DNA of 64,000 nt, taken from contig AP026073.1 in assembly GCA_024349765.1 (NCBI GenBank), positions 7,254,001-7,318,000 on the forward strand, in the 5' to 3' direction. Origin of the DNA: Streptomyces nigrescens (GTDB taxonomy: Bacteria > Actinomycetota > Actinomycetes > Streptomycetales > Streptomycetaceae). The translations under genes and the position numbers were made by a program. Positions 1 to 64,000 of the stretch are shown here, piece after piece (within the stretch, counting starts at the first letter, position 1; every line of letters begins with the position of its first letter). The notes below the pieces were generated by a model, which searched no databases, had not been told where the DNA came from, and saw only the letters and a list, made by a program, of their open reading frames with translations.

Positions 1-891
1 CAGGGGGCGTGGTTCGCCCTCCACCCGGAAGTCGACGGGCAGTCCGGCGCCGCGGACCTGGTCGATGAGGTCGGTGAGCTGTTCGACGCCGGGCTGGGGG
101 ACGTATTCGCCGCCTTCGGACTGTTCGCCGGTGCGCAGCACGCCCAGCAGGCGGCGCATCTCGGCCAGTGCCTGGCGGCCCGTGCCGGAGATCGTTTCCA
201 GGGCCTGGCGGGTCTGTTCGGGCGCGGCGTCGAGGACGTAGGCGGCGCCGTCGGCCTGGACGACCATGACGGAGACGTTGTGGGCGACGACGTCGTGCAG
301 TTCGCGGGCGATCCGGGCGCGCTCGGCGGCGACCGCGATGCGGGCCTGGGTCTCGCGCTCCTTCTCCAGCCGGGCGGCCTTCTCCTCCAGCTGGGCCCAG
401 TAGGCGCGGCGGGTGCGCACGGAGTCGCCGAGGACCCAGGCCAGTACGAAGGGGACGGTGAGCAGCGCCGTGAAGAACAGCATTTCCCACAGCTGCCGGT
501 TCCCGGGCCCTTCCCCGAAGCGCACCAGGGACAGGGCCGGGCCGACGAGGGCGCCGAGGAGGGCGCAGCGGGAGGCCCAGCGGGCGGTGGAGGTGCCGGA
601 CGCGACGGTGTACGTGATCACGAACATCGCGAAGTCGCCCAGGTTGGGCGGGATGTCGAAGATCAGCTGACCGACGCCGATGGCGGCCGTCAGCAGCAGC
701 ATCTTCACCGGGGCCTTGCGGCGCAGCGCCACGACGAGGCAGAGGCCGACCGTGAAGATCGCGGCGGGGAGCTGGCGCATGCCGCCGATGTCGGCGACGA
801 TCCACAGGCTGGTGAACCCGAGGAGAAGGACGGCCCAGAAGGTGTCCACTCCCGTCGGGTGCCTGCGGAGGAAGTCATAGAGGCGCTGCAC
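1..891 (-). CDS. Sensor histidine kinase, N-terminal part (cut by left edge)
   Basis: Two-component sensor kinase of the HisKA_3 (NarL-partner) type. The visible 297 residues start with a hydrophobic membrane domain of several segments (about residues 18-155), then a short coiled linker and the dimerisation/phosphoacceptor helix RELHDVVAHNVSVM, with the phosphorylated His near residue 199. The HATPase domain lies mostly outside the window. I chose GTG at 891 because an in-frame stop lies just upstream (928-930) and the start VQRLYDFLRRHP fits this kinase group. The response regulator should lie to the left, off the window. Its stimulus cannot be read from the sequence. Confidence 0.88.
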   Translation of the reverse strand, partial: MQRLYDFLRRHPTGVDTFWAVLLLGFTSLWIVADIGGMRQLPAAIFTVGLCLVVALRRKAPVKMLLLTAAIGVGQLIFDIPPNLGDFAMFVITYTVASGTSTARWASRCALLGALVGPALSLVRFGEGPGNRQLWEMLFFTALLTVPFVLAWVLGDSVRTRRAYWAQLEEKAARLEKERETQARIAVAAERARIARELHDVVAHNVSVMVVQADGAAYVLDAAPEQTRQALETISGTGRQALAEMRRLLGVLRTGEQSEGGEYVPQPGVEQLTDLIDQVRGAGLPVDFRVEGEPRPL

Positions 892-1060
892 GTAACCCAG
901 CGTAGGCAGAGCGGATAGGTGTACGAGTCAACCGGAGGGGCGATCCTCTACGTCAGCTCTACTCCCCAAGGTGGAGACCCTATGCGGCAAATGTGTCGGA
1001 CCGGGGGACGGCCTGCACATCAACCCGTGGGTTGACCCGGTGCCCCGCCCGTACCGTGGG

Positions 1061-2101
1061 GTGGTGACGAATGAGTGGTGCGGCTGGCGGGACGCGACCG
1101 AGCGGGCGCTGTACGGGGCGGACGACGGCTTCTACACGCGGTCCGGCGGCCCCGGTCCGGCCGGCCATTTTCGCACGTCGGTGCATGTTTCCCCGCTGTA
1201 CGCCGGTGCCGTCGCCGGGCTTTTGCGCCGGGTGGACGGCGCGCTGGGCCATCCGGCGGAGCTGGCGCTGGTCGATGTGGGCGCGGGCCGCGGTGAGCTG
1301 CTGACGGGGGTGCTGGCCGCGCTGCCGGACGGGGTGGCCGCCCGGCTCCGCCCGTACGCCGTCGAGCGGGCCGCGCGCCCCGAGGGGCTGGATCCGCGGA
1401 TCGACTGGCGGGATGAGCTGCCGGCGCCGGGCTCGGTCACCGGGCTGCTGTTCGCGAACGAATGGCTCGACAACGTGCCGGTGGACGTCGTCGAGACGGA
1501 CGGGGACGGTGTGGCCCGCCGGGTGCTGGTCCGCGCGGACGGCACGGAGCGGCTGGGCGAGCCGGTCGACGGCGCGGACGCGGAGTGGCTGCGGCGCTGG
1601 TGGTCGCCCCTGCCGGCCCCGTCCACTACTGGCACCGGCCGTACCGCGCCCTCCCCCGGGCTCCGGGCGGAGGTCGGGCGTCCTCGGGACGAGGCGTGGG
1701 CGCGGGCCGTCCGTACGCTGCGCGCCGGGCTCGCGGTCGCCGCCGACTACGCGCATGCGCGGGAGGACCGCCCGCCCTTCGGCACCCTCACCGGCTTCCG
1801 CGACGGCCGCGAGGTGCGCCCCGTCCCGGACGGCAGCTGTGACATCACCGCGCATGTGGCGCTGGACGCGTGCGCCGGGCCGTCGGCCGAGCTGCTGACC
1901 CAGCGCGAGGCGCTGCACGCCCTGGGGGTGGACGGCCGGCGTCCGCCGCTCTCCCTGGCGTCCACCGACCCGGCCGCGTACGTCCGGGCCCTCGGTAGGG
2001 CCGGTGCGGCGGCGGAACTGACCGATCCGGCGGGTCTCGGCGGCTTCGGCTGGCTCGTGGAGCCGGTGGGCGGGGAGTGCGCGGGCCTGCTCAAGCCGTG
2101 A
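1061..2101 (+). CDS. MidA/NDUFAF7-like SAM-dependent methyltransferase
   Basis: Class I methyltransferase of the MidA (DUF185) family, about 346 aa. It shows the SAM-binding glycine motif [12 protein letters not shown] and the family motif [13 protein letters not shown]. Animal and amoebal MidA (NDUFAF7) methylates an arginine of the 49-kDa complex I subunit (NuoD homologue), and here the next gene on the same strand, 178 bp downstream, is a NuoD. That makes NuoD the likely substrate by inference. The open frame runs back to 971, but the family-like sequence begins at the GTG of [15 protein letters not shown] at 1040 is an alternative. No strong ribosome site is visible before either. Confidence 0.8.
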
Positions 2102-2279
2102 GGCCCGGTGCTCGAGCCGTGCGGCCGGGCCCCGCCCAGCGGCGAGGGCCGGGCCTGCTCGCGCCGTGGGGCGGCTCCCGGACGGAGGCGTTCCGGCGGG
2201 CGGCCGCGAGGCGTTCCAAGGGGTGGGACGGCGCAGGCCCAGGGCGTCCCCCGGGGTGGCGGGCTGCGAAACTGTTCCC

Positions 2280-3422
2280 ATGACGGAGACGACGGTCGGC
2301 ATCGGCGGCGCGGCGGAGAGCACCGACATGGTGCTGAACATCGGCCCGCAGCATCCCTCCACGCACGGTGTGCTGCGGTTGCGCCTCGTCCTGGACGGCG
2401 AGCGGATCCAGCACGCCGAGCCGGTGATCGGGTACATGCACCGGGGGGCCGAGAAGCTCTTCGAGGCCCGCGATTACCGCCAGATCATCATGCTCGCCAA
2501 CCGGCACGACTGGCTGTCGGCGTTCTCCAACGAGTTGGGTGTGGTGCTGGCCGTCGAGCGGATGCTGGGCATGGAGGTGCCCGAGCGCGCGGTGTGGACG
2601 CGGACGCTGCTGGCCGAGCTGAACCGCGTGCTGAACCACCTGATGTTCCTCGGCTCGTACCCCCTCGAACTGGGTGGTATCACCCCCGTCTTCCACGCGT
2701 TCCGTGAGCGCGAGGAGCTCCAGACCGTCATGGAGGAGATCTCCGGCGGCCGGATGCACTACATGTTCAACCGCGTCGGCGGCCTCAAGGAGGACCTGCC
2801 GGCCGGCTGGCTGGGCCGGGCCCGGCAGGCCGTCGCGGACGTGCGCTCCCGTATGGACGTCTTCGACAACCTGGTGCTGGGCAACGAGATCTTCCGCGGC
2901 CGGACGCGGGGCGTCGGGGTGCTCGCTCCGGAGACGGTGCACGCGTACGGCGTCTCCGGGCCGATCGCCCGTGCCTCGGGCGTCGACTTCGACCTTCGGC
3001 GGGACGAGCCGTACCTCGCCTACGGGGAGCTGGCGTCCACGCTCAAGGTGGTCACCCGTGAGGAGGGCGACTGCCTGGCCCGCTTCGAGTGCCTGCTGGA
3101 GCAGAGCCACAACGCGCTGGATCTCGCCGACGTCTGCCTGGACCGGATCGCGGAGCTGCCGCCGGGGCCGATCAACCAGCGCCTGCCGAAGGTACTGAAG
3201 GCGCCCGAGGGCACGACGTACGCCTGGACCGAGAACCCCCTCGGCATCAACGGCTACTACCTCGTCTCCAAGGGCGACAAGACGCCGTACCGCCTGAAGC
3301 TGCGCTCCGCGTCGTACAACAACATCCAGGCGCTGGTGGAGTTGCTGCCGGGGACGCTGGTCGCCGACATGGTCGCGATCCTCGGCTCGATGTTCTTCGT
3401 CGTCGGCGACATCGACAAGTAG
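2280..3422 (+). CDS. nuoD: Orphan NADH-quinone oxidoreductase subunit D-like protein
   Basis: Homologue of the 49-kDa/NuoD subunit of respiratory complex I, which lines the quinone pocket near cluster N2. It is 380 aa with family motifs GPQHPSTHG (His25 and His29), [15 protein letters not shown] and the C-terminal DMVAILGSM...GDIDK. No other nuo gene is nearby, so it is an orphan copy. By alignment from memory with Thermus Nqo4, the quinone-contacting Tyr87 (motif RMDYLHSF) is Trp78 here (RHDWLSAF), so normal quinone reduction is doubtful. The MidA-like methyltransferase upstream may modify it. ATG at 2280 opens the conserved region; the frame extends upstream without family similarity. Confidence 0.9.
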
Positions 3423-3431
3423 AGCGACACC

Positions 3432-3454
3432 GTTGTCCACAGCCTGTGGACAAC
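3432..3454. promoter_or_regulatory. Palindrome made of two inverted DnaA boxes
   Basis: An 11-bp perfect inverted repeat around one base. The left arm holds TTGTCCACA (3433-3441) and the right arm its reverse complement (3445-3453). TTGTCCACA matches the preferred Streptomyces DnaA box. It lies just behind the nuoD stop in the convergent gap 3423-3609, so it could also be part of a transcription terminator. The rest of the gap is repeated CGGCCCCG/GGGGCCG sequence able to form hairpins. Confidence 0.5.
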
Positions 3455-3609
3455 AGTGCCGCGTCGCCGGCCCCCACTGGTCCCGAATCCACTCGGCCCC
3501 GAAAACCGCTCGGCCCCGGAGCCGGTCGGGCTTCGGGGCCGGTCGGGCTTCGGGGCCGAGTGCAGAGCGAGGGCGGGCGGTCGGGAGCCCGCCGGTCGGA
3601 CAACGGCGG

Positions 3610-4977
3610 TCAGGAAATGGCGCTCCGGAGGGCGCCGAGGTCGAGCTGCTCGGTCTCGTCGTGGGCGGTCAGGTCGATGACCTCGCCGGCGCCGCTGGTC
3701 GTCGCGCCGTCCGCGGTCGGCGCACCGTCCTGGGAACCCTCGGCGGGTGCCCCGGACGCCGGCTCCTCCGCGTCCCGCTCGTCGTCCGCAGCCCGCTCAC
3801 CGGCGGCCCGCGCGGCACCGGCCTCCGGCGCGTCCGCGGTCTCCGTACGGGCCCCGGGAAGGGCCGTACGGGCCGCCGTACGGGCCGAGTGCTCGGCGAG
3901 GGCCTCGTCGCCGACGACGTCCGCCAGGTCGTCCTCCAGCGGCGCGGGCAGCTGACGGGGGCCGGGGGCGGTCGCGTTGCCGAAGAAGTCGAAGCCGCCC
4001 ACGGTGCGCGGGGCGGTGGGACGGGACGGGGCGACCGCGGCGGCGGACGGGACCGGGCGGAGCGCGGGTCCGGCGGCGGGGGCCGTACGGGCGGGGAGCG
4101 CGCCGCCCGTGCGCTGTGCGGCGGCCGCCTGGCCGTTCCCCTGGCCGTTGTCCCCGTCCTGGCCGGTGCGGCCGCCCGGTGCGGGCTGCGCGGGCCGCTC
4201 GGCGGCGGCGCGCTGCCGGGCGGCGTTGCGCGCCAGCTGACACAGCGCCTGGTCGGCCTGCGCGTACGCCGCGGCGGTCGGGGCCGGCGCCGGCCGGTCC
4301 GTCGAGGGCCGGCCCGATGCCTCGCGGTCCGCGGACGCCTGACGGTCCGACGTCTGACGGTCCGACGTCTGACGGTCCGACGTCTGACGGTCCGACGTCC
4401 GACGGTCCGCCCGTCCCCGGCGGTCCGCTGCCGGGGCGTCAGGGGCGGTGGCCTTGGTCGCTCCCGCGGACTCGGGCGCCCGGGTGGCACCGGCGGCGGC
4501 CGGGAGTGCCCGGGCCGGGGCGGTCGCCTCTATGGCGAGCAGCCGGCGGCCCTCCAGGGCGCTGGCCCGCTCGGTCTCGGCGGTGGCGTAACGGCGGAGC
4601 AGCTCGGCGTGTTCGCTGCGCAGCCGGGCCAGTTCGGCGCGCTTGGCGCGCAACTTGGTGTCGAGGGCGGTGCGCAGCTCGCGGGACTCCTCGAGGTCCG
4701 TTTCGAGCTCGGCTATCCGTTCCTCGGTGCGCCACTCGTCGCGCACCCGGGCGCGGGTGAGTTCGGCGACCCGTCGGCCGGCCTTGCGGTCCCAGCTCCG
4801 CAGCAGGACGGCGCCGGTGACGGCCGCGGCCGCCGCGCCCGCGGCGAGCACGCGTTGGACCAGATCATCGCCGACAAACCACGGGCCCGCGGCGCAGACA
4901 AGGGACACACCGGCGACCGTCGTGGGAGGAAGCAGCCGGTGGAGGGGTGGGGAATGGCGGTGGCGTCCTCGTGGCAT
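3610..4977 (-). CDS. Membrane-anchored coiled-coil protein with disordered tail, unknown function
   Basis: I do not recognise a functional family. From ATG at 4977 (MPRGRHRHSPP) the 455-aa product has a short basic N-terminus, two hydrophobic segments (about residues 20-65), a charged coiled coil (about 70-150, rich in E, R, L and A), then a long Ala/Pro/Arg/Thr-rich disordered region ending in an acidic tail. The disordered part holds a tandem SDRQT repeat encoded by 15-bp DNA units. The conserved-looking patch TVGGFDFFGNATAP sits near residue 335. The architecture suggests a membrane-tethered scaffold facing the cytoplasm, but this is inference. It is convergent with nuoD. Confidence 0.75.
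   Translation of the reverse strand: MPRGRHRHSPPLHRLLPPTTVAGVSLVCAAGPWFVGDDLVQRVLAAGAAAAAVTGAVLLRSWDRKAGRRVAELTRARVRDEWRTEERIAELETDLEESRELRTALDTKLRAKRAELARLRSEHAELLRRYATAETERASALEGRRLLAIEATAPARALPAAAGATRAPESAGATKATAPDAPAADRRGRADRRTSDRQTSDRQTSDRQTSDRQASADREASGRPSTDRPAPAPTAAAYAQADQALCQLARNAARQRAAAERPAQPAPGGRTGQDGDNGQGNGQAAAAQRTGGALPARTAPAAGPALRPVPSAAAVAPSRPTAPRTVGGFDFFGNATAPGPRQLPAPLEDDLADVVGDEALAEHSARTAARTALPGARTETADAPEAGAARAAGERAADDERDAEEPASGAPAEGSQDGAPTADGATTSGAGEVIDLTAHDETEQLDLGALRSAIS
4341..4405. repeat. 15-bp tandem repeat inside the coiled-coil gene
   Basis: Four head-to-tail copies of a 15-bp unit, GACGGTCCGACGTCT (last copy ends in C), plus a partial fifth. Read on the minus strand it encodes the pentapeptide repeat SDRQT. 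The copies are almost identical, so copy number has probably changed recently. Confidence 0.9.
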
Positions 4978-5041
4978 GGCCAGAAACTTACCGTGCGTGC
5001 GGGATCTATGGGGCCCGGCCCACAAATCCGTTTCCGGCTGG

Positions 5042-6013
5042 TTACTTCCTGACCAGTCCCTTGGACTCCACATATGACCGCGCGACATCCGCGGGCTTGA
5101 GACGCTCGGCATCCACCTTGCGGTTCAAGTCGATCAAGTCTTCGGTCGTCAGAGCGCGCGTGAGCTTCCCGAGGGCGCTCTCGATCCGCTTGTCCCCGGC
5201 GCTCTCGGCATTCACCACCGGCAGCACATTGTCGGCGTTCTGCAGCCGCTTGTCGTCCTTGAGGAGCACCAGTCCGAAGCTGTCGAGCGTGGCGTCCGTG
5301 GTCGTGGTGAGCACCAGCTGATCGGTGCCGTCCTTGACGGCCTGCTTGGCCTGCGGCGTCCCGACTCCCTTGGGGTCCAGGCCCGTGATGTCGATGCCGT
5401 ACGTCTTCTCCAGGCCCGGCTTGCAGAACACCCGGGTCTCGCACTCCTCACCCGAGGCGAGTTTGATCTTCTGCTTCGATTCTCCGAGGTCGGAGAGGGT
5501 GGAGAGCTTGTACCGGGCGGCGAATTCCCGGCTCACCGCGAAGGCGTTCTGGTCCGTCGCACGGCCGGCCGGCAGCACCTTCAGTCCGCGCGGCCCGGCG
5601 AGCTTCTTCAGTGCCGCGACGGTCTTGCCGATGTCGCCGGACGCGACCGGCTTCGCCTTGCTGCCGTTCTTCTTCACGTTGAGGAATTCGGCGAGCGTGG
5701 AGGCATATTCGGGAACGACGTCGATCTGGCCCTTCTCCAGGGCCGGTTCATACAGCTCACGATTGGCGAGGGTCTGAACCCGGGTGCGGTAACCGGCGTC
5801 CTGCAGGAGCCGGGAATAGATCTCGGCGAGCACCTTGGACTCGGTGAAACCCGCCGAGCCGATGACGATCTCGCCGCGCTTTCCGCCCTTGCCGTCGCCG
5901 CCGCCCTTCTCCTCCAGCGTCGGGCCGCCGCACGCGGCCAGCCCGGCCGCCACCGCCACCACCGTGCCCGCGACCACCGCGGTGCGTGCCGTGTTGCTTC
6001 TCGTCGATGCCAC
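5042..6013 (-). CDS. Glycine betaine/choline-type ABC transporter substrate-binding lipoprotein
   Basis: OpuAC/ProX-family binding protein, 323 aa, starting at GTG 6013. The leader ends in the lipobox LAAC (Cys about residue 28), so the protein is lipid-anchored outside the membrane. The mature part has the typical IVIGSAGFTESKVLAEIYS start and the sequence around DLIDLNRKVDAERLKPADVARSY near the C-terminus. It is the last gene of an operon after two permease genes. The gap to the permease (6014-6168) is repetitive. Substrates are expected to be quaternary amines or related osmolytes. No ATPase gene accompanies the set. Confidence 0.9.
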   Translation of the reverse strand: MASTRSNTARTAVVAGTVVAVAAGLAACGGPTLEEKGGGDGKGGKRGEIVIGSAGFTESKVLAEIYSRLLQDAGYRTRVQTLANRELYEPALEKGQIDVVPEYASTLAEFLNVKKNGSKAKPVASGDIGKTVAALKKLAGPRGLKVLPAGRATDQNAFAVSREFAARYKLSTLSDLGESKQKIKLASGEECETRVFCKPGLEKTYGIDITGLDPKGVGTPQAKQAVKDGTDQLVLTTTTDATLDSFGLVLLKDDKRLQNADNVLPVVNAESAGDKRIESALGKLTRALTTEDLIDLNRKVDAERLKPADVARSYVESKGLVRK

Positions 6014-6020
6014 TTGGTTA

Positions 6021-6168
6021 CCCCTTCAGCCCTTCAGCCCGTCCGTCAGTCAGTCAGTCAGTAAGTCCGCAGGCCCGCCGGCCCGTCAGTCCGCCGGCCC
6101 GTCAGCCTGTCCGGGAGTCGGTCAGTCGGTCCGGGAGTCCGTCAGTCGGTCCGGGAGCCCGCCGGTCG
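6021..6168. repeat. Low-complexity GTCAGTC / GTCCGGGAG repeats between operon genes
   Basis: The 155-bp space between the permease stop and the binding-protein start consists of GTCAGTCAGTC runs followed by copies of a unit built from GTCAGTCGGTCCGGGAGTCC. The arms can pair weakly. It may set the permease to binding-protein expression ratio, or may be simple slippage DNA. Confidence 0.7.
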
Positions 6169-6885
6169 TCAGTCCGCCGGTATCGGCTCTGCTCGGGCCG
6201 GGGCGGACCGCGTGGCCCGCCAGCCGCCCCGCATCGGGTCGAGGAGCCGCTCGGCGAGGACGAGGGCGCCCTCCACGGCCAGGGCGAGGACGGCCACCAG
6301 CAGCGCGCCCGCGACGACCTGTGCGGTGTCGTAGTTGCCGAAGCCGGCGGTGATGATCCGGCCCAGGCCCCCGCCCCCGGCGAGCGCCGCCAGCGTCGCC
6401 GTCGCCACCACCTGGACCGTGGCCGACCGCAGACCCGTCATGATCAGCGGGTAGGCGAGCGGTATCTCGACCCGGAACAGCACCTGCGGCCCGGACATGC
6501 CCATGCCGCGCGCGGCCTCGACCACATCGCGGTCCGCCTCCCGCATCCCGAGATAGGCGTTGGTCAGCAGCGGCGGCACCGCGAACAGCACCAGCGCGAG
6601 GACCGTCGGCCAGTCGCCGTGCCGGCCCAGCGGGCTGAGCGTCAGCAGCACCAGGACCGCGTACGTCGGCACCGCCCGCCCGATGTTGGCGAGATTGACC
6701 GCCAGCGCGCCGCCCTTGCCGAGGTGGCCCAGCCAGAGCGCCACCGGCAGCGCGATCAGGCAGGCCAGGGCCAGGCACACCGCGCTGAGCCGGACGTGCT
6801 CGGCGAGGCGGTGCGTCACGCCCTTCTCGCCCGCCCAGTTGGCGGCCGTCGTCAGCCACTGCCAGGCCCCCGCGATCACCCCCAT
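6169..6885 (-). CDS. Osmoprotectant ABC transporter permease (OpuC-type)
   Basis: Integral membrane permease of a betaine/choline-class importer, 238 aa with about five to six hydrophobic segments. The EAA loop EAARGMGMSGPQVLFRVEIPLA that contacts the ATPase is intact, and the segment AGGGGLGRIITAGFGNYD follows. The ATG at 6885 lies 3 bp after the stop of the other permease, so the two are translationally coupled. It is the second gene of the permease-permease-binding protein operon. An ATPase must come from elsewhere. Confidence 0.9.
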   Translation of the reverse strand: MGVIAGAWQWLTTAANWAGEKGVTHRLAEHVRLSAVCLALACLIALPVALWLGHLGKGGALAVNLANIGRAVPTYAVLVLLTLSPLGRHGDWPTVLALVLFAVPPLLTNAYLGMREADRDVVEAARGMGMSGPQVLFRVEIPLAYPLIMTGLRSATVQVVATATLAALAGGGGLGRIITAGFGNYDTAQVVAGALLVAVLALAVEGALVLAERLLDPMRGGWRATRSAPARAEPIPAD

Positions 6886-6888
6886 CGC

Positions 6889-7641
6889 TCAGCCCACCGC
6901 CTTCACCGCACGGGCCCGGCCGCGCGCCCACGCCACCGCCCTGCTCCGCACCCCGGCCCGGCCACCGGCCCGCGTCCAGGGCGTCAGCAGCCGCTGAAGG
7001 GCCATCAGCAGGACGTCGGCGACCAGCGCCAGCAGCACGCACAGCACCGAGGCCGTCAGCACCTCGGCCTTGAAGAATCCGGCCATCCCGCTGGCGATGA
7101 GATTGCCCAGACCGCCGTAGCCGACGACGGAGCCGACGGTCGTCATCGCCACCGTCGAGACCGTGGCGATCCGCAGCCCGGCCACCAACGCCGGTATCGC
7201 CAGCGGGAGTTCGACGCCGAACAGCAGCCGCACCGGGCCGTACCCCATCCCGCGGGCGGCCTCCCGCACCCCGGCGGGCACCGCCTGCAGACCGGCGAGG
7301 AGGTTGCGCACCAGGATCGTCAGCGAATACAGCACCAGGCCCGTCACGACCACCGCCGCCGAGACCCCGAAGACCGGCGTGAGCAGCGCGAACATCGCCA
7401 GCGACGGGATCGTGTACAGCACCGTCGTCAGCCCCAGGACCGGCCCGGCCGCACCCCGCCAACGGCGCGCCACCAGCGCCAGCGGGAAGGCGAGCAGCAG
7501 GCCGAGCGCGACGGACACGGCGGTGATGCCGATGTGCTGGACCGTGGCGTCCGTCAACTCCTGGCTGCGGGTGCGCAGATACTCACCGCACACCCAGTCG
7601 TTCGCCTCCAGGCAATTCACCCCGCCCGCCCGGCCGCTCAT
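6889..7641 (-). CDS. Osmoprotectant ABC transporter permease (OpuC-type)
   Basis: First gene of the importer operon, 250 aa. It has several transmembrane segments and the coupling loop EAARGMGYGPVRLLFGVELP. A short region of about 35 residues precedes the first membrane span. I chose ATG 7641 because GGGGGAGG lies 8 nt upstream; GTG 7650 in the same frame would overlap that ribosome site. Operons of this family usually also carry an OpuCA-type ATPase with CBS domains, and none is found before or after it. Confidence 0.88.
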   Translation of the reverse strand: MSGRAGGVNCLEANDWVCGEYLRTRSQELTDATVQHIGITAVSVALGLLLAFPLALVARRWRGAAGPVLGLTTVLYTIPSLAMFALLTPVFGVSAAVVVTGLVLYSLTILVRNLLAGLQAVPAGVREAARGMGYGPVRLLFGVELPLAIPALVAGLRIATVSTVAMTTVGSVVGYGGLGNLIASGMAGFFKAEVLTASVLCVLLALVADVLLMALQRLLTPWTRAGGRAGVRSRAVAWARGRARAVKAVG

Positions 7642-7968
7642 CGCCGTCACCTCCCCCGCCGGTCCTCGCCCCGGTCACGTCCCGTCGATCACGCCACGTC
7701 GGTCACGCCGCGTCGGTCACGCCACGTCGGTCACCCGGTGTGACACTCCGCCGTGGCGCAACCCGTTCGCTCATCTTTTCGATGTCGTTGCGACCGACCC
7801 TAGACCCGACCACTGACAATCGCACCGGTCCCGCCGCCACCGGTGCGTATCGCCATCCACCCGCAACGCCCCGTTCACGACCGGAAGTACGGGCACGAAC
7901 GCCGCGGGGCCCGGCCCGCGCAGCGTCTCGCTGTCGCAGACCGGGCCCCGCCCGGTGTCACTCCGCGG
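7642..7968. other. Gene-free stretch upstream of the importer operon
   Basis: It contains three to four tandem copies of an ACGTCGGTCACGCC-like unit (about 7684-7736) close to the permease start and a promoter-like motif at 7797-7819. No supported ORF was seen; a 23-codon frame from 7774 on the minus strand lacks a good ribosome site. Confidence 0.6.
7797..7819 (-). promoter_or_regulatory. PafBC/RecA-NDp-like promoter motif
   Basis: On the minus strand it reads TTGTCAGTG, 8 nt, TAGGGT. This matches the RecA-independent DNA-damage promoter pattern TTGTCRGTG-N8-TANNNT known from mycobacteria (PafBC-dependent). It points towards the permease gene with about 150 nt of leader. It may be a true stress promoter for the importer or a chance match. 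Two related motifs occur at 54443 and 55700. Confidence 0.45.
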
Positions 7969-8454
7969 TCAGACCCGCGCGTCCGCCCCGCCGTCGCCCT
8001 CGTCGTCCGGAAGCTTGCAGACCCGCTCCAGGAAGATCGCGGCGACCACCACGGCCGCGCCGGCGACCACCGACAGACCGGCGTAGATCGCCTGGTCCCG
8101 GCGGGGTTCCACATCGAGGCCGGCGGTCAGCAGGAAGACGCCGACACCGCCGTACAGCCCGGCCACCAGCGACGCCACCAGGGCGCTCGCCTGGCCGAAG
8201 ACCACCGCACGGGCGGCCAGCAGCGGATCGACGCCCTTGGCGCCGGGCCGCCGCTCCCGCTGGGCGCGCAGCCGTCCGCGGAACTCGAAGGCGGTGCCGG
8301 CGAGCACGGCGGCGAGGAACGCCAGCACGATGGGCGCGGCCACCGGCACGCTGGGGAGCGTGCCGAAGGAGTCCCACAGCCGGGCGCCGCCCCAGGCCAG
8401 CACCCCGGCTGCCAGGAACAGCCCGACGAGCACCTTGATGTGTAGCTGTTTCAC
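7969..8454 (-). CDS. DUF3180 membrane protein
   Basis: Small membrane protein of the DUF3180 family, 161 aa. Two hydrophobic segments form the N-terminal half (about residues 5-25 and 37-55), and two more follow (about 82-110 and 125-145). The basic linker RGRLRAQRERRPGAKGVDPL between them is typical. The family is usually found next to folK in actinomycetes, as here (130 bp downstream of folK on the same strand). The role is unknown, and the link to folate synthesis is by position only. Confidence 0.85.
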   Translation of the reverse strand: MKQLHIKVLVGLFLAAGVLAWGGARLWDSFGTLPSVPVAAPIVLAFLAAVLAGTAFEFRGRLRAQRERRPGAKGVDPLLAARAVVFGQASALVASLVAGLYGGVGVFLLTAGLDVEPRRDQAIYAGLSVVAGAAVVVAAIFLERVCKLPDDEGDGGADARV

Positions 8455-8583
8455 CGAGCGATCGCCCCTCGCACCGTCCTGCCCTTCACCGCCACCACGG
8501 CCGTCCTCGTCGCCGCACCGCCGCCGTCGCCGTCAGTGGGGTCCGACGACCGCGCCGACGCCACGGCTCCTTGGGTCCAACGC

Positions 8584-9180
8584 CTACTCCGGCAGCCGGA
8601 GTTCCAGGTCCGCGCGCGGCAGCACACCCGTGCGGCCGACCGCCGAGAGCAGCTCGGCCACCGCACCGCGCCCGGGAACCTCCGCCTCCGGTTCGATGTC
8701 GTACCACGGCGCCAGGACGAAGGCGCGCTCATGGGCGCGCGGGTGCGGCAGCGTCAGTCGCGGGTCGTCGGAGACGATGCCCTGATAGGCCACGATGTCG
8801 ACGTCGATGGTGCGCGGCCCCCAGCGCTCGTCGCGGACCCGCAGGAAGGCCTCCTCGATGGCGTGCCCGCGCTCCAGGAGGGAGTCCGGCGGCAGCGTCG
8901 TCTTGATCAGCACCACGGCGTTGAAGTACGACGGCTGGCTGCCCGGCTCGACGCCCCACGGCTCGGTCTCGTACACCGGGGAGACCGCTTTGACCCGCAG
9001 ACCGGGGGTGTCCTCCAGTGCGTCGACGGCGCCCTGAAGGGTCTCCAGGCGGTTGCCGAGGTTGCTGCCGAGGGAGATCACGGCGCGCTTGGGGTTGGAG
9101 AGCGTCACATCGGCGGCGTCCACCTGCTCCACGACGGAGGCGGGCACCGGCTGTACGGTCGGGTCACTGCTGGTGTTCAT
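8584..9180 (-). CDS. folK: 6-hydroxymethyl-7,8-dihydropterin pyrophosphokinase
   Basis: FolK transfers pyrophosphate from ATP to 6-hydroxymethyl-7,8-dihydropterin, the step before FolP. It is 198 aa. The start of the fold AVISLGSNLGNR and the HPPK signature RWGPRTIDVDIV (residues about 113-124, with catalytic Asp residues) are intact. The first 30 residues before the fold are non-conserved. It overlaps the end of folB by 17 bp, so translation is coupled in the fol operon. Confidence 0.95.
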   Translation of the reverse strand: MNTSSDPTVQPVPASVVEQVDAADVTLSNPKRAVISLGSNLGNRLETLQGAVDALEDTPGLRVKAVSPVYETEPWGVEPGSQPSYFNAVVLIKTTLPPDSLLERGHAIEEAFLRVRDERWGPRTIDVDIVAYQGIVSDDPRLTLPHPRAHERAFVLAPWYDIEPEAEVPGRGAVAELLSAVGRTGVLPRADLELRLPE

Positions 9181-9538
9181 GTACTCGACTCCGAGTGATG
9201 GTGATGGTCACGTCGTCGAAGGGGACGGTGATCGGCGCGTCCGGCTTGTGCACCACCACCTCCACTTCCTGCACGCCCTCGTGCTTGAGGCACTGGTCGG
9301 CGATGCGCTCCGCCAGGGTCTCGATGAGGTCGACGGGCTCGCCCTCCACGACGGCCACCACCTCCTCGGCCACGACGCCGTAGTGCACGGTCTTCGCGAG
9401 ATCGTCGGAGGCGGCCGCCTGGCGGGTGTCCAGACCGAGTACCAGGTCGACGATGAAGGTCTGGCCTTCTTCGCGCTCCCGCGGGAACACCCCGTGGTGG
9501 CCTCGGGCCTTCAGCCCACGCAGCGCGACACGATCCAC
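9164..9538 (-). CDS. folB: Dihydroneopterin aldolase
   Basis: FolB cleaves 7,8-dihydroneopterin to 6-hydroxymethyl-7,8-dihydropterin and glycolaldehyde. The 124-aa product shows the substrate-binding region GLKARGHHGVFPREREEGQTF and the catalytic segment PVDLIETLAERIAD. I chose GTG 9538 over the longer frame (9553) because GGGAG sits 8 nt upstream and the protein then starts VDRVALRGL, as usual for the family. It precedes and overlaps folK. Confidence 0.93.
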   Translation of the reverse strand: MDRVALRGLKARGHHGVFPREREEGQTFIVDLVLGLDTRQAAASDDLAKTVHYGVVAEEVVAVVEGEPVDLIETLAERIADQCLKHEGVQEVEVVVHKPDAPITVPFDDVTITITRSRVHEHQQ

Positions 9539-9952
9539 GCGAATCACTCCCACTGGTCCACGGCACCTCTGGCGCCACTGTTCGTCGGTTCCGGGCAGGC
9601 GCCGGAGCGATCCGGCAACACTGCCCCGCCATCGAATCTACCTTCGAGCACCGACAGTCCTCGCCCACGGGGGCTATGGACAAGACCCCGTCCTGCTGCT
9701 AGGCGTGCCGCATCGAGCGGGCCGGGAGATCGTCCGCGCGCCTCTTACCCCCTGGTCCGCGCCCCACCCCTACCCGTCGCGCACTTGGCTCGAACGGGTG
9801 CGCCCCCGTCCATATGGCTGACGTCCACCGCTGACGCCGGCACAGAACCGGCCCATCGGCGCAAGTCCGGACGGCCATGGCAAGGCTCACACACCGGTCG
9901 CCCCCTGGGCACACCACCGGCACGCGCCGGCCACGCCCCCGGCACGTCCCGT
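9539..9952. other. Gene-free stretch between NTF2-like gene and folB
   Basis: It is 414 bp long. No frame has a credible start with codon bias. The folB promoter should lie here or be shared with folP, but I cannot place it. Nothing else was recognised. Confidence 0.5.
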
Positions 9953-10432
9953 TCACACCCCGTCCGCGTCCGGCTCCCCCTCGTCCCCCTCGTCCTCGTC
10001 GTCCTCGCGGTCCGCCAGCACCGGCGACCCGTGGTGCGACCACACCCGCCAGCCGTCGTCCGTGCGCCGGAAGACGTTCGTCGCCACGACCAGCTGGCCG
10101 ATCAGCGGCCCCACCGACCCGTCGTCCTCGGCCGGCCCGCCGCTGAGGATGTTCTCGGTGCAGGTCACCAGCGCGGTGTCGCCCATGACGTCGATCTCGA
10201 CGTCGGTCAGGAAGAACTGGATGTACTCGGTGTTCGCCATGATCAGGGCGTACGAGCGGAGCACCTCGCCGCGGCCGCGGAGCACCGGCCACCCGGGGTG
10301 CACCACGCTCACCTGACCGTCCAGCCACAGCTCGGACAGCGCCTCGTGATCGCCGCGCTCGATGGTCTCGTACAGGGTCGTGTTCGCCTGCTCGACCAGC
10401 TCGATGTCCGTCCGTGGGCCCAAGCCGCTCAC
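9953..10432 (-). CDS. Nuclear transport factor 2-like (SnoaL-fold) protein
   Basis: A 159-aa protein with a single NTF2/SnoaL-like cone fold (about residues 10-140): IELVEQANTTLYETIERGD, then the WLDGQVSVVHPGWPVLRGR pocket strand and a final WRVWSHHGSPVL. The C-terminus is acidic (Asp/Glu run). Its GTG start overlaps the folP stop as GTGA, so it is translationally coupled to folate synthesis. The enzymatic role is unknown; proteins of this fold are often small-molecule binders or hydrolases. Confidence 0.85.
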   Translation of the reverse strand: MSGLGPRTDIELVEQANTTLYETIERGDHEALSELWLDGQVSVVHPGWPVLRGRGEVLRSYALIMANTEYIQFFLTDVEIDVMGDTALVTCTENILSGGPAEDDGSVGPLIGQLVVATNVFRRTDDGWRVWSHHGSPVLADREDDEDEGDEGEPDADGV

Positions 10433-11376
10433 ACCGCTCCCGTCGTGGTCGCCGTCGTCCCGCCCGCTTCCCCGCCGCCGGCCCCGGGGGCCGCGTCCGG
10501 GTCTCCCGCGGCGGCCGCTGCCGCCGCGCCCTCCACGGCACGGGCCACCCGCACCGCGTCCGCGCTCGCCCTGACCTCGTGCACCCGCACCGCCCAGGCC
10601 CCCTCTCGCGCCACCATCGCCGATACCGCCGCCGTCGCCGCGTCCCGCTCCCGGGCCGGCGGCGGGGCCGCTCCCTCGTCCCCCGCCAGCACCCTGCCCA
10701 GGAACCGTTTCCTCGATGCCGCCACCAGCAGCGGCCGGCCCAGCGCCCGCAGCCGCTCCAGGCGGGCGATCAGGGCCAGGTCGTGCTCCGCCTGCTTGGC
10801 GAAGCCCAGGCCGGGGTCGATGACGATCCGCTCCGGGTCGATGCCGCCGGCCACCGCGCGCTCCATGGCCTGCCCGAGCTCGTCGACGACCTCGGCGACC
10901 ACGTCGCCGTAGCGGGCCCGGTTGTTCATGTCGATGGACTGGCCGCGCCAGTGCATCACGACGAACGGGACGTGGTGCGCGGCCACCGCCGGCACCATCG
11001 CCGGGTCGGCGGCCCCGCCGCTGACGTCGTTGACCAGCCGCGCGCCCGCCCGCACCGCCTGCTCGGCGACCGAGGCGCGCATGGTGTCGACGGACACCAC
11101 GACGCCGGCCGCGGCCAGTTCCCGTACGACCGGGACGACCCGCCGCAGCTCCTCGGTCTCGTCCACCCGCGCCGCGCCCGGGCGGGTCGACTCGCCGCCC
11201 ACGTCCACCAGGTCGGCGCCCTGGGCCACCAGGTCCAGGCCGTGTTTGACGGCGAGTTCGGTGTCGAACCACTCGCCGCCGTCGGAGAACGAATCGGGCG
11301 TCACGTTCACGACGCCCATCACCGCGCAGCGGTCCCAGTCCGGCAGTCCGGCCACCCGGCCACGCAAGGTACTCAT
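10429..11376 (-). CDS. folP: Dihydropteroate synthase
   Basis: FolP condenses p-aminobenzoate with 6-hydroxymethyl-7,8-dihydropterin pyrophosphate and is the sulfonamide target. It has the pterin-binding signatures MGVVNVTPDSFSDGG and DVGGESTRPGA, then DPGLGFAK and SRKRFLG. It is 315 aa, slightly long because of an Ala/Gly-rich tail of about 25 residues. The start ATG 11376 (MSTLRGRVAGL) leads directly into the TIM barrel. It is the first gene of the folP, NTF2-like, folB, folK order. Confidence 0.95.
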   Translation of the reverse strand: MSTLRGRVAGLPDWDRCAVMGVVNVTPDSFSDGGEWFDTELAVKHGLDLVAQGADLVDVGGESTRPGAARVDETEELRRVVPVVRELAAAGVVVSVDTMRASVAEQAVRAGARLVNDVSGGAADPAMVPAVAAHHVPFVVMHWRGQSIDMNNRARYGDVVAEVVDELGQAMERAVAGGIDPERIVIDPGLGFAKQAEHDLALIARLERLRALGRPLLVAASRKRFLGRVLAGDEGAAPPPARERDAATAAVSAMVAREGAWAVRVHEVRASADAVRVARAVEGAAAAAAAGDPDAAPGAGGGEAGGTTATTTGAV

Positions 11377-11498
11377 GGGACCAGCGTAGGCCGTGTGCCG
11401 ACCGGCCGGATTGCGACCGCCGCCTGCCGGGAACGGCCGCGGGCCGTACCACCGGGGCACCCCGCGCCGCCCCCGCCGGACGGCCGTCCGGGCGTCCG

Positions 11499-13340
11499 TC
11501 AGGCCACCCGCTCGACCGCCTCCGCGGTCCGGACCGGCTCCACCGTGTGCGCGCACGGCCGCGGCTCCGCGGCCTTCCTGCGGCGCAGTACGCGCGGCAG
11601 CTCCAGATAGCCCTCGGCCTGCATGGTGGCCAGGCCGATGCGGGGGATGTCCCGGGTGGTGCGGAAGACCACGAAGCGCGGCTCCCAGCGCGGGCTGAAC
11701 TTGTCGTTGAACTTGTAGAGCGACTCGATCTGGTACCAGCGCGACAGGAACAGCAGCGTCCCGCGGGTGATGCGCATCACCGGCCCCGCGCCGAGCTTCT
11801 CGCCGCGCTCCAGGTAGGAGCGGAAGACCGCGAAGTTCAGCGAGAGCTGCTTGATCTTCAGGTCCGGCGCGGTCTGCAGGGCGGCGACGATCAGCAGCTC
11901 GTTCATGCCGGGGTCGGCGCTGCGGTCGCGCCGCATCCGCTCCAGCGAGATGCCGTCCGTGCCCCAGGGCACGAAGTACTGCAACGCCTTCAGGTCACCG
12001 AACGGGCCGGGCTCCTCGCCCTCCGCCGGGGCCAGATGCGCGGTCGCGATCACCGCGTCGCCGTCCTTGACCGCGTCGATGCGGCCCAGCGCCATGGAGA
12101 AGCCCCGCTCCTCGTCGGTGTCACGCCAGGCGTCGGCGGCCTTCTGTACCCGCTCCAGCTCCTCCGGTTCCAGGTCGCGCACCCGGCGCACCTGCGTGGT
12201 GTAGCCGTTGCGCTCGATGCGCTTGACCATCTGGCGCACGTTGCGCATCGCCCGGCCGGACAGCGTGAAGTCGGCGACGTCGACGATCGCCTCGTCGCCC
12301 AGCTCCAGCGCGTCCATGCCGGTCTCGCGGGTCCAGACCTGGCCGCCGGTCTCGCTGCAACCGTGCACCGCCGGGGTCCAGGAGTGCGCCCGCGCCTCCT
12401 CCATGAAGCGCTCGATGGCGCCCGGCCAGGCCTCCACGTCGCCTATCGGGTCGCCGCTGGCGAGCATCACGCCGGAGATCACCCGGTAGCAGACCGCGGC
12501 CTTGCCGGACGGGGAGAAGACCGCGCCCTTGTCGCGGCGCAGCGCGAAGTAGCCGAGCGAGTCCCGGCCGCCGTGCCGGGCCAGCAGCTCGCGCAGCTGC
12601 CGCTCGTCCTCCTCGGTCAGCCGGGCCGCCGGGTGCTCGGGGCGCAGGGCGAGGTAGGCGGTGGTGGCGACGGTCAGCAGGCCGAGCGCGCCGAGGGAGT
12701 AGCCGACGGTGTAGTCGACCTGGTTCGTGTAACCGATCGGGCCCTCGAAGCCGAAGAGGCCGAACAGCACGTGCTCGGCGCGCTGCAGGAAGGACGGCGA
12801 CCCGACGATCTTGCCCGGGTGGGAGCTGACGATCACCATGCCGATGGCGAAGCTCGCGCCGCCCAGGACCACGAAGTTGGCCAGCGCCTTCCAGCGGCTG
12901 CGCGGGTCGGGCAGGGCCGCGAATTCCTTCCGGTGCCACACCAGGAAGCCCAGCAGCGCGGTCGAGAGCACCGCGCCGAAAACGGAGTGACGGTACACCA
13001 ACTGAGCGGCGATACCCACCGGGAGCAGCGCCACCGCCGCCCCCCAGGCCCGCCGCTTACGCCGTTTGAGGCCGTGGGCCAGAAGGAGCAGCAGGATGCC
13101 GACGACGATGGAGGCGGCGGCCGCCAGCGGACTCACCGCGCCCGGCAGCACTTCGGCCAGGGCGTGCACCCTGCTGTGCCGGAAGCGCGGGAACACGCCG
13201 GCAATCAGGTTCAGCAGGCCGACGGCCGCGCCGGCGGTGCCGATGAGCCCGGGCACCGCTTCCGGCCGTGGGCCGCGGAGCCAGCGTGGCGTTCGCCACG
13301 CAACCTTCTCCGACTTTTCGCCATCTAGCCTGTCAGACAT
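11499..13340 (-). CDS. MprF/LysX-like phosphatidylglycerol lysyltransferase-domain protein
   Basis: Membrane protein of about 613 aa. The N-terminal third has about six hydrophobic helices (residues about 30-235). The C-terminal DUF2156 domain (about 240-575) resembles the catalytic domain of MprF and shows GYFALRRDKGAVFSPSG, RNVRQMVKRIERNGY, ERGFSMALGRID and MNELLIVAAL. Such proteins transfer lysine from Lys-tRNA to phosphatidylglycerol and reduce the surface charge, giving resistance to cationic peptides. ATG 13340 follows an in-frame GTG at 13343. It is divergent from the esterase gene. Confidence 0.88.
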   Translation of the reverse strand: MSDRLDGEKSEKVAWRTPRWLRGPRPEAVPGLIGTAGAAVGLLNLIAGVFPRFRHSRVHALAEVLPGAVSPLAAAASIVVGILLLLLAHGLKRRKRRAWGAAVALLPVGIAAQLVYRHSVFGAVLSTALLGFLVWHRKEFAALPDPRSRWKALANFVVLGGASFAIGMVIVSSHPGKIVGSPSFLQRAEHVLFGLFGFEGPIGYTNQVDYTVGYSLGALGLLTVATTAYLALRPEHPAARLTEEDERQLRELLARHGGRDSLGYFALRRDKGAVFSPSGKAAVCYRVISGVMLASGDPIGDVEAWPGAIERFMEEARAHSWTPAVHGCSETGGQVWTRETGMDALELGDEAIVDVADFTLSGRAMRNVRQMVKRIERNGYTTQVRRVRDLEPEELERVQKAADAWRDTDEERGFSMALGRIDAVKDGDAVIATAHLAPAEGEEPGPFGDLKALQYFVPWGTDGISLERMRRDRSADPGMNELLIVAALQTAPDLKIKQLSLNFAVFRSYLERGEKLGAGPVMRITRGTLLFLSRWYQIESLYKFNDKFSPRWEPRFVVFRTTRDIPRIGLATMQAEGYLELPRVLRRRKAAEPRPCAHTVEPVRTAEAVERVA

Positions 13341-13481
13341 CACTTTCCCGTCGCCCCGGTCGAGAAGACGTGCGAGCCTAGTCGCAGCATCTGGACTTTT
13401 TGCGCCCTGTATGACGGCGTTTCAGGGCTCGGGGTTCCACCAGCGGTACGGATGACCCGGCCGCCCGGAAGAAAGCACCAC

Positions 13482-14597
13482 ATGGGTCTCACCAGCAAGA
13501 AAGTGCTGCTTCTTGCCGTCCTCGTCGCGGTGGCACTGTTCATCCTCACCGTTTGGCTCTGGCCGCGCCTGTCCAAGGGGAACTGGCGCGCCGTCCTCGG
13601 CCGGGTCGGGCTTCTGCTGGCGACCCAGCTCTCCCTGTTCGCCGCGGTCGGCCTGTTCGCCAACAACTCCTTCGGCTTCTACGCCTCCTGGGCCGACCTC
13701 TTCGGCCAGGAGCAGGAGCCGGGTGTGGTGACGAATTACCAGACCGGCCCGAACGGCACCAAGCTGCAGATGCTGGGCACCGAACGCATCAGCGTCCAGA
13801 ACGGCTCCCGGCCCTCCTCTGCCGGCCGTATCGACAAGGTGCTCATCCGCGGCGAGCATTCCAAGATCGCCAGTCCGGCGTTCGTCTATCTGCCGCCGCA
13901 GTACTTCCAGAAGAAATACGCGAAGAAGAAATTCCCGGCGGCGCTGGTGCTCACCGGCTACCCGGGCACCGCCGAGGCCCTCTACAAAAAGCTGCATTTC
14001 CCGCAGACCCAGCACGGCCTGCTCAAGGAACACCGGATGCGGCCCACCGTCCTGGTGATGATGCGGCCGACCGTCGCGCCGCCGCGGGACACCGAGTGCG
14101 TGGACATACCGAACGGCCCGCAGACCGAGAGCTTCTTCACCAAGGACCTGCGCGCGGACATCACCGAGCACTACCGAATAGGGCGCCAGGCGAAGAGCTG
14201 GGGCGTCATCGGCGACTCCACCGGCGGCTACTGCGCGCTGAAGATGACCATGCGCCACCCCGAGGCGTACTCCACCGCGGTGGCCCTCTCCGGCGCCTAC
14301 AAGGCCCCGCTGGACGCCACCACCGGTGACCTCTTCGGCGGGGACCTGCGGCTGGAGCGCGAGAACAACCTGCTGTGGCGTCAGCGGCACCTGCCCGCGC
14401 CGCCGGTGAACCTCCTGGTCACCAGCAGCAAGCAGGGCGAGGGCAACTACAAGCAGACGCTCCGCTTCATCGAGCAGACCAAGTCGCCCACCCGCGTCTC
14501 GTCGATCATCCTCGACAGCGGCGGCCACAACTTCAACACCTGGCGCCGCGAGATCCCCGCGGCCCTGGAATGGCTGGGGAACCACCTCAAGGCGTGA
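13482..14597 (+). CDS. Membrane-anchored esterase (alpha/beta hydrolase)
   Basis: A 371-aa protein with two or three N-terminal hydrophobic segments (about residues 5-70), then an extracellular alpha/beta hydrolase domain of the esterase D/antigen 85-like group. The nucleophile elbow is GDSTGGY and the catalytic His is in DSGGHNFNTWRRE. ATG 13482 is preferred to 13452 because AAGAAAG lies just before it and the protein then starts MGLTSKKVLLLAV. It is divergent from the MprF-like gene and convergent with folE. The substrate is unknown, possibly an envelope ester. Confidence 0.85.
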   Translation: MGLTSKKVLLLAVLVAVALFILTVWLWPRLSKGNWRAVLGRVGLLLATQLSLFAAVGLFANNSFGFYASWADLFGQEQEPGVVTNYQTGPNGTKLQMLGTERISVQNGSRPSSAGRIDKVLIRGEHSKIASPAFVYLPPQYFQKKYAKKKFPAALVLTGYPGTAEALYKKLHFPQTQHGLLKEHRMRPTVLVMMRPTVAPPRDTECVDIPNGPQTESFFTKDLRADITEHYRIGRQAKSWGVIGDSTGGYCALKMTMRHPEAYSTAVALSGAYKAPLDATTGDLFGGDLRLERENNLLWRQRHLPAPPVNLLVTSSKQGEGNYKQTLRFIEQTKSPTRVSSIILDSGGHNFNTWRREIPAALEWLGNHLKA

Positions 14598-14636
14598 TCC
14601 CCCGCGCCGGGCCCGGCACAGGGCCCACCGTGTGGC

Positions 14637-14658
14637 GGGGCGGCCGGTGTGCCGCCCC
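14637..14658. terminator. Bidirectional hairpin between esterase gene and folE
   Basis: GGGGCGGC and GCCGCCCC form an 8-bp perfect stem with a 6-nt loop between two convergent genes. There is no T-run, as is normal for Streptomyces. Confidence 0.6.
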
Positions 14659-14676
14659 GTCGCCGTTCCGGGGGCG

Positions 14677-15282
14677 TCAGCGCGCGAGTATCAGGCTCAT
14701 CGCCTCGGCCCGGGTCGCCGCGTCGCGCAGCTGACCGCGGACGGCCGAGGTCGTGGTCTTCGCGCCCGGCTTCCGCACCCCGCGCATGGTCATGCACATG
14801 TGCTCGCACTCGATGACGACGATCACGCCGCGCGGCTCCAGGATCTCCATCAGGGAGTCCGCGATCTGCGTGGTCAGCCGCTCCTGCACCTGCGGGCGCC
14901 GGGCGAACACGTCCACCAGGCGGGCCAGCTTCGACAGCCCGGTGATCTTGCCGTCGGCGGACGGGATGTAGCCGACGTGCGCCACACCGACGAACGGGAC
15001 GAGGTGGTGCTCACAGCTCGACACCAGCTCGATGTCCTTGACCAGCACCATCTCGTCGTGGCCCAGGTCGAACGTGGTCGTCAGCACGTCCTCCGGCTTC
15101 TGCCAGAGCCCGGCGAAGATCTCCTTGTACGCACGGGCCACCCGCGCCGGCGTCTCCAGCAGACCCTCGCGGTCCGGATCCTCGCCCACCGCGATCAGCA
15201 GCTCGCGGACGGCGTTCTCGGCCCGCTTCTCGTCGAACGTACCGATCGTGCCGTCGACGTCCAGCGTCACAGGGTCCGTCAT
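14677..15282 (-). CDS. folE: GTP cyclohydrolase I
   Basis: FolE converts GTP to 7,8-dihydroneopterin triphosphate, the first pterin step. It is 201 aa, and the zinc ligands are visible in [10 protein letters not shown] (Cys and His) and [11 protein letters not shown] (Cys). The pocket motif [14 protein letters not shown] is present. It lies downstream of ftsH on the same strand but behind a strong hairpin (15333-15371), so it probably has its own promoter or relies on read-through. Confidence 0.96.
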
Positions 15283-15332
15283 ATGTGCCTCGTTCCTTCT
15301 GCGCCCGCTCGAACGCGGTCTCCATCGCGGAA

Positions 15333-15371
15333 ATACCGCGCCCCCCAGGCTAAACCTGGGGGGCGCGGTAT
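15333..15371 (-). terminator. Strong hairpin terminator after ftsH
   Basis: A 17-bp perfect stem (15333-15349 with 15355-15371) and a 5-nt loop CTAAA, placed 28 bp behind the ftsH stop and 50 bp before folE. It should separate the two transcription units. Confidence 0.85.
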
Positions 15372-15399
15372 GTATTCCAGGGCCCGTGGGGCCTGGGGA

Positions 15400-17412
15400 T
15401 CAGCTCTCCGGGCGCTGCTCCTCCGTGGCCTCCACCTTCTTCTCCGTGGAGACGGTGGCCGCCGTCACGGCGCCGTTGGCCGGGGCCAGCTCCTTGGGCG
15501 AGAGCACCGGCGGGCGGGTGGACGGCGTACGCCGCGAGGAGCCGGTCCACGCCGGGCGGGCCGGGCGCTTGACCACGTGCTTGAACAGCTCCGCGATCTC
15601 CTCCTTGCCGAGGGTCTCCTTCTCCAGGAGGGTCAGCACGAGGTTGTCGAGGATGTCGCGGTTCTCGACCAGGATCTCCCACGCCTCGTTGTGCGCGGTC
15701 TCGATCAGCTTCTTGACCTCTTCGTCGACCAGCGCGGCGACCTCTTCGGAGTAGTCGCGCTGGTGACCCATCTCACGGCCCAGGAAGGGCTCGGAGTTGT
15801 CGGTGCCGAACTTGATCGCGCCGAGCCGCTCGGTCATGCCGTACTGCGTGACCATCGCGCGGGCCGTGGCGGTGGCCTTCTCGATGTCGTTGGCGGCACC
15901 GGTGGTCGGGTCGTGGAAGACCAGCTCCTCCGCCGCGCGGCCGCCCAGCATGTACGCCAGCTGGTCGAGCATCTCGTTGCGGGTGGTGGAGTACTTGTCC
16001 TCGTCGGGCAGGACCATGGTGTAGCCCAGGGCCCGGCCGCGGGACAGGATCGTGATCTTGTGGACCGGGTCGGAGTTCGGGGAGGCCGCCGCGACCAGGG
16101 CGTGTCCGCCCTCGTGGTACGCGGTGATCTTCTTCTCCTTCTCGGACATGATCCGGGTCCGCTTCTGCGGGCCCGCCACGACGCGGTCGATCGCCTCGTC
16201 CAGGAAGTGGTTGTTGATCAGCTTCTCGTCGCTCCGGGCCGTCAGCAGCGCGGCCTCGTTCAGGACGTTCGACAGATCGGCACCGGTGAAGCCGGGGGTG
16301 CGCTTGGCGACGGCCGAGAGGTCGACGTCCTGGGCGACCGGCTTGCCCTTCTGGTGGACCTTGAGGATCTCCAGACGGCCCTGCAGGTCCGGACGATCGA
16401 CGGCGATCTGCCGGTCGAAACGGCCGGGACGCAGCAGCGCCGGGTCGAGGATGTCCGGCCGGTTCGTCGCGGCGATCAGGATCACGCCGCCCTTGACGTC
16501 GAAGCCGTCCATCTCGACGAGGAGCTGGTTCAGGGTCTGCTCGCGCTCGTCGTGGCCACCGCCGAGGCCCGCACCGCGGTGCCGGCCGACGGCGTCGATC
16601 TCGTCGACGAAGACGATCGCCGGGGCGTTCGCCTTGGCCTGCTCGAAGAGGTCACGGACCCGGGAGGCGCCGACACCGACGAACATCTCGACGAAGTCGG
16701 AGCCGGAGATCGAGTAGAACGGGACGCCCGCCTCGCCGGCGACGGCGCGCGCGAGCAGCGTCTTGCCCGTTCCGGGCGGGCCGTACAGCAGCACGCCCTT
16801 GGGGATCTTGGCGCCGACCGCCTGGAACTTGGCCGGCTCCTGCAGGAACTCCTTGATCTCCTGGAGTTCCTCGACGGCCTCGTCCGACCCCGCGACGTCC
16901 GCGAAAGTCGTCTTGGGGGTGTCCTTGGTGAGCAGCTTCGCCTTCGACTTCCCGAAGTTCATCACCCGGGAGCCGCCGCCCTGCATCTGGTTCATCAGGA
17001 ACAGGAAGGCGATCGGAATCAGAATGAAGGGAAGCAGCGTCACCAGCAGGCTGACGAACGGGTTCTGCTTCGACGGGGAGACGGTGTACCCGTCCTTGAT
17101 CTCGCCGGTCTGGTACTTGGCCTGCAGGTTCTTCGCCAGATCGACGCCCTGGTCGCCGATGTAGCTCGCCTGGATCTTGTTGGAGCCGTCGACCTTGTTG
17201 GAGCCCGACAGCTCGACCTTGATCTTGTTCTCATCGCCGGTGGTCAGCTCGGCGGACTTCACCTTGTTGTCAGCGATCGCCTTGACGACCTGACCGGTGT
17301 CCACCGTTTTGTAGCCGCCGGACGAGCCGACGACCTGCATCAACACGACCACGGCGAGGACGGCCAGCACGATCCACATGACCGGCCCACGGAAGTATCG
17401 CTTCACGTCCAT
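15400..17412 (-). CDS. ftsH: ATP-dependent zinc metalloprotease FtsH
   Basis: Membrane-anchored AAA+ protease that degrades unassembled membrane proteins and some cytoplasmic targets. It is 670 aa. It has a transmembrane helix at about residues 10-27, an extracytoplasmic domain to about 125, a second helix ending in [16 protein letters not shown], Walker A GPPGTGKT (about 210), Walker [12 protein letters not shown], the second region of homology and the zinc motif HEGGH (about 434). I chose ATG 17412 ([10 protein letters not shown]), the usual start in streptomycetes; the frame continues 16 codons further upstream. It forms a cluster with hpt and tilS, all on the minus strand. Confidence 0.97.
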
Positions 17413-17694
17413 CCATACGGAGCCGTTGTCGGCCCCGTCCCTCCTGCCACAGTGAGGCACAACGCCCGCTGAGGGCTGGTCGTGCGTACGGTGTATTACT
17501 GGCCCGAAAAAAGAACTGCCTTCGGACGGTACCCCAGCATTGTCACCCGGCGCCTGCGCCGACAGAGAACATGCGCCCGGGGATTTAGCTCTCCCTGCTC
17601 CAACGGCGGGCGGCCGCGAAGGGTTCCCGCCGGGCCGCGGCAGTTTGCGCCGGACCCGTCCGGCCCCACCGGCCGGACGGGCGCGCGGGCACCG

Positions 17695-18258
17695 TCAGCC
17701 GCCGTAGACCTGGGGCGCGAGGGTACCGACGAACGGCAGGTTCCGGTACTTCTCCGCGTAGTCCAGGCCGTATCCCACGACGAATTCGTTGGGGATGTCG
17801 AAGCCGATCCACTTCACGTCGATGGCGACCTTGGCCGCCTCCGGCTTGCGCAGCAGCGTGACGACCTCCAGGGAGGCCGGCTCGCGCGAGCCGAGGTTCG
17901 ACAGCAGCCACGACAGGGTCAGGCCGGAGTCGATGATGTCCTCGACGATCAGGACGTGCTTGCCCTTGATGTCGGTGTCGAGGTCCTTGAGGATGCGGAC
18001 CACACCGGAGGACTGGGTGCCCGCGCCGTACGACGACACGGCCATCCAGTCCATCGTGACGGGGGTGGACAGCGCGCGCGCCAGATCCGCCATCACCATC
18101 ACCGCGCCCTTGAGGACACCGACGATGAGCAGGTCCTTGCCCGCGTACTCCGCGTCGATCTTGGCCGCCAGCTCGGCCAGCTTCGCGTCGATCTCTTCCT
18201 TGCTGATGAGTACCGACTGAAGGTCGGAGCCCATGTCCTTGTCGTCCACCCGTGCCAC
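17695..18258 (-). CDS. hpt: Hypoxanthine phosphoribosyltransferase
   Basis: Salvages hypoxanthine and guanine with PRPP to give IMP and GMP. It is 187 aa. The PRPP-binding motif [14 protein letters not shown] and the flexible loop [11 protein letters not shown] are intact. It follows tilS with a 62-bp gap and precedes ftsH by 282 bp, the tilS-hpt-ftsH order common in bacteria. The start is GTG 18258. The gap 17413-17694 should hold the ftsH promoter, but I cannot define it. Confidence 0.95.
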
Positions 18259-18320
18259 TCTCGCTCGGTTCGGTGTTCACGTCAGCCGTGAGACTTCAGA
18301 TGCAAGGCAGCGTCTGCGGC

Positions 18321-19328
18321 TCAGCCCTGCCGGATGACAAGTCTGCCACCCTGCCGCCGGACACCGACCCGCCCGGGGAGGTTGATGGCGCCCTGGCCCC
18401 GCCAGGCGGTGATCAGCCGGTCCACTTCCTCGATGTGGCGGGCGAAGAGCGAACCGGCGGGGGAACCGGCGCCGATCACGGCCCGGCGCAGCACCCGGCG
18501 GCGGACCGCGGGGGGCAGCGCGTACAGGGCCGCGACGTCGAGGCTGCCGGTGTCGTCGAGGACCGTGCCCTCGGCGTCGGCCGCCCAGGCGTCCAGGGCG
18601 TCGGCGTCGTCGCGGGAGAGCTGGGCGGTCCGGGCCAGCGCCTCGACGACGCCCTTGCCCAGCGCCTTCTCCAGGGCGGGCAGGCCCTCGTGGCGCAGCC
18701 GGGAACGGGTGTACGCGGGGTCGGAGTTGTGCGGGTCGTCCCAGACGGGCAGCGCCTGGATCAGGCAGGCCTTGCGGGCGGTCTGGCGGTCGACGTCCAG
18801 GAAGGGGCGGCGGTAGCGGCCGCCGGTGCCGCTGGTGGCGGCCATACCGGAGAGCGAACGGGTGCCGGAGCCGCGGGCGAGGCCGAGCAGCACGGTCTCG
18901 GCCTGGTCGTCGCGGGTGTGACCGAGCAGGACCGCGGCGGCGCCGTGGCGCTCGGCGAGCGCGTCGAGGGCGGCGTACCGGGCGTCACGGGCGGCGGCTT
19001 CCGGACCGCCCTCGCGGCCGACGGTGACGGCGACGACCTCGACCGGGTCGAGGCGCAGGGCCCGCAGCCGCAGCGCGACCTCGGCGGCGCGCAGATCGGA
19101 GCCCTCCTGGAGGCCGTGGTCGATGGTCACGCCCCCGGCCCGGACGCCCAGCTTGGGCGCCTCGAAGGCGAGGGCGGAGGCGAGCGCCATCGAGTCGGCG
19201 CCGCCGGAGCATGCGACGAGCACGAGCGGGGGCTCGTGCCGGTCCTGTGCGCTGTGGTGGGTGAGCACGTCGTGGAGTACGCGGCGGACCGCCAGGCGTA
19301 TCGCGGCGACCGCTGGATGGGGACCCAT
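18321..19328 (-). CDS. tilS: tRNA(Ile)-lysidine synthetase
   Basis: TilS ligates lysine to C34 of the tRNA-Ile CAU anticodon and is essential for AUA decoding. It is 335 aa. The PP-loop SGGADSMAL and the downstream [21 protein letters not shown] region are typical, and the C-terminal domain is short, as in actinobacteria. ATG 19328 has GGA-rich sequence before it; a TTG at 19340 in frame is less likely. The 190-bp region upstream to the metalloprotease gene shows no gene. Confidence 0.93.
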
Positions 19329-19519
19329 GTCCGTTTCCAATCGTTCAGCTGGGGGTGCCTCGGCCGGTGAGGGCTTTTCGTCACACAGAGTGCCTAGATG
19401 GTGACAGAGGCGAGCGGTTCCCCGAGCATTGCACGCCTATCCATCGGTAACGGTCCCTCAGACGGGTGATTGAAGGGGCGCTCTACTGCCACGCGGTGTG
19501 CCCAGCTCACAACGTTTGC

Positions 19520-20665
19520 CTACGGCGCCCCGTCCGCCTTCCGGTGCACCCGCGCGACCCAGTCCGCCGGTTTGGCGATCTCCTGTTTGGTGGGGAGGGT
19601 GTTCGGCGACGTCCAGACCCGGTTGAAGCCGTCCATCCCGACCTCTTCGACGACCGCGCGGACGAACCGCTCGCCGTCGCGGTACTGCCGCAGCTTGGCG
19701 TCCAGGCCGAGCAGTTTACGCAGCGCCTGGTCGAGCCGCCCGGCACCGCTGGCCCGCCGCTTCTGGAACTTCTCCCGGATCTCGGCGACCGACGGCACGA
19801 CGTCCGGCCCCACCCCGTCCATCACGTAATCCGCGTGCCCCTCCAGGAGGGACATCACGGCGGTAAGCCGCGCCAGGATCTCGCGCTGGGCCGGCGTCTG
19901 GACGAGATCGACGAGCGAGCGGCCGCCGTCCTCTTCCTCCTCGCCCTCGGGCCGGGCGCCTGCCAGTGACTGGGCGGCCTCCCGCAGCCGCTCCAGGAGG
20001 GTGCCCGGATCGATGTCGGTCTCCCCGAGGAACGACTGGATCTCGCCCTCGATGTGGTCGCGCAGCCACGGCACGGCCGTGAACTGGGTGCGGTGCGTCT
20101 CCTCGTGCAGGCACACCCACAGCCGGAAGTCGTGCGGTTCCACTTCGAGCTCACGCTCGACGTGGACGATGTTCGGGGCGACCAGCAGCAGCCGGCCGCC
20201 CTGCTCACCGGCCGGCAGGTCCCGGCTGGGCGGCGCGAACGTCTCGTACTGGCCGAGCACCCGCGACGCCAGGAACGACAGCAGCATCCCCAGCTCCACG
20301 CCGGTCACCTTGCCGCCGACCGCGCCCAGCACCGCGCCACCGGGGACCGTCGAGCGGCGGTCCTCCATCTTGGCGAGCAGCGGTTTGAGCACCGCCCGGA
20401 AACCGGCGACGTTCGCCCTGACCCAGCCGGGCCGGTCCACGACCAGGACGGGCGTGTCGTGCGGCACCTCGCCCTGCGCGTCCGGCTGCGCAAGCCGCGT
20501 GAACGCCCGCACGTGCGCCTCGGACGCCTTGGCGTGCCTGCGCAACTCGGCGACGATCGCCCGCGCCTCGTCCCGGCTCACCTCTGGGCCCGGCCGCACG
20601 AACCGGGTCGCGGTCGCGACCGCGAGATTCCAGTCGACCATCTCGGTTCCACCGATGCTCGTCAT
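19520..20665 (-). CDS. Zinc-dependent metalloprotease-like protein (coenzyme F420 biosynthesis-associated family)
   Basis: A 381-aa protein of the actinobacterial family annotated as zinc-dependent metalloprotease or F420 biosynthesis-associated. The zinc motif HEETH is in WVCLHEETHRTQF, and a third ligand probably lies in LLEGHADYVMD. A membrane-like segment VLGAVGGKVTGVELGMLLSFLAS is near residue 110. The family name rests on association, and proteolysis is not established as far as I know. The neighbouring dacB is separated by the inverted-repeat region 20701-21200. The start at 20665 (MTSIGGTEMVDWNLAV) is plausible; an internal ATG also fits. Confidence 0.85.
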   Translation of the reverse strand: MTSIGGTEMVDWNLAVATATRFVRPGPEVSRDEARAIVAELRRHAKASEAHVRAFTRLAQPDAQGEVPHDTPVLVVDRPGWVRANVAGFRAVLKPLLAKMEDRRSTVPGGAVLGAVGGKVTGVELGMLLSFLASRVLGQYETFAPPSRDLPAGEQGGRLLLVAPNIVHVERELEVEPHDFRLWVCLHEETHRTQFTAVPWLRDHIEGEIQSFLGETDIDPGTLLERLREAAQSLAGARPEGEEEEDGGRSLVDLVQTPAQREILARLTAVMSLLEGHADYVMDGVGPDVVPSVAEIREKFQKRRASGAGRLDQALRKLLGLDAKLRQYRDGERFVRAVVEEVGMDGFNRVWTSPNTLPTKQEIAKPADWVARVHRKADGAP

Positions 20666-20700
20666 GACTTCACGGTACGGGCCCGTGAGTCCACGGGGTA

Positions 20701-21200
20701 GCCGACCACGTACTTGTCTGCGGCACCGCGGGTGTTGTTCACCGTTGCGCGCTTTGCGGCGCCCCGCACGTAGCCACCTGCCCCGCCGCGGGGCGTCTCA
20801 CCGTTGCGCCTGGCGGCGGGCGTGGTGTTGTCGGGTGCGGTGCCGGCCCTCCAGACTTCGTCCTCCGGTCCAGCCCCTCCCGTGAGTGGGAGTTCTTAGC
20901 TGGTTGGGGGCAGGCCTGATCAGTCGGCTGCACGCTCGCGGGCATTACGTGCACCCCCACCACCGTTTCCTTCCCCCTCACGGGAGGGGACGGGCCGGAG
21001 GGGCCGGTTGTGTGGACGTAAAGCGTCAGCAGTCCACACAACCGGCCCCGGAGGCCCGTCACCGCACCCGACAACAACCCAGCCCGCCGCAGGCGCAACG
21101 GCGAGCAAGACCCGCGGCGCCGCAGACAGGTACGTGGGCGGCGCCGCAAAGCGCGCAACGGCGAGCAAGCCCCGCGGCGGGACGGCCAAGTACGTGGGAA
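20701..21200. repeat. Long imperfect inverted repeat (about 140-bp arms) with internal duplication
   Basis: The left arm 20701-20842 is the reverse complement of the right arm 21060-21200 at roughly 85 percent by eye. Each arm itself contains two copies of a unit with GCAACGGCGAGCAAG, CCCGCGGCG and TACGTGGG. The middle holds further inverted pairs, CCCCTCCCGTGAG with CTCACGGGAGGGG, and the hairpin at 21000-21049. It fills the whole gap between the metalloprotease gene and dacB. It resembles a miniature transposable element or large structured RNA more than a gene, but the identity is unknown. Confidence 0.8.
21000..21049. terminator. 18-bp perfect hairpin inside the inverted-repeat region
   Basis: GGGGCCGGTTGTGTGGAC (21000-21017) pairs perfectly with 21032-21049, with a 14-nt loop. 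It is about 150 nt beyond the dacB stop on the minus strand. It could terminate dacB transcription, or act as the apex of the larger fold. Confidence 0.65.
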
Positions 21201-21201
21201 G

Positions 21202-22791
21202 TCAACGACAACCGCAATTCGCCACCGCAGAAGCCAAGTTGTCCAGTGCCCGCTGCGCGCCCGGCGCATCCGTCGTGCCGGTGGTCATGAAGGAGAAGAC
21301 CAGGAGGCGGCCGTCGGCGTCGACGACCGTGCCGGCGAGGGTGTTGACGCCGGTGAGCGTGCCCGTCTTGGCGCGGACCGCGCCCGCGCCCGCGCTCTGG
21401 CCCGTGTAGCGGCTGCTGAGGGTGCCGGTGAAGGCCGCCACCGGGAGGCCGGTGACCACGGACCGCAGGGCCGGGTGGTCGGGCGCGGCGGCCTGCAGCA
21501 GGAGGCGGGAGAGCAGCGCGGCGGACACCTTGTCGCCGCGGTCCAGGCCGCTGCCGTCCTTGAAGACCGCGCCGGCCAGCGGCAGGTGCTGGCGGGCGAG
21601 GGCGTCGTGGACGGCCTTGGCGGCGCCCGCGAAGCTGGCCGGCTGGCCGGAGCCGAGCGCGGCCTGCCGGGCCAGCGCCTCGGCGATGTCGTTGTCGCTG
21701 TAGGTGAGCATCCGCTCCACGAGGGAGGAGAGCGGGAGGGAGTGGACGGCGGCCAGCCGCTCGGCGTGCGCGGGTGCCTTGGCGCCCTTCGGGGTGCCGT
21801 CGATCGTGATGCCGCGCTCGTGGAGGAGGTCGGCGAAGGTGCGGGCGGTGGTCCCGGCGGGGTCGGCGTCGCGGGGCGCCGGGCCGTGGTCGCTGTCGTC
21901 GAGGCGGGCCTCGTCGGTCATCAGCGCCGTGACGGGGGCGAGGTTCTCGTCGGGGCCGAAGGCGTGGTCGACCGGCCCCGAGTAGGCGGAGGCGTCGTAC
22001 CCGAGGCCCACCGTGGTCAGGTGGCGCCGCTTGAGCGCGCGGGCGGTGGCGTCGGCCAGCGTGCGGAGGCTCGCGGGCTGCTCGGCGGTGGTCTGCTGCG
22101 GGGCGCGGGCGGTGAGCGTGGGGTCGCCGCCGCCGACCAGGACGATGCGGTCCTTGCCGGCGGTGACGACGGTGGTGTCGATGCGGTGCTCCGGGCCGCG
22201 GGCGGACAGCGCGGCGACGGCGGTGGCGAGCTTGACCGTGGAGGCCGGGGTGGCGGCCTTGCCCTGGCCGGAGCCGAAGACCTCGCGGCCGGCCGCGACG
22301 TCCACCACGGAGGCGGTGCGCAGCGGGCCCAGCGCCGGGTCCTTGAGCAGCGGCGCGAGGGCGTCGGCGAGCCCGGCGCCGGTCGGTACCGGTGCCGCGC
22401 CCCGGCCGGCGCCCGCGGCGGGGCGAACGCCGAGCGCGGGCAGGACGGGCGCGGCGCTGGGCGCCGGGCGGTCGGGCTCGGCGGCGTGATGCTCACCACT
22501 GGATCCGTCGACCACCGCCGCCTCGGCCCGCTCGGCCGTACGCTGACCGGAGTCCCACGGGCCGGCCGCCGCCACCGCGACGAGCGCGGCCGTCAGGCCG
22601 GTGGCTGCGGAGACCGCCGTCAGCCGCCAGGTCTGCCGGGTGTGCCGCGGGGTGTCCTGCCAGGCCTGCCGTACGGTGCCGGCCGCCGCCCGGGCCGAGC
22701 GCCCGGCCGCGTCGGCCGCCTCCCGTGCGGTGCGCTGCGCCGAACGCTGCGCCGACTGCCATCTGACCTGCCATTTCCTGGTCTCCGGCAC
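21202..22791 (-). CDS. dacB: D-alanyl-D-alanine carboxypeptidase/endopeptidase (PBP4 class C)
   Basis: Low-molecular-mass penicillin-binding protein that trims and cleaves peptidoglycan cross-bridges outside the membrane. It is 529 aa. A cytoplasmic basic stretch is followed by a membrane anchor at about residues 55-75 and a linker. Then come the active-site motifs ASTVK (Ser near 184), YSDN and KTGT in the order expected for class C PBPs. GTG 22791 ([11 protein letters not shown]) has AAAGGGG about 10 nt upstream; GTG 22836 is the longer option. It is divergent from ppa. Confidence 0.93.
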
Positions 22792-22877
22792 CTCGGACCA
22801 GCCCCTTTCGCCACCACACACCTGCGTGGGGGACACTTAATCACCAGACGTATGTGTTGATCATGGAGGAGCCACCC

Positions 22878-23369
22878 GTGGAGTTCGACGTCACCATCGA
22901 GATCCCGAAGGGTTCGCGGAACAAGTACGAGGTGGACCACGAGACCGGTCGGATCCGCCTGGACCGTCGACTCTTCACCTCGACCAGCTACCCGGCGGAC
23001 TACGGCTTTGTCGAGAACACCCTGGGCGAGGACGGCGACCCGCTGGACGCCCTGGTCATCCTGGATGAGCCGACCTTCCCCGGCTGCCTCATCAAGTGCC
23101 GCGCCATCGGCATGTTCCGGATGACGGACGAGGCCGGCGGCGACGACAAGCTGCTGTGCGTCCCGGCGTCCGACCCGCGCGTGGAGCACCTGCGTGACAT
23201 CCACCACGTGTCGGAGTTCGACCGCCTGGAGATCCAGCACTTCTTCGAGGTCTACAAGGACCTGGAGCCGGGCAAGTCCGTCGAGGGCGCCAACTGGGTC
23301 GGCCGCGCGGAGGCCGAGGCCGAGATCGAGGCCTCGTACAAGCGCGCCGAGGCGCACGGCGGGCACTGA
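22878..23369 (+). CDS. ppa: Inorganic pyrophosphatase (family I)
   Basis: Hydrolyses pyrophosphate released by biosynthesis. It is 163 aa, with the signature [11 protein letters not shown] (metal-binding Asp residues) and the substrate region [23 protein letters not shown] 22878 is fixed by the ribosome site GGAGGAG 6 nt before it; the upstream ATG 22863 would sit on top of that site. It is divergent from dacB and followed by two hairpins before the RiPP cluster. Confidence 0.96.
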
Positions 23370-23785
23370 TCGAAGCACCCGGGCGCAGGTCGGCGCCCGG
23401 TGAATTTCGTACGCGAACGGGCGGCATCCAACCGGGTGCCGCCCTTCGTCCGTTTGTGCCGGGGGTTTGTGCCGGCCGGTGTGCGTGGCGACGCGCGGAG
23501 AAATTCCCGTTCTCCGGTAAAAAGCGGGAAGCAATGAGTAAAGTTTGCGTGCGGCGCCCGGCTGCTCCGTGATCATCGCCAAATAAGCGGCAGATAAATT
23601 AACTTACGGCGGCCCCGCATAGGCCCCGCCTATTCCGCGCACCGCGCTCCCGGCGGCCAATTAACCCCTAAGTTGACAGCGCGCGGCGATGCTAGCTTCG
23701 CCACCTTGACGAGAGCACCCCAATAGGCAAGGCGGTTCTCCGGGTCACGCACCGCGTGACCGTCGTCAAAGCGGGGGGAGCACTC
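23370..23785. other. Boundary between core genes and the RiPP cluster, with a possible promoter
   Basis: It is 416 bp and clearly less GC-rich than its surroundings after position 23500, as often at insertion borders. TTGACA at 23673-23678 with TAGCTT at 23693-23698 is promoter-like, but the 14-nt spacer is short. No gene was seen. Confidence 0.45.
23379..23444 (+). terminator. Two consecutive hairpins after ppa
   Basis: CCGGGCGC/GCGCCCGG (23379-23400, 6-nt loop) is followed by GGGCGGCA/TGCCGCCC (23419-23444). Together they should isolate ppa from the cluster downstream. Confidence 0.65.
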
Positions 23786-25729
23786 ATGGCACATCGCGTG
23801 GGCCGCGCAAGCCAGAGGGGCAGGACCACACGCGCGGGACTGGTCGCCACGGTCTTCAGACAGCACACCGCGCTGCTGGTCGCGGGCGTGGCACTGGGCC
23901 TGGCGGGGGTGGCCGCCTCGCTCACCCAGCCGGTGGCCATCGGCCGGCTGATCGAGGCGGCGGGCCGCGGCGAATCGCTGGGCGCCCCCATCACCTGGCT
24001 CGTCTCGCTTTTCTGCGCCGGCGCGCTGCTCACCTCTCTCCAGGCCTACGTCATCGGCCGGGCCGGGGAGAACATCGTCTTCGACGTCCGCCGGCTCCTG
24101 ACCGAACGTCTGCTGCGCGCCGATCTCACCGCATTCGGGAAACGGCCGCAGGGCGATATCTTCACCCGCACGGTCACCGATACCTCTCTGGTGAAGATCG
24201 CCCTTTCGCAGAGCCTGACCCAGCTGATCACCAGTGGCGTCACGGTGCTGGGCGGCGTGGTGCTGATGTTCTGCATCGACGCGGGGCTGATGGTCATCAC
24301 CCTGGGCTGTCTCGGCGCCGCCAGCGTGGTCTCCCTGCTGCTCGCCCGGAAGCTGCGCAAGGTGGCGCTGGAGAACCGCGACGACATCGGCGCGTTCGGC
24401 ACCGCCGTCCAGCGCGTGCTCTCCGCCCTGCCCACGGTCAAGGCGTCCCGCGCCGAGTCCCGTGAGGCCGACCGCATCGGCGCGCTGGCCGGGAACGCCC
24501 GGCGGTCCGGCATCCGGGGCACCGCCTACGGCGCCCTGCTGACGCCGTCCATGAACGTGGGCACGCAGGGCGCGCTGGCCGTCGTCGTCGGGGTGGGCAT
24601 GGCCTGGGTGGCCCGCGGCGAGATGACCATGGCCGCCCTGACCACGTTCATCATGTACCTGTTCCAGCTGGTGTCCCCGCTGGTGATGTTCTTCATGGCG
24701 GTCGGCCAGTTCGTCCAGGGCCGGGCCGCCATCCAGAAGGTCGACGAGCTGGCCGACATGCCCCAGGAGGGCGGCGGGACGGCGGACGCCGGGCGCGCCG
24801 CGCCGATGGTGCTGGCGGCCCACGGCCGGGCGGCGGTCGAGTTCCGCGACGTCCGCTTCGGCTACGAGCGCGGGGACCAGGGCGAGCGGTCCCCGGTCCT
24901 GCACGGCGTCTCGTTCCACGTCCCGGCGCGCGGACTCACCGCCGTCGTCGGACCGTCCGGCGCGGGCAAGACCACCCTGTTCCAGCTGATCGAACGCTTC
25001 TATCCGGCCAGCGGCGGCAGCATCCTGGTCGGCGGCCGGAACATCGAGGCGCTGCCCCTCGACGCCCTGCGCGGGCTGGTCGGTTACGTCCAGCAGGACA
25101 GCGCTGCGCTGCGCGGCACCGTCCGGGAGAACCTCACCTACGCCAGCCCCGACGCCGGCGAGGACGACATCCGGCAGGCGGTGGAGATGGCCGGGCTCGC
25201 CAAGGTCGTGGCCAAGCTCCCGCAAGGTCTCGACACCGAACTCGGCGACCAGGGCAGCGGATTGTCCGGCGGCCAGCGCCAACGCCTGTGCATCGCCCGC
25301 ACGTTGCTGCAGAAGCCGGCGGTCATGCTGCTGGACGAGGCCACCTCCCACCTCGACTCCGACTCCGAGCGGGACTTCCGCGACGTCCTGCAGCGGGTCT
25401 CCCGGCACTGCGCGGTCATCGCCATCGCCCACCGGATCTCCACGGTGATCGACGCCGAGCAGATCGTGGTGCTGGAGGACGGCCGGGTCCGGGCCACCGG
25501 CCGGCACCAGGACCTGATGACCCGCGATGCGCTCTACCGGCGACTGGCCGGCTCCCAGCTGCACGCCGACTCCGGCGGCCGCGCCCCCGCCCGGGTCCCG
25601 GACCGCAACCACCCCCGCGACTCGGAGACGACGCTCTCCCTCTCCCTGGCCTTCGGCGGGCTCCCGCCGGCCACCCTCAACGAACAGACCATCCGGCTCC
25701 GGCCCATCAGGAGCGAGGAGCAGTGGTGA
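23786..25729 (+). CDS. ABC exporter, fused membrane and ATPase domains (LinT-like)
   Basis: Half-transporter of the MsbA/lantibiotic-exporter type, 647 aa. About six transmembrane helices (to about residue 330) precede the ATPase, with Walker A GPSGAGKTT (about 390), signature LSGGQRQRL (about 493), Walker B AVMLLDEATSHLDS and H-loop IAHR. ATG 23786 follows GGGGGGAG. It is the first gene of the putative linaridin operon and the likely peptide exporter. Unusual is a tail of about 50 residues after the ATPase containing TTLSLSLAFGGLPPATLNEQ. The stop overlaps the next start. Confidence 0.92.
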   Translation: MAHRVGRASQRGRTTRAGLVATVFRQHTALLVAGVALGLAGVAASLTQPVAIGRLIEAAGRGESLGAPITWLVSLFCAGALLTSLQAYVIGRAGENIVFDVRRLLTERLLRADLTAFGKRPQGDIFTRTVTDTSLVKIALSQSLTQLITSGVTVLGGVVLMFCIDAGLMVITLGCLGAASVVSLLLARKLRKVALENRDDIGAFGTAVQRVLSALPTVKASRAESREADRIGALAGNARRSGIRGTAYGALLTPSMNVGTQGALAVVVGVGMAWVARGEMTMAALTTFIMYLFQLVSPLVMFFMAVGQFVQGRAAIQKVDELADMPQEGGGTADAGRAAPMVLAAHGRAAVEFRDVRFGYERGDQGERSPVLHGVSFHVPARGLTAVVGPSGAGKTTLFQLIERFYPASGGSILVGGRNIEALPLDALRGLVGYVQQDSAALRGTVRENLTYASPDAGEDDIRQAVEMAGLAKVVAKLPQGLDTELGDQGSGLSGGQRQRLCIARTLLQKPAVMLLDEATSHLDSDSERDFRDVLQRVSRHCAVIAIAHRISTVIDAEQIVVLEDGRVRATGRHQDLMTRDALYRRLAGSQLHADSGGRAPARVPDRNHPRDSETTLSLSLAFGGLPPATLNEQTIRLRPIRSEEQW

Positions 25730-27210
25730 ACGGCACCGACGTGGCCGTCGTGGGCACCGGCCCCAACGGACTCGCGGCCGGCGTGGTCCTGGCCCGCGCC
25801 GGCCTGCGGGTGGCGCTGTACGAACGGGCCGAGACCATCGGCGGCGGGCTGCGCACCGCGCCCCTCTTCGACAGCGGCGTGCCGCACGACCTCTGCTCCG
25901 CCGTCCACCCCATGGCCGCCGCCTCCCCGTTCTTCCGGGCGTTCGGCCTGGCGGAGCGCGGTGTCGAGCTGCTGCAGCCCGAGATCGCCTACGCCCATCC
26001 GCTCGACGGCGGCCGCGCGGCCCTGGCGTACCGGTCGCTGGCCGAGACCTGCGCGCACCTGGGCGCCGACGGCCCGCGCTGGCGGCGGCTGATGGAGCCC
26101 CTGCTGGAGCACAGCGACGGCATCGTCGACCTGGTCATGAACGGGCAGCGCCGGCTGCCCGGGGACCCCGCGGCAGCCCTGCTGCTGGCGAGCCGGGTGG
26201 CGGTGCACGGCACCGGGCTCGGCGCGGCGCACTTCGCCGGCGAGGAGGCGGCCGCCCTGCTCACCGGTGTCGCCGCCCATGCGGTCGGCAAGCTGCCGAG
26301 CCTCGCGGGCGGCGCGGTGGCCATGCTGCTCGGCCACCTCGCGCACGGCACGGGCTGGCCGCTGCCCCGCGGCGGCAGCGCCCGGATCGCCGAGGTGCTG
26401 GCCGCGGACATCACCGCGCACGGCGGTGTCTTCCACACCGGGCACGAGGTGACGGACCTGGACCAACTCGGCGGCGCGCGGGCGGTGTTGCTCGACACCA
26501 GCCCCAAGAACTTCCTGGCGCTCGCCGGCGACCGGCTGCCCCGCCCGTACGCGCGCGGCCTGGCGCGGTTCCGTTACGGCCCGGGCGCCGCCAAGGTCGA
26601 CTTCCTGGTCTCCGAGCCGATCCCCTGGACCGATCCCGCGGTCGGCCGGGCCGGGTCGGTGCACCTGGGCGGCACCCGCGCCGAGATCGTCCGGCAGGAG
26701 ACGGCGACCGCCCGCCGGATCCGGACCCGGGAGCCCTTCGTCCTGGTCGTGGACCCGGCGGCGACCGATCCGGGTCGCGCGCTGCCCGGGAAGCGCCCGG
26801 TGTGGGCGTACGCGCACGTGCCGAACGGCGATCCCACCGACCCGTTCGAGCTGGTGCGGGCCCGCATCGAGCGCTACGCCCCGGGTTTCGGGGACACCGT
26901 CCTCGCGCACCGGTCCGTCGCCGCCGCGTCGTACGAGACCTACAACCCCAATTACGTGGGCGGGGACATCGGCACCGGCGCGATGACGCTGTACCAGAGC
27001 ATCGCCCGGCCCGTGCCGCGCCTCGATCCCTACCGCACGCCGCTGCCCGGCGTCTTCCTGTGTTCCTCGGCCACCCCGCCGGGGCCCGGCGTGCACGGCA
27101 TGTCCGGCTATTTCGCGGCGCTCTCGGCGCTCCGGCATTGTTTCGGTATACGCACCGCAGCCGACGTGTCACTCTCGCCGACACCGCGTCAATTCAGCCC
27201 TGCCAACTAA
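25726..27210 (+). CDS. FAD-dependent phytoene desaturase-like oxidoreductase (LinE-like)
   Basis: A 494-aa flavoprotein of the phytoene-desaturase/carotenoid-isomerase group. The FAD motif VAVVGTGPNGLAAG is at residues 6-19, followed by ERAETIGGG, and a C-terminal FAD segment FLCSSATPPGPGVHGMSGY is present. GTG 25726 overlaps the transporter stop as GTGA, so the two are coupled; GTG 25723 is an alternative. Enzymes of this type (LinE) occur in many linaridin clusters, where their exact reaction was unclear to my knowledge. It may oxidise or isomerise the modified peptide. Confidence 0.9.
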   Translation: MNGTDVAVVGTGPNGLAAGVVLARAGLRVALYERAETIGGGLRTAPLFDSGVPHDLCSAVHPMAAASPFFRAFGLAERGVELLQPEIAYAHPLDGGRAALAYRSLAETCAHLGADGPRWRRLMEPLLEHSDGIVDLVMNGQRRLPGDPAAALLLASRVAVHGTGLGAAHFAGEEAAALLTGVAAHAVGKLPSLAGGAVAMLLGHLAHGTGWPLPRGGSARIAEVLAADITAHGGVFHTGHEVTDLDQLGGARAVLLDTSPKNFLALAGDRLPRPYARGLARFRYGPGAAKVDFLVSEPIPWTDPAVGRAGSVHLGGTRAEIVRQETATARRIRTREPFVLVVDPAATDPGRALPGKRPVWAYAHVPNGDPTDPFELVRARIERYAPGFGDTVLAHRSVAAASYETYNPNYVGGDIGTGAMTLYQSIARPVPRLDPYRTPLPGVFLCSSATPPGPGVHGMSGYFAALSALRHCFGIRTAADVSLSPTPRQFSPAN

Positions 27211-27520
27211 TGCAGGAACACTCATCTGTTTCGGCGTCAACCAATCCCAACCGGACCTGGAGGCATGGAGATTGAGCCAGATAATCGATTGCGGGCCCGC
27301 TGACGTGGCTGATATCGTTCGTTCTAAAGTTACTCCCCCCACACTTCGTTGAGACGTCATCGCGGGATCGACCACAGCTGCTGGTCTGACCAACCACGCA
27401 GCCGGCCGCGGTTCTCCCGTACGGCCACCCGTTGGTGACGTATCGCGCCTTGCCTCGCTCTTCGTCTTCTTGACGTTCCCCGGGCATCGACAGTGGGGGC
27501 AGAAGAGAGGGGAAACACGG
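27211..27520. other. Gap inside the cluster, no supported gene
   Basis: It is 310 bp and relatively AT-rich in the middle. A 21-codon frame starts on an ATG overlapping the previous stop (TAATG at 27208) but has no ribosome site. A second cluster promoter may lie here, for example near TTGACG at 27471, but I cannot support it firmly. Confidence 0.4.
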
Positions 27521-28282
27521 GTGGAAAATGGAGTCCAGGACATAGGCTACGGACGCCAGTTCGCCGGCTGGTACGACCGACTGCTTCCGGACGACGCGAT
27601 TACCGCCGCCGCCGTCGAGGGGCTGGCGGCCCTCCATCCCGATCCCGAGGGGGGAACCCTCGAGTTCGGCGTCGGAACGGGACGGATTGCCCTCCCGCTC
27701 TCCGAAAAGATCGGCCACATAACGGGCGTGGACTCCTCGCCGGAGATGCTGGACGCGCTCCGCGTCAAGCTGACGGACGGCGCCGGCGACGTCACCCCGG
27801 TACACGGCGACATCCGCACCTACACCTCGGAATCCCGTTACTCCCTGGTGTATTGCGTCTGCGCGACGCTTTCGGTGCTCACCACTCCCGAGGACCAGCA
27901 GCAGGCCGTCCGACGCGCGGCCGACCTCCTCGCCCCCGGCGGCCGGCTCGTCATCGAGACGCACAACAAGCCGCCGGTCGTGGCCCTGCACGAAGGCCTC
28001 AGCCGCACCACCTACTTCATGCCCCACCCGGAGCCCGGCAGCGGCGTACAGACCCACTCCACCCTGCTCGACGGTGGTCTGTGGCACTGCTCCCACATCC
28101 TCTACCAGGCCGACGGCACCACCCGGGTCGGTTCCGAACTCACCCGGCTGACCACGCCGGAGGACATCGACGGCTACGCCCGCGCGGCCGGCCTCACGCC
28201 CGAATCCCATCTGGCGCACTGGGACGGCAGCCCCTACAGCGAACGCGCCCCGATGTTCATCTGCTGTTACGTCAAGCCCTGA
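27521..28282 (+). CDS. Class I SAM-dependent methyltransferase (LinM-like)
   Basis: A 253-aa methyltransferase with the SAM motif TLEFGVGTGRIALPL (about residues 46-60), acidic loop GVDSSPEMLDALR and a motif II region LVYCVCATLSVLT. GTG 27521 follows GAGAGGGG at about 9 nt. In linaridin clusters the equivalent enzyme (CypM type) dimethylates the alpha-amino group of the mature peptide, and that is the inferred role here. It is followed 40 bp later by the HTH gene. Confidence 0.88.
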   Translation: MENGVQDIGYGRQFAGWYDRLLPDDAITAAAVEGLAALHPDPEGGTLEFGVGTGRIALPLSEKIGHITGVDSSPEMLDALRVKLTDGAGDVTPVHGDIRTYTSESRYSLVYCVCATLSVLTTPEDQQQAVRRAADLLAPGGRLVIETHNKPPVVALHEGLSRTTYFMPHPEPGSGVQTHSTLLDGGLWHCSHILYQADGTTRVGSELTRLTTPEDIDGYARAAGLTPESHLAHWDGSPYSERAPMFICCYVKP

Positions 28283-28322
28283 GGGCAGCACCGAGAAAAC
28301 GGATGACGAAAGAGGGTCGCAC

Positions 28323-28670
28323 GTGGGACGTCCTCCGATATTGCCGGCCGACAAGAAATTCGCTCTCGTACTGAGAGTGGTGACCGGTGAACTGACCGCA
28401 GCAGAAGCAGCTCGCGAGGCCGGAGTCTCCGAGCAGTCCGTCTCGAACTGGCGCCGGCAGTTTATTGAGGGAGGCCGCAATGGCCTCGCCGGCGAGAGCG
28501 GCAAGACCTCCGAGAATGCCTCCCGGATAGCCGAACTCACCCAGGAGATCGCCAACCTGAAGGCCACGATAGGCGAGCTCTACATGGAACTCCGCAAGCA
28601 CAGCCGCGGCGCGGGCATCCGTGTTCCGCTGCCCCGCGGCAGGACTCACCCGGCACAAAGAGTCAATTAA
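28323..28670 (+). CDS. Transposase OrfA-like HTH protein, possible cluster regulator
   Basis: A 115-aa protein with a helix-turn-helix (ADKKFALVLRVVTGELTAAEAAREAGVS, about residues 9-36) and a coiled coil after residue 60 (IAELTQEIANLKATIGELY). This is the layout of OrfA of IS3-like elements and of related stand-alone HTH proteins. There is no orfB, no terminal repeats and no frameshift site next to it, and it has a good ribosome site (AGAGGG before GTG). It may be a transposon remnant or a domesticated regulator of the peptide cluster. Confidence 0.75.
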   Translation: MGRPPILPADKKFALVLRVVTGELTAAEAAREAGVSEQSVSNWRRQFIEGGRNGLAGESGKTSENASRIAELTQEIANLKATIGELYMELRKHSRGAGIRVPLPRGRTHPAQRVN

Positions 28671-28743
28671 CTCGTTATTTTATCCGGGAATCGCGTGTTA
28701 GGTTTTTCGGCAACAGCCACTTCGAATCACGGGGGAGGGGAAT

Positions 28744-29760
28744 GTGGCGTCTCTTGAGCGCCAATTCGCCGTCGGCCTGGCCGGTCTGGCCGGCGCGAGC
28801 CTGCTGACCGGCGCAGTAACGCGATTCACCGGTGGGCGCGAACGTGCGCGCCGCTACCTGCTGCACGAGAGGCCGGACGGCGGCCTCGTCGAGGTCGCCG
28901 TCCATATTCCTCCGCAGGCGCGGCGCGTCGTTCTGCTCGACAACGGCCTGGGCGCACCCCACGAATACTGGGACTGGGTGTGCGACGCACTTCCCGACGA
29001 CATGGGATACGTGCGGTTCAACCGTCCCGGCTACGGGCTCAGCACGCCGGTCACGCAATACGGTCTGCACCGGCACTTCGAGCTGTTGCAGGAATTGCGC
29101 GACACCTACATCGCCGACCTCCCGGTCGTCCTGGCGGGCCATTCCCTGGGCGGGTACTTCGTCGCGGCCTACGCGTCGCGGCATCCGGGCGCGCTGAAGG
29201 GCGTGACCGCGGTGGTCATGATCGACGCCACCGAAGTGATCAGCCTGCGCCACTCCCGCCGTACCAACGTCGACCGGTGGGCCCGCCAGTCGCTGGTGAT
29301 GGAGCAGGTCTACGCCTGGGCCGGCCTCTCGGCCTTCCGCCCGGCGAAGAACGTGAACAAGCAGTACCGCCCGCAGATCAACCGGAGCTACACGGCGTTC
29401 ATGACGCACCCGCGCGCCTGGGCCACCGCCCGCCAGGAGTACCTGGACGCCATGACGTTCCCCGAACTGACCGACCTGGACTGCCCGTTGACCGTCGTCA
29501 CCGCGGAGAACAACGTCGGGGACAACGCCACCCACCACGCGGTCCAGGCCAGGCTCGCCGCCATCTCGAAGCGGTCCCGGCACCACTTCATCGACGGCTC
29601 GGACCACGAGTCCGTGCTCGCGGTGCCGGCCCACGCCGCACAGGTGGCGGAGGTGATCGCCGGCGAACCGCCCTCCGGGACCGGCCCGGAGCGGGAGAAG
29701 TCCGTCAAGGACCGCCCGGCCGGCAGGCGTGCCGCGGAACGGGAAGAGGAGCTGGCGTGA
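28744..29760 (+). CDS. Alpha/beta hydrolase, probable leader peptidase (LinP-like)
   Basis: A 338-aa alpha/beta hydrolase with an N-terminal hydrophobic segment (FAVGLAGLAGASLLTGAV). The oxyanion region is LLDNGLGAPHEYWDW, the nucleophile elbow is AGHSLGGYF and the catalytic His is in DGSDHESV. GTG 28744 has GGGGGAGGGG in front. Linaridin clusters encode a hydrolase of this fold (CypP/LinP type), proposed to remove the leader peptide. The last 45 residues are charged and probably disordered. Its stop overlaps the next start as GTGA. Confidence 0.88.
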   Translation: MASLERQFAVGLAGLAGASLLTGAVTRFTGGRERARRYLLHERPDGGLVEVAVHIPPQARRVVLLDNGLGAPHEYWDWVCDALPDDMGYVRFNRPGYGLSTPVTQYGLHRHFELLQELRDTYIADLPVVLAGHSLGGYFVAAYASRHPGALKGVTAVVMIDATEVISLRHSRRTNVDRWARQSLVMEQVYAWAGLSAFRPAKNVNKQYRPQINRSYTAFMTHPRAWATARQEYLDAMTFPELTDLDCPLTVVTAENNVGDNATHHAVQARLAAISKRSRHHFIDGSDHESVLAVPAHAAQVAEVIAGEPPSGTGPEREKSVKDRPAGRRAAEREEELA

Positions 29761-30353
29761 TCGTGAAGGTGAACACCGAGCGCGTGAAGACGGTCGCCGT
29801 CACCGCGTCGCTCGCCGCCTGGCTGGTGGCGACGGCGGCGGGGCAGCTGCCCGAGAACCGCTTCGACAACCTCCTGCGGCGCGGGAGGTGGCAGATACCG
29901 GTCCCGAACTGGCGCTTCTTCGGGCCGAACCCCGGAGTCAAGGACAACCACCTGCTCTACCGGGACATCGTCGACGGCGAGCCCGGTGAATGGGAGGAAG
30001 TGCCCATCACCCGCGACCGCCCGTGGTACGCCCTGGCCTGGAACGCCCGCAACCGCTCCCCGAAGGCCCTGTTCGACGCGAGCCAGGACACCATCGGCCG
30101 CTCGGTGGCCTTCGGACCGGAACTGCACCTCGTCACGCTGGGGTCCGGCTACCGCCTGCTCTCCCGCTACATCCAGCGCCATCTGCCCCATGCCGAGGGC
30201 GCCTCGCACAGCCAGTTCATGCTGATGCAGTCGTTCCTCAAGGCCCCCGGGGACCGGGAGATCGAGCCGGTCTTCGTCTCCCTGCAATTCCCGTTGAACG
30301 ACCACGCCAGTGACGCCACCCCTGAAGCGGCCGCGTTTCCCGTAGCGGCTTAG
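29757..30353 (+). CDS. LinL-like membrane-anchored protein of linaridin clusters
   Basis: A 198-aa protein with one N-terminal transmembrane helix (about residues 10-30: VAVTASLAAWLVATAAGQL) and a conserved block VPNWRFFGPNPGVKDNHLLYRD. That block is the kind that accompanies HTTM/DoxX-like membrane enzymes. In cypemycin-type clusters CypL pairs with CypH and both are required for maturation. Here LinL precedes the precursor and LinH follows it. GTG 29757 overlaps the hydrolase stop; GTG 29763 is also possible. Assignment is by size, topology and context. Confidence 0.75.
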   Translation: MIVKVNTERVKTVAVTASLAAWLVATAAGQLPENRFDNLLRRGRWQIPVPNWRFFGPNPGVKDNHLLYRDIVDGEPGEWEEVPITRDRPWYALAWNARNRSPKALFDASQDTIGRSVAFGPELHLVTLGSGYRLLSRYIQRHLPHAEGASHSQFMLMQSFLKAPGDREIEPVFVSLQFPLNDHASDATPEAAAFPVAA

Positions 30354-30482
30354 CGAGCCGATCAACCCCCTCGGCCGGAAGCTGCGAGCTCACTCGGAAG
30401 CCCCTGCACCGCGTGAGTTCGCGCCCTCCCGCCGAACGGCTGGAGAACTCGCTCTGAGATTTCTGAGAGAAAGAGGACAGTA

Positions 30483-30680
30483 ATGTCTGTTGTGGCTGAA
30501 TTCGCCAACACCAACCTGATGGACGTGCAGCCGGGCCGTATCGGCTCCGACGCCGCGCCGACCATGATGACCCCGCTGGCCACCGTCGCGACCCCCGAGG
30601 CCGTCTCCGCCGGCATCGCGGTCACCTGCGCCACCGCCATCGCGCTCAACCAGGTCACGCACAACGTCCAGCACGGCTGA
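30483..30680 (+). CDS. Linaridin precursor peptide
   Basis: A 65-aa peptide starting at ATG 30483 behind AGAGG. The leader has EFANTNL (residues 6-12), matching the FANTxL motif of the cypemycin leader, then the linaridin motif PxxxTP as PTMMTP (26-31). The rest, up to the end QVTHNVQHG, is rich in Thr, Ala and Val, suited to dehydrobutyrine formation. Cys49 is internal and there is no C-terminal Cys, so an aminovinyl-cysteine ring like that of cypemycin cannot form at the end. In CypA cleavage falls inside PxxxTP; here that would leave a core from about residue 29, which is a guess. Confidence 0.88.
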   Translation: MSVVAEFANTNLMDVQPGRIGSDAAPTMMTPLATVATPEAVSAGIAVTCATAIALNQVTHNVQHG

Positions 30681-30737
30681 GCCGACCGGCAGACGGTGCT
30701 GCCTGACCGGCACCGTTAGCCCCGGTTGATCAAAGAC

Positions 30738-30778
30738 GCGGCGGCACGGTACGCCCGATACGCATACCGTGCCGCCGC
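30738..30778 (+). terminator. Hairpin between precursor and LinH-like gene (attenuator)
   Basis: A 14-bp perfect stem, GCGGCGGCACGGTA with its complement at 30765-30778, and a 13-nt loop, starting 57 nt after the precursor stop and ending 46 nt before the next start. Partial termination here would let the precursor mRNA exceed that of the enzyme gene. Confidence 0.75.
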
Positions 30779-30824
30779 TTCCCATTCCACCGTACTCGCA
30801 TCACATCATCAGGAGCACCCATCC

Positions 30825-31703
30825 ATGTTCCTCGACGCTCCGCCCGAGGTCACGGCACGCCGAGTGGCTTCGCTGGGTACGCTGGTCTCCGCACTGGAAA
30901 TGCTGAGCCAGACGCGTAAGTTCGAAGACGGTGAATTGCTGAGCGGCCAACTGGCGAATATGCGCCCCAAGTTCGCCAAGCGATTTCCCCGGCTGACCCG
31001 CGCCCTCAGCTCCAAGAAGGCGGCGGTCGCCCTCTACGGAGTGCAGGCGGGTGCTTCTGCCGCCACGCTGATCTGGGGCCACAAGCGCGGGGTACGCACG
31101 GCGGGCAGCGCCGTCCTCGCCGTGACGGGCGCGGCCGGACGGCTGCACACCCCCTTCGGTGGTGACGGTGCCGACCAGCTCCAGCAGGTGATCAACGTCG
31201 TCCTCGCCTCGACCGGCACCTTCAAGGACGGTGAGAAGGCCCGCGACGTGGCCATGCGCGCCATGGCACTGGAGACGACCATCTCCTACGTCGCGTCCGG
31301 CGTGGTCAAGCTCGTGTCCCCGGTGTGGCTCAGCGGCGAGGCGTTCAGCGGAGTCATCCGTACGCACAACTACGGCGACCCGCGCATCTTCCAGCTCGTG
31401 CACAAGTACCCGATGCTGGGCAAGCTCATCACCTGGGGAACGGTCGCCGCGGAGGTCGGCTTCCCGCTGGTCTTCGTCCTGCCGAAGCCCGCGGCCAAGG
31501 CCTGGCTCGGCTCGATGACCCTCTTCCACCTGGGCATCGGGCAGTTCATGGGACTCAACCGCTTCGTGCTGGCCTTCGGCGCCACGCACCCGGCGCTCCT
31601 CTACGTCCTCGCGCAGAACGAGAAGCCCGCGCTCGCCGACGGCGCGAAGCGCGCCCTGGCCTGCGGCGCGAAGCGCGCACTGCCGGCCGCGAGCGCGGCC
31701 TGA
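30825..31703 (+). CDS. LinH-like (HTTM/DoxX-type) membrane protein
   Basis: A 292-aa membrane protein with several hydrophobic segments, including AALYGVQAGASAATLIWG-like and GTVAAEVGFPLVFVL, and the conserved-looking block VSPVWLSGEAFSGVIRTHNYGD. LinH-type proteins are the hallmark of linaridin clusters (CypH) and are needed for maturation together with CypL; later work linked them to D-residue formation, as I recall. The start ATG 30825 has AGGAG at 10 nt. The tail repeats GAKRALACGAKRAL. It is the last cluster gene, closed by the hairpin 31706-31734. Confidence 0.82.
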   Translation: MFLDAPPEVTARRVASLGTLVSALEMLSQTRKFEDGELLSGQLANMRPKFAKRFPRLTRALSSKKAAVALYGVQAGASAATLIWGHKRGVRTAGSAVLAVTGAAGRLHTPFGGDGADQLQQVINVVLASTGTFKDGEKARDVAMRAMALETTISYVASGVVKLVSPVWLSGEAFSGVIRTHNYGDPRIFQLVHKYPMLGKLITWGTVAAEVGFPLVFVLPKPAAKAWLGSMTLFHLGIGQFMGLNRFVLAFGATHPALLYVLAQNEKPALADGAKRALACGAKRALPAASAA

Positions 31704-31705
31704 CC

Positions 31706-31734
31706 GGGGAGACACCCCCAGGGGGTGTCTCCCC
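31706..31734. terminator. Terminator closing the RiPP cluster
   Basis: GGGGAGACACCCC pairs with GGGGTGTCTCCCC with a 3-nt loop, directly after the LinH-like stop (31703). It also faces the end of the convergent exporter gene. Confidence 0.85.
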
Positions 31735-31767
31735 CCGAGGGGCCTCTTCCCTCGGCGGGCCCGCCCG

Positions 31768-33546
31768 CTAGAACCCGCGGGTCCGCTTGGCCGCGCGGCG
31801 GCCGGCGCCCGCCTCCAGCAACCCGGGCGCCCGCAGGAACAGCCGGGCGACCTCGGAACCGAGGTTGACCCCCACCGCGATGGCCAGCGCCAGCGAGGCC
31901 GCCTGCACCAACGACGTCAGCCCCTGCGGCAGATGCCCCTGGGCGAAGTTGAGCAGCCCGAAGTACGTGGCACTACCGGGCAGCAGCGGACCGATCGCGG
32001 CGGTCACGTACGGCAGCGCGGACGCGTACCGGTACCGCGACAGCAACTGCCCGAACAGGCCCACCAGACCGGCCGCGATCGCGGTGGCCGGCACCGGGTT
32101 GATCCCCGCGACGTTGGCGAGCGCGCCGTAGACCACCCACGCCACCCCGCCGTTCAGCGTCGCGAACGCCACGGTGTGACGTTCCTGCTGGAGCAGCACG
32201 CAGAACGCCAGCGCCAGCAGCATCGACGCCAGCGTCTGCACCAGCGGCTCGTTGTACGCCCCCAGCGCCTGCTCCGGATTGAGCCGCTTCAGGCCCGGGT
32301 TCACCTGCAACCCGATGTACAGCACGCTCAGCACGCCGACGACGATGCCGACGATCAGATAGCCGACCTCCAGCAGCCGGGCCGCGGCGGTGATGTAGTA
32401 GCCGGTCAGCCCGTCGTGCACCCCGGCGACCAGCGCCCGCCCCGGGATCAGCGCGAACAGCCCACCGGTGATCACCGCGGACGCCTGCACGCTGGAGTGC
32501 GCCAGCCCGAAGGCCAGACCCACCGCCGCCGGCGGCATCGCGGCCACCACGAACTGGTAGAACTCCGGCAGCCCCCGCCCGGACGCCAGCCACGCCAGCC
32601 GGTCACCGAGCATCGAGCCCACCGCCGCCGCGAGGAACACCAGCGACCCGCCGCCGACCAGCATCGACGCCGCACCGGACAGCAGCCCGGAGGCCACCGT
32701 CAGCGCCCAGCTCGGGTACGGGTGCCGGTTACGGCGGATCTCGGCCAGCCCGCGGTACGCCTCCTCCAGGGTGATCCCCTCGGAGGCGATCTCGTCGACC
32801 AGCCGGAACACCGCGGACAACCGGTTGTAGTCCACCCCGCGCCGCCGCACCGTCCGGCTGGCCGTCACCGGGTCGTCGACCAGCGACGGCTGGTACGAGA
32901 TCGACAGCAGGGTGAAGGTGACGGTCGGCTCGACCCGCTCCAGCCCGTAGGCGTGCGCCACGCCGAACATCGCCGCCTCGACGTCCTCGGCGCCCTCACC
33001 GCCGGCGAGCAGGATCTCGCCGATGCGCAGGGTCAGGTCGAGGACGCGGGGGACGGCCGGCCCGGTCTCCTCGTCGCCGCGCTCCCGGCGCTCGGGGACC
33101 GGCCGCTCCCCGACCGGCATCCGCAGCATCGTGCGCATCCGGTCCTGCCACGGCGCCTCCTTGGTGAGGCGGACCGTGGGGATGCCGTGCGGCGGGGTGA
33201 AGGCCAGGCCCATGGCGGTCGCGCCCACGGGCGTCGGGAGCGGGGTCTGGCCCGTGGTGGTGCCGGCCGGCGGCGTGAACGCGGAGCCCTCCTGCTCGGC
33301 GGGCGGCTCCGGGCGCAGCCCCGCCGGCAGGGCGAACTCCGAGGTGGGGTGCTCGTCCTCGGGCAGCGGCGGGTACGGCACGCCGAGCGGCGGCGTGAAG
33401 GCGCTGTGCGCCTCGTCGGAGGCCGGCTTGCGCTCCTCACCCGCCGCCTCGTGGCCCGCGCCGCCCCTGCCGCCGCGGGGGCCTCCGTCGCTGTCGCCGC
33501 TCTTTCCGTTGCTGTTGCGCTGGCCGCGTTGTGGGTCCGACGCCAC
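31768..33546 (-). CDS. Threonine/serine exporter family protein (ThrE)
   Basis: A 592-aa member of the ThrE/ThrE-2 family of amino-acid exporters. The cytoplasmic region before the membrane part (about residues 160-290) has the family block RIGEILLAGGEGAEDVEAAM. About ten transmembrane helices follow. The N-terminal 150 residues are a Pro/Gly-rich disordered region with three AFTPP repeats. GTG 33546 has AGGAGGAG at 8 nt. It is convergent with the RiPP cluster and lies behind DedA with a terminator between. Confidence 0.88.
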   Translation of the reverse strand: MASDPQRGQRNSNGKSGDSDGGPRGGRGGAGHEAAGEERKPASDEAHSAFTPPLGVPYPPLPEDEHPTSEFALPAGLRPEPPAEQEGSAFTPPAGTTTGQTPLPTPVGATAMGLAFTPPHGIPTVRLTKEAPWQDRMRTMLRMPVGERPVPERRERGDEETGPAVPRVLDLTLRIGEILLAGGEGAEDVEAAMFGVAHAYGLERVEPTVTFTLLSISYQPSLVDDPVTASRTVRRRGVDYNRLSAVFRLVDEIASEGITLEEAYRGLAEIRRNRHPYPSWALTVASGLLSGAASMLVGGGSLVFLAAAVGSMLGDRLAWLASGRGLPEFYQFVVAAMPPAAVGLAFGLAHSSVQASAVITGGLFALIPGRALVAGVHDGLTGYYITAAARLLEVGYLIVGIVVGVLSVLYIGLQVNPGLKRLNPEQALGAYNEPLVQTLASMLLALAFCVLLQQERHTVAFATLNGGVAWVVYGALANVAGINPVPATAIAAGLVGLFGQLLSRYRYASALPYVTAAIGPLLPGSATYFGLLNFAQGHLPQGLTSLVQAASLALAIAVGVNLGSEVARLFLRAPGLLEAGAGRRAAKRTRGF

Positions 33547-33709
33547 GGTGTTCGCTCCTCCTGTGCCGTATCGCTGCGCTGTGCCGAATCGCTGCACTGT
33601 GCCGCCTACCCACGATGCTTGCATGCCCGCCGTGCCTGTGGCGGGCGGGTCCGCGTACGCCGCCGGCCGACCCGCCGTGGTGGTTGGTCGGAAGCGAAGC
33701 CCACACACA

Positions 33710-33765
33710 AGCCCCCTCCGGCCCGTCCCCTCCCGTTGGGGGGAGAGGGGAGGCCGGAGGGGGCT
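33710..33765 (-). terminator. Terminator after dedA-like gene
   Basis: The 13-bp perfect stem AGCCCCCTCCGGC (33710-33722) pairs with 33753-33765, with an inner CCCCTC/GAGGGG pairing. It lies just after the DedA stop on the minus strand. Confidence 0.8.
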
Positions 33766-33796
33766 CGCGTCGGTGGTGTGGTGCCGGGCCGGTCGG

Positions 33797-34507
33797 TCAG
33801 CGCTTGGCGTGGCGGCCGCGCCGGGCCGGTTCGGCGGGGGACGCGCCGTGCGGGCGGGGGCCGGCCGGGGCGGCCGGGGCTTCCTTCTTCGCCTTGCCGC
33901 GGGCGCGCAGGAACTCGATCACGATCGGCACGACCGAGATCAGCACGATCGCGATCAGGATCATCTCGATGTTCTTGTGGACGAACGCGATGTTGCCCAG
34001 CAGCGAGCCCATCAGTGTCACCCCCGCACCCCACAGCGCGCCGCCGATGAGGTTGAAGGTGATGAAGGGGCGGTAGTTCATCCGGCTCACGCCCGCGATG
34101 ATCGGCGTGAACGTCCGGACGATCGGCACGAAGCGCGCCAGGATCAGCGACTTCGGGCCGTACTTCTCGAAGAATTCATGGCCCTTCACCACGTTCTCCT
34201 GCTTGAACAGCTTGGAGTCGGGCCGTTTGAAGAGCGACGGCCCCACCTTGCGGCCGAAGAGGTAGCCGGCCTGGTCACCGAGGACCGCCGCGAGCACGAT
34301 CAGCACACACACCACCCACAGCGGCTGGGTGATCTTGTTCGTCGTGACCAGCAGGCCGGTGGTGAACAGCAGCGCGTCGCCCGGCAGGAAGAAGCCGATC
34401 AGCAGGCCGGACTCCGCGAAGACGATGACCAGGACGCCGATCAGGCCGAACGTCGCGATCAGATAGTCCGGGTCCAGCCACTGGGGGCCGAGCGCGAGAG
34501 TATTCAC
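33797..34507 (-). CDS. DedA family membrane protein
   Basis: A 236-aa DedA/SNARE-associated protein, proposed in other bacteria to flip polyprenyl or phospholipid carriers. It shows FAESGLLIGFFLPGDALLF, the DedA signature region GYLFGRKVG and the re-entrant motif ARFVPIVRTFTPIIAGVSRM. The C-terminus is basic and Ala/Pro-rich. GTG 34507 has AGGAG about 10 nt upstream. The 237-bp space to the YbjQ gene holds its promoter and no other gene. Confidence 0.92.
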   Translation of the reverse strand: MNTLALGPQWLDPDYLIATFGLIGVLVIVFAESGLLIGFFLPGDALLFTTGLLVTTNKITQPLWVVCVLIVLAAVLGDQAGYLFGRKVGPSLFKRPDSKLFKQENVVKGHEFFEKYGPKSLILARFVPIVRTFTPIIAGVSRMNYRPFITFNLIGGALWGAGVTLMGSLLGNIAFVHKNIEMILIAIVLISVVPIVIEFLRARGKAKKEAPAAPAGPRPHGASPAEPARRGRHAKR

Positions 34508-34744
34508 GGGGTGAAGGCTCCTGGGTCGAGGGCGCCGGATCGTGCGGGTGCGACGAGCTGGGACACGAGCTTGTGGAACGGGCGCGGGCGCCGGGTGTCG
34601 GCCCAAAGCTATCAACGCCCCGCGACCCCCCTCGGTTCCAGGCGCCCGCCCCGGCCCCCGCCCCGGGTCCCACCCGACCGCTCCCCCACCGCTGGCCGTG
34701 CCCCCGGACCCGGGTGATCCTGGCCCCTGAGGAGGTGCACACCC

Positions 34745-35113
34745 ATGGGCATCGAGGATTACGGCGGCGGACAGCACGCACAGGCCGACGTCCTGGTGGT
34801 GACGACGAACGACGTCCCCGGGTTTCACGTGGAACGGGTCATCGGCGAGGTCTTCGGCCTCACCGTGCGCTCCCGGCACCTCGGCAGCCAGATCGGCGCC
34901 GGGCTGAAGTCGCTGGTCGGCGGCGAACTGCGGGGCCTGACCAAGACCCTCGTGGAGACCCGCAACCAGGCGATGGAGCGGCTGATCGAGCAGGCCCGCT
35001 CGCGCGGCGCGAACGCGGTGCTGATGTTCCGCTTCGACGTCACGGAGGCGGCCGACGTGGGCACCGAGGTCTGCGCCTACGGGACCGCCGTGGTGATCGC
35101 CCCCATGGCCTGA
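34745..35113 (+). CDS. YbjQ/UPF0145 family protein
   Basis: A 122-aa protein of the YbjQ (UPF0145) family, which forms small oligomers of unknown function, sometimes called a heavy-metal-binding domain. The family signatures VLVVTTNDVPGF, the GEVFGLTVRSRH strand and ARSRGANAVLMFRFD are intact. GAGGAGG lies 9 nt before the ATG. It is convergent with the TipA-like gene. Confidence 0.9.
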   Translation: MGIEDYGGGQHAQADVLVVTTNDVPGFHVERVIGEVFGLTVRSRHLGSQIGAGLKSLVGGELRGLTKTLVETRNQAMERLIEQARSRGANAVLMFRFDVTEAADVGTEVCAYGTAVVIAPMA

Positions 35114-35149
35114 ACCGGCACCCCGGCCGGCGGGCGCCCGGACGCGCGT

Positions 35150-35200
35150 CGTACGGGCCGGGGGCGCCCTGCGGAAAACTGCGGTCCCCCGGCCCGTACG
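35150..35200. terminator. Bidirectional terminator between ybjQ-like and tipA-like genes
   Basis: CGTACGGGCCGGGGG (35150-35164) pairs perfectly over 15 bp with 35186-35200, with a 21-nt loop, between two convergent genes. Confidence 0.85.
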
Positions 35201-35202
35201 GA

Positions 35203-35961
35203 TCACAGGTGACGGACCGCGTTGGCCAGCATCGCGTCCCGCATGTACACGGCGAGCCCGGGCCGGATCGCCTCGTAGGTGGCGGTGAACCGCTCGTCGG
35301 CGACGTACATCTCGCCGAGCCCGGTGTGCGTCTCGTGGGAGCACGCGTAGTAGCTGCGGCCGATGAACCGCCGGTGCTCCTCCGCGACGTCCATCGCCGC
35401 CTCCGAGTCCGCCGGCACGCCCTCGGCGAGCAGATCGGCCATCCGGCGGTGGATGGCGTCGAATTCCGCCGTCAGCCGCTTCCAGTCCTCCTTCGTGTAC
35501 GCCGCCGTCCGGCGCTGCGTCTCCTTGTAGCCGTCGGTGCCGCCCCAGCGCTCCTCGGCCTCCGCGGCATACGCGTCGGGGTCGAAATCCCCGAAGACCT
35601 CGAATTTCTCCTCCGGTGTGAGCCGTACGTTCATCCTGCGTGCCTCCATGGCGTGTTCGACGGCCTCGGCCATTTCCTGGAGCTTGCCGATCCGCGCGGT
35701 CAGCAGATCGTGCTGGCGCCGCAGGTGTTCCTGCGGATCGGCGCCCGGATCGTCCAGGAGGGCCGCGACGTCGTCGAGCGGGAAACCGAGCTCGCGGTAG
35801 AACAGGATCTGCTGCAGCCGGTCCAGGTCGTCGTCGCCGTAGCGGCGGTGACCTGCGTGGTTGCGTTCACCGGGGTGCAGCAGCCCGATCTCGTCGTAGT
35901 GGTGCAAGGTGCGCACCGTCACCCCGGCGAAGGCCGCGACCTGCCCTACCGAATAGCTCAC
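35203..35961 (-). CDS. tipA: MerR-family regulator TipAL-like
   Basis: A 252-aa MerR regulator fused to a TipAS drug-sensing domain. The HTH is YSVGQVAAFAGVTVRTLHHYDEIGLL (about residues 3-28), followed by a coiled coil (about 75-110) and the TipAS globin-like fold. In S. lividans TipAL traps thiopeptide antibiotics covalently through a cysteine and activates its own promoter. One Cys occurs here, in SYYACSHETHTG, which fits. GTG 35961 has GGGAG upstream. The promoter region 35992-36019 closely resembles ptipA, so autoregulation is likely. Confidence 0.92.
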   Translation of the reverse strand: MSYSVGQVAAFAGVTVRTLHHYDEIGLLHPGERNHAGHRRYGDDDLDRLQQILFYRELGFPLDDVAALLDDPGADPQEHLRRQHDLLTARIGKLQEMAEAVEHAMEARRMNVRLTPEEKFEVFGDFDPDAYAAEAEERWGGTDGYKETQRRTAAYTKEDWKRLTAEFDAIHRRMADLLAEGVPADSEAAMDVAEEHRRFIGRSYYACSHETHTGLGEMYVADERFTATYEAIRPGLAVYMRDAMLANAVRHL

Positions 35962-35991
35962 TTCCGCTCCCTTCTCGGTACGCACTCCACG

Positions 35992-36019
35992 ATGTGTCCT
36001 CACGCCGCGTGAGGTGCAA
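35992..36019 (-). promoter_or_regulatory. ptipA-like promoter and operator
   Basis: On the minus strand it reads TTGCAC followed by the palindrome CCTCACGCGGCGTGAGG (35998-36014), then ACACAT. The known ptipA carries nearly the same TTGCACCTCACG...CGTGAGG element, where TipAL binds. It also lies upstream of the divergent LysE-type gene. Confidence 0.75.
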
Positions 36020-36075
36020 GTCCGGATTCTGAAAAGCGGTGGGGCGGCGGAATCGGGGGTGAGATCCTTCCGCCC

Positions 36076-36792
36076 ATGCTGGGGATAACGGATCTGTCGA
36101 CATATCTGGTAGGGCTCGCGCTGATCATTCTGCTGCCCGGGCCCAATTCGCTGTACGTCGTCTCGGTGGCGGCCCGGCGCGGCCCCCGGGTGGCGTACCG
36201 GGCGGCCGCCGGCGTGCTGTGCGGCGACACGGTCCTGATGACGCTGTCCGCGGGCGGCGTGGCCTCCCTGCTGCAGGCCAGCCCGGTCCTCTTCGGCATC
36301 GTCAAGTTCGCCGGCGCGGGCTATCTGACCTGGCTCGCGGTCGGCATGCTGCGCGGCGCCTGGGCACTGTGGCGCGGCCGCGAGGCGCGGAAGGCGACCC
36401 GCGACGCGGAGACCCCGGAGGCGGCCGGCGCGGCGCCCTCGGCATCCGCGGCGTCCTCGGCGTCCTCGGCGTCCCGCAAGGAGGCCGCCGAACGCCCCTA
36501 CCGCCGCGCGCTGATCGTCAGCCTCCTGAACCCCAAGGCGATCCTCTTCTTCATCTCCTTCTTCGTGCAGTTCGTGGACCCGGCCTACGCCCACCCGGTG
36601 CTGTCGTTCCTGACCCTGGGCGCCTGGGCCCAGCTGTTCAGCTTCACGTACCTGTCGATCCTGATCTTCAGCGGTACGTACCTGGCGGCCACCTTCCGCC
36701 GCCGCCGGCGCCTGACCGCGGGCCTGTCCGCGGGCGCCGGCGCGGCCTTCCTCGGCTTCGCCGCGAAGCTGTCCCTGGCCAGCGCGAGCTGA
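36076..36792 (+). CDS. LysE/RhtB-family amino-acid exporter
   Basis: A 238-aa exporter with five to six transmembrane helices. The signature LIILLPGPNSLYVVSVAARRG is at the N-terminus and LLNPKAILFFISFFVQF in the second half. An Ala/Ser-rich loop (about residues 112-135) sits between the halves. It is divergent from the TipA-like gene with 114 bp between, so it may respond to the same promoter region. Confidence 0.9.
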   Translation: MLGITDLSTYLVGLALIILLPGPNSLYVVSVAARRGPRVAYRAAAGVLCGDTVLMTLSAGGVASLLQASPVLFGIVKFAGAGYLTWLAVGMLRGAWALWRGREARKATRDAETPEAAGAAPSASAASSASSASRKEAAERPYRRALIVSLLNPKAILFFISFFVQFVDPAYAHPVLSFLTLGAWAQLFSFTYLSILIFSGTYLAATFRRRRRLTAGLSAGAGAAFLGFAAKLSLASAS

Positions 36793-36812
36793 CCCGCTTC
36801 CGTTGCCCGCGG

Positions 36813-37028
36813 CTACCGCGCTGCCGCCCGGTGCAGCGCGTCCGTGAGCCTGCGCGCCGTCTCGGTGTTGCAGCTCCCGAGCGCGACGAGCGGCAGCGCG
36901 TAACTCCCCGCGAGCCCCGGCAGATCGACGCCGAGCGACGGCAACGTGATGTCGTGCGCCCGCAGCGCGGTCCGCAGCGCCTCGGTGCAGTCGTGGACGT
37001 CCTGGTCGTGAGGGAAATGGCTGAGCAT
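36813..37028 (-). CDS. Small protein of unknown function
   Basis: A 71-aa protein starting MLSHFPHDQDVHDC from ATG 37028. I do not recognise a domain. It has the strand-like sequence SYALPLVALGSCNTETARRLTDAL and two cysteines. It is divergent from an XRE/DUF397 pair, and similar small proteins are, in my recollection, found beside such pairs in streptomycetes. The frame could start further upstream (37070). Confidence 0.6.
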   Translation of the reverse strand: MLSHFPHDQDVHDCTEALRTALRAHDITLPSLGVDLPGLAGSYALPLVALGSCNTETARRLTDALHRAAAR

Positions 37029-37071
37029 GAGCTGGGCACCCTTCTGTGCACTGTGTGACGAATCCCTCACA

Positions 37072-37085
37072 GCGTGACGTCACGC
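37072..37085. promoter_or_regulatory. 14-bp perfect palindrome between divergent genes
   Basis: GCGTGACGTCACGC lies between the small gene (start 37028) and the XRE gene (start 37146). It is a plausible operator for the XRE regulator. Confidence 0.5.
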
Positions 37086-37145
37086 CGCGTAGCGTGGAAG
37101 GGACTGGGGTTGCGCACGGCAACCCGCAAACAGTGGTGGTGAGTT

Positions 37146-38003
37146 ATGCCCCCTCGGAAAGACCCCGACGGTTCGGTGAGCGTCCCCTGCTTCTACGGCG
37201 CCGAGTTGCGCTACAAGCGGGAGGAAGCCGGCCTGACGCTGGAGCAGTTGGTGGAAGGCAGCTACCGCGGCGTCTCCTTCCTCAGCCAGATCGAACGCGG
37301 AGAGCGACGGATGCCGGAGGACCTGGCCCGTCATGTGGACCAGAAACTGGGGACGGACGGCTTCTTCGAGCGCCGTTGTGAAGATGCCCGGAAGGCGCGC
37401 CAAGTCGGGCACCCGAGCTACTACGCGGACATCCCCGAGATGGAGAAAGCCGCAGCAACGATCGAGGACTGGGCGCCCTACGTGGTCCCCGGCCTGCTGC
37501 AGACCGAACCGTACGTCCGAGAACTCATCCGCGCCGTGAAACCGTGGGAGCCGGCCGCCGCTGCCGACAAGACGGTACGCGCACGGCTCGCGCGAGCGAG
37601 GCTCTGGCAGCAGGAGGAACGCCCCACGTACTGGGCGATCCTCCGCGAATCGCTGATCCGCAACCCGCTGCTCCCGCCTGCGCAGATGGCCGACCAACTG
37701 GAGCACATCGCCGAGGTGATGCACTCCACCCAGAGCGTTCTTCAGATCCTGCCGGAAACCACCGTCGGCCACCCGCTCATGACTGGCGGCCTGGCCAAGA
37801 TCATGACCTTCGCAGACGCGCCGCCCGTGGTCTGGGTCGAAGCCGACTTCAGCGGTGAAGCCCTCGATTTCCCGCCGCTCGTGGCGGCATACCGTAAGTC
37901 GTACGATCGGCTCAGGGCCGCCGCACTGCCACCCGAGGCGTCCCTGGCCATGATCGAGGACGCGGCGAGGGGCTACAGAAATGAAGCGCAGAAGAGGAAT
38001 TGA
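37146..38003 (+). CDS. XRE-family regulator with DUF5753
   Basis: A 285-aa DNA-binding protein with an N-terminal HTH (ELRYKREEAGLTLEQLVEGS...SQIERGERRMP, about residues 18-60) and the DUF5753 domain starting near TIEDWAPYVVPGLLQTEPYVREL. This is the large streptomycete family that pairs with DUF397 proteins in development or antibiotic control. The DUF397 gene starts inside its 3-prime end (23 bp overlap), so the two are coupled. Confidence 0.92.
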   Translation: MPPRKDPDGSVSVPCFYGAELRYKREEAGLTLEQLVEGSYRGVSFLSQIERGERRMPEDLARHVDQKLGTDGFFERRCEDARKARQVGHPSYYADIPEMEKAAATIEDWAPYVVPGLLQTEPYVRELIRAVKPWEPAAAADKTVRARLARARLWQQEERPTYWAILRESLIRNPLLPPAQMADQLEHIAEVMHSTQSVLQILPETTVGHPLMTGGLAKIMTFADAPPVVWVEADFSGEALDFPPLVAAYRKSYDRLRAAALPPEASLAMIEDAARGYRNEAQKRN

Positions 38004-38277
38004 CCTGAGCTCAGCCACCTGGCGCAAGAGCAGCTACAGCAACGGAGACGGCGCCGACTGCCTCGAAGTAGCCGAGGACTTCATCGGAGCAGCCCACTGG
38101 CGGAAGTCCAGCCACAGCAACCCCGACGGCGCCAACTGCCTCGAAGTCCGGGACGACCTCCCCGGCCTCGTCCCCGTCCGGGACAGCAAGGACCCGCACG
38201 GACCGGCGCTCGTCTTCGCGGCCCCCCACTGGTCCGCCTTCGTCGACGCCGTCAAGAACGGCACGCTCGGCGCCTGA
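37981..38277 (+). CDS. DUF397 protein with duplicated motif
   Basis: A 98-aa partner of the XRE protein. DUF397 proteins normally have one WRKSSYSN block; here it occurs twice (ATWRKSSYSNGDGADCLEV and AHWRKSSHSNPDGANCLEV), followed by the usual VRDSKDPHGPALVF strand. GAGGGG lies about 8 nt before the ATG. The duplication looks like an internal tandem event. Confidence 0.9.
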   Translation: MKRRRGIDLSSATWRKSSYSNGDGADCLEVAEDFIGAAHWRKSSHSNPDGANCLEVRDDLPGLVPVRDSKDPHGPALVFAAPHWSAFVDAVKNGTLGA

Positions 38278-38308
38278 GCCACCGTCGGGCCGACGGTAAT
38301 GGCCCCAC

Positions 38309-38342
38309 CCTCCTCATGCCCGTATTGTCGGGCATGAGGAGG
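38309..38342 (+). promoter_or_regulatory. Hairpin that includes the wrbA ribosome site
   Basis: CCTCCTCATGCCCG pairs perfectly (14 bp) with CGGGCATGAGGAGG at 38329-38342, with a 6-nt loop. The right arm is the GAGGAGG ribosome site of the next gene (ATG 38351). It may terminate the DUF397 transcript and hide the ribosome site of read-through RNA. Confidence 0.7.
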
Positions 38343-38350
38343 TATGCCGT

Positions 38351-38980
38351 ATGCACCTGCCCGCGCACGACGTGCACGTCGCCGTCATCTACTACTCGTC
38401 GACGGGCACCATCGCCACGCTCGCCCAGTGGATCGCGGACGCCGCCGAGCACGCGGGCGCGGACGTACGGCTGCGGCGGACCGCCGAACTCGCGCCGCAG
38501 ACCGCCGTCGACGCCAACCCGGCGTGGGCGGCCAACGCCGAGGCCACCGCGGACATCCTGGAAGCCACCCACGAGGACATGCTCTGGGCCGACGCGGTGA
38601 TCTTCGGAACGCCGACCCGCTTCGGGAACGTCAGCGCCCAGCTCAAGGAGTACCTCGACACCCTCGGCGGCCTCTGGCACCAGGGCAGGCTGGCCGACAA
38701 GGTCTACAGCGGGTTCACCGCGAGCGCCACCCGGCACGGGGGTCAGGAATCCACCCTGCTGGCGCTCTACCAGACCGTCCACCACTTCGGCGGCATCCTC
38801 GTCACTCCCGGCTACACCGACCCGGCGAAATACCGGGACGGCAACCCGTACGGCACCTCCCACGTCGGCGGCCCGGAGACCCCGCTCGACGAGGACGCGC
38901 GCACCGCCGCCCGTATCCAGGCGCAGCGCGTCGTGAAGTTCACCAAAGCCATCAAGCACGGCCTGGCGCCGGCAACGTGA
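38351..38980 (+). CDS. wrbA: NAD(P)H:quinone oxidoreductase, WrbA type
   Basis: Flavodoxin-fold enzyme that reduces quinones by two electrons with FMN, 209 aa. The phosphate loop is VAVIYYSSTGTIATLA, the flavin strand is ADAVIFGTPTRFGNVSAQLKEYLD, and the C-terminal GQESTLLALYQTVHHFGGILVTPGY is typical of the family. The start is 8 nt after the ribosome site held in the hairpin. The decarboxylase gene follows 16 bp later on the same strand. Confidence 0.93.
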   Translation: MHLPAHDVHVAVIYYSSTGTIATLAQWIADAAEHAGADVRLRRTAELAPQTAVDANPAWAANAEATADILEATHEDMLWADAVIFGTPTRFGNVSAQLKEYLDTLGGLWHQGRLADKVYSGFTASATRHGGQESTLLALYQTVHHFGGILVTPGYTDPAKYRDGNPYGTSHVGGPETPLDEDARTAARIQAQRVVKFTKAIKHGLAPAT

Positions 38981-38996
38981 CGCGAAGGGGCGACAG

Positions 38997-40412
38997 TTGA
39001 CTCTGCACAAAGGCGCATCGGCATCCGACCGGAAGCGCACCGCACGTCCGGTCAACCCCTTCTACGGCGAGGCCGACCCGGTCTCCGGCATGGAGGAGTC
39101 ACCACCCCACAACATCCTCCCCGACGGGCCGGTGTCCCCGCACACCGCCTACCAGTTCGTCCACGACGAGCTGATGCTGGACGGCAACGCCCGGCTCAAC
39201 CTCGCCACCTTCGTCACGACCTGGATGGAACCGCAGGCCGGGGTCCTGATGGCGGAGTGCCGGGACAAGAACATGATCGACAAGGACGAGTACCCGCGCA
39301 CCGCCGAACTGGAACGGCGCTGCGTGGCGATGCTCGCCGACCTGTGGCACGCACCCGACCCGTCGGCCGCCGTCGGCTGCTCCACCACCGGGTCGAGCGA
39401 GGCCGGCATGCTCGCCGGCATGGCGCTCAAACGGCGCTGGATGCGACGGAACGCCGACCGCTACCCGAGCAGCGCCCGCCCCAACCTCGTCATGGGCGCC
39501 AACGTGCAGGTCTGCTGGGACAAGTTCTGCAACTTCTGGGAGGTCGAGCCCCGCCTGGTGCCCATGGAGGGCGACCGCTTCCACATGGACGCCGCCTCCG
39601 CGGTCGGCCTCTGCGACGAGAACACCATCGGCGTCGTCGCCGTCCTCGGCTCCACCTTCGACGGGTCGTACGAGCCGGTCGCCGAGATCTGCGCCGCGCT
39701 CGACGAGGTACAGGAACGGAGCGGCCTGGACATCCCCGTCCACGTGGACGGCGCGTCCGGCGCGATGATCGCCCCGTTCCTCGACCCGGAACTGGCCTGG
39801 GACTTCCGCCTGCCGCGGGTCGCCTCCATCAACACCTCGGGCCACAAATACGGCCTGGTCTACCCGGGCGTCGGCTGGGCGCTGTGGCGGGACATGGAGG
39901 CCCTGCCGGAGGAGCTGGTCTTCCGCGTGAACTACCTGGGCGGCGACATGCCGACCTTCGCGCTCAACTTCTCCCGGCCCGGCGCCCAGGTCGCCGCCCA
40001 GTACTACACCTTCCTCCGCCTCGGCCGGGCCGGCTTCCGCGCCGTCCAGCAGGCGACCCGCGACGTGGCCCGCTCCACTGCCGAACGCATCGAGGCCCTC
40101 GGCGACTTCACGCTCCTCACCCGCGGCGACCAACTGCCCGTCTTCGCCTTCACCACGGCCGACCACGTCACCTCGTACGACGTCTTCGACGTCTCCCGCC
40201 GCATGAAGGAACGCGGCTGGCTGCTCCCCGCCTACACCTTCCCGCCGAACCGCGAGGACCTCTCCGTCCTGCGGATCGTCTGCCGCAACGGCTTCTCCCA
40301 CGACCTGGCCGACCTCTTCCTCGCCGACCTGACGCAACTCCTCCCGGAACTCCGCCAGCAGACCGCCCCCCTGGACCGCCCGGAACGCCTGGCCACGGCC
40401 TTCCACCACTAG
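38997..40412 (+). CDS. gad: Glutamate decarboxylase
   Basis: PLP enzyme converting glutamate to GABA with proton consumption, 471 aa. The PLP lysine is in INTSGHKYGLVYPG (about residue 285), and GSSEAGMLAGMALKRRW and PVHVDGASGAMIAPF are typical. The start is TTG 38997, with AAGGGG 7 nt before it. It lies immediately behind wrbA. No GABA antiporter gene is next to it, so a role in GABA-shunt nitrogen metabolism is as likely as acid resistance. The aldehyde dehydrogenase nearby could act on succinate semialdehyde, but this is only suggestive. Confidence 0.92.
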   Translation: MTLHKGASASDRKRTARPVNPFYGEADPVSGMEESPPHNILPDGPVSPHTAYQFVHDELMLDGNARLNLATFVTTWMEPQAGVLMAECRDKNMIDKDEYPRTAELERRCVAMLADLWHAPDPSAAVGCSTTGSSEAGMLAGMALKRRWMRRNADRYPSSARPNLVMGANVQVCWDKFCNFWEVEPRLVPMEGDRFHMDAASAVGLCDENTIGVVAVLGSTFDGSYEPVAEICAALDEVQERSGLDIPVHVDGASGAMIAPFLDPELAWDFRLPRVASINTSGHKYGLVYPGVGWALWRDMEALPEELVFRVNYLGGDMPTFALNFSRPGAQVAAQYYTFLRLGRAGFRAVQQATRDVARSTAERIEALGDFTLLTRGDQLPVFAFTTADHVTSYDVFDVSRRMKERGWLLPAYTFPPNREDLSVLRIVCRNGFSHDLADLFLADLTQLLPELRQQTAPLDRPERLATAFHH

Positions 40413-40616
40413 GGGGCGCCGGTTCCACCACCAGGGGGCGCCGTTCGGGTCTGCGCGGGGTCCGCAGAGGCACCCGGGGCCCGGGGGGGGGTGCGCAGGG
40501 TCCGCAGCGGCTGCCGCCTCGAAGTCCCTCAAAGGGCCTCGACGGCCCTCACAAAAAGGGGCCTCGACGGTCCTCACAAAGGGTCCTCGGACCGCCCTCA
40601 AACGTCCTCGAAGGTC
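40413..40616. repeat. Repeat-rich gap after glutamate decarboxylase
   Basis: Copies of a CCTCGACGGTCCTCACAAAGGG-like unit (about 40535-40585) and GGTTCCACCA.CAGGGGGCGCC units occur (20-nt pieces shown). No gene was seen. The repeats stop at the PadR stop codon. Confidence 0.6.
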
Positions 40617-41258
40617 TCAGTGCACATCCCCGGGATGAGGCTTCCCGGTCGCGTACGGGTTCTCCTCCCCCTCGGCGAGCACCCCGACGAACGGCTCCCC
40701 CTCGCCCGCGAAGACGTACGCCCCGCCCTCGATCCGCGCGATCAGCCCGCGGGTCCACTCCGCACCGCTGTCCGCCGAGTGCACCCACAGGTTCATGATC
40801 TCGCCGATATGGCCGAGCTGCCCCGGGCCCTCCTCCGGCGTGTAGTAATCGGTGACCGTGGACCGCCACTCCTCCAGCGCCCGCACCCGCTGCTTGAGCA
40901 GCGCCACCGCCTCGTCCCGCGGCAGATCCACCACGAAGCCGATGCCCGCGCTCAGCACGTCGAACTTCTGGTCCGCCCGGGAGAGCGCCTCCCGCAGCAG
41001 CGAGAAATACTCCGCCTCACCGGCCGGCGTCACCTCGTACTCGGTACGCGGCGGACCGCCGACCGTACTGGGCGCGATGTCGTGCGCATGCAGCAGCCCT
41101 TGCTTGGCCATCTGCTTGAGCGCGTGGTAGATCGAGCCGGGCTTGGCGTTCGACCACTCGTGGGCGCCCCAGTACTCCAGGTCGTTGCGCACCTGATAGC
41201 CGTGCGCCCGCCCGTGCTGCCGCACGGCGCCCAGTACCAGCAGCCGGATCGCCGACAT
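40617..41258 (-). CDS. PadR-family transcriptional regulator
   Basis: A 213-aa PadR regulator with an N-terminal winged helix (RLLVLGAVRQHGRAHGYQVRNDLE...GSIYHALKQMAKQGLL, about residues 5-55) and a helical C-terminal dimerisation domain (Vir-type, about 95-175). The PadR wing PRTEYEVTPAGEAEY is present. Targets are unknown; the gene faces a long repeat-rich intergenic region and its operator is probably there. Confidence 0.92.
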   Translation of the reverse strand: MSAIRLLVLGAVRQHGRAHGYQVRNDLEYWGAHEWSNAKPGSIYHALKQMAKQGLLHAHDIAPSTVGGPPRTEYEVTPAGEAEYFSLLREALSRADQKFDVLSAGIGFVVDLPRDEAVALLKQRVRALEEWRSTVTDYYTPEEGPGQLGHIGEIMNLWVHSADSGAEWTRGLIARIEGGAYVFAGEGEPFVGVLAEGEENPYATGKPHPGDVH

Positions 41259-41827
41259 CGCACCCCTCGCGTCCCGTCACCTCTGCGTCCGCCACCCGAC
41301 AACACGCCGCCTCGACATCCCGCCGTCTCGACATCGTCTCGACATCGCGTCGGCTCGACATCGCGTCGGCTCGACATCGCGTCGGCATTGCGTCATCTCG
41401 GCATCACGCCTGGCCGGGCCCGCCACCGGACGAAGCCCCGACCCTCACGCCCAGCCTAGAACGCACAAGCCACGCCACCGGCTCCTCCCACCCTTCCACC
41501 TACCCGTCCGTCTGCCCTTCCGTCCGTCTGCCCTTCCATCCCCCTCCCCCCGCCCCTCACTCTCTGCTACTCTCAGGGGAACAAAACTACCCTCCGTAAT
41601 CGTTGCCGGAAAAGAAGGAGGCAGCCCGGCCCGAAGGCACCGCACCCGCCCAGGTGGTGTCAGTCCAGGCCGCGTCAGTCAGATCGCCCAGGTGAGGTCA
41701 AACCAAGGGGCCCTCACGCAGATCACCCAGGCAAGGTCACTCCAAGGAGCCCTCATGGAGTCAGACCCGAGGGAGCCTCATCGAGGGAGCCTCATGGGGT
41801 CAGACCCGAGGGGCCCCCAGAAGAGCC
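41259..41827. repeat. 569-bp repeat-rich intergenic region
   Basis: It holds three tandem copies of GACATCGCGTCGGCT (15 bp, 41341-41385), short CGTCCGTCTGCCCTTC repeats, and two imperfect 26-bp copies around CCTCATGG.GTCAGACCCGAG near the aldehyde dehydrogenase end. An AAAGAAGGAGG ribosome-like site at about 41612 has no gene behind it. No coding region was supported. Confidence 0.65.
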
Positions 41828-43285
41828 TCAGAACGGAAACGCCGACCGCCCATGCTGGATGGAGATCCACTTGGTGGTGGTGAAGGCCTCCACCATCGCG
41901 TCCCCGTTCAGCCGTCCGACCCCCGAGCTCTTCTCCCCGCCGAAGGGGACGATCGGCTCGTCGTGGACCGTGGCGTCGTTGACGTGGAACATCCCGGTGT
42001 CGATGCGCTTGGCGAACCGCACCCCGCGCTCGATGTCGCCGGTGTGCACCGCGCCGCTGAGCCCGAAGGGCGTGGAGTTGGTCATCCGTACGGCTTCCTC
42101 GTCGCCGTCGAACGGGACGAGGAGCGCGACCGGGCCGAAGATCTCCTGGGTGAGGAGCGGGGAGTCGTCGGGGAGACCGCTCAGGACGCTGGGGGCGACG
42201 AGCGTGCCGTGGGTCTCGCCGTGCAGCAGCGCCGACGCGCCCTCGGCGACCGCGCGGTCCACGAGGGAGGACACCGCCTCGGCCTGACCCTCGTTGATCA
42301 GCGGGCCGATATGGGTCGACGGGTCGGTGGGGTCGCCGACCTTGAGGGACGCCACCTTGGCGACGAACTTCTCGGTGAACTCGCGCTCGACGGCGCGGTC
42401 GACCAGGATCCGGTTGGCGGCCATACAGACCTGACCCTGGTGCACGAAACGGCTGAAGACGGCGGCGTCCACGGCGTAGTCGACGTCGGCGTCGTCGAGG
42501 ACGACCAGCGCGCTGTTGCCGCCGAGTTCCAGCACCGAGTGCTTGAAGTGGGCGGCGGCGACCGTGGCGACATGGCGGCCGACCTTCTCCGAGCCGGTGA
42601 AGGAGATCGTCTTGGGCACGGGGTGGTCGATGAGCGCGTCGCCGATCTCGGCGATGTCGGTGACGACGACGTTGAGCACGCCGGCCGGCAGCCCGGCCTC
42701 CTCGAAGAGCCTGGCGACCAGCCCGCCCCCGCAGATCGGGGTGTTCTGGTGCGGCTTGAGGACCACCGCGTTGCCCAGCGCGATGGCCGGCGCGACGGAC
42801 TTGATCGACAGGAGGAAGGGGAAGTTGAAGGGGCTGATCACACCGACGACGCCGACCGGCAGCCGGTAGAGGCGGTTCTCCTTGCCGTCGATGGGCGACG
42901 GCAGGATGCGGCCCTCGGCGCGCAGCGCCAGCTGGATCGCCTCGCGCAGGAATTCCCGGACCAGGTGCAGCTCGAAGCCCACCTTGGTGAGCGTGCCGCC
43001 GACCTCGGCGGCGATCGCCTCGGACAGTTCCGCCTCGCGGTCGTCGATGATCCGCAGGGCCCGTTCGAAGACCAGCCGCCGGGTGTACGGATTGACCGCG
43101 CCCCACTCCCGTTGCGCACGCTCGGCGGCGCGGTAGGCCTGGTCGATTTCCTCGACCGTGGCGCAGGGTATGGAGGCCAGTTTCTCGCCGTTGTAGGGAT
43201 TGAAATCGACGATGTCCCACGAGCCGCTTCCGGAGCGCCACTCACCGTCGATGAACTGATAGGCCAACTCGTCGAAGTAGGACAT
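41828..43285 (-). CDS. Aldehyde dehydrogenase (benzaldehyde/vanillin dehydrogenase-like)
   Basis: NAD(P)-dependent aldehyde dehydrogenase, 485 aa. The general base Glu is in LELGGNSALVVLDDAD (about residue 253), the catalytic Cys in HQGQVCMAANR (about 287), the cofactor motif is FTGSEKVG, and the C-terminal EEIFGPV-like block reads TQEIFGPVALLVPF. The sequence style (SPFNFPFLLSIKSVAPAIALGNAVVLKP) resembles aromatic aldehyde dehydrogenases. Two 21-bp tandem repeats lie upstream (43367-43408). Confidence 0.93.
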   Translation of the reverse strand: MSYFDELAYQFIDGEWRSGSGSWDIVDFNPYNGEKLASIPCATVEEIDQAYRAAERAQREWGAVNPYTRRLVFERALRIIDDREAELSEAIAAEVGGTLTKVGFELHLVREFLREAIQLALRAEGRILPSPIDGKENRLYRLPVGVVGVISPFNFPFLLSIKSVAPAIALGNAVVLKPHQNTPICGGGLVARLFEEAGLPAGVLNVVVTDIAEIGDALIDHPVPKTISFTGSEKVGRHVATVAAAHFKHSVLELGGNSALVVLDDADVDYAVDAAVFSRFVHQGQVCMAANRILVDRAVEREFTEKFVAKVASLKVGDPTDPSTHIGPLINEGQAEAVSSLVDRAVAEGASALLHGETHGTLVAPSVLSGLPDDSPLLTQEIFGPVALLVPFDGDEEAVRMTNSTPFGLSGAVHTGDIERGVRFAKRIDTGMFHVNDATVHDEPIVPFGGEKSSGVGRLNGDAMVEAFTTTKWISIQHGRSAFPF

Positions 43286-43366
43286 GCCATCCCGATCTGG
43301 AGAACAGGGCGCGCGGGGCGCCTAGTTGGGGGGTGCTGACTCCTGATGGGGCGCATCCTACCGACG

Positions 43367-43408
43367 CGTCACATGAGATGGGATAGACGTCACATAAGTT
43401 GGAGTAGA
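43367..43408. repeat. Two tandem 21-bp direct repeats
   Basis: CGTCACATGAGATGGGATAG and CGTCACATAAGTTGGAGTAG (first 20 of 21 nt) follow each other directly, identical at 17 of 21 positions. They are 80 bp before the aldehyde dehydrogenase start and overlap the XRE stop codon. The 21-bp period (two helical turns) suits a regulator site. Confidence 0.6.
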
Positions 43409-44253
43409 CCACGCAAAAGGTCTCTGGTCTCCGCCGGACTGGGTCCCTCTTCCTGGAGGCGATCCATCACCCGTGCGTATTGGGCCACTTCTTCGGGCTT
43501 GTCCACATACAGTGCACTGGTGAGCTGTTCCAGGAAGACGACGTCCGGGAGTCCCGATTCCTGGAATCCGAGCATGGTGAAGGCGCCGAATTCCCCCGCG
43601 TGCCCGCCCAGACTGAACGGCATGACCTGGAGGCGCACATTGGGACGCTCGGATACGTCGATCAGATGCCGCAACTGCTCGCGCATCACCTCGCGTTCGC
43701 CGTACGGGCGGCGCAGCGCGGCCTCGTCGAGTACGCAGTGGAATTGCGCGGGCCGCTCGGCGACGAGCAGCTTCTGGCGTTCCATGCGCAGCGCGACCCG
43801 GCGCTCTATGTCGGCGGGCGCGGCGTCCGGCATACCGCGCCGGATGACGGCCTGCGCGTAGCTCTCGGTCTGCAACAGCCCGTGTACGAACTGGACTTCG
43901 TAGACCCGGATGAGCGAAGTGGCTCCTTCCAGGCCGACATACGTCTGGAACCAGCTGGGTAGCACATCGGTGTAACTGTGCCACCAGCCCGCGACGTTGG
44001 CCTCGCGTGCGAGGGAGAGCAGCGGCTCGCGCTCCTGCGGATCGCTGACTCCGTACAGCACGAGCAGGTCCTCGACGTCGCGTGCTTTGAAGCTGACCCG
44101 GCCCAACTCCATGCGGCTGATCTTGGATTCGGACGCACGGATCGAGTAGCCGGCCGCCTCGCGGGTTATCCCACGGGATTCACGCAGTCGGCGGAGCTGC
44201 GACCCGAGCAGGATCCGCCGCACCACCGACCCGCTCGACTCACTTGCGGACAC
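43390..44253 (-). CDS. XRE-family regulator with DUF5753
   Basis: A 287-aa HTH protein (LRRLRESRGITREAAGYSIRASESKISRMELGR, about residues 20-52, quoted in part) followed by DUF5753 (YEVQFVHGLLQTESYAQAVI onward). GTG 44253 has AGGAGGG about 10 nt upstream. The divergent neighbour is an anti-sigma-like ATP-binding protein, and a DUF397 gene lies 1 kb away. This trio is a usual streptomycete regulatory set. Confidence 0.92.
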   Translation of the reverse strand: MSASESSGSVVRRILLGSQLRRLRESRGITREAAGYSIRASESKISRMELGRVSFKARDVEDLLVLYGVSDPQEREPLLSLAREANVAGWWHSYTDVLPSWFQTYVGLEGATSLIRVYEVQFVHGLLQTESYAQAVIRRGMPDAAPADIERRVALRMERQKLLVAERPAQFHCVLDEAALRRPYGEREVMREQLRHLIDVSERPNVRLQVMPFSLGGHAGEFGAFTMLGFQESGLPDVVFLEQLTSALYVDKPEEVAQYARVMDRLQEEGPSPAETRDLLRGLLQLM

Positions 44254-44566
44254 CTCTCTGACCCTCCTGTGACCCACCCCGTCCAATGGTGGGCCGCAGT
44301 CTGCCACGTTCAGGCTTCGTTGAGTGCTCATCCGGTTACTGATATGAGCCGCTCTCGCAACCCCTCCACAAGAACCGGTGGCGATAATTGCCGTCAAACC
44401 GGGCTGCTTTGCCGCAATCGAGGCGCGTGCACGTGCATCTGCCCTTGCATCTGTCTCGCACATTGGGAACCATAGGCGGCGCACGCATGCACGCTCGTGA
44501 AAGATCCGCCAGATCCGGCTGAACCGGCCAGGGTCATGACGTCCGCGAACGCCAGGAGTGCCTCGC
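44254..44566. other. Divergent promoter region with TGCACGTGCA-type palindromes
   Basis: It is 313 bp without a gene. GTGCACGTGCATCTG (44427-44441) occurs again in inverted form at 45585-45599 before the DUF397 gene, and other TGCATCTG copies lie nearby. They may be binding sites of the XRE regulator. Confidence 0.5.
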
Positions 44567-45061
44567 ATGGGGACCAAGGTTTTGACCATGCTCGAGCCGT
44601 TATGGCAGGGCTTTCCTCCCGTCGACCCGCTGGCCGTCTCCGGATCCGCGTCGTGCACGCTCCCCCCGCGGTACGAATCGGTGCGCTCCGCGCGGAAGTT
44701 CACCCGGGACACGCTCCAGGGCTGGGAACTGGACGAGCTCTTCGACTCGGTCGCGCTGGTGGTGTCCGAACTCGTCACCAACGCCCTGAGACATGCGGTC
44801 CTCGCCGCCCCCGAGCACGCCGACGCCCCGCCGCCCGCCCGGCTCCATCTGATGCGCTGGTCGCAGCGGCTGATCTGTGCGGTGCGGGACCCCAGCGACG
44901 ACTCACCGGTGGCCGGCGAGGCGGATTCCGCGGCGGACTCGGCGTCCGAATCGGGGCGGGGCCTCTATCTGGTCGACTCGTTCAGCGACAGCTGGGGCTG
45001 GCACCCGCTCTCCGGCGTCACCCACGGCAAGATCGTGTGGGCGCTGTTCCGGCTGCCGTAG
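44567..45061 (+). CDS. ATP-binding anti-sigma-like protein (RsbW/HATPase_c_2)
   Basis: A 164-aa GHKL ATPase-fold protein of the RsbW-like group abundant in streptomycetes. The N-box is VSELVTNALRHAV, then LHLMRWSQRLICAVRDPSDDSP and the G-box SGRGLYLVDSFSDSWGWH. ATG 44567 has AGGAG 8 nt upstream. Such proteins usually partner with STAS-domain antagonists or XRE/DUF397 sets. A partner STAS gene is not in the window. Confidence 0.88.
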   Translation: MGTKVLTMLEPLWQGFPPVDPLAVSGSASCTLPPRYESVRSARKFTRDTLQGWELDELFDSVALVVSELVTNALRHAVLAAPEHADAPPPARLHLMRWSQRLICAVRDPSDDSPVAGEADSAADSASESGRGLYLVDSFSDSWGWHPLSGVTHGKIVWALFRLP

Positions 45062-45090
45062 CCGGCCGTGCCCGCCACCCGTCGCACCCG

Positions 45091-45121
45091 AGGAGCGCCC
45101 GCCATGCCGGCAGGCGCTCCT
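45091..45121. terminator. Hairpin after the ATP-binding gene
   Basis: AGGAGCGCC pairs with GGCGCTCCT over 9 bp (13-nt loop), 30 bp behind the stop. The following stretch to 45274 holds degenerate CGTACGCACGTGGCGACGAC repeats and no gene. Confidence 0.65.
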
Positions 45122-45274
45122 TGCATATGCATGTGCCGACGGCGCGTACACACGTGCCGACGAGGCGTCCGCGCGTGGCGGCGACGCGTACGCACGTGGC
45201 GACGACGCGTGGCGCCGTTCAGCCCCGTAGCCGCTCGGTCGCGCAGCCGCTCAGGCCGGTACGAGGCGGTCGAA

Positions 45275-45514
45275 TCAGTCCGGTACGAGGTGGTCGAACT
45301 CCCCGTCCTTGACACCGAGCAGCATGGCCCGTACCTCGGCCGGGGTGTAGACGAGCGCCGGACCGTCCGGGAAGCGGGAGTTGCGGACCGCGATCTCACC
45401 GCCGGGGAGTTTGGCGAACTCCACGCAGGAGCCCTGGGAGTTGCTGTGCCGGCTCTTCTGCCAGGTCACGTCACGGAGATCCGTTGCGGCCATGCCGTTG
45501 TATGCGTGGGGCAC
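45275..45514 (-). CDS. DUF397 protein
   Basis: A 79-aa DUF397 protein with a single motif VTWQKSRHSNSQGSCVEFA and the strand VRNSRFPDGPALVYTPAEV. GTG 45514 has GGGAG upstream; ATG 45493 is an alternative. It is probably the partner of the XRE protein at 43390-44253. Confidence 0.88.
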   Translation of the reverse strand: MPHAYNGMAATDLRDVTWQKSRHSNSQGSCVEFAKLPGGEIAVRNSRFPDGPALVYTPAEVRAMLLGVKDGEFDHLVPD

Positions 45515-45619
45515 AGGGCTCTCCCGGTGAGAAATGGTGTCAACTGCCCGGGATCATAGCTGCGTTCACATGCGGATGCATGCGCAGATGCACGTGCACG
45601 ACAGCCGGTGCCGCTCCCG

Positions 45620-45970
45620 TCACAGCTCGTCGAGCACCTGCCCCAAGCACTCCCCCACGATCGATCGCCGGCCGCCGCCCATGACGCGGTGCGCCGGTAC
45701 CTGGTACGGGCCGTCCGGGCCGAAGCCCTCATGGACGAGGAAGAGACGTGTGCCACGTCCCCCGGGTTCCAGGGCCCGCGGCCGGAAGGCGACCACCCCG
45801 GCGGCGACCGTGCCGGAGAAGTCGGCGTTCGGCCGCGGCGGTCCGCGTCTCGTAGCGGTGCCCCACGGCCAGCCGAAAATCGCCGGGCATCAGCCACTGG
45901 GCGATCACCCCGGGCTCGACCAGCGCCCGCCAGGCCTTCGCCGGCGCATCGCGGAATGGCGCAGGGGATC
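45620..45970 (-). pseudogene. Decayed SRPBCC/AHSA1-domain gene
   Basis: Two frames on the minus strand together give a truncated AHSA1-type sequence. The first frame reads AKAWRALVEPGVIAQWLMPG, then DFRLAVGHRYETRT. After a frameshift near 45850 the second frame reads ADFSGTVAAGVVAFRPR, then GTRLFLVHEGFGPDGPYQVP and the normal C-terminus to a stop at 45620. Some 20-25 residues that normally separate the last two blocks are missing. The 5-prime end is lost against rpsR. I conclude a frameshift plus internal deletion. Confidence 0.65.
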
Positions 45971-45975
45971 CCCCG

Positions 45976-46212
45976 TCACCGCGAGGCGTACGGCAGCAGC
46001 GCCATCTCCCGTGCGTTCTTGATCGCCCGGGCGAGCTGCCGCTGCTGCTGCGCGGTGACCCGGGTGACCCGGCGGCTGCGAATCTTGCCGCGGTCCGAGA
46101 GGAACTTCCGCAGCAGATCGGTGTCCTTGTAGTCGATGTACGTGATGCCCGCCGCGTCGAGCGGATTGGGGCGGGGCGTGGTCTGGCGGCGCGGGTCGTG
46201 CCGACGGGGCAT
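45976..46212 (-). CDS. rpsR: 30S ribosomal protein S18, zinc-independent-type paralogue
   Basis: A 78-aa S18 with the core [22 protein letters not shown] and [29 protein letters not shown]. It contains no cysteine, so it cannot bind zinc, as expected for the alternative copy made under zinc starvation. It is the last gene of the Zur-type operon with the CobW-like gene, rpmE2 and rpmG. Confidence 0.95.
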
Positions 46213-46300
46213 GGGAACTTCCTTGTCGAAGGACGGCGAGGAGGGCGGGGAGGGGCGCGGAGGGCGAAGTGCGGCGGGCTGTTGCCGAAAGGCCCCGAAG

Positions 46301-47449
46301 CTACGAAACCGGATCGAGGAGCTCGTCGAAGGCGGCCGGCAGGCTCTTCCAGGCCGGCGGCCCGCCCGCGTACTCGGCGTCGGTGAGCAGGCAGGAGTCC
46401 AGGAGGGACGTGAGCCCCTCGCGGTCGAGTCCCGGCGAGGTGAAGACCAGGTGCTGGGCGCGGTCCCCGTGCTCGGGGTGCCAGTCCAGTGCGGCGGCCG
46501 CGCGGCGCATCGGCGGCACCATCTCCCAGGCGGCGTCCGGCAGTGCGGCCAGCCAGGGCCCGGCGTTCTCGACGCAGAGCGCTCCGCCGGCGGCGTCCCA
46601 GGAGAGCAGGGTGTCGGGCCGGTCGGCCAGCCAGAAGCGGCCCCGGCTGCGCGCGGCGGCGCAGGTCAGGTCCTCCAGCGCGGTGTAGAGCCGCTCGGGG
46701 TGGAAGGGCCGGGTGTGTCGCCAGACGAGGGTGCTGACGCCGTCCGCGTCGGCCTCCTGGGGCAGCAGCGCGCAGGCCGGGTGCTGGCGGGCGGCGGCCG
46801 CCTCGACGTCGAATCCGGCGGTGGCGGCGGCCGCCAACTGTCCGGATTCCACGGCGACTTGGCAGGCGGTGGGGTGTAGCTGGGCGAGCAGCGCCAGGTC
46901 GGCGGCGTCGGCCGGTTCGTCGCCCGTGGCGAGCGCCAGTACGGGTGCGTATTCCAGCTGCCGGGCCCAGGTGTCGGCGACCGTGCGCCGGTCGGAGGCC
47001 GCGGCGGCCAGGCCGGCCTCGGCGAGGTCGTCACCGCAGCCGAGGTAGGGCAGCAGCAGTGCGGGGTCGACGGCCGTGATCACCTGCGTCAGCGCGAGGT
47101 TCTCGCTGCCGCAGGCGGTGATGACCTCGGCCATCGCCTTGGGTTCGACGGAGTCCCACAGTTCGACGACCGCCAGCCGGCAGGTGCGGCCGGCGGCCAG
47201 TCGTTCCAGTTCGGGCACCAGGTCCTCGCGCAGGGCGCAGCAGGCGCAGTCGTTGACGAGCGGTGTCTCACCGGTGGTGAGGGTGCCGCCGGCGTCGCGG
47301 ACCGTGCGGCGGACGGTGCCGTCGGCGGCCGGGGCGAGGTCGTGGTGGAGGGCGACGCTGCCGGGGACGGAGTGCAGCAGCCGCTCGACGGTGGCCCGCC
47401 GGGCGGCCGCGTGCAGTCCGCCCACCAGCACGACGTTCAGCCGGTCCAT
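46301..47449 (-). CDS. CobW/COG0523-like protein with degenerate P-loop
   Basis: A 382-aa protein of the COG0523 metallochaperone family. The metal motif is CACC (in [13 protein letters not shown]), and the C-terminal CobW_C domain ([16 protein letters not shown] onward) is intact. The Walker A loop normally GxxGxGKT reads [12 protein letters not shown], without the Gly-Lys-Thr, so GTP binding is doubtful. Its ATG overlaps the rpmE2 stop (TGATG). It is expected to handle zinc under limitation. Confidence 0.88.
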
Positions 47450-47700
47450 CAGCGGGCCCGCTTGCCGTAACGCCGCTCGAACCGCTCGACGCGGCCGGCG
47501 GTGTCCAGCACCCGGGCGGTGCCCGTGTAGAAGGGGTGGCTCGCCGAGGAGATCTCGACGTCGATGACGGGGTAGGTGCGGCCGTCCTCCCACTCGACGG
47601 TCTTGTCGCTGGTGGCGGTGGACCGGGTGAGGAAGGCGTGGCCTGCGGCCCGGTCGCGGAAGACGACCGGCCCGTAGGCAGGGTGGATTCCGTACTTCAT
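47449..47700 (-). CDS. rpmE2: 50S ribosomal protein L31 type B
   Basis: An 83-aa L31 lacking the CxxC zinc ribbon of type A L31. The family sequence [15 protein letters not shown] and SASHPFYTG is intact. Such copies replace the zinc form under Zur control and free zinc. It lies 5 bp after rpmG and is coupled to the CobW-like gene. Confidence 0.96.
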
Positions 47701-47705
47701 GGGGC

Positions 47706-47870
47706 TCAGCGCTCCTCTCGGAAGGTGACGTGCCGGCCGGCCACCGGGTCGTACTTGCGCAGTTCCAGGCGGTCGGGGTCGTTACGGCGGTTCTTGCGGG
47801 TCACGTAGGTGTATCCGCTGCCGGCGGTGGACCGGAGCTTGACGACCGGGCGTAGTTCGTTGCGGGCCAT
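47706..47870 (-). CDS. rpmG: 50S ribosomal protein L33
   Basis: A 54-aa protein, [20 protein letters not shown], with the [20 protein letters not shown] core. It has no cysteine pairs, so it is the zinc-free form. It is the first gene of the operon, with the Zur box directly upstream. Confidence 0.95.
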
Positions 47871-47884
47871 GCCGGCTAGTATAC

Positions 47885-47904
47885 GGAAATGGTTTCCATT
47901 TTCA
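47885..47904. promoter_or_regulatory. Zur box
   Basis: GGAAATGGTTTCCATTTTCA, centred 25 bp upstream of the rpmG start, contains the inverted repeat ATGGTTTCCAT and the TGAAAATG half-site typical of actinobacterial Zur boxes. It should repress the operon when zinc is sufficient. Confidence 0.8.
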
Positions 47905-48248
47905 ATAGGCTCTGACCTGGGCCTCTACCGGAAGGAGCACTTTCGATGCCCTCGATGCCTTCGACGCCTTCGGTGCCGCGGCAGGGCGGGATCACGGGGA
48001 ACGCGCGGCGCCGGGCGGCCGTCGCCTGTTACGCGGCCCGCCGGGCCGTCCTCCGGGCCGTCATCCGCAGTTGCCGCACACCGGCAGTGGGTCGCGCCGC
48101 CACCCGCGCCCGCCCCGCCGGCCGGCGCCCCGCTCCACCGCCCGGCGCCGGCCGCGACCCCCGGACCGCACCGCCCGGCGCGGCCGGGTAATACTGGACA
48201 GAACGCCCGCCACCCCCCGGCGGCCCCCCGACGGAAGCGAGTGCGCCC
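47905..48248. other. Gap between Zur box and tatA
   Basis: An 81-codon frame (47946-48191, plus strand) has GGAAGGAG before its ATG and starts MPSMPSTPSVPRQ, but the product is only Arg/Ala/Pro-rich and matches no family. I do not support it as a gene. Nothing else was seen. Confidence 0.4.
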
Positions 48249-48458
48249 ATGCTCCGCAACGCCTTCGAACCCTGGCACCTGTTCCTGATCATCGCGGTCC
48301 TGGTGCTGCTCTTCGGCTCGAAGAAGCTGCCCGACATGGCACGCGGGCTGGGCCGCTCGATGCGGATCCTGAAGTCCGAGGCCAAGGCCCTCAAGGACGA
48401 CCGGGCCGCCGAGACGCCCCGCGCGGAACCCCGTACGGAGTCCGCCGCCAGCCACTGA
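48249..48458 (+). CDS. tatA: Sec-independent translocase TatA/E
   Basis: A 69-aa protein with one N-terminal transmembrane helix ([20 protein letters not shown], about residues 11-30), then the amphipathic helix [18 protein letters not shown] and an acidic tail. It is the pore-forming unit of Tat export. Without tatC nearby it is probably one of several TatA copies. Confidence 0.92.
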
Positions 48459-48482
48459 TCCCGGCCGGCCGCCCGGCCCCGG

Positions 48483-49328
48483 TCAGTGGTCGCCGCCCTC
48501 GTCGATCAGCCGCCGCACCTCGCGGTCGATCAGGCCCAGCCGGGCCTCGGCGACCAGCGGCACCGCCCGGCGCTGGCGGCGTGCCTCGGCGAGGTCGATC
48601 TCGACGGTGACCAGCGCCGGCTCCCACTTGGGCGCCTGCGCCACCACCGCCCCGCGCGGGTCCACCACCCGCGATCCGCCCCAGAACGTCGCACCGTGCT
48701 CATTGCCGACCCGGTTGACGAAGACCACCCAGCACTGCAGCATCTTCGCCGTATAGGACACCAGGGTGTCCCAGTACAGGCCGGTGTCCATCGCCTCCGG
48801 ATCCAGGCTCGCCGCGCTGTTGGTCGGCACGAACAGCACCTCCGCCCCGTCCTGCACCGCCAGCCACGGCAGCACCGGCTGCCACGCGTCGTTGCACACC
48901 AGCGTCGCGCCCCGGCCGCCGCTCCGGGACCGCTTCAGCTCGTAGGCGCGCAGCGACTGCCCGGGGCTGACGTGCTTGCGCTCCTCCCAGGCGAGGTAAT
49001 TTGGCAGATAGAGCTTCCGGTGGGCGTGCAGCAGCGCGCCGGACGCGTAGTGAGCGGCCGTGTTGTACGCGCGCAGGCTGGTCTGCTCGTGGAAGCCGAC
49101 GAGGACGTCGGGGCCCAGGGTGCTCAGCTCCAGCAGCCGCGGATCGCTGGCCTGAAGGGACTCGTCGCGCTTGAGCGCGCCCAAGTGGTAGCCGTGCAGG
49201 CTCAGTTCGGGGAAGACGACGAGATCGGCGCCCTGGGTCGCGGCCTGCTCGATCTGCTCATGGGCGGTCTTGAGGTTGTCCGCCACCTCGCCCAGCACGC
49301 AGTCGGTCTGCGCCAGCGCAATGAGCAT
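48483..49328 (-). CDS. Carbon-nitrogen hydrolase (nitrilase family)
   Basis: A 281-aa nitrilase-superfamily enzyme with the catalytic triad Glu41 (FPELSLHGY), Lys105 (HRKLYLPNY) and Cys145 (LVCNDAWQP). Amidase or ureidopropionase-like chemistry is likely, but the substrate is unknown. It is convergent with tatA. Confidence 0.92.
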   Translation of the reverse strand: MLIALAQTDCVLGEVADNLKTAHEQIEQAATQGADLVVFPELSLHGYHLGALKRDESLQASDPRLLELSTLGPDVLVGFHEQTSLRAYNTAAHYASGALLHAHRKLYLPNYLAWEERKHVSPGQSLRAYELKRSRSGGRGATLVCNDAWQPVLPWLAVQDGAEVLFVPTNSAASLDPEAMDTGLYWDTLVSYTAKMLQCWVVFVNRVGNEHGATFWGGSRVVDPRGAVVAQAPKWEPALVTVEIDLAEARRQRRAVPLVAEARLGLIDREVRRLIDEGGDH

Positions 49329-49776
49329 GTCCCCACCTCATCGACTCATCACTTTTGCGGCTTTTTCGCCATTTTGCCAGAGGCCGAACCGCCCGGCACC
49401 CACCCCGCGAAACTCCCGCTTCCGCGCACTTCAAACGCCCTGCGAGGCAGGTCCCACCAATGAGCGAACGAACGATCCTTCCCGTGCCGGAGCGTGCGCT
49501 CAGGCGTTGATCCGCACGATCCGTCGTACCACCGGAAGGCCGGCTTCCAGCCGCAGCCCCGCCCGCCGGAAGCGATGCGACGGCCCGCGGTCGAACCGTC
49601 CGGTGACGCCGACGGCCGGCTCGACCGGGCGGCCCAGGCCGAGCGGCCCGCCGGACCCGCTCGGCCGGCCGCTGCGCCCCCGGCACCCCGGAATCACCGC
49701 ACGCCACCGCGCGCTTCCTCCCCCACCGGTGATCAGCGTCGTCCGCCACCCGGTGATCAGCGTCGTCCGCGCCGCA
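49329..49776. other. Gap with a 24-bp period repeat, no confident gene
   Basis: It is 448 bp long. CCGGTGATCAGCGTCGTCCG (first 20 of 21 nt) occurs twice, at 49726-49746 and 49750-49770. A minus-strand frame ending at 49500 has the C-terminus FRRAGLRLEAGLPVVRRIV but no convincing start or known family. The nitrilase-family promoter should be near 49340. Confidence 0.5.
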
Positions 49777-50388
49777 TCACCGGCTTCGCGTACGGGCCCT
49801 GCGCAGCAGCAGCGCCCCGCCCAGCAGCAGTCCCCCGCCCGCACCGGCCGCCGTCCCCAGCTCGCCGGTCCCCGTGGACGCCAGCAGCGCCGAGCCCGCG
49901 GACGCCCCGGCCCGGGCCACGGCGCCCATCCGCTGATCCGGTACGGACCGCGGTGCGGGCCGGTGCACGGCCTCGTGCGCGGGCTGGTGGCCGGCCGGGC
50001 GCGCCTGCTCGGGCACCGGCTTCACCGGCGCGGGGGCCGCATGCCGCGCCCGCGCCTTCTCCGGACGCCGCACCGGCTCCGCCGCCTTCCCCGGCGACAC
50101 GGGCGGCCGTTGCGCCACCGGAGGAGGCGGTACGGCCGGCGCGGGCGCCACACCGCTCCCGCAGGAGTTGCCCATGGCGGGGTTGAGCGCCGCCGCCCCG
50201 TCGACCGAGTTGCCACACGCGTTGACCGGGGTGTCCACGCTCACCTGGATGCTGTTGCCGGACAGCACCCCCGGAGAGCCCGAGGCGCCTCCCCCGGCAC
50301 CGGCGTCCGCGCACGCCGTCCCGCCGCCCGCGCCGAGCACGCTCGACGCCGCGGCCATGAGCACGCAGGTCCTGAGGCTCTGTCGCAT
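49777..50388 (-). CDS. Long chaplin with sortase anchor, single chaplin domain
   Basis: A 203-aa protein with a signal peptide (residues 1-27), one chaplin domain (SPGVLSGNSIQVSVDTPVN, then ACGNSVDGAAALNPAMGNSC with both conserved Cys), a Pro/Ala/Arg-rich wall-spanning linker and the sorting signal LASTG followed by a hydrophobic helix and RRARTRSR. Classical long chaplins ChpA-C carry two chaplin domains; this one has one. It should be anchored in the wall of aerial hyphae by a class E sortase. Confidence 0.88.
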   Translation of the reverse strand: MRQSLRTCVLMAAASSVLGAGGGTACADAGAGGGASGSPGVLSGNSIQVSVDTPVNACGNSVDGAAALNPAMGNSCGSGVAPAPAVPPPPVAQRPPVSPGKAAEPVRRPEKARARHAAPAPVKPVPEQARPAGHQPAHEAVHRPAPRSVPDQRMGAVARAGASAGSALLASTGTGELGTAAGAGGGLLLGGALLLRRARTRSR

Positions 50389-50535
50389 CTCTCATCCCTC
50401 GTCTGCAGTCGTTGCGTACGGGCCCGCGGCCCGCTCCCCCCGTGGTGCGAATACGGCCGGGCGGCCGGCAGCGCGTACGCGGCGCCGACCGCCCGGAGAC
50501 ACAAGCGGTGCAACGGCCGAAGCCGTCGGCCGTCC

Positions 50536-50931
50536 TCAGTGGTTGGCGACACCGTTGCCCGAGAGGATCGGGATGTCGTCGATGATGTGCGACAGCGTCT
50601 CGTCGCCCTTCGCCTGGGTCGAGTTCTGGACGCACTGCTGGTTCTGTGGGTTGGACAGCACGTTGATGTCCTGGAACTGGCCCAGGGCCCCGCCCTGGAT
50701 GGGCACCTTGCCCACAGCGAGGCACAGCTGGTTCAGCGAGCCCTGGACGAGCCCGAGCTGGGTGCTCAGCTTGCCGTGCGTGGTGGAGTTGCCGTAGATC
50801 GACCGCGCCCCGTTCCCGTTGACCGACTGGGTGCCCTTCTGGTCACCGATCGCCATGGCCTGCGGAGCGGCCGCAACGGAGATGCCGATCAGCGACGCCG
50901 CCACGGCCGCGCCCGCCATAATCTTCTTCAT
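50536..50931 (-). CDS. rdl: Rodlin
   Basis: A 131-aa secreted rodlin, with a signal peptide to about residue 28 (PQAMA-IGD). The mature part ends in the conserved block DINVLSNPQNQQCVQNSTQA...DDIPILSGNG. Rodlins arrange chaplin fibrils into the rodlet layer of spores and aerial hyphae. It is one of three copies in this locus, with a BldN-like promoter about 52 nt upstream. Confidence 0.95.
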   Translation of the reverse strand: MKKIMAGAAVAASLIGISVAAAPQAMAIGDQKGTQSVNGNGARSIYGNSTTHGKLSTQLGLVQGSLNQLCLAVGKVPIQGGALGQFQDINVLSNPQNQQCVQNSTQAKGDETLSHIIDDIPILSGNGVANH

Positions 50932-51409
50932 TCACGCAAACCCTTCAGGAGACGGAACTCCCGGCCCGGGAGCCCTATTTGAACAACCCGCCACGCGTCC
51001 ACGGGTTGCGTGACGTCACCCGAATAGCTGTCCCGCGCCTCTGGAAAAGAGGCCACCCGTACCAGCCCCGAAACGACAATGCGACAAATCCACGCCGAAA
51101 TTTCGGTGTTCTGCTGCTGTCCCGCTTCACCGGCTCATCAGGCCTCGCGCCACAACACAGGGCCCGCGCCGCCGCCGAACGGCTGCACAGGCCCTGTTCT
51201 CGTTTCCGGCCGGCATGCCAATGCCCTGGCAACCCCATCAATTTCGCAAGGGCATTGGCATGCTTCCCTCCACACACCCTTCCTAACGACCGGATGCGAC
51301 GAATTTCAGTAACGAGCGAATAACAATTCCCCGGCTCGGAGATGGACAGCAAAAACCCGGGCCGCTCGGAAGAAGGAGGGCCGGGCGGCCCGGGCGTTTG
51401 CTCAGCCGG
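50932..51409. other. Rodlin-rodlin intergenic region with a 15-bp hairpin
   Basis: It is 478 bp. GCATGCCAATGCCCT (51213-51227) pairs perfectly with 51249-51263 over a 21-nt loop, about 150 bp after the second rodlin stop. It is a candidate terminator. The promoter of the first rodlin is at its left end. No gene was seen. Confidence 0.65.
50983..51010 (-). promoter_or_regulatory. BldN-type promoter of first rodlin
   Basis: On the minus strand it reads CGCAAC, 16 nt, GGTTGT. This fits the sigma-BldN pattern CGTAAC-N16-CGTTGA loosely, and the spacing and position match those of the other rodlins. Confidence 0.5.
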
Positions 51410-51811
51410 TCAGTGGTTTCCGGCGCCGTTGCCCGAGAGGATCGGGATGTTGTCCAGAATGTGCGACAGCGGCTCGTCACCCTTCGCCTGGGTCGAGTTT
51501 TCCACGCACTGCTGGTTCTGCGGGTTGGACAGCACGTTGATGTCCTGGACCTGGGCCAGCCAGCCCAGGAGTTGCAGGGGAACCTTGCCCAAAGCGAGGC
51601 AGGGCTTGTTCAGCGAGCCCTGGATCAGACCAATCTGCGGGCTCATGTAGCCGTACGTGGTCGAATTCCCGTAGAACTGCGCCGCACCGTTGCCGTTGAC
51701 GGAAGACGTCCCGTGCTGGTTACCGATCGCCATCGCCTGAGGGGCAGCAGCGCTGGCCACGCCGACAATGGACGCAGCCGCGGCTGCGGTCACCAGAGCC
51801 TTCTTGATCAT
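51410..51811 (-). CDS. rdl: Rodlin
   Basis: A 133-aa rodlin from ATG 51811 with signal peptide MIKKALVTAAAAASIVGVAS and the conserved mature core (NGNGAAQFYGNSTTYG, DINVLSNPQNQQCVENSTQA, ILSGNGAGNH). It is slightly longer than the other two because of LQLLGWLAQ before the DINVLS block. Confidence 0.95.
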   Translation of the reverse strand: MIKKALVTAAAAASIVGVASAAAPQAMAIGNQHGTSSVNGNGAAQFYGNSTTYGYMSPQIGLIQGSLNKPCLALGKVPLQLLGWLAQVQDINVLSNPQNQQCVENSTQAKGDEPLSHILDNIPILSGNGAGNH

Positions 51812-51856
51812 TTTGGTCCTTCGTGTTTCGGGATACCCTTGGGCCGGGCAATCTGC

Positions 51857-51884
51857 CCAACTCACCAGGGCGAGGTTGGTTGTG
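51857..51884 (-). promoter_or_regulatory. BldN-type promoter of second rodlin
   Basis: On the minus strand it reads CACAAC, 16 nt, AGTTGG, located 46 nt before the start codon. It has the same geometry as the other two rodlin promoters. The remaining gap 51812-52157 shows no gene. Confidence 0.5.
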
Positions 51885-52157
51885 CTCATTCACTCAAATG
51901 CGCTGGTGCCCTGATCCGTCTTACCGATCGGATTTACTGTCGAAACCGCCATCCGGCGAGAAAGCATCCAGGGCGAGAGCGACGGTCTCTCGCGCGTTCT
52001 CATCACGCTGCACACGGAACCGGACAGGAGCGTTCTACGACCCGCCGATATCCCCGCGATCGAGGTTTGGCACATTACGCGGAAAGTCCTCGGCCGGCTT
52101 GCTACGCCTGCACTCGACGATCGATGGTCGGCGGCCTGTGCCGCACGTACGCCCCGG

Positions 52158-52454
52158 TTACGGCTTGAGCGGCAGACCGCCGAGCATCGGAATGCTCTTG
52201 GCCGCCCCGGTGACCCCACGGATCAGCTGGTTCGCATTGGCGGACTTGACCTTTTCCCCCGCGCGCTTGACCTTCTTGGCCACCGGCGCGAGCTGGTGCC
52301 CGTCCAGCTTGCTGTGCAGCGAATTCACCGCGTCCGTCAGCCCGCCGTTGAGGCTCATCCGCGGGGCTCCGGGCTGGGCGGCGAAAGCGGGCACGACGGC
52401 ACCGAGCGCCATGACGGAACCGGCCACAACCGCCGCAGACTTTGCGTACTTCAC
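52158..52454 (-). CDS. Small secreted protein with a chaplin-like leader, unknown function
   Basis: A 98-aa protein with signal peptide VKYAKSAAVVAGSVMALGAV (cut after PAFA). The mature part is basic and helical (LHSKLDGHQLAPVAKKVKRA) and ends in KSIPMLGGLPLKP. It has no chaplin or rodlin domain. The leader and the 19 bp around the start are nearly identical to those of the chaplin gene at 52728-52961. GTG 52454 has GAAGGGA at 9 nt. The location suggests a role at the aerial surface. Confidence 0.75.
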   Translation of the reverse strand: MKYAKSAAVVAGSVMALGAVVPAFAAQPGAPRMSLNGGLTDAVNSLHSKLDGHQLAPVAKKVKRAGEKVKSANANQLIRGVTGAAKSIPMLGGLPLKP

Positions 52455-52727
52455 TTTCAACTGTCCCTTCTCCGGCGGTGTTTGACGGGCCCGCGACGCC
52501 GACGCCGCGTGAGCATGCACTTCGCTGCTCCGTTCACCGCTTTCCACTTCACTAACGAGTGCTGCCGCCCGGAGAAACTATGAAGTTCCGGCTTCCCGGT
52601 AACGCCACCCGAAAGGTGTGGCGCACGCATTCTGTCCGGCGGGGCCGAGCGAATGCCGACCGACCCCGATGCACAGGGACCGCGCACCGGGGTCGGTTCA
52701 CATGAACATCGCTCGAAATCCTTCGAG

Positions 52728-52961
52728 TCAGTGGTTCAGGCAGTTGTTGCCGAACGCCGGGTTCAGCAGTGCGACGATGTTGATGGTGTTGCCGCACAGG
52801 TTGATCGGAATGTGGATCGGAACCTGGATGGCGTTGCCCGAGATGACACCGGGGGAGTTCTTGGCGGCGCCCGCGGCACCCGCGTCGGCGAACGCCGGCG
52901 CAGCCGATCCCACTGCCATGAGCGTGCCGGCAGTGACTGCTGCGACCTTTGCGTACTTCAC
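52728..52961 (-). CDS. chp: Short chaplin
   Basis: A 77-aa secreted chaplin with a signal peptide to AFA and one chaplin domain: NSPGVISGNAIQVPIHIPIN then LCGNTINIVALLNPAFGNNC. Both Cys residues that form the disulphide are present, and there is no wall anchor, so it is a short amyloid-forming chaplin. GTG 52961 has GGAAGGG before it. Confidence 0.93.
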   Translation of the reverse strand: MKYAKVAAVTAGTLMAVGSAAPAFADAGAAGAAKNSPGVISGNAIQVPIHIPINLCGNTINIVALLNPAFGNNCLNH

Positions 52962-53324
52962 TTTCAGCCCTTCCTGCAGCGGGTCCGTAGCGAACACGAC
53001 CGTCGTATCGCACGGGCGCTGATCTGCTCGCCCGTAACGCCGCTGCCGATATTGGTAACGATTTCTCCTCGTGGACGAAACTCTTGCCCGGAGGTTTTCG
53101 GCGGAATCGCCCGAAGGGTGCAAGACCGCTTCAGGGGATTGCCACTGCGCATACGACGCGGAAAAAACACCGGTGTCCGAACGAACGAGGTACCCGCCGA
53201 ATACGAATTCCTACCGAAAAGGTGATCGAGAATTTCTGCCCCCTACGGTTCGTAAGGGACGCCACAGGGCCGGACCCCCCTGAAAGTGAGAGCCGGCGGT
53301 CCGGACCTGCGGCCGTTGGCCGGC
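52962..53324. other. Chaplin upstream region with possible promoter
   Basis: It is 363 bp without a gene. On the minus strand CGTTAC (53055-53060) and CGTTAC (53034-53039) are 15 nt apart, about 75 nt before the chaplin start, a loose BldN-type arrangement. The other half lies behind the third rodlin stop. Confidence 0.45.
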
Positions 53325-53723
53325 TCAGTGGTTGCCGACGCCGTTCCCGGACAGGATCGGGATGTCGTCGATGATGTGCGACAGCGTCTCGTCGCCCTTG
53401 GCCTGCGTCGAGTTGTCCACGCACTGCTGGTTCTGCGGGTTGGACAGCACGTTGATGTCCTGCACGTGGAGGCCGGACAGGATCTGCACGGGCACCTTGC
53501 CCACAGCGAGGCAGGGCTTGTTCAGCGAGCCCTGGATGAGCTCCAGCTGCGGGCTCATGCTGCCGTGCGTGACGGAGTTGCCGAACGCGCTCTTGGCTCC
53601 GTTGCCATTGACCGTCGACGTGCCGTGGTGGTTGCCGATCGCCATCGCCTGGGGTGCGACCGTCGCCGAGATGCCGACGACGGACGCGGCCACAGCCGTC
53701 GTGGCCAGGACCTTCTTGATCAC
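53325..53723 (-). CDS. rdl: Rodlin
   Basis: A 132-aa rodlin from GTG 53723: signal peptide to PQAMA, mature core NGNGAKSAFGNSVTHG and DINVLSNPQNQQCVDNSTQA. It is closest to the first rodlin in the C-terminal DETLSHIIDDIPILSGNGV. A clear promoter is at 53770-53797. Confidence 0.95.
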   Translation of the reverse strand: MIKKVLATTAVAASVVGISATVAPQAMAIGNHHGTSTVNGNGAKSAFGNSVTHGSMSPQLELIQGSLNKPCLAVGKVPVQILSGLHVQDINVLSNPQNQQCVDNSTQAKGDETLSHIIDDIPILSGNGVGNH

Positions 53724-53769
53724 GTTTTACCCTTCTCGAAGCGGAGTGCCCGTATCCGGAGCGTCCTGG

Positions 53770-53797
53770 TCAACTCGCTTCTGTGGGCGCGGTTTCG
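53770..53797 (-). promoter_or_regulatory. BldN-type promoter of third rodlin
   Basis: On the minus strand it reads CGAAAC, 16 nt, AGTTGA, the best match of the three to CGTAAC-N16-CGTTGA. It lies 47 nt upstream of the start. Confidence 0.6.
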
Positions 53798-53966
53798 CCG
53801 ATTCACCCGAATGCCGCGGAACCATAGACACATATCACTGCATCCGGGCGGCCGTTCGGCCGCGGATGCGTGGTGGGCGACACAAAGGCCGGTACGGGAA
53901 TACGTACCGGCCTTCGTGGCGGGCCGCCCGCGTCAGCGGCCCGGCTCCTCAACCTCTTTACATTGC

Positions 53967-54212
53967 TCAGCGGTTGAGGCAGTTGTTGCCGAACGCCGGG
54001 TTGAGCAGTCCGATGATGTTGACGGTGTTACCGCACGCGTTGATCGGGATGTCGATCGGAATCTGGATGGCATTGCCGGAGATGACACCGGGGGAGTTCA
54101 CGGCGCCACCCGCGGCGGAGGCACCGCCGGTGGCACTGGCCATACCGGCCGCCCCCACCACGGCGATGCCCGCGGCTGCGGACAGGACGACGGCCTTAGA
54201 GACAAACTTCAC
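53967..54212 (-). CDS. chp: Short chaplin
   Basis: An 81-aa secreted short chaplin with signal peptide MKFVSKAVVLSAAAGIAVVG (cut near ASA) and a chaplin domain with both Cys: SPGVISGNAIQIPIDIPIN, ACGNTVNIIGLLNPAFGNNC. GTG start at 54212. It is the outermost gene of the rodlin/chaplin locus. Confidence 0.94.
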   Translation of the reverse strand: MKFVSKAVVLSAAAGIAVVGAAGMASATGGASAAGGAVNSPGVISGNAIQIPIDIPINACGNTVNIIGLLNPAFGNNCLNR

Positions 54213-54442
54213 GGTGAACCTCTTCGCTGAGCTGCATTCAATTACTTGCGGCGCCCCTTAGAGCGACAAGCAGTTCAACTCACCAACTGGGGTAAAAGTA
54301 GCGGCTCAAACGGGTGAAAGGGACGTCTCGCATATCTGGCGACCGCTGGCGTTCGGCAGCTCGTCCTGTCGGGCATCTCGTCGTCATCGCCGTGCGCGTC
54401 GCGGCTGCGCAATATCGCCAACTCAGGCCTGGTCGAAGCGGA

Positions 54443-54465
54443 TTGTCAGTGGCGTCGGTTCCAAT
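54443..54465 (+). promoter_or_regulatory. DNA-damage (PafBC/RecA-NDp) type promoter
   Basis: TTGTCAGTG, 8 nt, TCCAAT fits the TTGTCRGTG-N8-TANNNT pattern except in the -10 second base. The predicted transcription start coincides with the ATG at 54472, and no ribosome site is present, so the mRNA is probably leaderless. Confidence 0.65.
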
Positions 54466-54471
54466 GGCGGT

Positions 54472-55620
54472 ATGAAGGTGACACATGCGCAGGTGCTGGC
54501 GTGGCGGCTGCGGCAGCAGAGCCTGACGCCGCGGACGACCGCCCCGGTGGAGCGGCTCGTCGGGCAACTGGCCGGCGTGCAGGCGCAGGTTGCCTCCGCG
54601 GCCGAACTCGCCCTGGCGACACGGCAGAAAGATCCCCGCCGCGGCGTCGTCCAGGAGGCGCTCGCGGCCCGTTCCCTGGTCAGGACGTGGGCGATGCGGG
54701 GCACGCTGCATCTGCTGCCGGCCGACGGGGCGGCGGCGTATCTGGCACTGCTGGGGGCGGCGCGTACGTGGGAAAAACCGTCCTGGCAGCGGGCGTTCGG
54801 GGTGGGTCCGCAGCAGATGGTGGCCCTGGGTGAGGCGGTCGACGAGATCCTCGACGGGAAGGTGCTGACCCGTCGGGAGTTGATCGACGCGGTGCTGGCC
54901 CGGCCGGGCCTCGGAGGTCTGGGTGAGCAGCTGGCGTCCGGCTGGGGCACCGTCCTCAAACCGCTGGCCTGGACGGGCCGGTTGATCCAGGGCCCGCCGC
55001 AGGGGCAGAACGTCACGTTCACCGCGCCGCGCTCCTGGGTGCCCGGATGGCCAGGGGTGCCGGACCCGGACGAGGCCGCGCCGGCGGTGATCTCGGCGTA
55101 CCTGGCGGCCCACGGTCCGGCCACACCGGCCACGTTCGACGCCTGGCTGCTGCGCGGCGCGACCCGTAACGCAGTGCTCCGAGGGTGGTTCGCGTCGCTC
55201 GGCAACCGGTTGGCACCGGTCGAGATCGAGGCCGAGGGCGGCAGTACGGACGGGGGCGCGGGTGGGGGTACGGCGTACGTGCGGAGTGCGGACGTGGCGG
55301 AGTTGGCGCGTATCAAGCCGTCGCAGGAGGTGCGGCTGCTGGCGGGTTTCGATCAGTACGTCCTCGGTCCCGGGACGGCCGATACGCGGCTGATCGCCGC
55401 CGCGCGGCGTACGGCGGTCAGCCGCAGCGGGGGCTGGATCTCGCCCGTGGTGGTGCACGAGGGCCGTGTGGCGGGCGTATGGGAGTTCACCGAGGAGACG
55501 GTGGACGTGACGTTGTTCGCGGAGCACGGTGCGGTACCGGCCGCGGGCCTGGAGGCGGAGGCCGCCCATCTGGCCCGCTGTACGGGCCGCGAACGGCGGC
55601 TGGTGGTGCGGGTGGGGTAG
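54472..55620 (+). CDS. Winged-helix DNA-binding protein, AlkZ/YcaQ glycosylase superfamily (HTH_42)
   Basis: A 382-aa protein of the HTH_42 family that includes the DNA glycosylases AlkZ and YcaQ/AlkX. The catalytic-type motif QxQ is present in LAGVQAQVASAAELALATR, followed by RTWAMRGTLHLLPADGAA. The C-terminal KPSQEVRLLAGFDQYVLGPG is typical. A repair role on bulky or cross-linked bases is plausible. The damage-type promoter and the neighbouring polymerase support this. Confidence 0.85.
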   Translation: MKVTHAQVLAWRLRQQSLTPRTTAPVERLVGQLAGVQAQVASAAELALATRQKDPRRGVVQEALAARSLVRTWAMRGTLHLLPADGAAAYLALLGAARTWEKPSWQRAFGVGPQQMVALGEAVDEILDGKVLTRRELIDAVLARPGLGGLGEQLASGWGTVLKPLAWTGRLIQGPPQGQNVTFTAPRSWVPGWPGVPDPDEAAPAVISAYLAAHGPATPATFDAWLLRGATRNAVLRGWFASLGNRLAPVEIEAEGGSTDGGAGGGTAYVRSADVAELARIKPSQEVRLLAGFDQYVLGPGTADTRLIAAARRTAVSRSGGWISPVVVHEGRVAGVWEFTEETVDVTLFAEHGAVPAAGLEAEAAHLARCTGRERRLVVRVG

Positions 55621-55699
55621 GCCGCGGCCGCGACCGTGTTCGTGGCTGCCCGGGGCGGGTTGCGCTGCTGCCGTGTGGCGAACGTGCAGGTCAAAGCGA

Positions 55700-55722
55700 T
55701 TGTCAGACCCTGGTGCAAGACT
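55700..55722 (+). promoter_or_regulatory. DNA-damage (PafBC-like) promoter of the polymerase gene
   Basis: TTGTCAGAC, 8 nt, AAGACT. The distance from TTGTCAG to the ATG (29 nt) is identical to that of the previous gene, again with no ribosome site. Confidence 0.6.
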
Positions 55723-55728
55723 CAGGAC

Positions 55729-57411
55729 ATGAGATGGGCGGTGGTGGAGACGGGCGACGGGGGTGCTCGTCTCTGCCCGCTCACTCCGGACGGCCGGGCG
55801 GCGGGGCCGGTGGTGAGCGAGCCGTCGCTCGCCGGGGCCGTGCGGTCGCGGCCGGAGGTCGAGCGGTGGGTGTGGCGGTCCACCGCGGAGATCTACCGGC
55901 GGCTGCTGGCCGCCGGGGTGCGCGTCGAGCGGTGCTATGACGTGGAGGCGGCGGAGGCGCTGCTGATCGGCCATGAGGAGGGCCAGTCGGGGCAGCCTCG
56001 GTCGCTGGCCGCGGCCTGGGCGCGGCTGCGCTCCCTGCCGGTACCGCCGGACGCTCCGCCGCGCACGGCGGAGACCCAGCCGTCCCTCTTCGAGCCGGGT
56101 CCGGTGCCGTTGCCGCCCGGTACGGACGAGTTGTCGGCGCTGACGGAGGTCTATGCCGCGCAGGTGGCGCGGACGGCACGGGCCGAGCATCCGGAGCGGA
56201 TGCGGCTGCTGCTCGCCGCCGAGTCCGCGGGCATGCTGGTGGCCGCGGAGATGGGGCGTACGGGGGTGCCGTGGCGCGCGGACGTGCATCGTGCGCTGCT
56301 CGACGAGCTCCTGGGCGAGCGTTTTCCGGGTGGGCTGGAGCCGCGGCGGATGGCGGAGCTGGCGGACGAGGTGTCCCGGGCGTTCGGCCCGGGCGCGCGG
56401 GTGCGTCCCGACCTGCCGAACGACATCATCAAGGCGTTCGGCCGGGCCGGGATTTCGCTGACCTCGACCCGTAAGTGGGAGCTGCAACAGGTTGATCATC
56501 CGGCGGTGGCGCCGCTGCTGGAGTACAAGACGCTCTACCGTCTGCACACCGCCCATGGGTGGGCGTGGCTGCAGCAGTGGGTGCACGACGGCCGGTTCCG
56601 TCCCGAGTACCTTCCCGGGGGCACGGTCTCCGGCCGCTGGACGACCAACGGCGGGGGCGCGCTGCAGATCCCGAAGGTGATCCGCCGGGCGGTGCGCGCC
56701 GATCCGGGGTGGCGCCTGGTGGTCGCCGACGCGGCCCAGATGGAGCCGCGGGTGCTGGCCGCCGTCTCCCGCGACCGGGGGCTGATGGAGGTGGCCGGCA
56801 GCGGCGAGGATCTCTACGCGGGCCTGGCCGCCCGCGCGTTCGGCGGCGACCGGGACCGGGCCAAGCTCGGCCTGCTGGGGGCGATTTACGGCCAGACGTC
56901 GGGCGACGCCCTCAAGCACATGGCCGATCTGCGCCGCCGCTATCCGGCGGCCGTGGCGTATGTGGACGACGCGGCACGCGCGGGCGAGGAGGGGCGCCTG
57001 GTGCGCACATGGCTGGGCCGCACCTGCCCGCCCGCCTCCATGGCACCACCCGACGAGGCGGGTCTGCCCCAGGAGGAGGAGCCGTCCACGGCGTACGGCG
57101 GCAGTTCGGCGGCCGCCCGCGCCCGCGGCCGGTTCACCCGTAATTTCGTCGTGCAGGGCAGCGCCGCCGACTGGGCGTTGCTGCTGCTGGCCGCGTTGCG
57201 CCGGGCGCTGTGGGCGGGTGGTCTCCGTGCCGAGCTGGTGTTCTTCCAGCACGACGAGGTGATCGTGCACTGCCCGGCGGAGGAGGCGGCCGAGGTGTCC
57301 GAGGCCATCACGGCAGCGGCCGCGACGGCGGGCCGGACCGCCTTCGGCGAGACGCCCGTCCGTTTCGCCTTCACCACGGCGGTGGTGGAGTGCTACGCCG
57401 ACGCGAAGTGA
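55729..57411 (+). CDS. Pol I-family bifunctional exonuclease/DNA polymerase
   Basis: A 560-aa family A polymerase without the 5-prime nuclease. The N-terminal 130 residues are a reduced exonuclease-like domain. The polymerase motifs are A (VVADAAQMEPRVLA), O-helix (DRAKLGLLGAIYGQTSG) and C (VFFQHDEVIVHCP). Actinobacteria carry it in addition to polA. Its position behind a glycosylase-like gene and its damage-type promoter suggest a repair or lesion-filling role. Confidence 0.92.
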   Translation: MRWAVVETGDGGARLCPLTPDGRAAGPVVSEPSLAGAVRSRPEVERWVWRSTAEIYRRLLAAGVRVERCYDVEAAEALLIGHEEGQSGQPRSLAAAWARLRSLPVPPDAPPRTAETQPSLFEPGPVPLPPGTDELSALTEVYAAQVARTARAEHPERMRLLLAAESAGMLVAAEMGRTGVPWRADVHRALLDELLGERFPGGLEPRRMAELADEVSRAFGPGARVRPDLPNDIIKAFGRAGISLTSTRKWELQQVDHPAVAPLLEYKTLYRLHTAHGWAWLQQWVHDGRFRPEYLPGGTVSGRWTTNGGGALQIPKVIRRAVRADPGWRLVVADAAQMEPRVLAAVSRDRGLMEVAGSGEDLYAGLAARAFGGDRDRAKLGLLGAIYGQTSGDALKHMADLRRRYPAAVAYVDDAARAGEEGRLVRTWLGRTCPPASMAPPDEAGLPQEEEPSTAYGGSSAAARARGRFTRNFVVQGSAADWALLLLAALRRALWAGGLRAELVFFQHDEVIVHCPAEEAAEVSEAITAAAATAGRTAFGETPVRFAFTTAVVECYADAK

Positions 57412-57529
57412 GGTGCACCCTTCCCTTTCGTGCGTGAGGGGCCTCTCCTGCCTCGCGGTCTCCTCTGTTGCGCGCCCGGGTTTCGCTATGCCGCCCCCTC
57501 CGCACCTCAACGCTGATAGGAAAACGCAT

Positions 57530-58603
57530 ATGGCTGAGAAGAGACTCCCTGTGATCGTCCCGCCCGGTCGTGCCGTGCATCCCGAACTCGTCCCCTATCT
57601 GGGCCAGTTGCGGCCGTTCTCGAATCCGTACGAGGACATCGAGGCCACCCGCGAGAGGTTCCTCGGGCTGCTGGCGCTGAGCCCGGCGGATCGGACCGGG
57701 GTGAGCAGCGCGCGGTACGACATCGCGCGGCCGGACGGGAGCGCCCTCACGGTCGAGGTCTATCGGCCGGAGCGTACGGGGAGCGCGGAGGGCGCGGAGG
57801 GTCCGGCGGGGGAAGACCCGCTGCCCGCCGTGTTGCACTTCCATGGTGGCGGATACGCCATCGGCCGCTCGTTGCCCGGTCAGGACCGGTCGGCGATCGC
57901 GCTCTGTCGTGACCTGCCGGCCATTGTCGTCACGGTGGAATACCGCCTCGCTCCGGAGCACCGCTACCCGGCCGGCGTGGAGGACTGCTATCTCGCCCTG
58001 GAGTGGGCGGCCAAGCAGGCGGGCGAATTGGGGATCGACGCGGACCGGATCGCCGTCACCGGCAATTCGGCGGGTGGTGGGCTGAGCGCGGCCGTCGCCT
58101 TGATGGCGCGCGATCGCGGCGGTCCGGCGCTGGTCTATCAGTCGATGTGCGTGCCGGACGTGGACGACCGCGCCGCCGAGCAGCCGATCCCGGCGGTCAT
58201 GGAGGACGCGGGCGCCGGCTCCGGGGCCGATGCCCCGCCGAACCCCTGGCTGAACAGCCTGCGGACGGTGCGCCTGGTCTGGCAGCACTACCTCCCCGAG
58301 GGGACGACGGTGCCGGACGCCTATGCCTCGCCGGCTCGCGCCACCGACCTCTCCGGCCTGCCGCCCGCGTACGTCATGGTCTGCGATCTCGATCCGCTGC
58401 GGGACACCGGTCTGGCGTACGCCCGGCGCCTGATGGACGCGGGCGTGCCGGTGACCGTCCGCAACGTCCCCGGCGCCTGGCACGGCTTCGAACTGCACGC
58501 TCCGGGAACCCGCCTCGCGAGGGAGACGAAGGCGCACTGGAGGGATCATGTGCGGTCGGCGCTCTATCCGGAGCCGGCGGAAGGGGCGGGGGCGGAAGCC
58601 TGA
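57530..58603 (+). CDS. Alpha/beta hydrolase of the hormone-sensitive lipase family
   Basis: A 357-aa esterase with the oxyanion motif HFHGGGYAIG, nucleophile elbow GNSAGGG, Asp in VCDLDPLRDTG and His in AWHGFELH. ATG 57530 has AGGAAAA about 8 nt upstream; the frame also runs further upstream without similarity. It is convergent with the TetR gene. The substrate is unknown. Confidence 0.93.
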   Translation: MAEKRLPVIVPPGRAVHPELVPYLGQLRPFSNPYEDIEATRERFLGLLALSPADRTGVSSARYDIARPDGSALTVEVYRPERTGSAEGAEGPAGEDPLPAVLHFHGGGYAIGRSLPGQDRSAIALCRDLPAIVVTVEYRLAPEHRYPAGVEDCYLALEWAAKQAGELGIDADRIAVTGNSAGGGLSAAVALMARDRGGPALVYQSMCVPDVDDRAAEQPIPAVMEDAGAGSGADAPPNPWLNSLRTVRLVWQHYLPEGTTVPDAYASPARATDLSGLPPAYVMVCDLDPLRDTGLAYARRLMDAGVPVTVRNVPGAWHGFELHAPGTRLARETKAHWRDHVRSALYPEPAEGAGAEA

Positions 58604-58656
58604 GCGCGCTGCGCCCACTGCGCCGATCCGGGCGCGGTGAGCTGCCTGTCCCCCGG

Positions 58657-59253
58657 CTACTCGACGGTTGACATCAGGCCACGGGTGATCCGGGTCATCG
58701 CCGACACCAATAGTTCCCGTGGCCGGTCGGGCTGGTCCAGCCACCACAGGGCGAGTCCGTAGAGCGAACTGCGGATCGCCTCGGCCAGCGGCTCCAGTTC
58801 GCCCTCGGGCAGACCGGGGGCGAACTCGCGGAGCAGCGCCATGTCCGTCTCGCGCTGCCTGCGCTGCAGTTCACGATGGAAGTCCTGGACCTCCGCGTCC
58901 CCGGTGGTGTCGCGGAACATCATCCGCCAGGTGTACGGATGGCTCTGCACATATCCGAACCAGGCGTCGTACATCGCCCTCATGCGAGTGTCCAGATCGC
59001 CCTCCCCGTGCAGGAGTTGCTGGACCGGGGCGGCCGCCAGCTCGTCGCGGTGCCGCTCCAGCAGGGCCAGGTGCAGTTCCTGCTTGGAGTCGAAGTGGCG
59101 GTAGAGCATGGGTTTGCTCAGACCGGCCTCGGCGGCGATCTCCCCGATGGTCGTGCCCGCGTAGCCGCGCTCGGCGAACAGCCGGGCGGCGGCGTCCTCG
59201 ATACGCGTCCTGGCCTCGGCGCGCGCCGCGCGCCCCCGGTCGATCTCCCTCAT
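58657..59253 (-). CDS. TetR-family transcriptional regulator
   Basis: A 198-aa TetR repressor. The HTH is AARLFAERGYAGTTIGEIAAEAGLSKPMLYRHF (about residues 21-53, quoted in full only as coordinates plus the recognition helix SKPMLYRHF). The C-terminal ligand domain has WLDQPDRPRELLV. It is divergent from the CrtA-like gene; the palindrome in between may be its operator. ATG 59253 was chosen over GTG 59274. Confidence 0.92.
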   Translation of the reverse strand: MREIDRGRAARAEARTRIEDAAARLFAERGYAGTTIGEIAAEAGLSKPMLYRHFDSKQELHLALLERHRDELAAAPVQQLLHGEGDLDTRMRAMYDAWFGYVQSHPYTWRMMFRDTTGDAEVQDFHRELQRRQRETDMALLREFAPGLPEGELEPLAEAIRSSLYGLALWWLDQPDRPRELLVSAMTRITRGLMSTVE

Positions 59254-59353
59254 ACGACCCTCGCCACCCCTCACGTCCAGCCCTCACGTTTGGCCGATTT
59301 CGACTGCTCGATTCCTCTCGCAATCATCGCTGCGATGAAGGATACTAGGTCGT

Positions 59354-59370
59354 GTACCACTTGGTATACG
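59354..59370. promoter_or_regulatory. Possible TetR operator
   Basis: GTGTACCACTTGGTATAC (59353-59370) is an imperfect palindrome (TACC ACTT GGTA core) between the divergent TetR and CrtA-like genes. Confidence 0.5.
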
Positions 59371-59424
59371 CATAAGTAACTTACGGGTCGGCTCACCGTG
59401 AGGCGCCCGGATACGGGGGTCGCT

Positions 59425-60294
59425 GTGATCATTTCCCTGCATGTCGCCGACGTGGGAGCGCGCGCCGTACCCACCCTCCTCCGCGCGCGTCCGCATCCGG
59501 ACGCCGTCCCGGGGCTGCGCTCCGCCGAGACCACACTGACCGGGGCCATCGCGGCCGGCCCACCCAAGCTGCACCCCGGCCGGGTCGCCCTGCTCGCTTC
59601 CTGGGACGACGACGCCGCACTCGACGGCTTCCTCGAAAAGCATGCGCTGGCGGAACGGCTGGCAGACGGCTGGCACGTACGACTACGGCCCATCCGGATG
59701 TCCGGATCGTGGAGCGCAATGCCGGTGGAGGTCGCACCCGGCACAGCGGCGGATGACGACCAGGAATACGGCGGCGAGCAGAAATACGGCGGCGACCAGG
59801 CATTCCGCGAGCAGGCAGACGGCGAGCAGGAATATCGCGCGCCGGGAAGCCGCGGGCGGGGAGGCTGCGAGCGGCAAGTCGGGGTGGCGGCCGGCCCGGC
59901 CGCCACCCCGGTCGCCGTCCTCACCCTCGGACAGCTCCGCCTCCGTCGCGCCCTGCCGTTCCTCCGCGCCAACTCCCGGGCCGCCGGGCGAGCGGCCGCC
60001 GATCCCGCGCTGCTCGCGTCCCTCGCCCTGGCCAGACCACCGCGCTTCGTCAGCACGTTCTCCATATGGCAGAGCGTGGACGCGATGCGCCGCTACGCGT
60101 ACGGCAGCGCCCAGCCCGATCACAAGGCAGCGATCCAGGCGCATCAGAGAGCACCGTTCCACCACGAGGCCGGATTCGTACGCTGCCTCCCCTATGCCGC
60201 CCAAGGCACCTTGGACGGCCGGGACCCGCTGGCGACTGCTGGCACGACAACGGCAACGGCCATTGCTGCCACCCACCGCGGGGAAGCGCACTGA
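59425..60294 (+). CDS. CrtA (spheroidene monooxygenase)-like protein
   Basis: A 289-aa protein. The N-terminal half (LHVADVG...PGLRSAETTLTGAI) and the C-terminal part (FVSTFSIWQSVDAMRRYAYG, then FHHEAGFVRCLPYAAQGTLDGRDPL) resemble the spheroidene-monooxygenase-like family of heme proteins. Between them lies a low-complexity insert of about 40 residues (QEYGGEQKYGGDQAF) that looks like repeat expansion. It is divergent from TetR. No carotenoid genes are nearby, so the substrate is open. Confidence 0.72.
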   Translation: MIISLHVADVGARAVPTLLRARPHPDAVPGLRSAETTLTGAIAAGPPKLHPGRVALLASWDDDAALDGFLEKHALAERLADGWHVRLRPIRMSGSWSAMPVEVAPGTAADDDQEYGGEQKYGGDQAFREQADGEQEYRAPGSRGRGGCERQVGVAAGPAATPVAVLTLGQLRLRRALPFLRANSRAAGRAAADPALLASLALARPPRFVSTFSIWQSVDAMRRYAYGSAQPDHKAAIQAHQRAPFHHEAGFVRCLPYAAQGTLDGRDPLATAGTTTATAIAATHRGEAH

Positions 60295-60385
60295 TCAAGC
60301 GCGTGCTGACGGCGGCGGCTCGGGGCAGGGTGTGATGGTGGCCCACCCCGACGGGCTTCAATCCCTGGAGCGTGGATGTGAGTGT

Positions 60386-60412
60386 GGGTTTGGGTGTGGG
60401 GGTGGGTGTGGG
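60386..60412 (+). repeat. G-quadruplex-capable GT-rich tract
   Basis: GGG runs separated by TTT, TGT, T and TGT (five runs in 27 nt) lie about 70 bp before the RidA start. It sits inside a longer GTGTGGGTGTG tract (60374-60420). Four or more GGG runs with loops of 1-3 nt meet the usual quadruplex rule. Otherwise the gap 60295-60482 is empty. Confidence 0.7.
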
Positions 60413-60482
60413 TGTGAGACGAGTACGCGTGTGAGACGGGTGCGGGTGCGATGCGAGTTGGCGGTGGAGGGGAGTTCGTGGG

Positions 60483-61001
60483 ATGAGTGCGGAGAGTGAG
60501 ATGAGTGGTGAGTCGGAGCAGGCGGCGAACGGTGCCGGTGACGCGCTGGGCCCGTCCGTTGCGCGTAACTCGGTGGATGGTGGGCGGAAGGCCGTGTCCG
60601 ACGGGGAGTTGGAGCGGATCAATCCGCCGCACCTTGCCCCGCCCACCGGGTTCAGTCACGCCGTCCGGGCCGCGCCGGGAACGCTGGTCTTCCTCGCCGG
60701 TCAGACCGCGCTGGACGGTACGGGCCGGATCGTGGGGAACGGGATCGTCGAGCAGTTCGAGCGTGCGCTGACGAACCTCCTGGACGTCGCGGCCGCGTCC
60801 GGGGCGGCGCCGTCGGACCTCGCCAAACTCACCGTCTTCGCCGTCGATATCGCGGACTACCGCCGGCACGCTCGCGAGATCGGCCGGGTGTGGAAGCGGC
60901 TGGTCGGCAGTGACTACCCGGCGATGGCCGTGATCGGCGCGACCCGGCTCTGGGACGAGGCGGCCTTGGTGGAGATCGAGGGGATCGCCGTGGTGCGGTA
61001 G
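60483..61001 (+). CDS. RidA family protein
   Basis: A 172-aa protein. The first 45 residues are unstructured, followed by the RidA/YjgF core (FSHAVRAAPGTLVFLAGQTALDG, about residues 57-79) with FERALTNLLDVAAASGA and DYPAMAVIGATRLWDEAALVEI. RidA proteins hydrolyse reactive enamine/imine intermediates; the catalytic Arg of the archetype is not clearly conserved (VIGATRLWDEAAL), so it belongs to a Rid subfamily of unknown activity. Confidence 0.88.
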   Translation: MSAESEMSGESEQAANGAGDALGPSVARNSVDGGRKAVSDGELERINPPHLAPPTGFSHAVRAAPGTLVFLAGQTALDGTGRIVGNGIVEQFERALTNLLDVAAASGAAPSDLAKLTVFAVDIADYRRHAREIGRVWKRLVGSDYPAMAVIGATRLWDEAALVEIEGIAVVR

Positions 61002-61177
61002 CTGACCGCCGATGGCCGGTAGTTGGTAGCGGGGAGGGGGAGGGGACGAGAGGTCGCCTGGGCTGCCCGTCTGCCGCCTGGCGTGTGGCGACAGGCGGCA
61101 GGCGGCAGGGGGCAGGGGGCAGGCGACTGCCCGCCCGTCTAAGACGGTCTTCCCTTAGCGGCCCAGGGGTGTCTCCC

Positions 61178-62128
61178 TCAGCGTTCGTGGAACGCCACCA
61201 GTGCACGCGCGTCCGCTGCCGTCAAGGTGATGTCGAATTCGGTGGCCAGGAGGTCCGGGAGTTCCTGGGGGCTCACCTCGTGCGCTTCGCGGGTGCCGTC
61301 CGGGCGGGTCACGGCGTACTCCCGGCCGATCAGCGTCCTGCGCAGCTCGCGGCTCGGGCGCTGCACCACCATCTGGCCGGTGAACGGCGAGCGGGGGTGG
61401 GTGGAGATGTAGTGGTTGAAGACCGCGTAGTCGACGGGGAAGCGCCGTTCGGTCCCGAAGGCGTAGAGCTCGAACCAGTCGTCCGCGTGGCGCGTTCGGA
61501 GCACCCAGGCCTCTGCCTCGGGGTCCGCCTCCTCCTGCGTCTCCGCCTCCTTCCCGGGCTTCGCCTCCTTCCCGGTCTTCGTCTCCTTGCCCGTCTCTGT
61601 CCCCTTCACCGTCTCCGTCTCGTTCCGCGTCTCCGTTTCCTTCTCGTGGACCAGGTCGAAGGCCCACTCCCCCTGGTGGGACTCGACGCCGTCCCGTAGC
61701 GGAAGGGGTTCGAGCAGCCCCTCGGCGCCGAAGCCGACGTCGGTGATCCAGTCCTCACCGTCCAGCTCGACCTTGAGCAGCGCGTGCGTGGCCGGGCGGA
61801 TGCGCCGGTCGCCCATGCGGGGCCGGGCGCAGAGGCCGGAGATCCGGAAACCGAGGCGGTCCAGAGCGGAGGCGTAGAGCAGGTTCTGTTCGTAGCAGTA
61901 GCCGCCGCGGCGCTGCGCGACCATCTTGGTCTGCAAGGACTCCAGATCGAGCAGGACGGGACGGCCCAGCACGATCTCGAGGTTTTCGAAGCCGATCGAG
62001 GCCAGGTGGGCGGCGTGCAGTGCGCGCAGGGTTTCCAGGGTGGGCCGGCGGTCGCCCTCGTAGCCGATGCGGGCGAGATACGCCTCCAGGTCCAGCCGAT
62101 CACCGCCCCAAGCGGCATTGGTACTCAC
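61178..62128 (-). CDS. nat: Arylamine N-acetyltransferase
   Basis: A 316-aa NAT that acetylates arylamines with acetyl-CoA. The triad is complete: Cys78 (RRGGYCYEQN), His115 (PATHALLKV), Asp130 (ITDVGFG). An unusual Glu/Thr/Lys-rich insert of about 45 residues (162-206), with GKE and TET repeats, lies in the loop after the catalytic Asp. GTG 62128 has GGAGGA 6 nt before it. NATs are about 260-280 aa, and the insert accounts for the excess. Confidence 0.93.
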   Translation of the reverse strand: MSTNAAWGGDRLDLEAYLARIGYEGDRRPTLETLRALHAAHLASIGFENLEIVLGRPVLLDLESLQTKMVAQRRGGYCYEQNLLYASALDRLGFRISGLCARPRMGDRRIRPATHALLKVELDGEDWITDVGFGAEGLLEPLPLRDGVESHQGEWAFDLVHEKETETRNETETVKGTETGKETKTGKEAKPGKEAETQEEADPEAEAWVLRTRHADDWFELYAFGTERRFPVDYAVFNHYISTHPRSPFTGQMVVQRPSRELRRTLIGREYAVTRPDGTREAHEVSPQELPDLLATEFDITLTAADARALVAFHER

Positions 62129-62435
62129 GCTTCGTCCTCCCCGTTGACCTGGTCTTTTCTCTTCCGAGCGTAGGAGAAGTGCCGCTGCGGCGGGATCGGC
62201 TATTCGTCCTAAGGCCTTTCCCCGAGGCGACCTAGGTCCATCCCGGATGAGGCCCCGGCACGCGCCAGAGCCGGAGGCACGCGCCAGGCCGGAAGCACGC
62301 GCCACGGGTGCCAGGACCGGCGGTACGCGTGGGAGCCCGTACGCGTGGGAGCCCGTACGCGCCAGGGGCGCCCGCGCGCCGGATTCCCGGCGGCGCAGGC
62401 GCCCCTGGTGCTGTTCTTGCCGCTCTCGGCGGTGG
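62129..62435. other. Intergenic region with tandem repeats and a terminator
   Basis: GTACGCGTGGGAGCCC is repeated twice in tandem (62323-62354), next to CACGCGCCAG repeats. CAGGGGCGCC (62363-62372) pairs with GGCGCCCCTG (62398-62407), a likely terminator of the acyltransferase gene (minus strand). The NAT promoter should be near 62150. No gene was seen. Confidence 0.6.
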
Positions 62436-63920
62436 TCAGGTGCGGCCGCGGGCCATTTCCACCGGGTCCTTCTTGAAGGCCCAGGTCATCTTCGGCTCCA
62501 TGGCCCAGCGGAACATCCGCTGGACCGGTGGGGTGCAGAGCAGCGTGATGAGGGTGCCGGCGGCGAGGGTGAGCAGCACCGCGCCCCACGGGGTGTGGAC
62601 CCAGTGCACGTCGTACCAGTTCCAGAAGCGCGATCCCTTTGCCAGGAAACCGTGGAGCAGATAGCCGTACAGGGTGCCCGCGCCCAGCGCCGTGCACCAC
62701 ATCGTGCGGCCCGGTACCCATGCGAAGAAGCACGCCACCAGTACCAGCGAGCACCCGAACATCGCCAGCGTCATCACCGCGCCGCTCCACCACGGAGCGC
62801 CCAGTTCCTGTGCCGCGTCCCGGTGGTAGAACCAGGCGGCGTTCATCCGCGGCGCCGCCCAGTACGCGAAGACGAGGGCGCCCGCGAAGACGGGGACGGC
62901 CGCGATCCGGGCCTTCTTGTGGCGGACCAGCTTGAAGTGTTCGGGCCGCAGCGACAGCCCGATCACGAAGAACGGGAGGAACTGCAGCACCCGCTGGAGG
63001 TCCAGGTCGTCGCCGATGTCCGGGGAGACGGACGCGAGGACGGCGATGGTGAGCGCCAGCGGTACGGGCCAGCGCACGATCTTCCACAGCGGGGTGGTCA
63101 GCCGCCAGATGAACAGGGCCAGCAGGAACCAGGTCAGATACCAGGGGTCCGTCAGGCTTATCGGGTAGTGCGGGTCGTTATCCGCCCACTTCTTGAAGAA
63201 GGTATAGGCGACTTCGAAGAGGATGTACGGGACGGCGACGCCGGTAATCAGCCGCTGCAAACGGTCCTTGCGCATATCGAAACTGCGCGAGAAATAGCCG
63301 GAGATGATGATGAAGGCCGGCATATGGAACGCGTAGACGGTGATATACAGCGCCGCCGCCGACCGGCTGCCGTCGCGGAGCGGCTCCCACGAGTGCCCCA
63401 TCGCGACCAGCACGATGGCCAGGTACTTCGCGTTGTCGAAGAACGCGTCGCGCGACTTCGGCTTGGCGCCGCCCGCGGCCTGGGCACTGGCACCGGCCTT
63501 GGCGTCGACGGTGCCGTCGTTCACGGCACGGCCCTGTATCCGGCCCTTGGCCCGGCCCCGGGGCCTGGCGTGCGAGGCCGAGCCGGGGGCCCGTCCGCCC
63601 GCCGGTGCCGCGGAACGTTCCGCCACCGACCCGTCCGCCACGACCCCGTCGCTCAGGGCCCGTTCACCCATGGCGAGGTCGCCCATGGCGCGTTCGGACA
63701 CGGACGATTCCGAGGCGGCGGGCGCCATCGTCGTCGCGGCCGTCGCTGCTGCCGGGGACGCGTAGGGGGACGCATACGAGGACGCGGAGGAATACGGCGA
63801 GGAGTACGAGGAGGAGTACGGGGCGCCGGCCCCGGAACCGTCGTTCGTGCCGTTCGGCGTCTGCCGCGGCGGGGGGAGTGGGACCCGCCGTTGGCCGTAT
63901 ACCGGAAAATCGTTGTTCAA
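62436..63920 (-). CDS. Acyltransferase family 3 membrane protein
   Basis: A 494-aa membrane acyltransferase (AT3 type). The first 165 residues are a disordered Ala/Ser/Tyr-rich cytoplasmic region (SSSYSSPYSSASSYASPYAS). The membrane part starts with SRDAFFDNAKYLAIVLVAMG, contains AFHMPAFIIISGYFSRSF with the family His, and has about ten helices. Such proteins O-acetylate surface glycans. TTG 63920 with GGGAGG upstream is preferred; the frame runs on to 63998 and could start outside the window. Confidence 0.82.
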   Translation of the reverse strand: MNNDFPVYGQRRVPLPPPRQTPNGTNDGSGAGAPYSSSYSSPYSSASSYASPYASPAAATAATTMAPAASESSVSERAMGDLAMGERALSDGVVADGSVAERSAAPAGGRAPGSASHARPRGRAKGRIQGRAVNDGTVDAKAGASAQAAGGAKPKSRDAFFDNAKYLAIVLVAMGHSWEPLRDGSRSAAALYITVYAFHMPAFIIISGYFSRSFDMRKDRLQRLITGVAVPYILFEVAYTFFKKWADNDPHYPISLTDPWYLTWFLLALFIWRLTTPLWKIVRWPVPLALTIAVLASVSPDIGDDLDLQRVLQFLPFFVIGLSLRPEHFKLVRHKKARIAAVPVFAGALVFAYWAAPRMNAAWFYHRDAAQELGAPWWSGAVMTLAMFGCSLVLVACFFAWVPGRTMWCTALGAGTLYGYLLHGFLAKGSRFWNWYDVHWVHTPWGAVLLTLAAGTLITLLCTPPVQRMFRWAMEPKMTWAFKKDPVEMARGRT

Positions 63921-64000
63921 GAAGCCTCCCGGAACGGGCCCACGGGAGGAGCCGGAAGCTGGCCCGCGCCGGGCCGCAAATCGGAACCCAAAAGCCAAAT

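Follow-up and report, generated by a model that had tools for sequence, protein, structure and literature searches.

The window, a 64,000-nucleotide stretch of the Streptomyces nigrescens genome, carries at positions 23786-31703 eight genes that sequence comparison confirmed as a linaridin cluster, a new orthologue of a known set and not a new class. A preliminary description of this DNA had proposed a linaridin biosynthetic cluster here, and the proposal was borne out by a match of the precursor to the linaridin family model NF033402, by a PxxxTP motif and by a gene order common to six other loci. As judged by homology, the cluster is very probably an orthologue of the Streptomyces noursei linaridin cluster and would make a dehydrated, N,N-dimethylated product of LinA. 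Two outcomes had been named as speaking against a linaridin assignment, searches without linaridin hits and the same genes dispersed in related genomes; both were looked for, and neither was found.

Gene layout

All eight genes are on the + strand, as first described. In order, they encode the transporter LinT, the FAD protein LinE, the methyltransferase LinM, a helix-turn-helix (HTH) protein, a hydrolase, LinL, the precursor LinA and an HTTM membrane protein. LinT (23786..25729) is an ABC transporter with membrane and ATPase domains and a putative export function (Pfam PF00664 and PF00005, in a scan run from an earlier start at 23756). The GTGA overlaps noted earlier between "several" genes are real, but there are only two, linT/linE at 25726 and hydrolase/linL at 29757. 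The terminator placed at the end of the cluster corresponds to a strong hairpin (31706..31734) that has no T run and is a terminator only in a loose sense. By fold analysis, another strong hairpin (30738..30778) lies between linA and the HTTM gene, in a segment (30681-30800) with a fold z-score of -5.86; perhaps it would keep expression of the precursor above that of the HTTM enzyme. A promoter scan found none.

Related loci and selection

A scan of species genomes found seven other Streptomyces loci (L007-L013) with a related precursor, 47-100% identical to that of the window: S. endophytica (100%), NRRL S-337 (97%), S. noursei (L009, 91%), S. inhibens (74%), S. scabichelini (66%), S. albospinus (L012, 66%) and S. 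hoynatensis (L013, 47%). All eight genes were present in the same order in six of the seven. In one of these six, S. albospinus, linM is degraded (L012:7100-7810) and the other seven genes still give long hits; the peptide of this species may lack N-methylation. In S. hoynatensis the set is rearranged; LinM and the HTH protein gave no hit there, and the only transporter is a distant one. As this set is incomplete, some parts of the cluster would not be obligatory.

The dN/dS comparisons covered L008-L011, with L007, L012 and L013 outside. All eight window genes were compared with L008, L009 and L010, with dN/dS values of 0.08-0.57. Against L011 (seven genes) it was 0.20-0.43, apart from 1.03 for linA, a very short gene and the one exception among 31 gene pairs, the other 30 being below 1. 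Conservation of the cluster is not due to chance, given the gene order in six loci and these values.

Pegvadin A was reportedly described from S. noursei (Georgiou, in 2020), and the S. noursei cluster of this group may be that of pegvadin A. The producer has the species name of L009, and the S. albospinus precursor carries the string PEGVA. We found no paper on pegvadin in the open-licence literature.

Insertion between ppa and thrE

The cluster lies, as first described, between two genes that both flank it, ppa (22854-23369; PF00719) and the gene for a ThrE-type exporter (31768-33708, minus strand; PF06738). The preliminary description had remarked that it looks inserted and had suggested a comparison of this interval across genomes. 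ThrE was found in 49 of the 61 genomes searched, and the loci of the 30 best matches were examined, 29 of them outside the own genome. In all 29, ppa adjoins thrE and no cluster gene occurs within flanks of 1.5 kb, the two genes being in tandem in 25 loci and convergent in four. Since ppa stands beside thrE in every one of these, the cluster sits in a normally short gap, and its insertion in the ppa-thrE region is supported by this comparison.

The orientation seen in the window is common to S. endophytica and NRRL S-337. The cluster is reversed within the same gap in S. noursei, S. inhibens and S. albospinus, and is on the far side of thrE in S. scabichelini. The ppa-thrE region is thus a local rearrangement spot, with the cluster in three arrangements. 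No ppa or thrE hit was found within the 20 kb surrounding the S. hoynatensis set. Between L011 and the window, thrE is only 67% identical and LinE 84%, which would fit transfer.

The changes of position among relatives, together with the degraded linM of S. albospinus, might be read as signs that the cluster is linaridin-derived but an inactive, decaying insertion. This is very improbable, because all eight reading frames of the window cluster are open and purifying selection is apparent from the dN/dS of 0.08-0.57 against L008-L010.

Precursor and core peptide

The precursor gene linA (30483..30680, + strand) encodes 65 amino acids. An HMM search for linaridin families, as suggested in the preliminary description, placed LinA far above the cut-off of NCBIfam NF033402, "linaridin family RiPP" (126.2 bits, E = 3.7e-37, cut-off 35). 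Residues 26-31 are PTMMTP and follow the PxxxTP pattern, the linaridin cleavage motif according to an excerpt of PMC9927463. The predicted core after PTMMTP is 34 residues long and includes Thr five times and Ser and Cys once each. Only four of 392 genomes of the genus, the own genome included, had a linaridin precursor over the cut-off (six at E 0.001), so that precursors of this kind are uncommon among the genomes sampled.

LinA ends in HNVQHG, in agreement with the earlier remark that it has no C-terminal Cys. The earlier description did not mention the internal Cys at core position 18. At this position the window, L007 and L008 have Cys, whereas L009-L011 have Ser and L012 has Ala. Where the Cys is present, it could form a lanthipeptide-like ring by addition to dehydrated Thr or Ser, and the product would not be a plain linear linaridin. 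We consider such a ring quite improbable: the Ser and Ala of the other loci indicate that Cys is not needed in this group, the Pfam scan of the eight proteins gave no lanthionine cyclase family, and in cypemycin Cys becomes dehydroalanine instead, through loss of sulphur, as stated in a section of PMC10880069. For the preferred linear linaridin with all Thr and Ser dehydrated and an N,N-dimethyl group, the predicted monoisotopic mass is 3247.69 with the Cys kept and 3213.71 with the Cys turned into dehydroalanine. A cypemycin-like conversion here, without CypD, would therefore make the product lighter by 33.99 Da. With Cys, Ser and Ala alternating at position 18, these loci lend themselves to testing whether sulphur is also removed from Cys by the dehydrating complex when CypD is absent.

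Methyltransferase, LinE and HTH protein

LinM (27521..28282, + strand) is a putative alpha-N-methyltransferase. It is 80.6% identical to YunM (PDB 7wzf), which in turn shares 98.8% identity with the LinM copy of S. noursei; the match to CypM (7wzg; 7.1e-08) was more distant. From this identity, YunM most probably belongs to the S. noursei linaridin cluster. An enzyme of this LinM group has thus already been studied, and the same two identities are the reason why we see no new class in the cluster.

LinE (25726..27210, + strand) is an FAD oxidoreductase of the CrtO/CrtI type (PF01593), far below the cut-offs of those models (including NF045689). It is 50-86% identical to eight others aligned, out of 10 rows found. 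The HTH protein (28323..28670, + strand) is of the IS3 OrfA type (PF13518, PF01527). It was found in six of the seven related loci, with a dN/dS of 0.08-0.20 in four pairs, and it is probably a regulator, perhaps a transposase part taken over for this role.

LinL and the two halves of LinH

The last gene (30825..31703, + strand) had been called LinH-like, which is half right: by homology to fused LinH, its product, an HTTM membrane protein, matches only the N-terminal half, and the hydrolase half is a separate gene. The protein described as an alpha/beta hydrolase (28744..29760, + strand) does have that fold (PF12697), but it corresponds to the C-terminal half of LinH. CypA-family precursors over the cut-off were found in three of 392 genomes (loci L079-L081). 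In these loci, HTTM and hydrolase form one protein of 579-584 amino acids, followed by LinL, whereas the window and L007-L012 have two genes for them, with linL-linA in between.

The window LinL, hydrolase and HTTM protein are homologous to proteins beside the CypA-family precursors, that is, of the cypemycin and grisemycin type (type A), in all three loci. LinL (29757..30353, + strand) shows 35-39% identity to LinL adjoining CypA-type precursors, with 39, 38 and 36% for the three genomes. All 31 hydrolase rows, that of the window among them, have Ser134, Asp161 and His288. Alignments A3, A4 and A5 have 20, 16 and 15 rows, counting the window, and draw on 38, 30 and 37 locus rows in which some genes occur twice; the residue check covered every row of the A4 and A5 sets. 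On plasmids, LinL was found in 14 records, all below 60% identity. Structure models were too poor for use (mean pLDDT 50.4 for LinL and 45.2 for the HTTM half), and a fold search with the LinL model gave no match at E 0.001 or better.

Some other loci hold more than one set or precursor. At L086:8460-19180, 11 kb hold two linaridin-type sets (LinL, HTTM, hydrolase and LinM) arranged back to back, LinH being fused in one of them and split in the other. Short precursor-like ORFs with P-V-M/L-A-TP motifs, three at L084:11600-12500 and two at L085:12300-12700, lie beside a single LinL/hydrolase/HTTM set.

Class of the linaridin

The window has a linaridin family precursor with PxxxTP, LinL beside the precursor, LinH as two genes and a homologue of alpha-N-methyltransferases. 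The lack of an aminovinyl-cysteine, as proposed earlier, was supported, since there is neither a C-terminal Cys nor a CypD-like gene nearby. In agreement with the earlier statement on the decarboxylase, the flavin decarboxylase family PF02441 is absent from the cluster, and the nearest of its six matches in the own genome is about 0.8 Mb away. In these respects, and in its split LinH, the window differs from type A.

The proposed placement among legonaridin-like linaridins holds in part. According to passages of PMC9927463, the type B linaridins legonaridin and corynaridin, like the window, have no decarboxylase and no C-terminal Cys, and corynaridin likewise has separate HTTM and hydrolase genes. 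The same passages give a short-chain oxidoreductase as typical of type B clusters, whereas Pfam found none among the eight window proteins, which include the CrtO/CrtI-like FAD protein instead; they also describe corynaridin without a methyltransferase, whereas the window has one. Because the short-chain oxidoreductase is missing from the eight proteins, we do not file the cluster as type B proper. On present comparisons its closest group is that of the S. noursei cluster, not legonaridin proper. The S. noursei cluster has the same eight genes in the same order, a precursor 91% identical and, in all probability, YunM as its counterpart of window LinM; it differs in its reversed orientation within the ppa-thrE gap and in Ser, not Cys, at core position 18.

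Proposed pathway

Gene content, homology, conservation, the motif and the insertion are seen in the sequences themselves; the product and every reaction step we infer as follows. LinA would be synthesised as a leader with a core of 34 residues. Thr and Ser would be dehydrated, and residues probably also epimerised, by a membrane complex that LinL forms with the two halves of LinH. The leader would then be cut after PTMMTP, LinM would place two methyl groups on the new N-terminus, and LinT would export the peptide. LinE would carry out an oxidation, and the HTH protein would regulate the cluster. An epimerase-dehydratase role has reportedly been given to GrmH/GrmL. In an excerpt of PMC10373908, grmL, the grisemycin counterpart, is described as indispensable and as encoding a possible new epimerase.

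Relatives of LinL and LinH outside linaridins

A LinL profile (20 rows) was run over 296 genomes of the phylum and gave eight matches in seven genomes. L097-L100 are LinL proper (L097 being the window), and L101-L104 are weak matches. All four weak matches adjoin an ORF matching the LinH-HTTM profile (9.7e-11 to 0.0022, the last in L104), and the two that were scanned, L103 and L104, are DUF5819 (PF19136; 4e-64 and 8e-62). LinL against these four DUF5819-type proteins scored 61.2 (P = 7e-9), compared with 21.9 for the best of 60 column shuffles, a score that is not independent, since it was the LinL profile that had selected the four proteins. SdpA loci were found in nine of 150 genomes of the genus, and all nine contain an ORF matching the LinH HTTM profile. 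The HTTM half of LinH matched SdpB and the DUF5819 partners equally well (both 98%, 1.5e-13), again with profile-picked sets, the SdpB set having been chosen by the LinH-HTTM profile. The gene neighbourhoods and Pfam names of the DUF5819 and SdpB sets are independent of the profile choice. In the own genome there are two DUF5819-HTTM gene pairs (7745312-7747152 and 5215187-5216694), distantly related to LinL-LinH, each DUF5819 gene having a match to PF05090 (HTTM) within about 1 kb, one of them under the cut-off.

SdpA against the DUF5819-type set scored 31.3 (P = 5.8e-4; best of 60 shuffles 17.6), and LinL combined with the DUF5819-type set scored 29.3 against SdpA (best of 60 shuffles 21.8). 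The kinship of SdpA with the DUF5819 type is suggestive. A direct LinL-SdpA profile match had a probability of 0.7%, lay within 40 shuffles and was not significant. When the LinL HMM was run over the ORFs of the SdpA loci, SdpA ORFs came top, but with E values of 0.13 and worse. The SdpAB and DUF5819-HTTM pairs resemble LinL-LinH in HTTM homology and in a small partner with a W-x-(F/L)F motif, although for SdpAB the direct match of the partners is the non-significant one above, and these pairs are not known to be accompanied by a linaridin precursor. From these profiles, LinL appears to be a remote relative of DUF5819, and the HTTM half appears similar to SdpB and to the HTTM partners of DUF5819. 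We found no paper on HTTM with SdpB, or on DUF5819, in the open-licence literature, and the one passage found there treats SdpA and linaridins apart.

The resemblance raises the question of whether the SdpB-like protein and LinL form a toxin/immunity set of the Sdp type and are not linaridin enzymes. The HTTM half does match TIGR04033 at 6e-4, but its score of 19.5 is far under the cut-off of 178.4, SdpA (TIGR04034) had no match in the own genome, and the precursor is a linaridin by NF033402; the probability of an Sdp-type set is negligible.

A conserved lysine in the HTTM half

Returning to the linaridin proteins, 36 of their 38 HTTM rows share Lys162 of the window HTTM protein; L038 and L042 have a gap there, and no other residue occurs. 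Lys162 aligns with a lysine that is invariant in 11 of 11 SdpB and DUF5819-partner proteins. The profile of these 11, a non-random choice made up of all four DUF5819 partners and of seven SdpB ORFs out of nine, matched human vitamin-K gamma-carboxylase at 2.3e-8; L092 and L095 were kept out because their open frames run far beyond the domain. Counted on the printed alignment, the conserved lysine stands opposite residue 218 of the carboxylase chain (758 residues). HTTM proteins have been regarded as a gamma-carboxylase superfamily. In PDB searches only the 11-row profile gave this link: neither of the two linaridin HTTM profiles hit the carboxylase by itself, and LinL, single DUF5819 and single HTTM proteins found no relative.

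Lys218 is described in an excerpt of PMC9146348 as the active-site base of the gamma-carboxylase, acting on vitamin K and not on the peptide, so that for linaridins we infer the chemistry by transfer. The alignment suggests that proton-abstraction base chemistry may lie behind linaridin dehydration or epimerisation. A wider and doubtful reading is that LinL/HTTM, DUF5819-HTTM and SdpA-SdpB would be branches of one widespread membrane module of two proteins for lysine-centred proton abstraction, which in linaridins would bring about dehydration and epimerisation, the SdpAB and DUF5819 pairs being peptide modifiers. We rate it lower because a section of PMC10880069 attributes the dehydro residues of cypemycin to kinases and lyases, through phosphorylation and elimination. 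No kinase was found among the eight cluster proteins by Pfam.

Taken as a cluster, it is an ordinary one, orthologous to a set for which a methyltransferase structure is already available. Lys162 gives a concrete residue to probe in enzymes whose mechanism is disputed between an epimerase (PMC10373908, in excerpt) and a kinase-lyase route (PMC10880069, in excerpt). If the shared-module reading were true, SdpAB and the DUF5819 pairs would have gone unrecognised as enzymes that modify peptides, and they might produce mass-silent D-residues.
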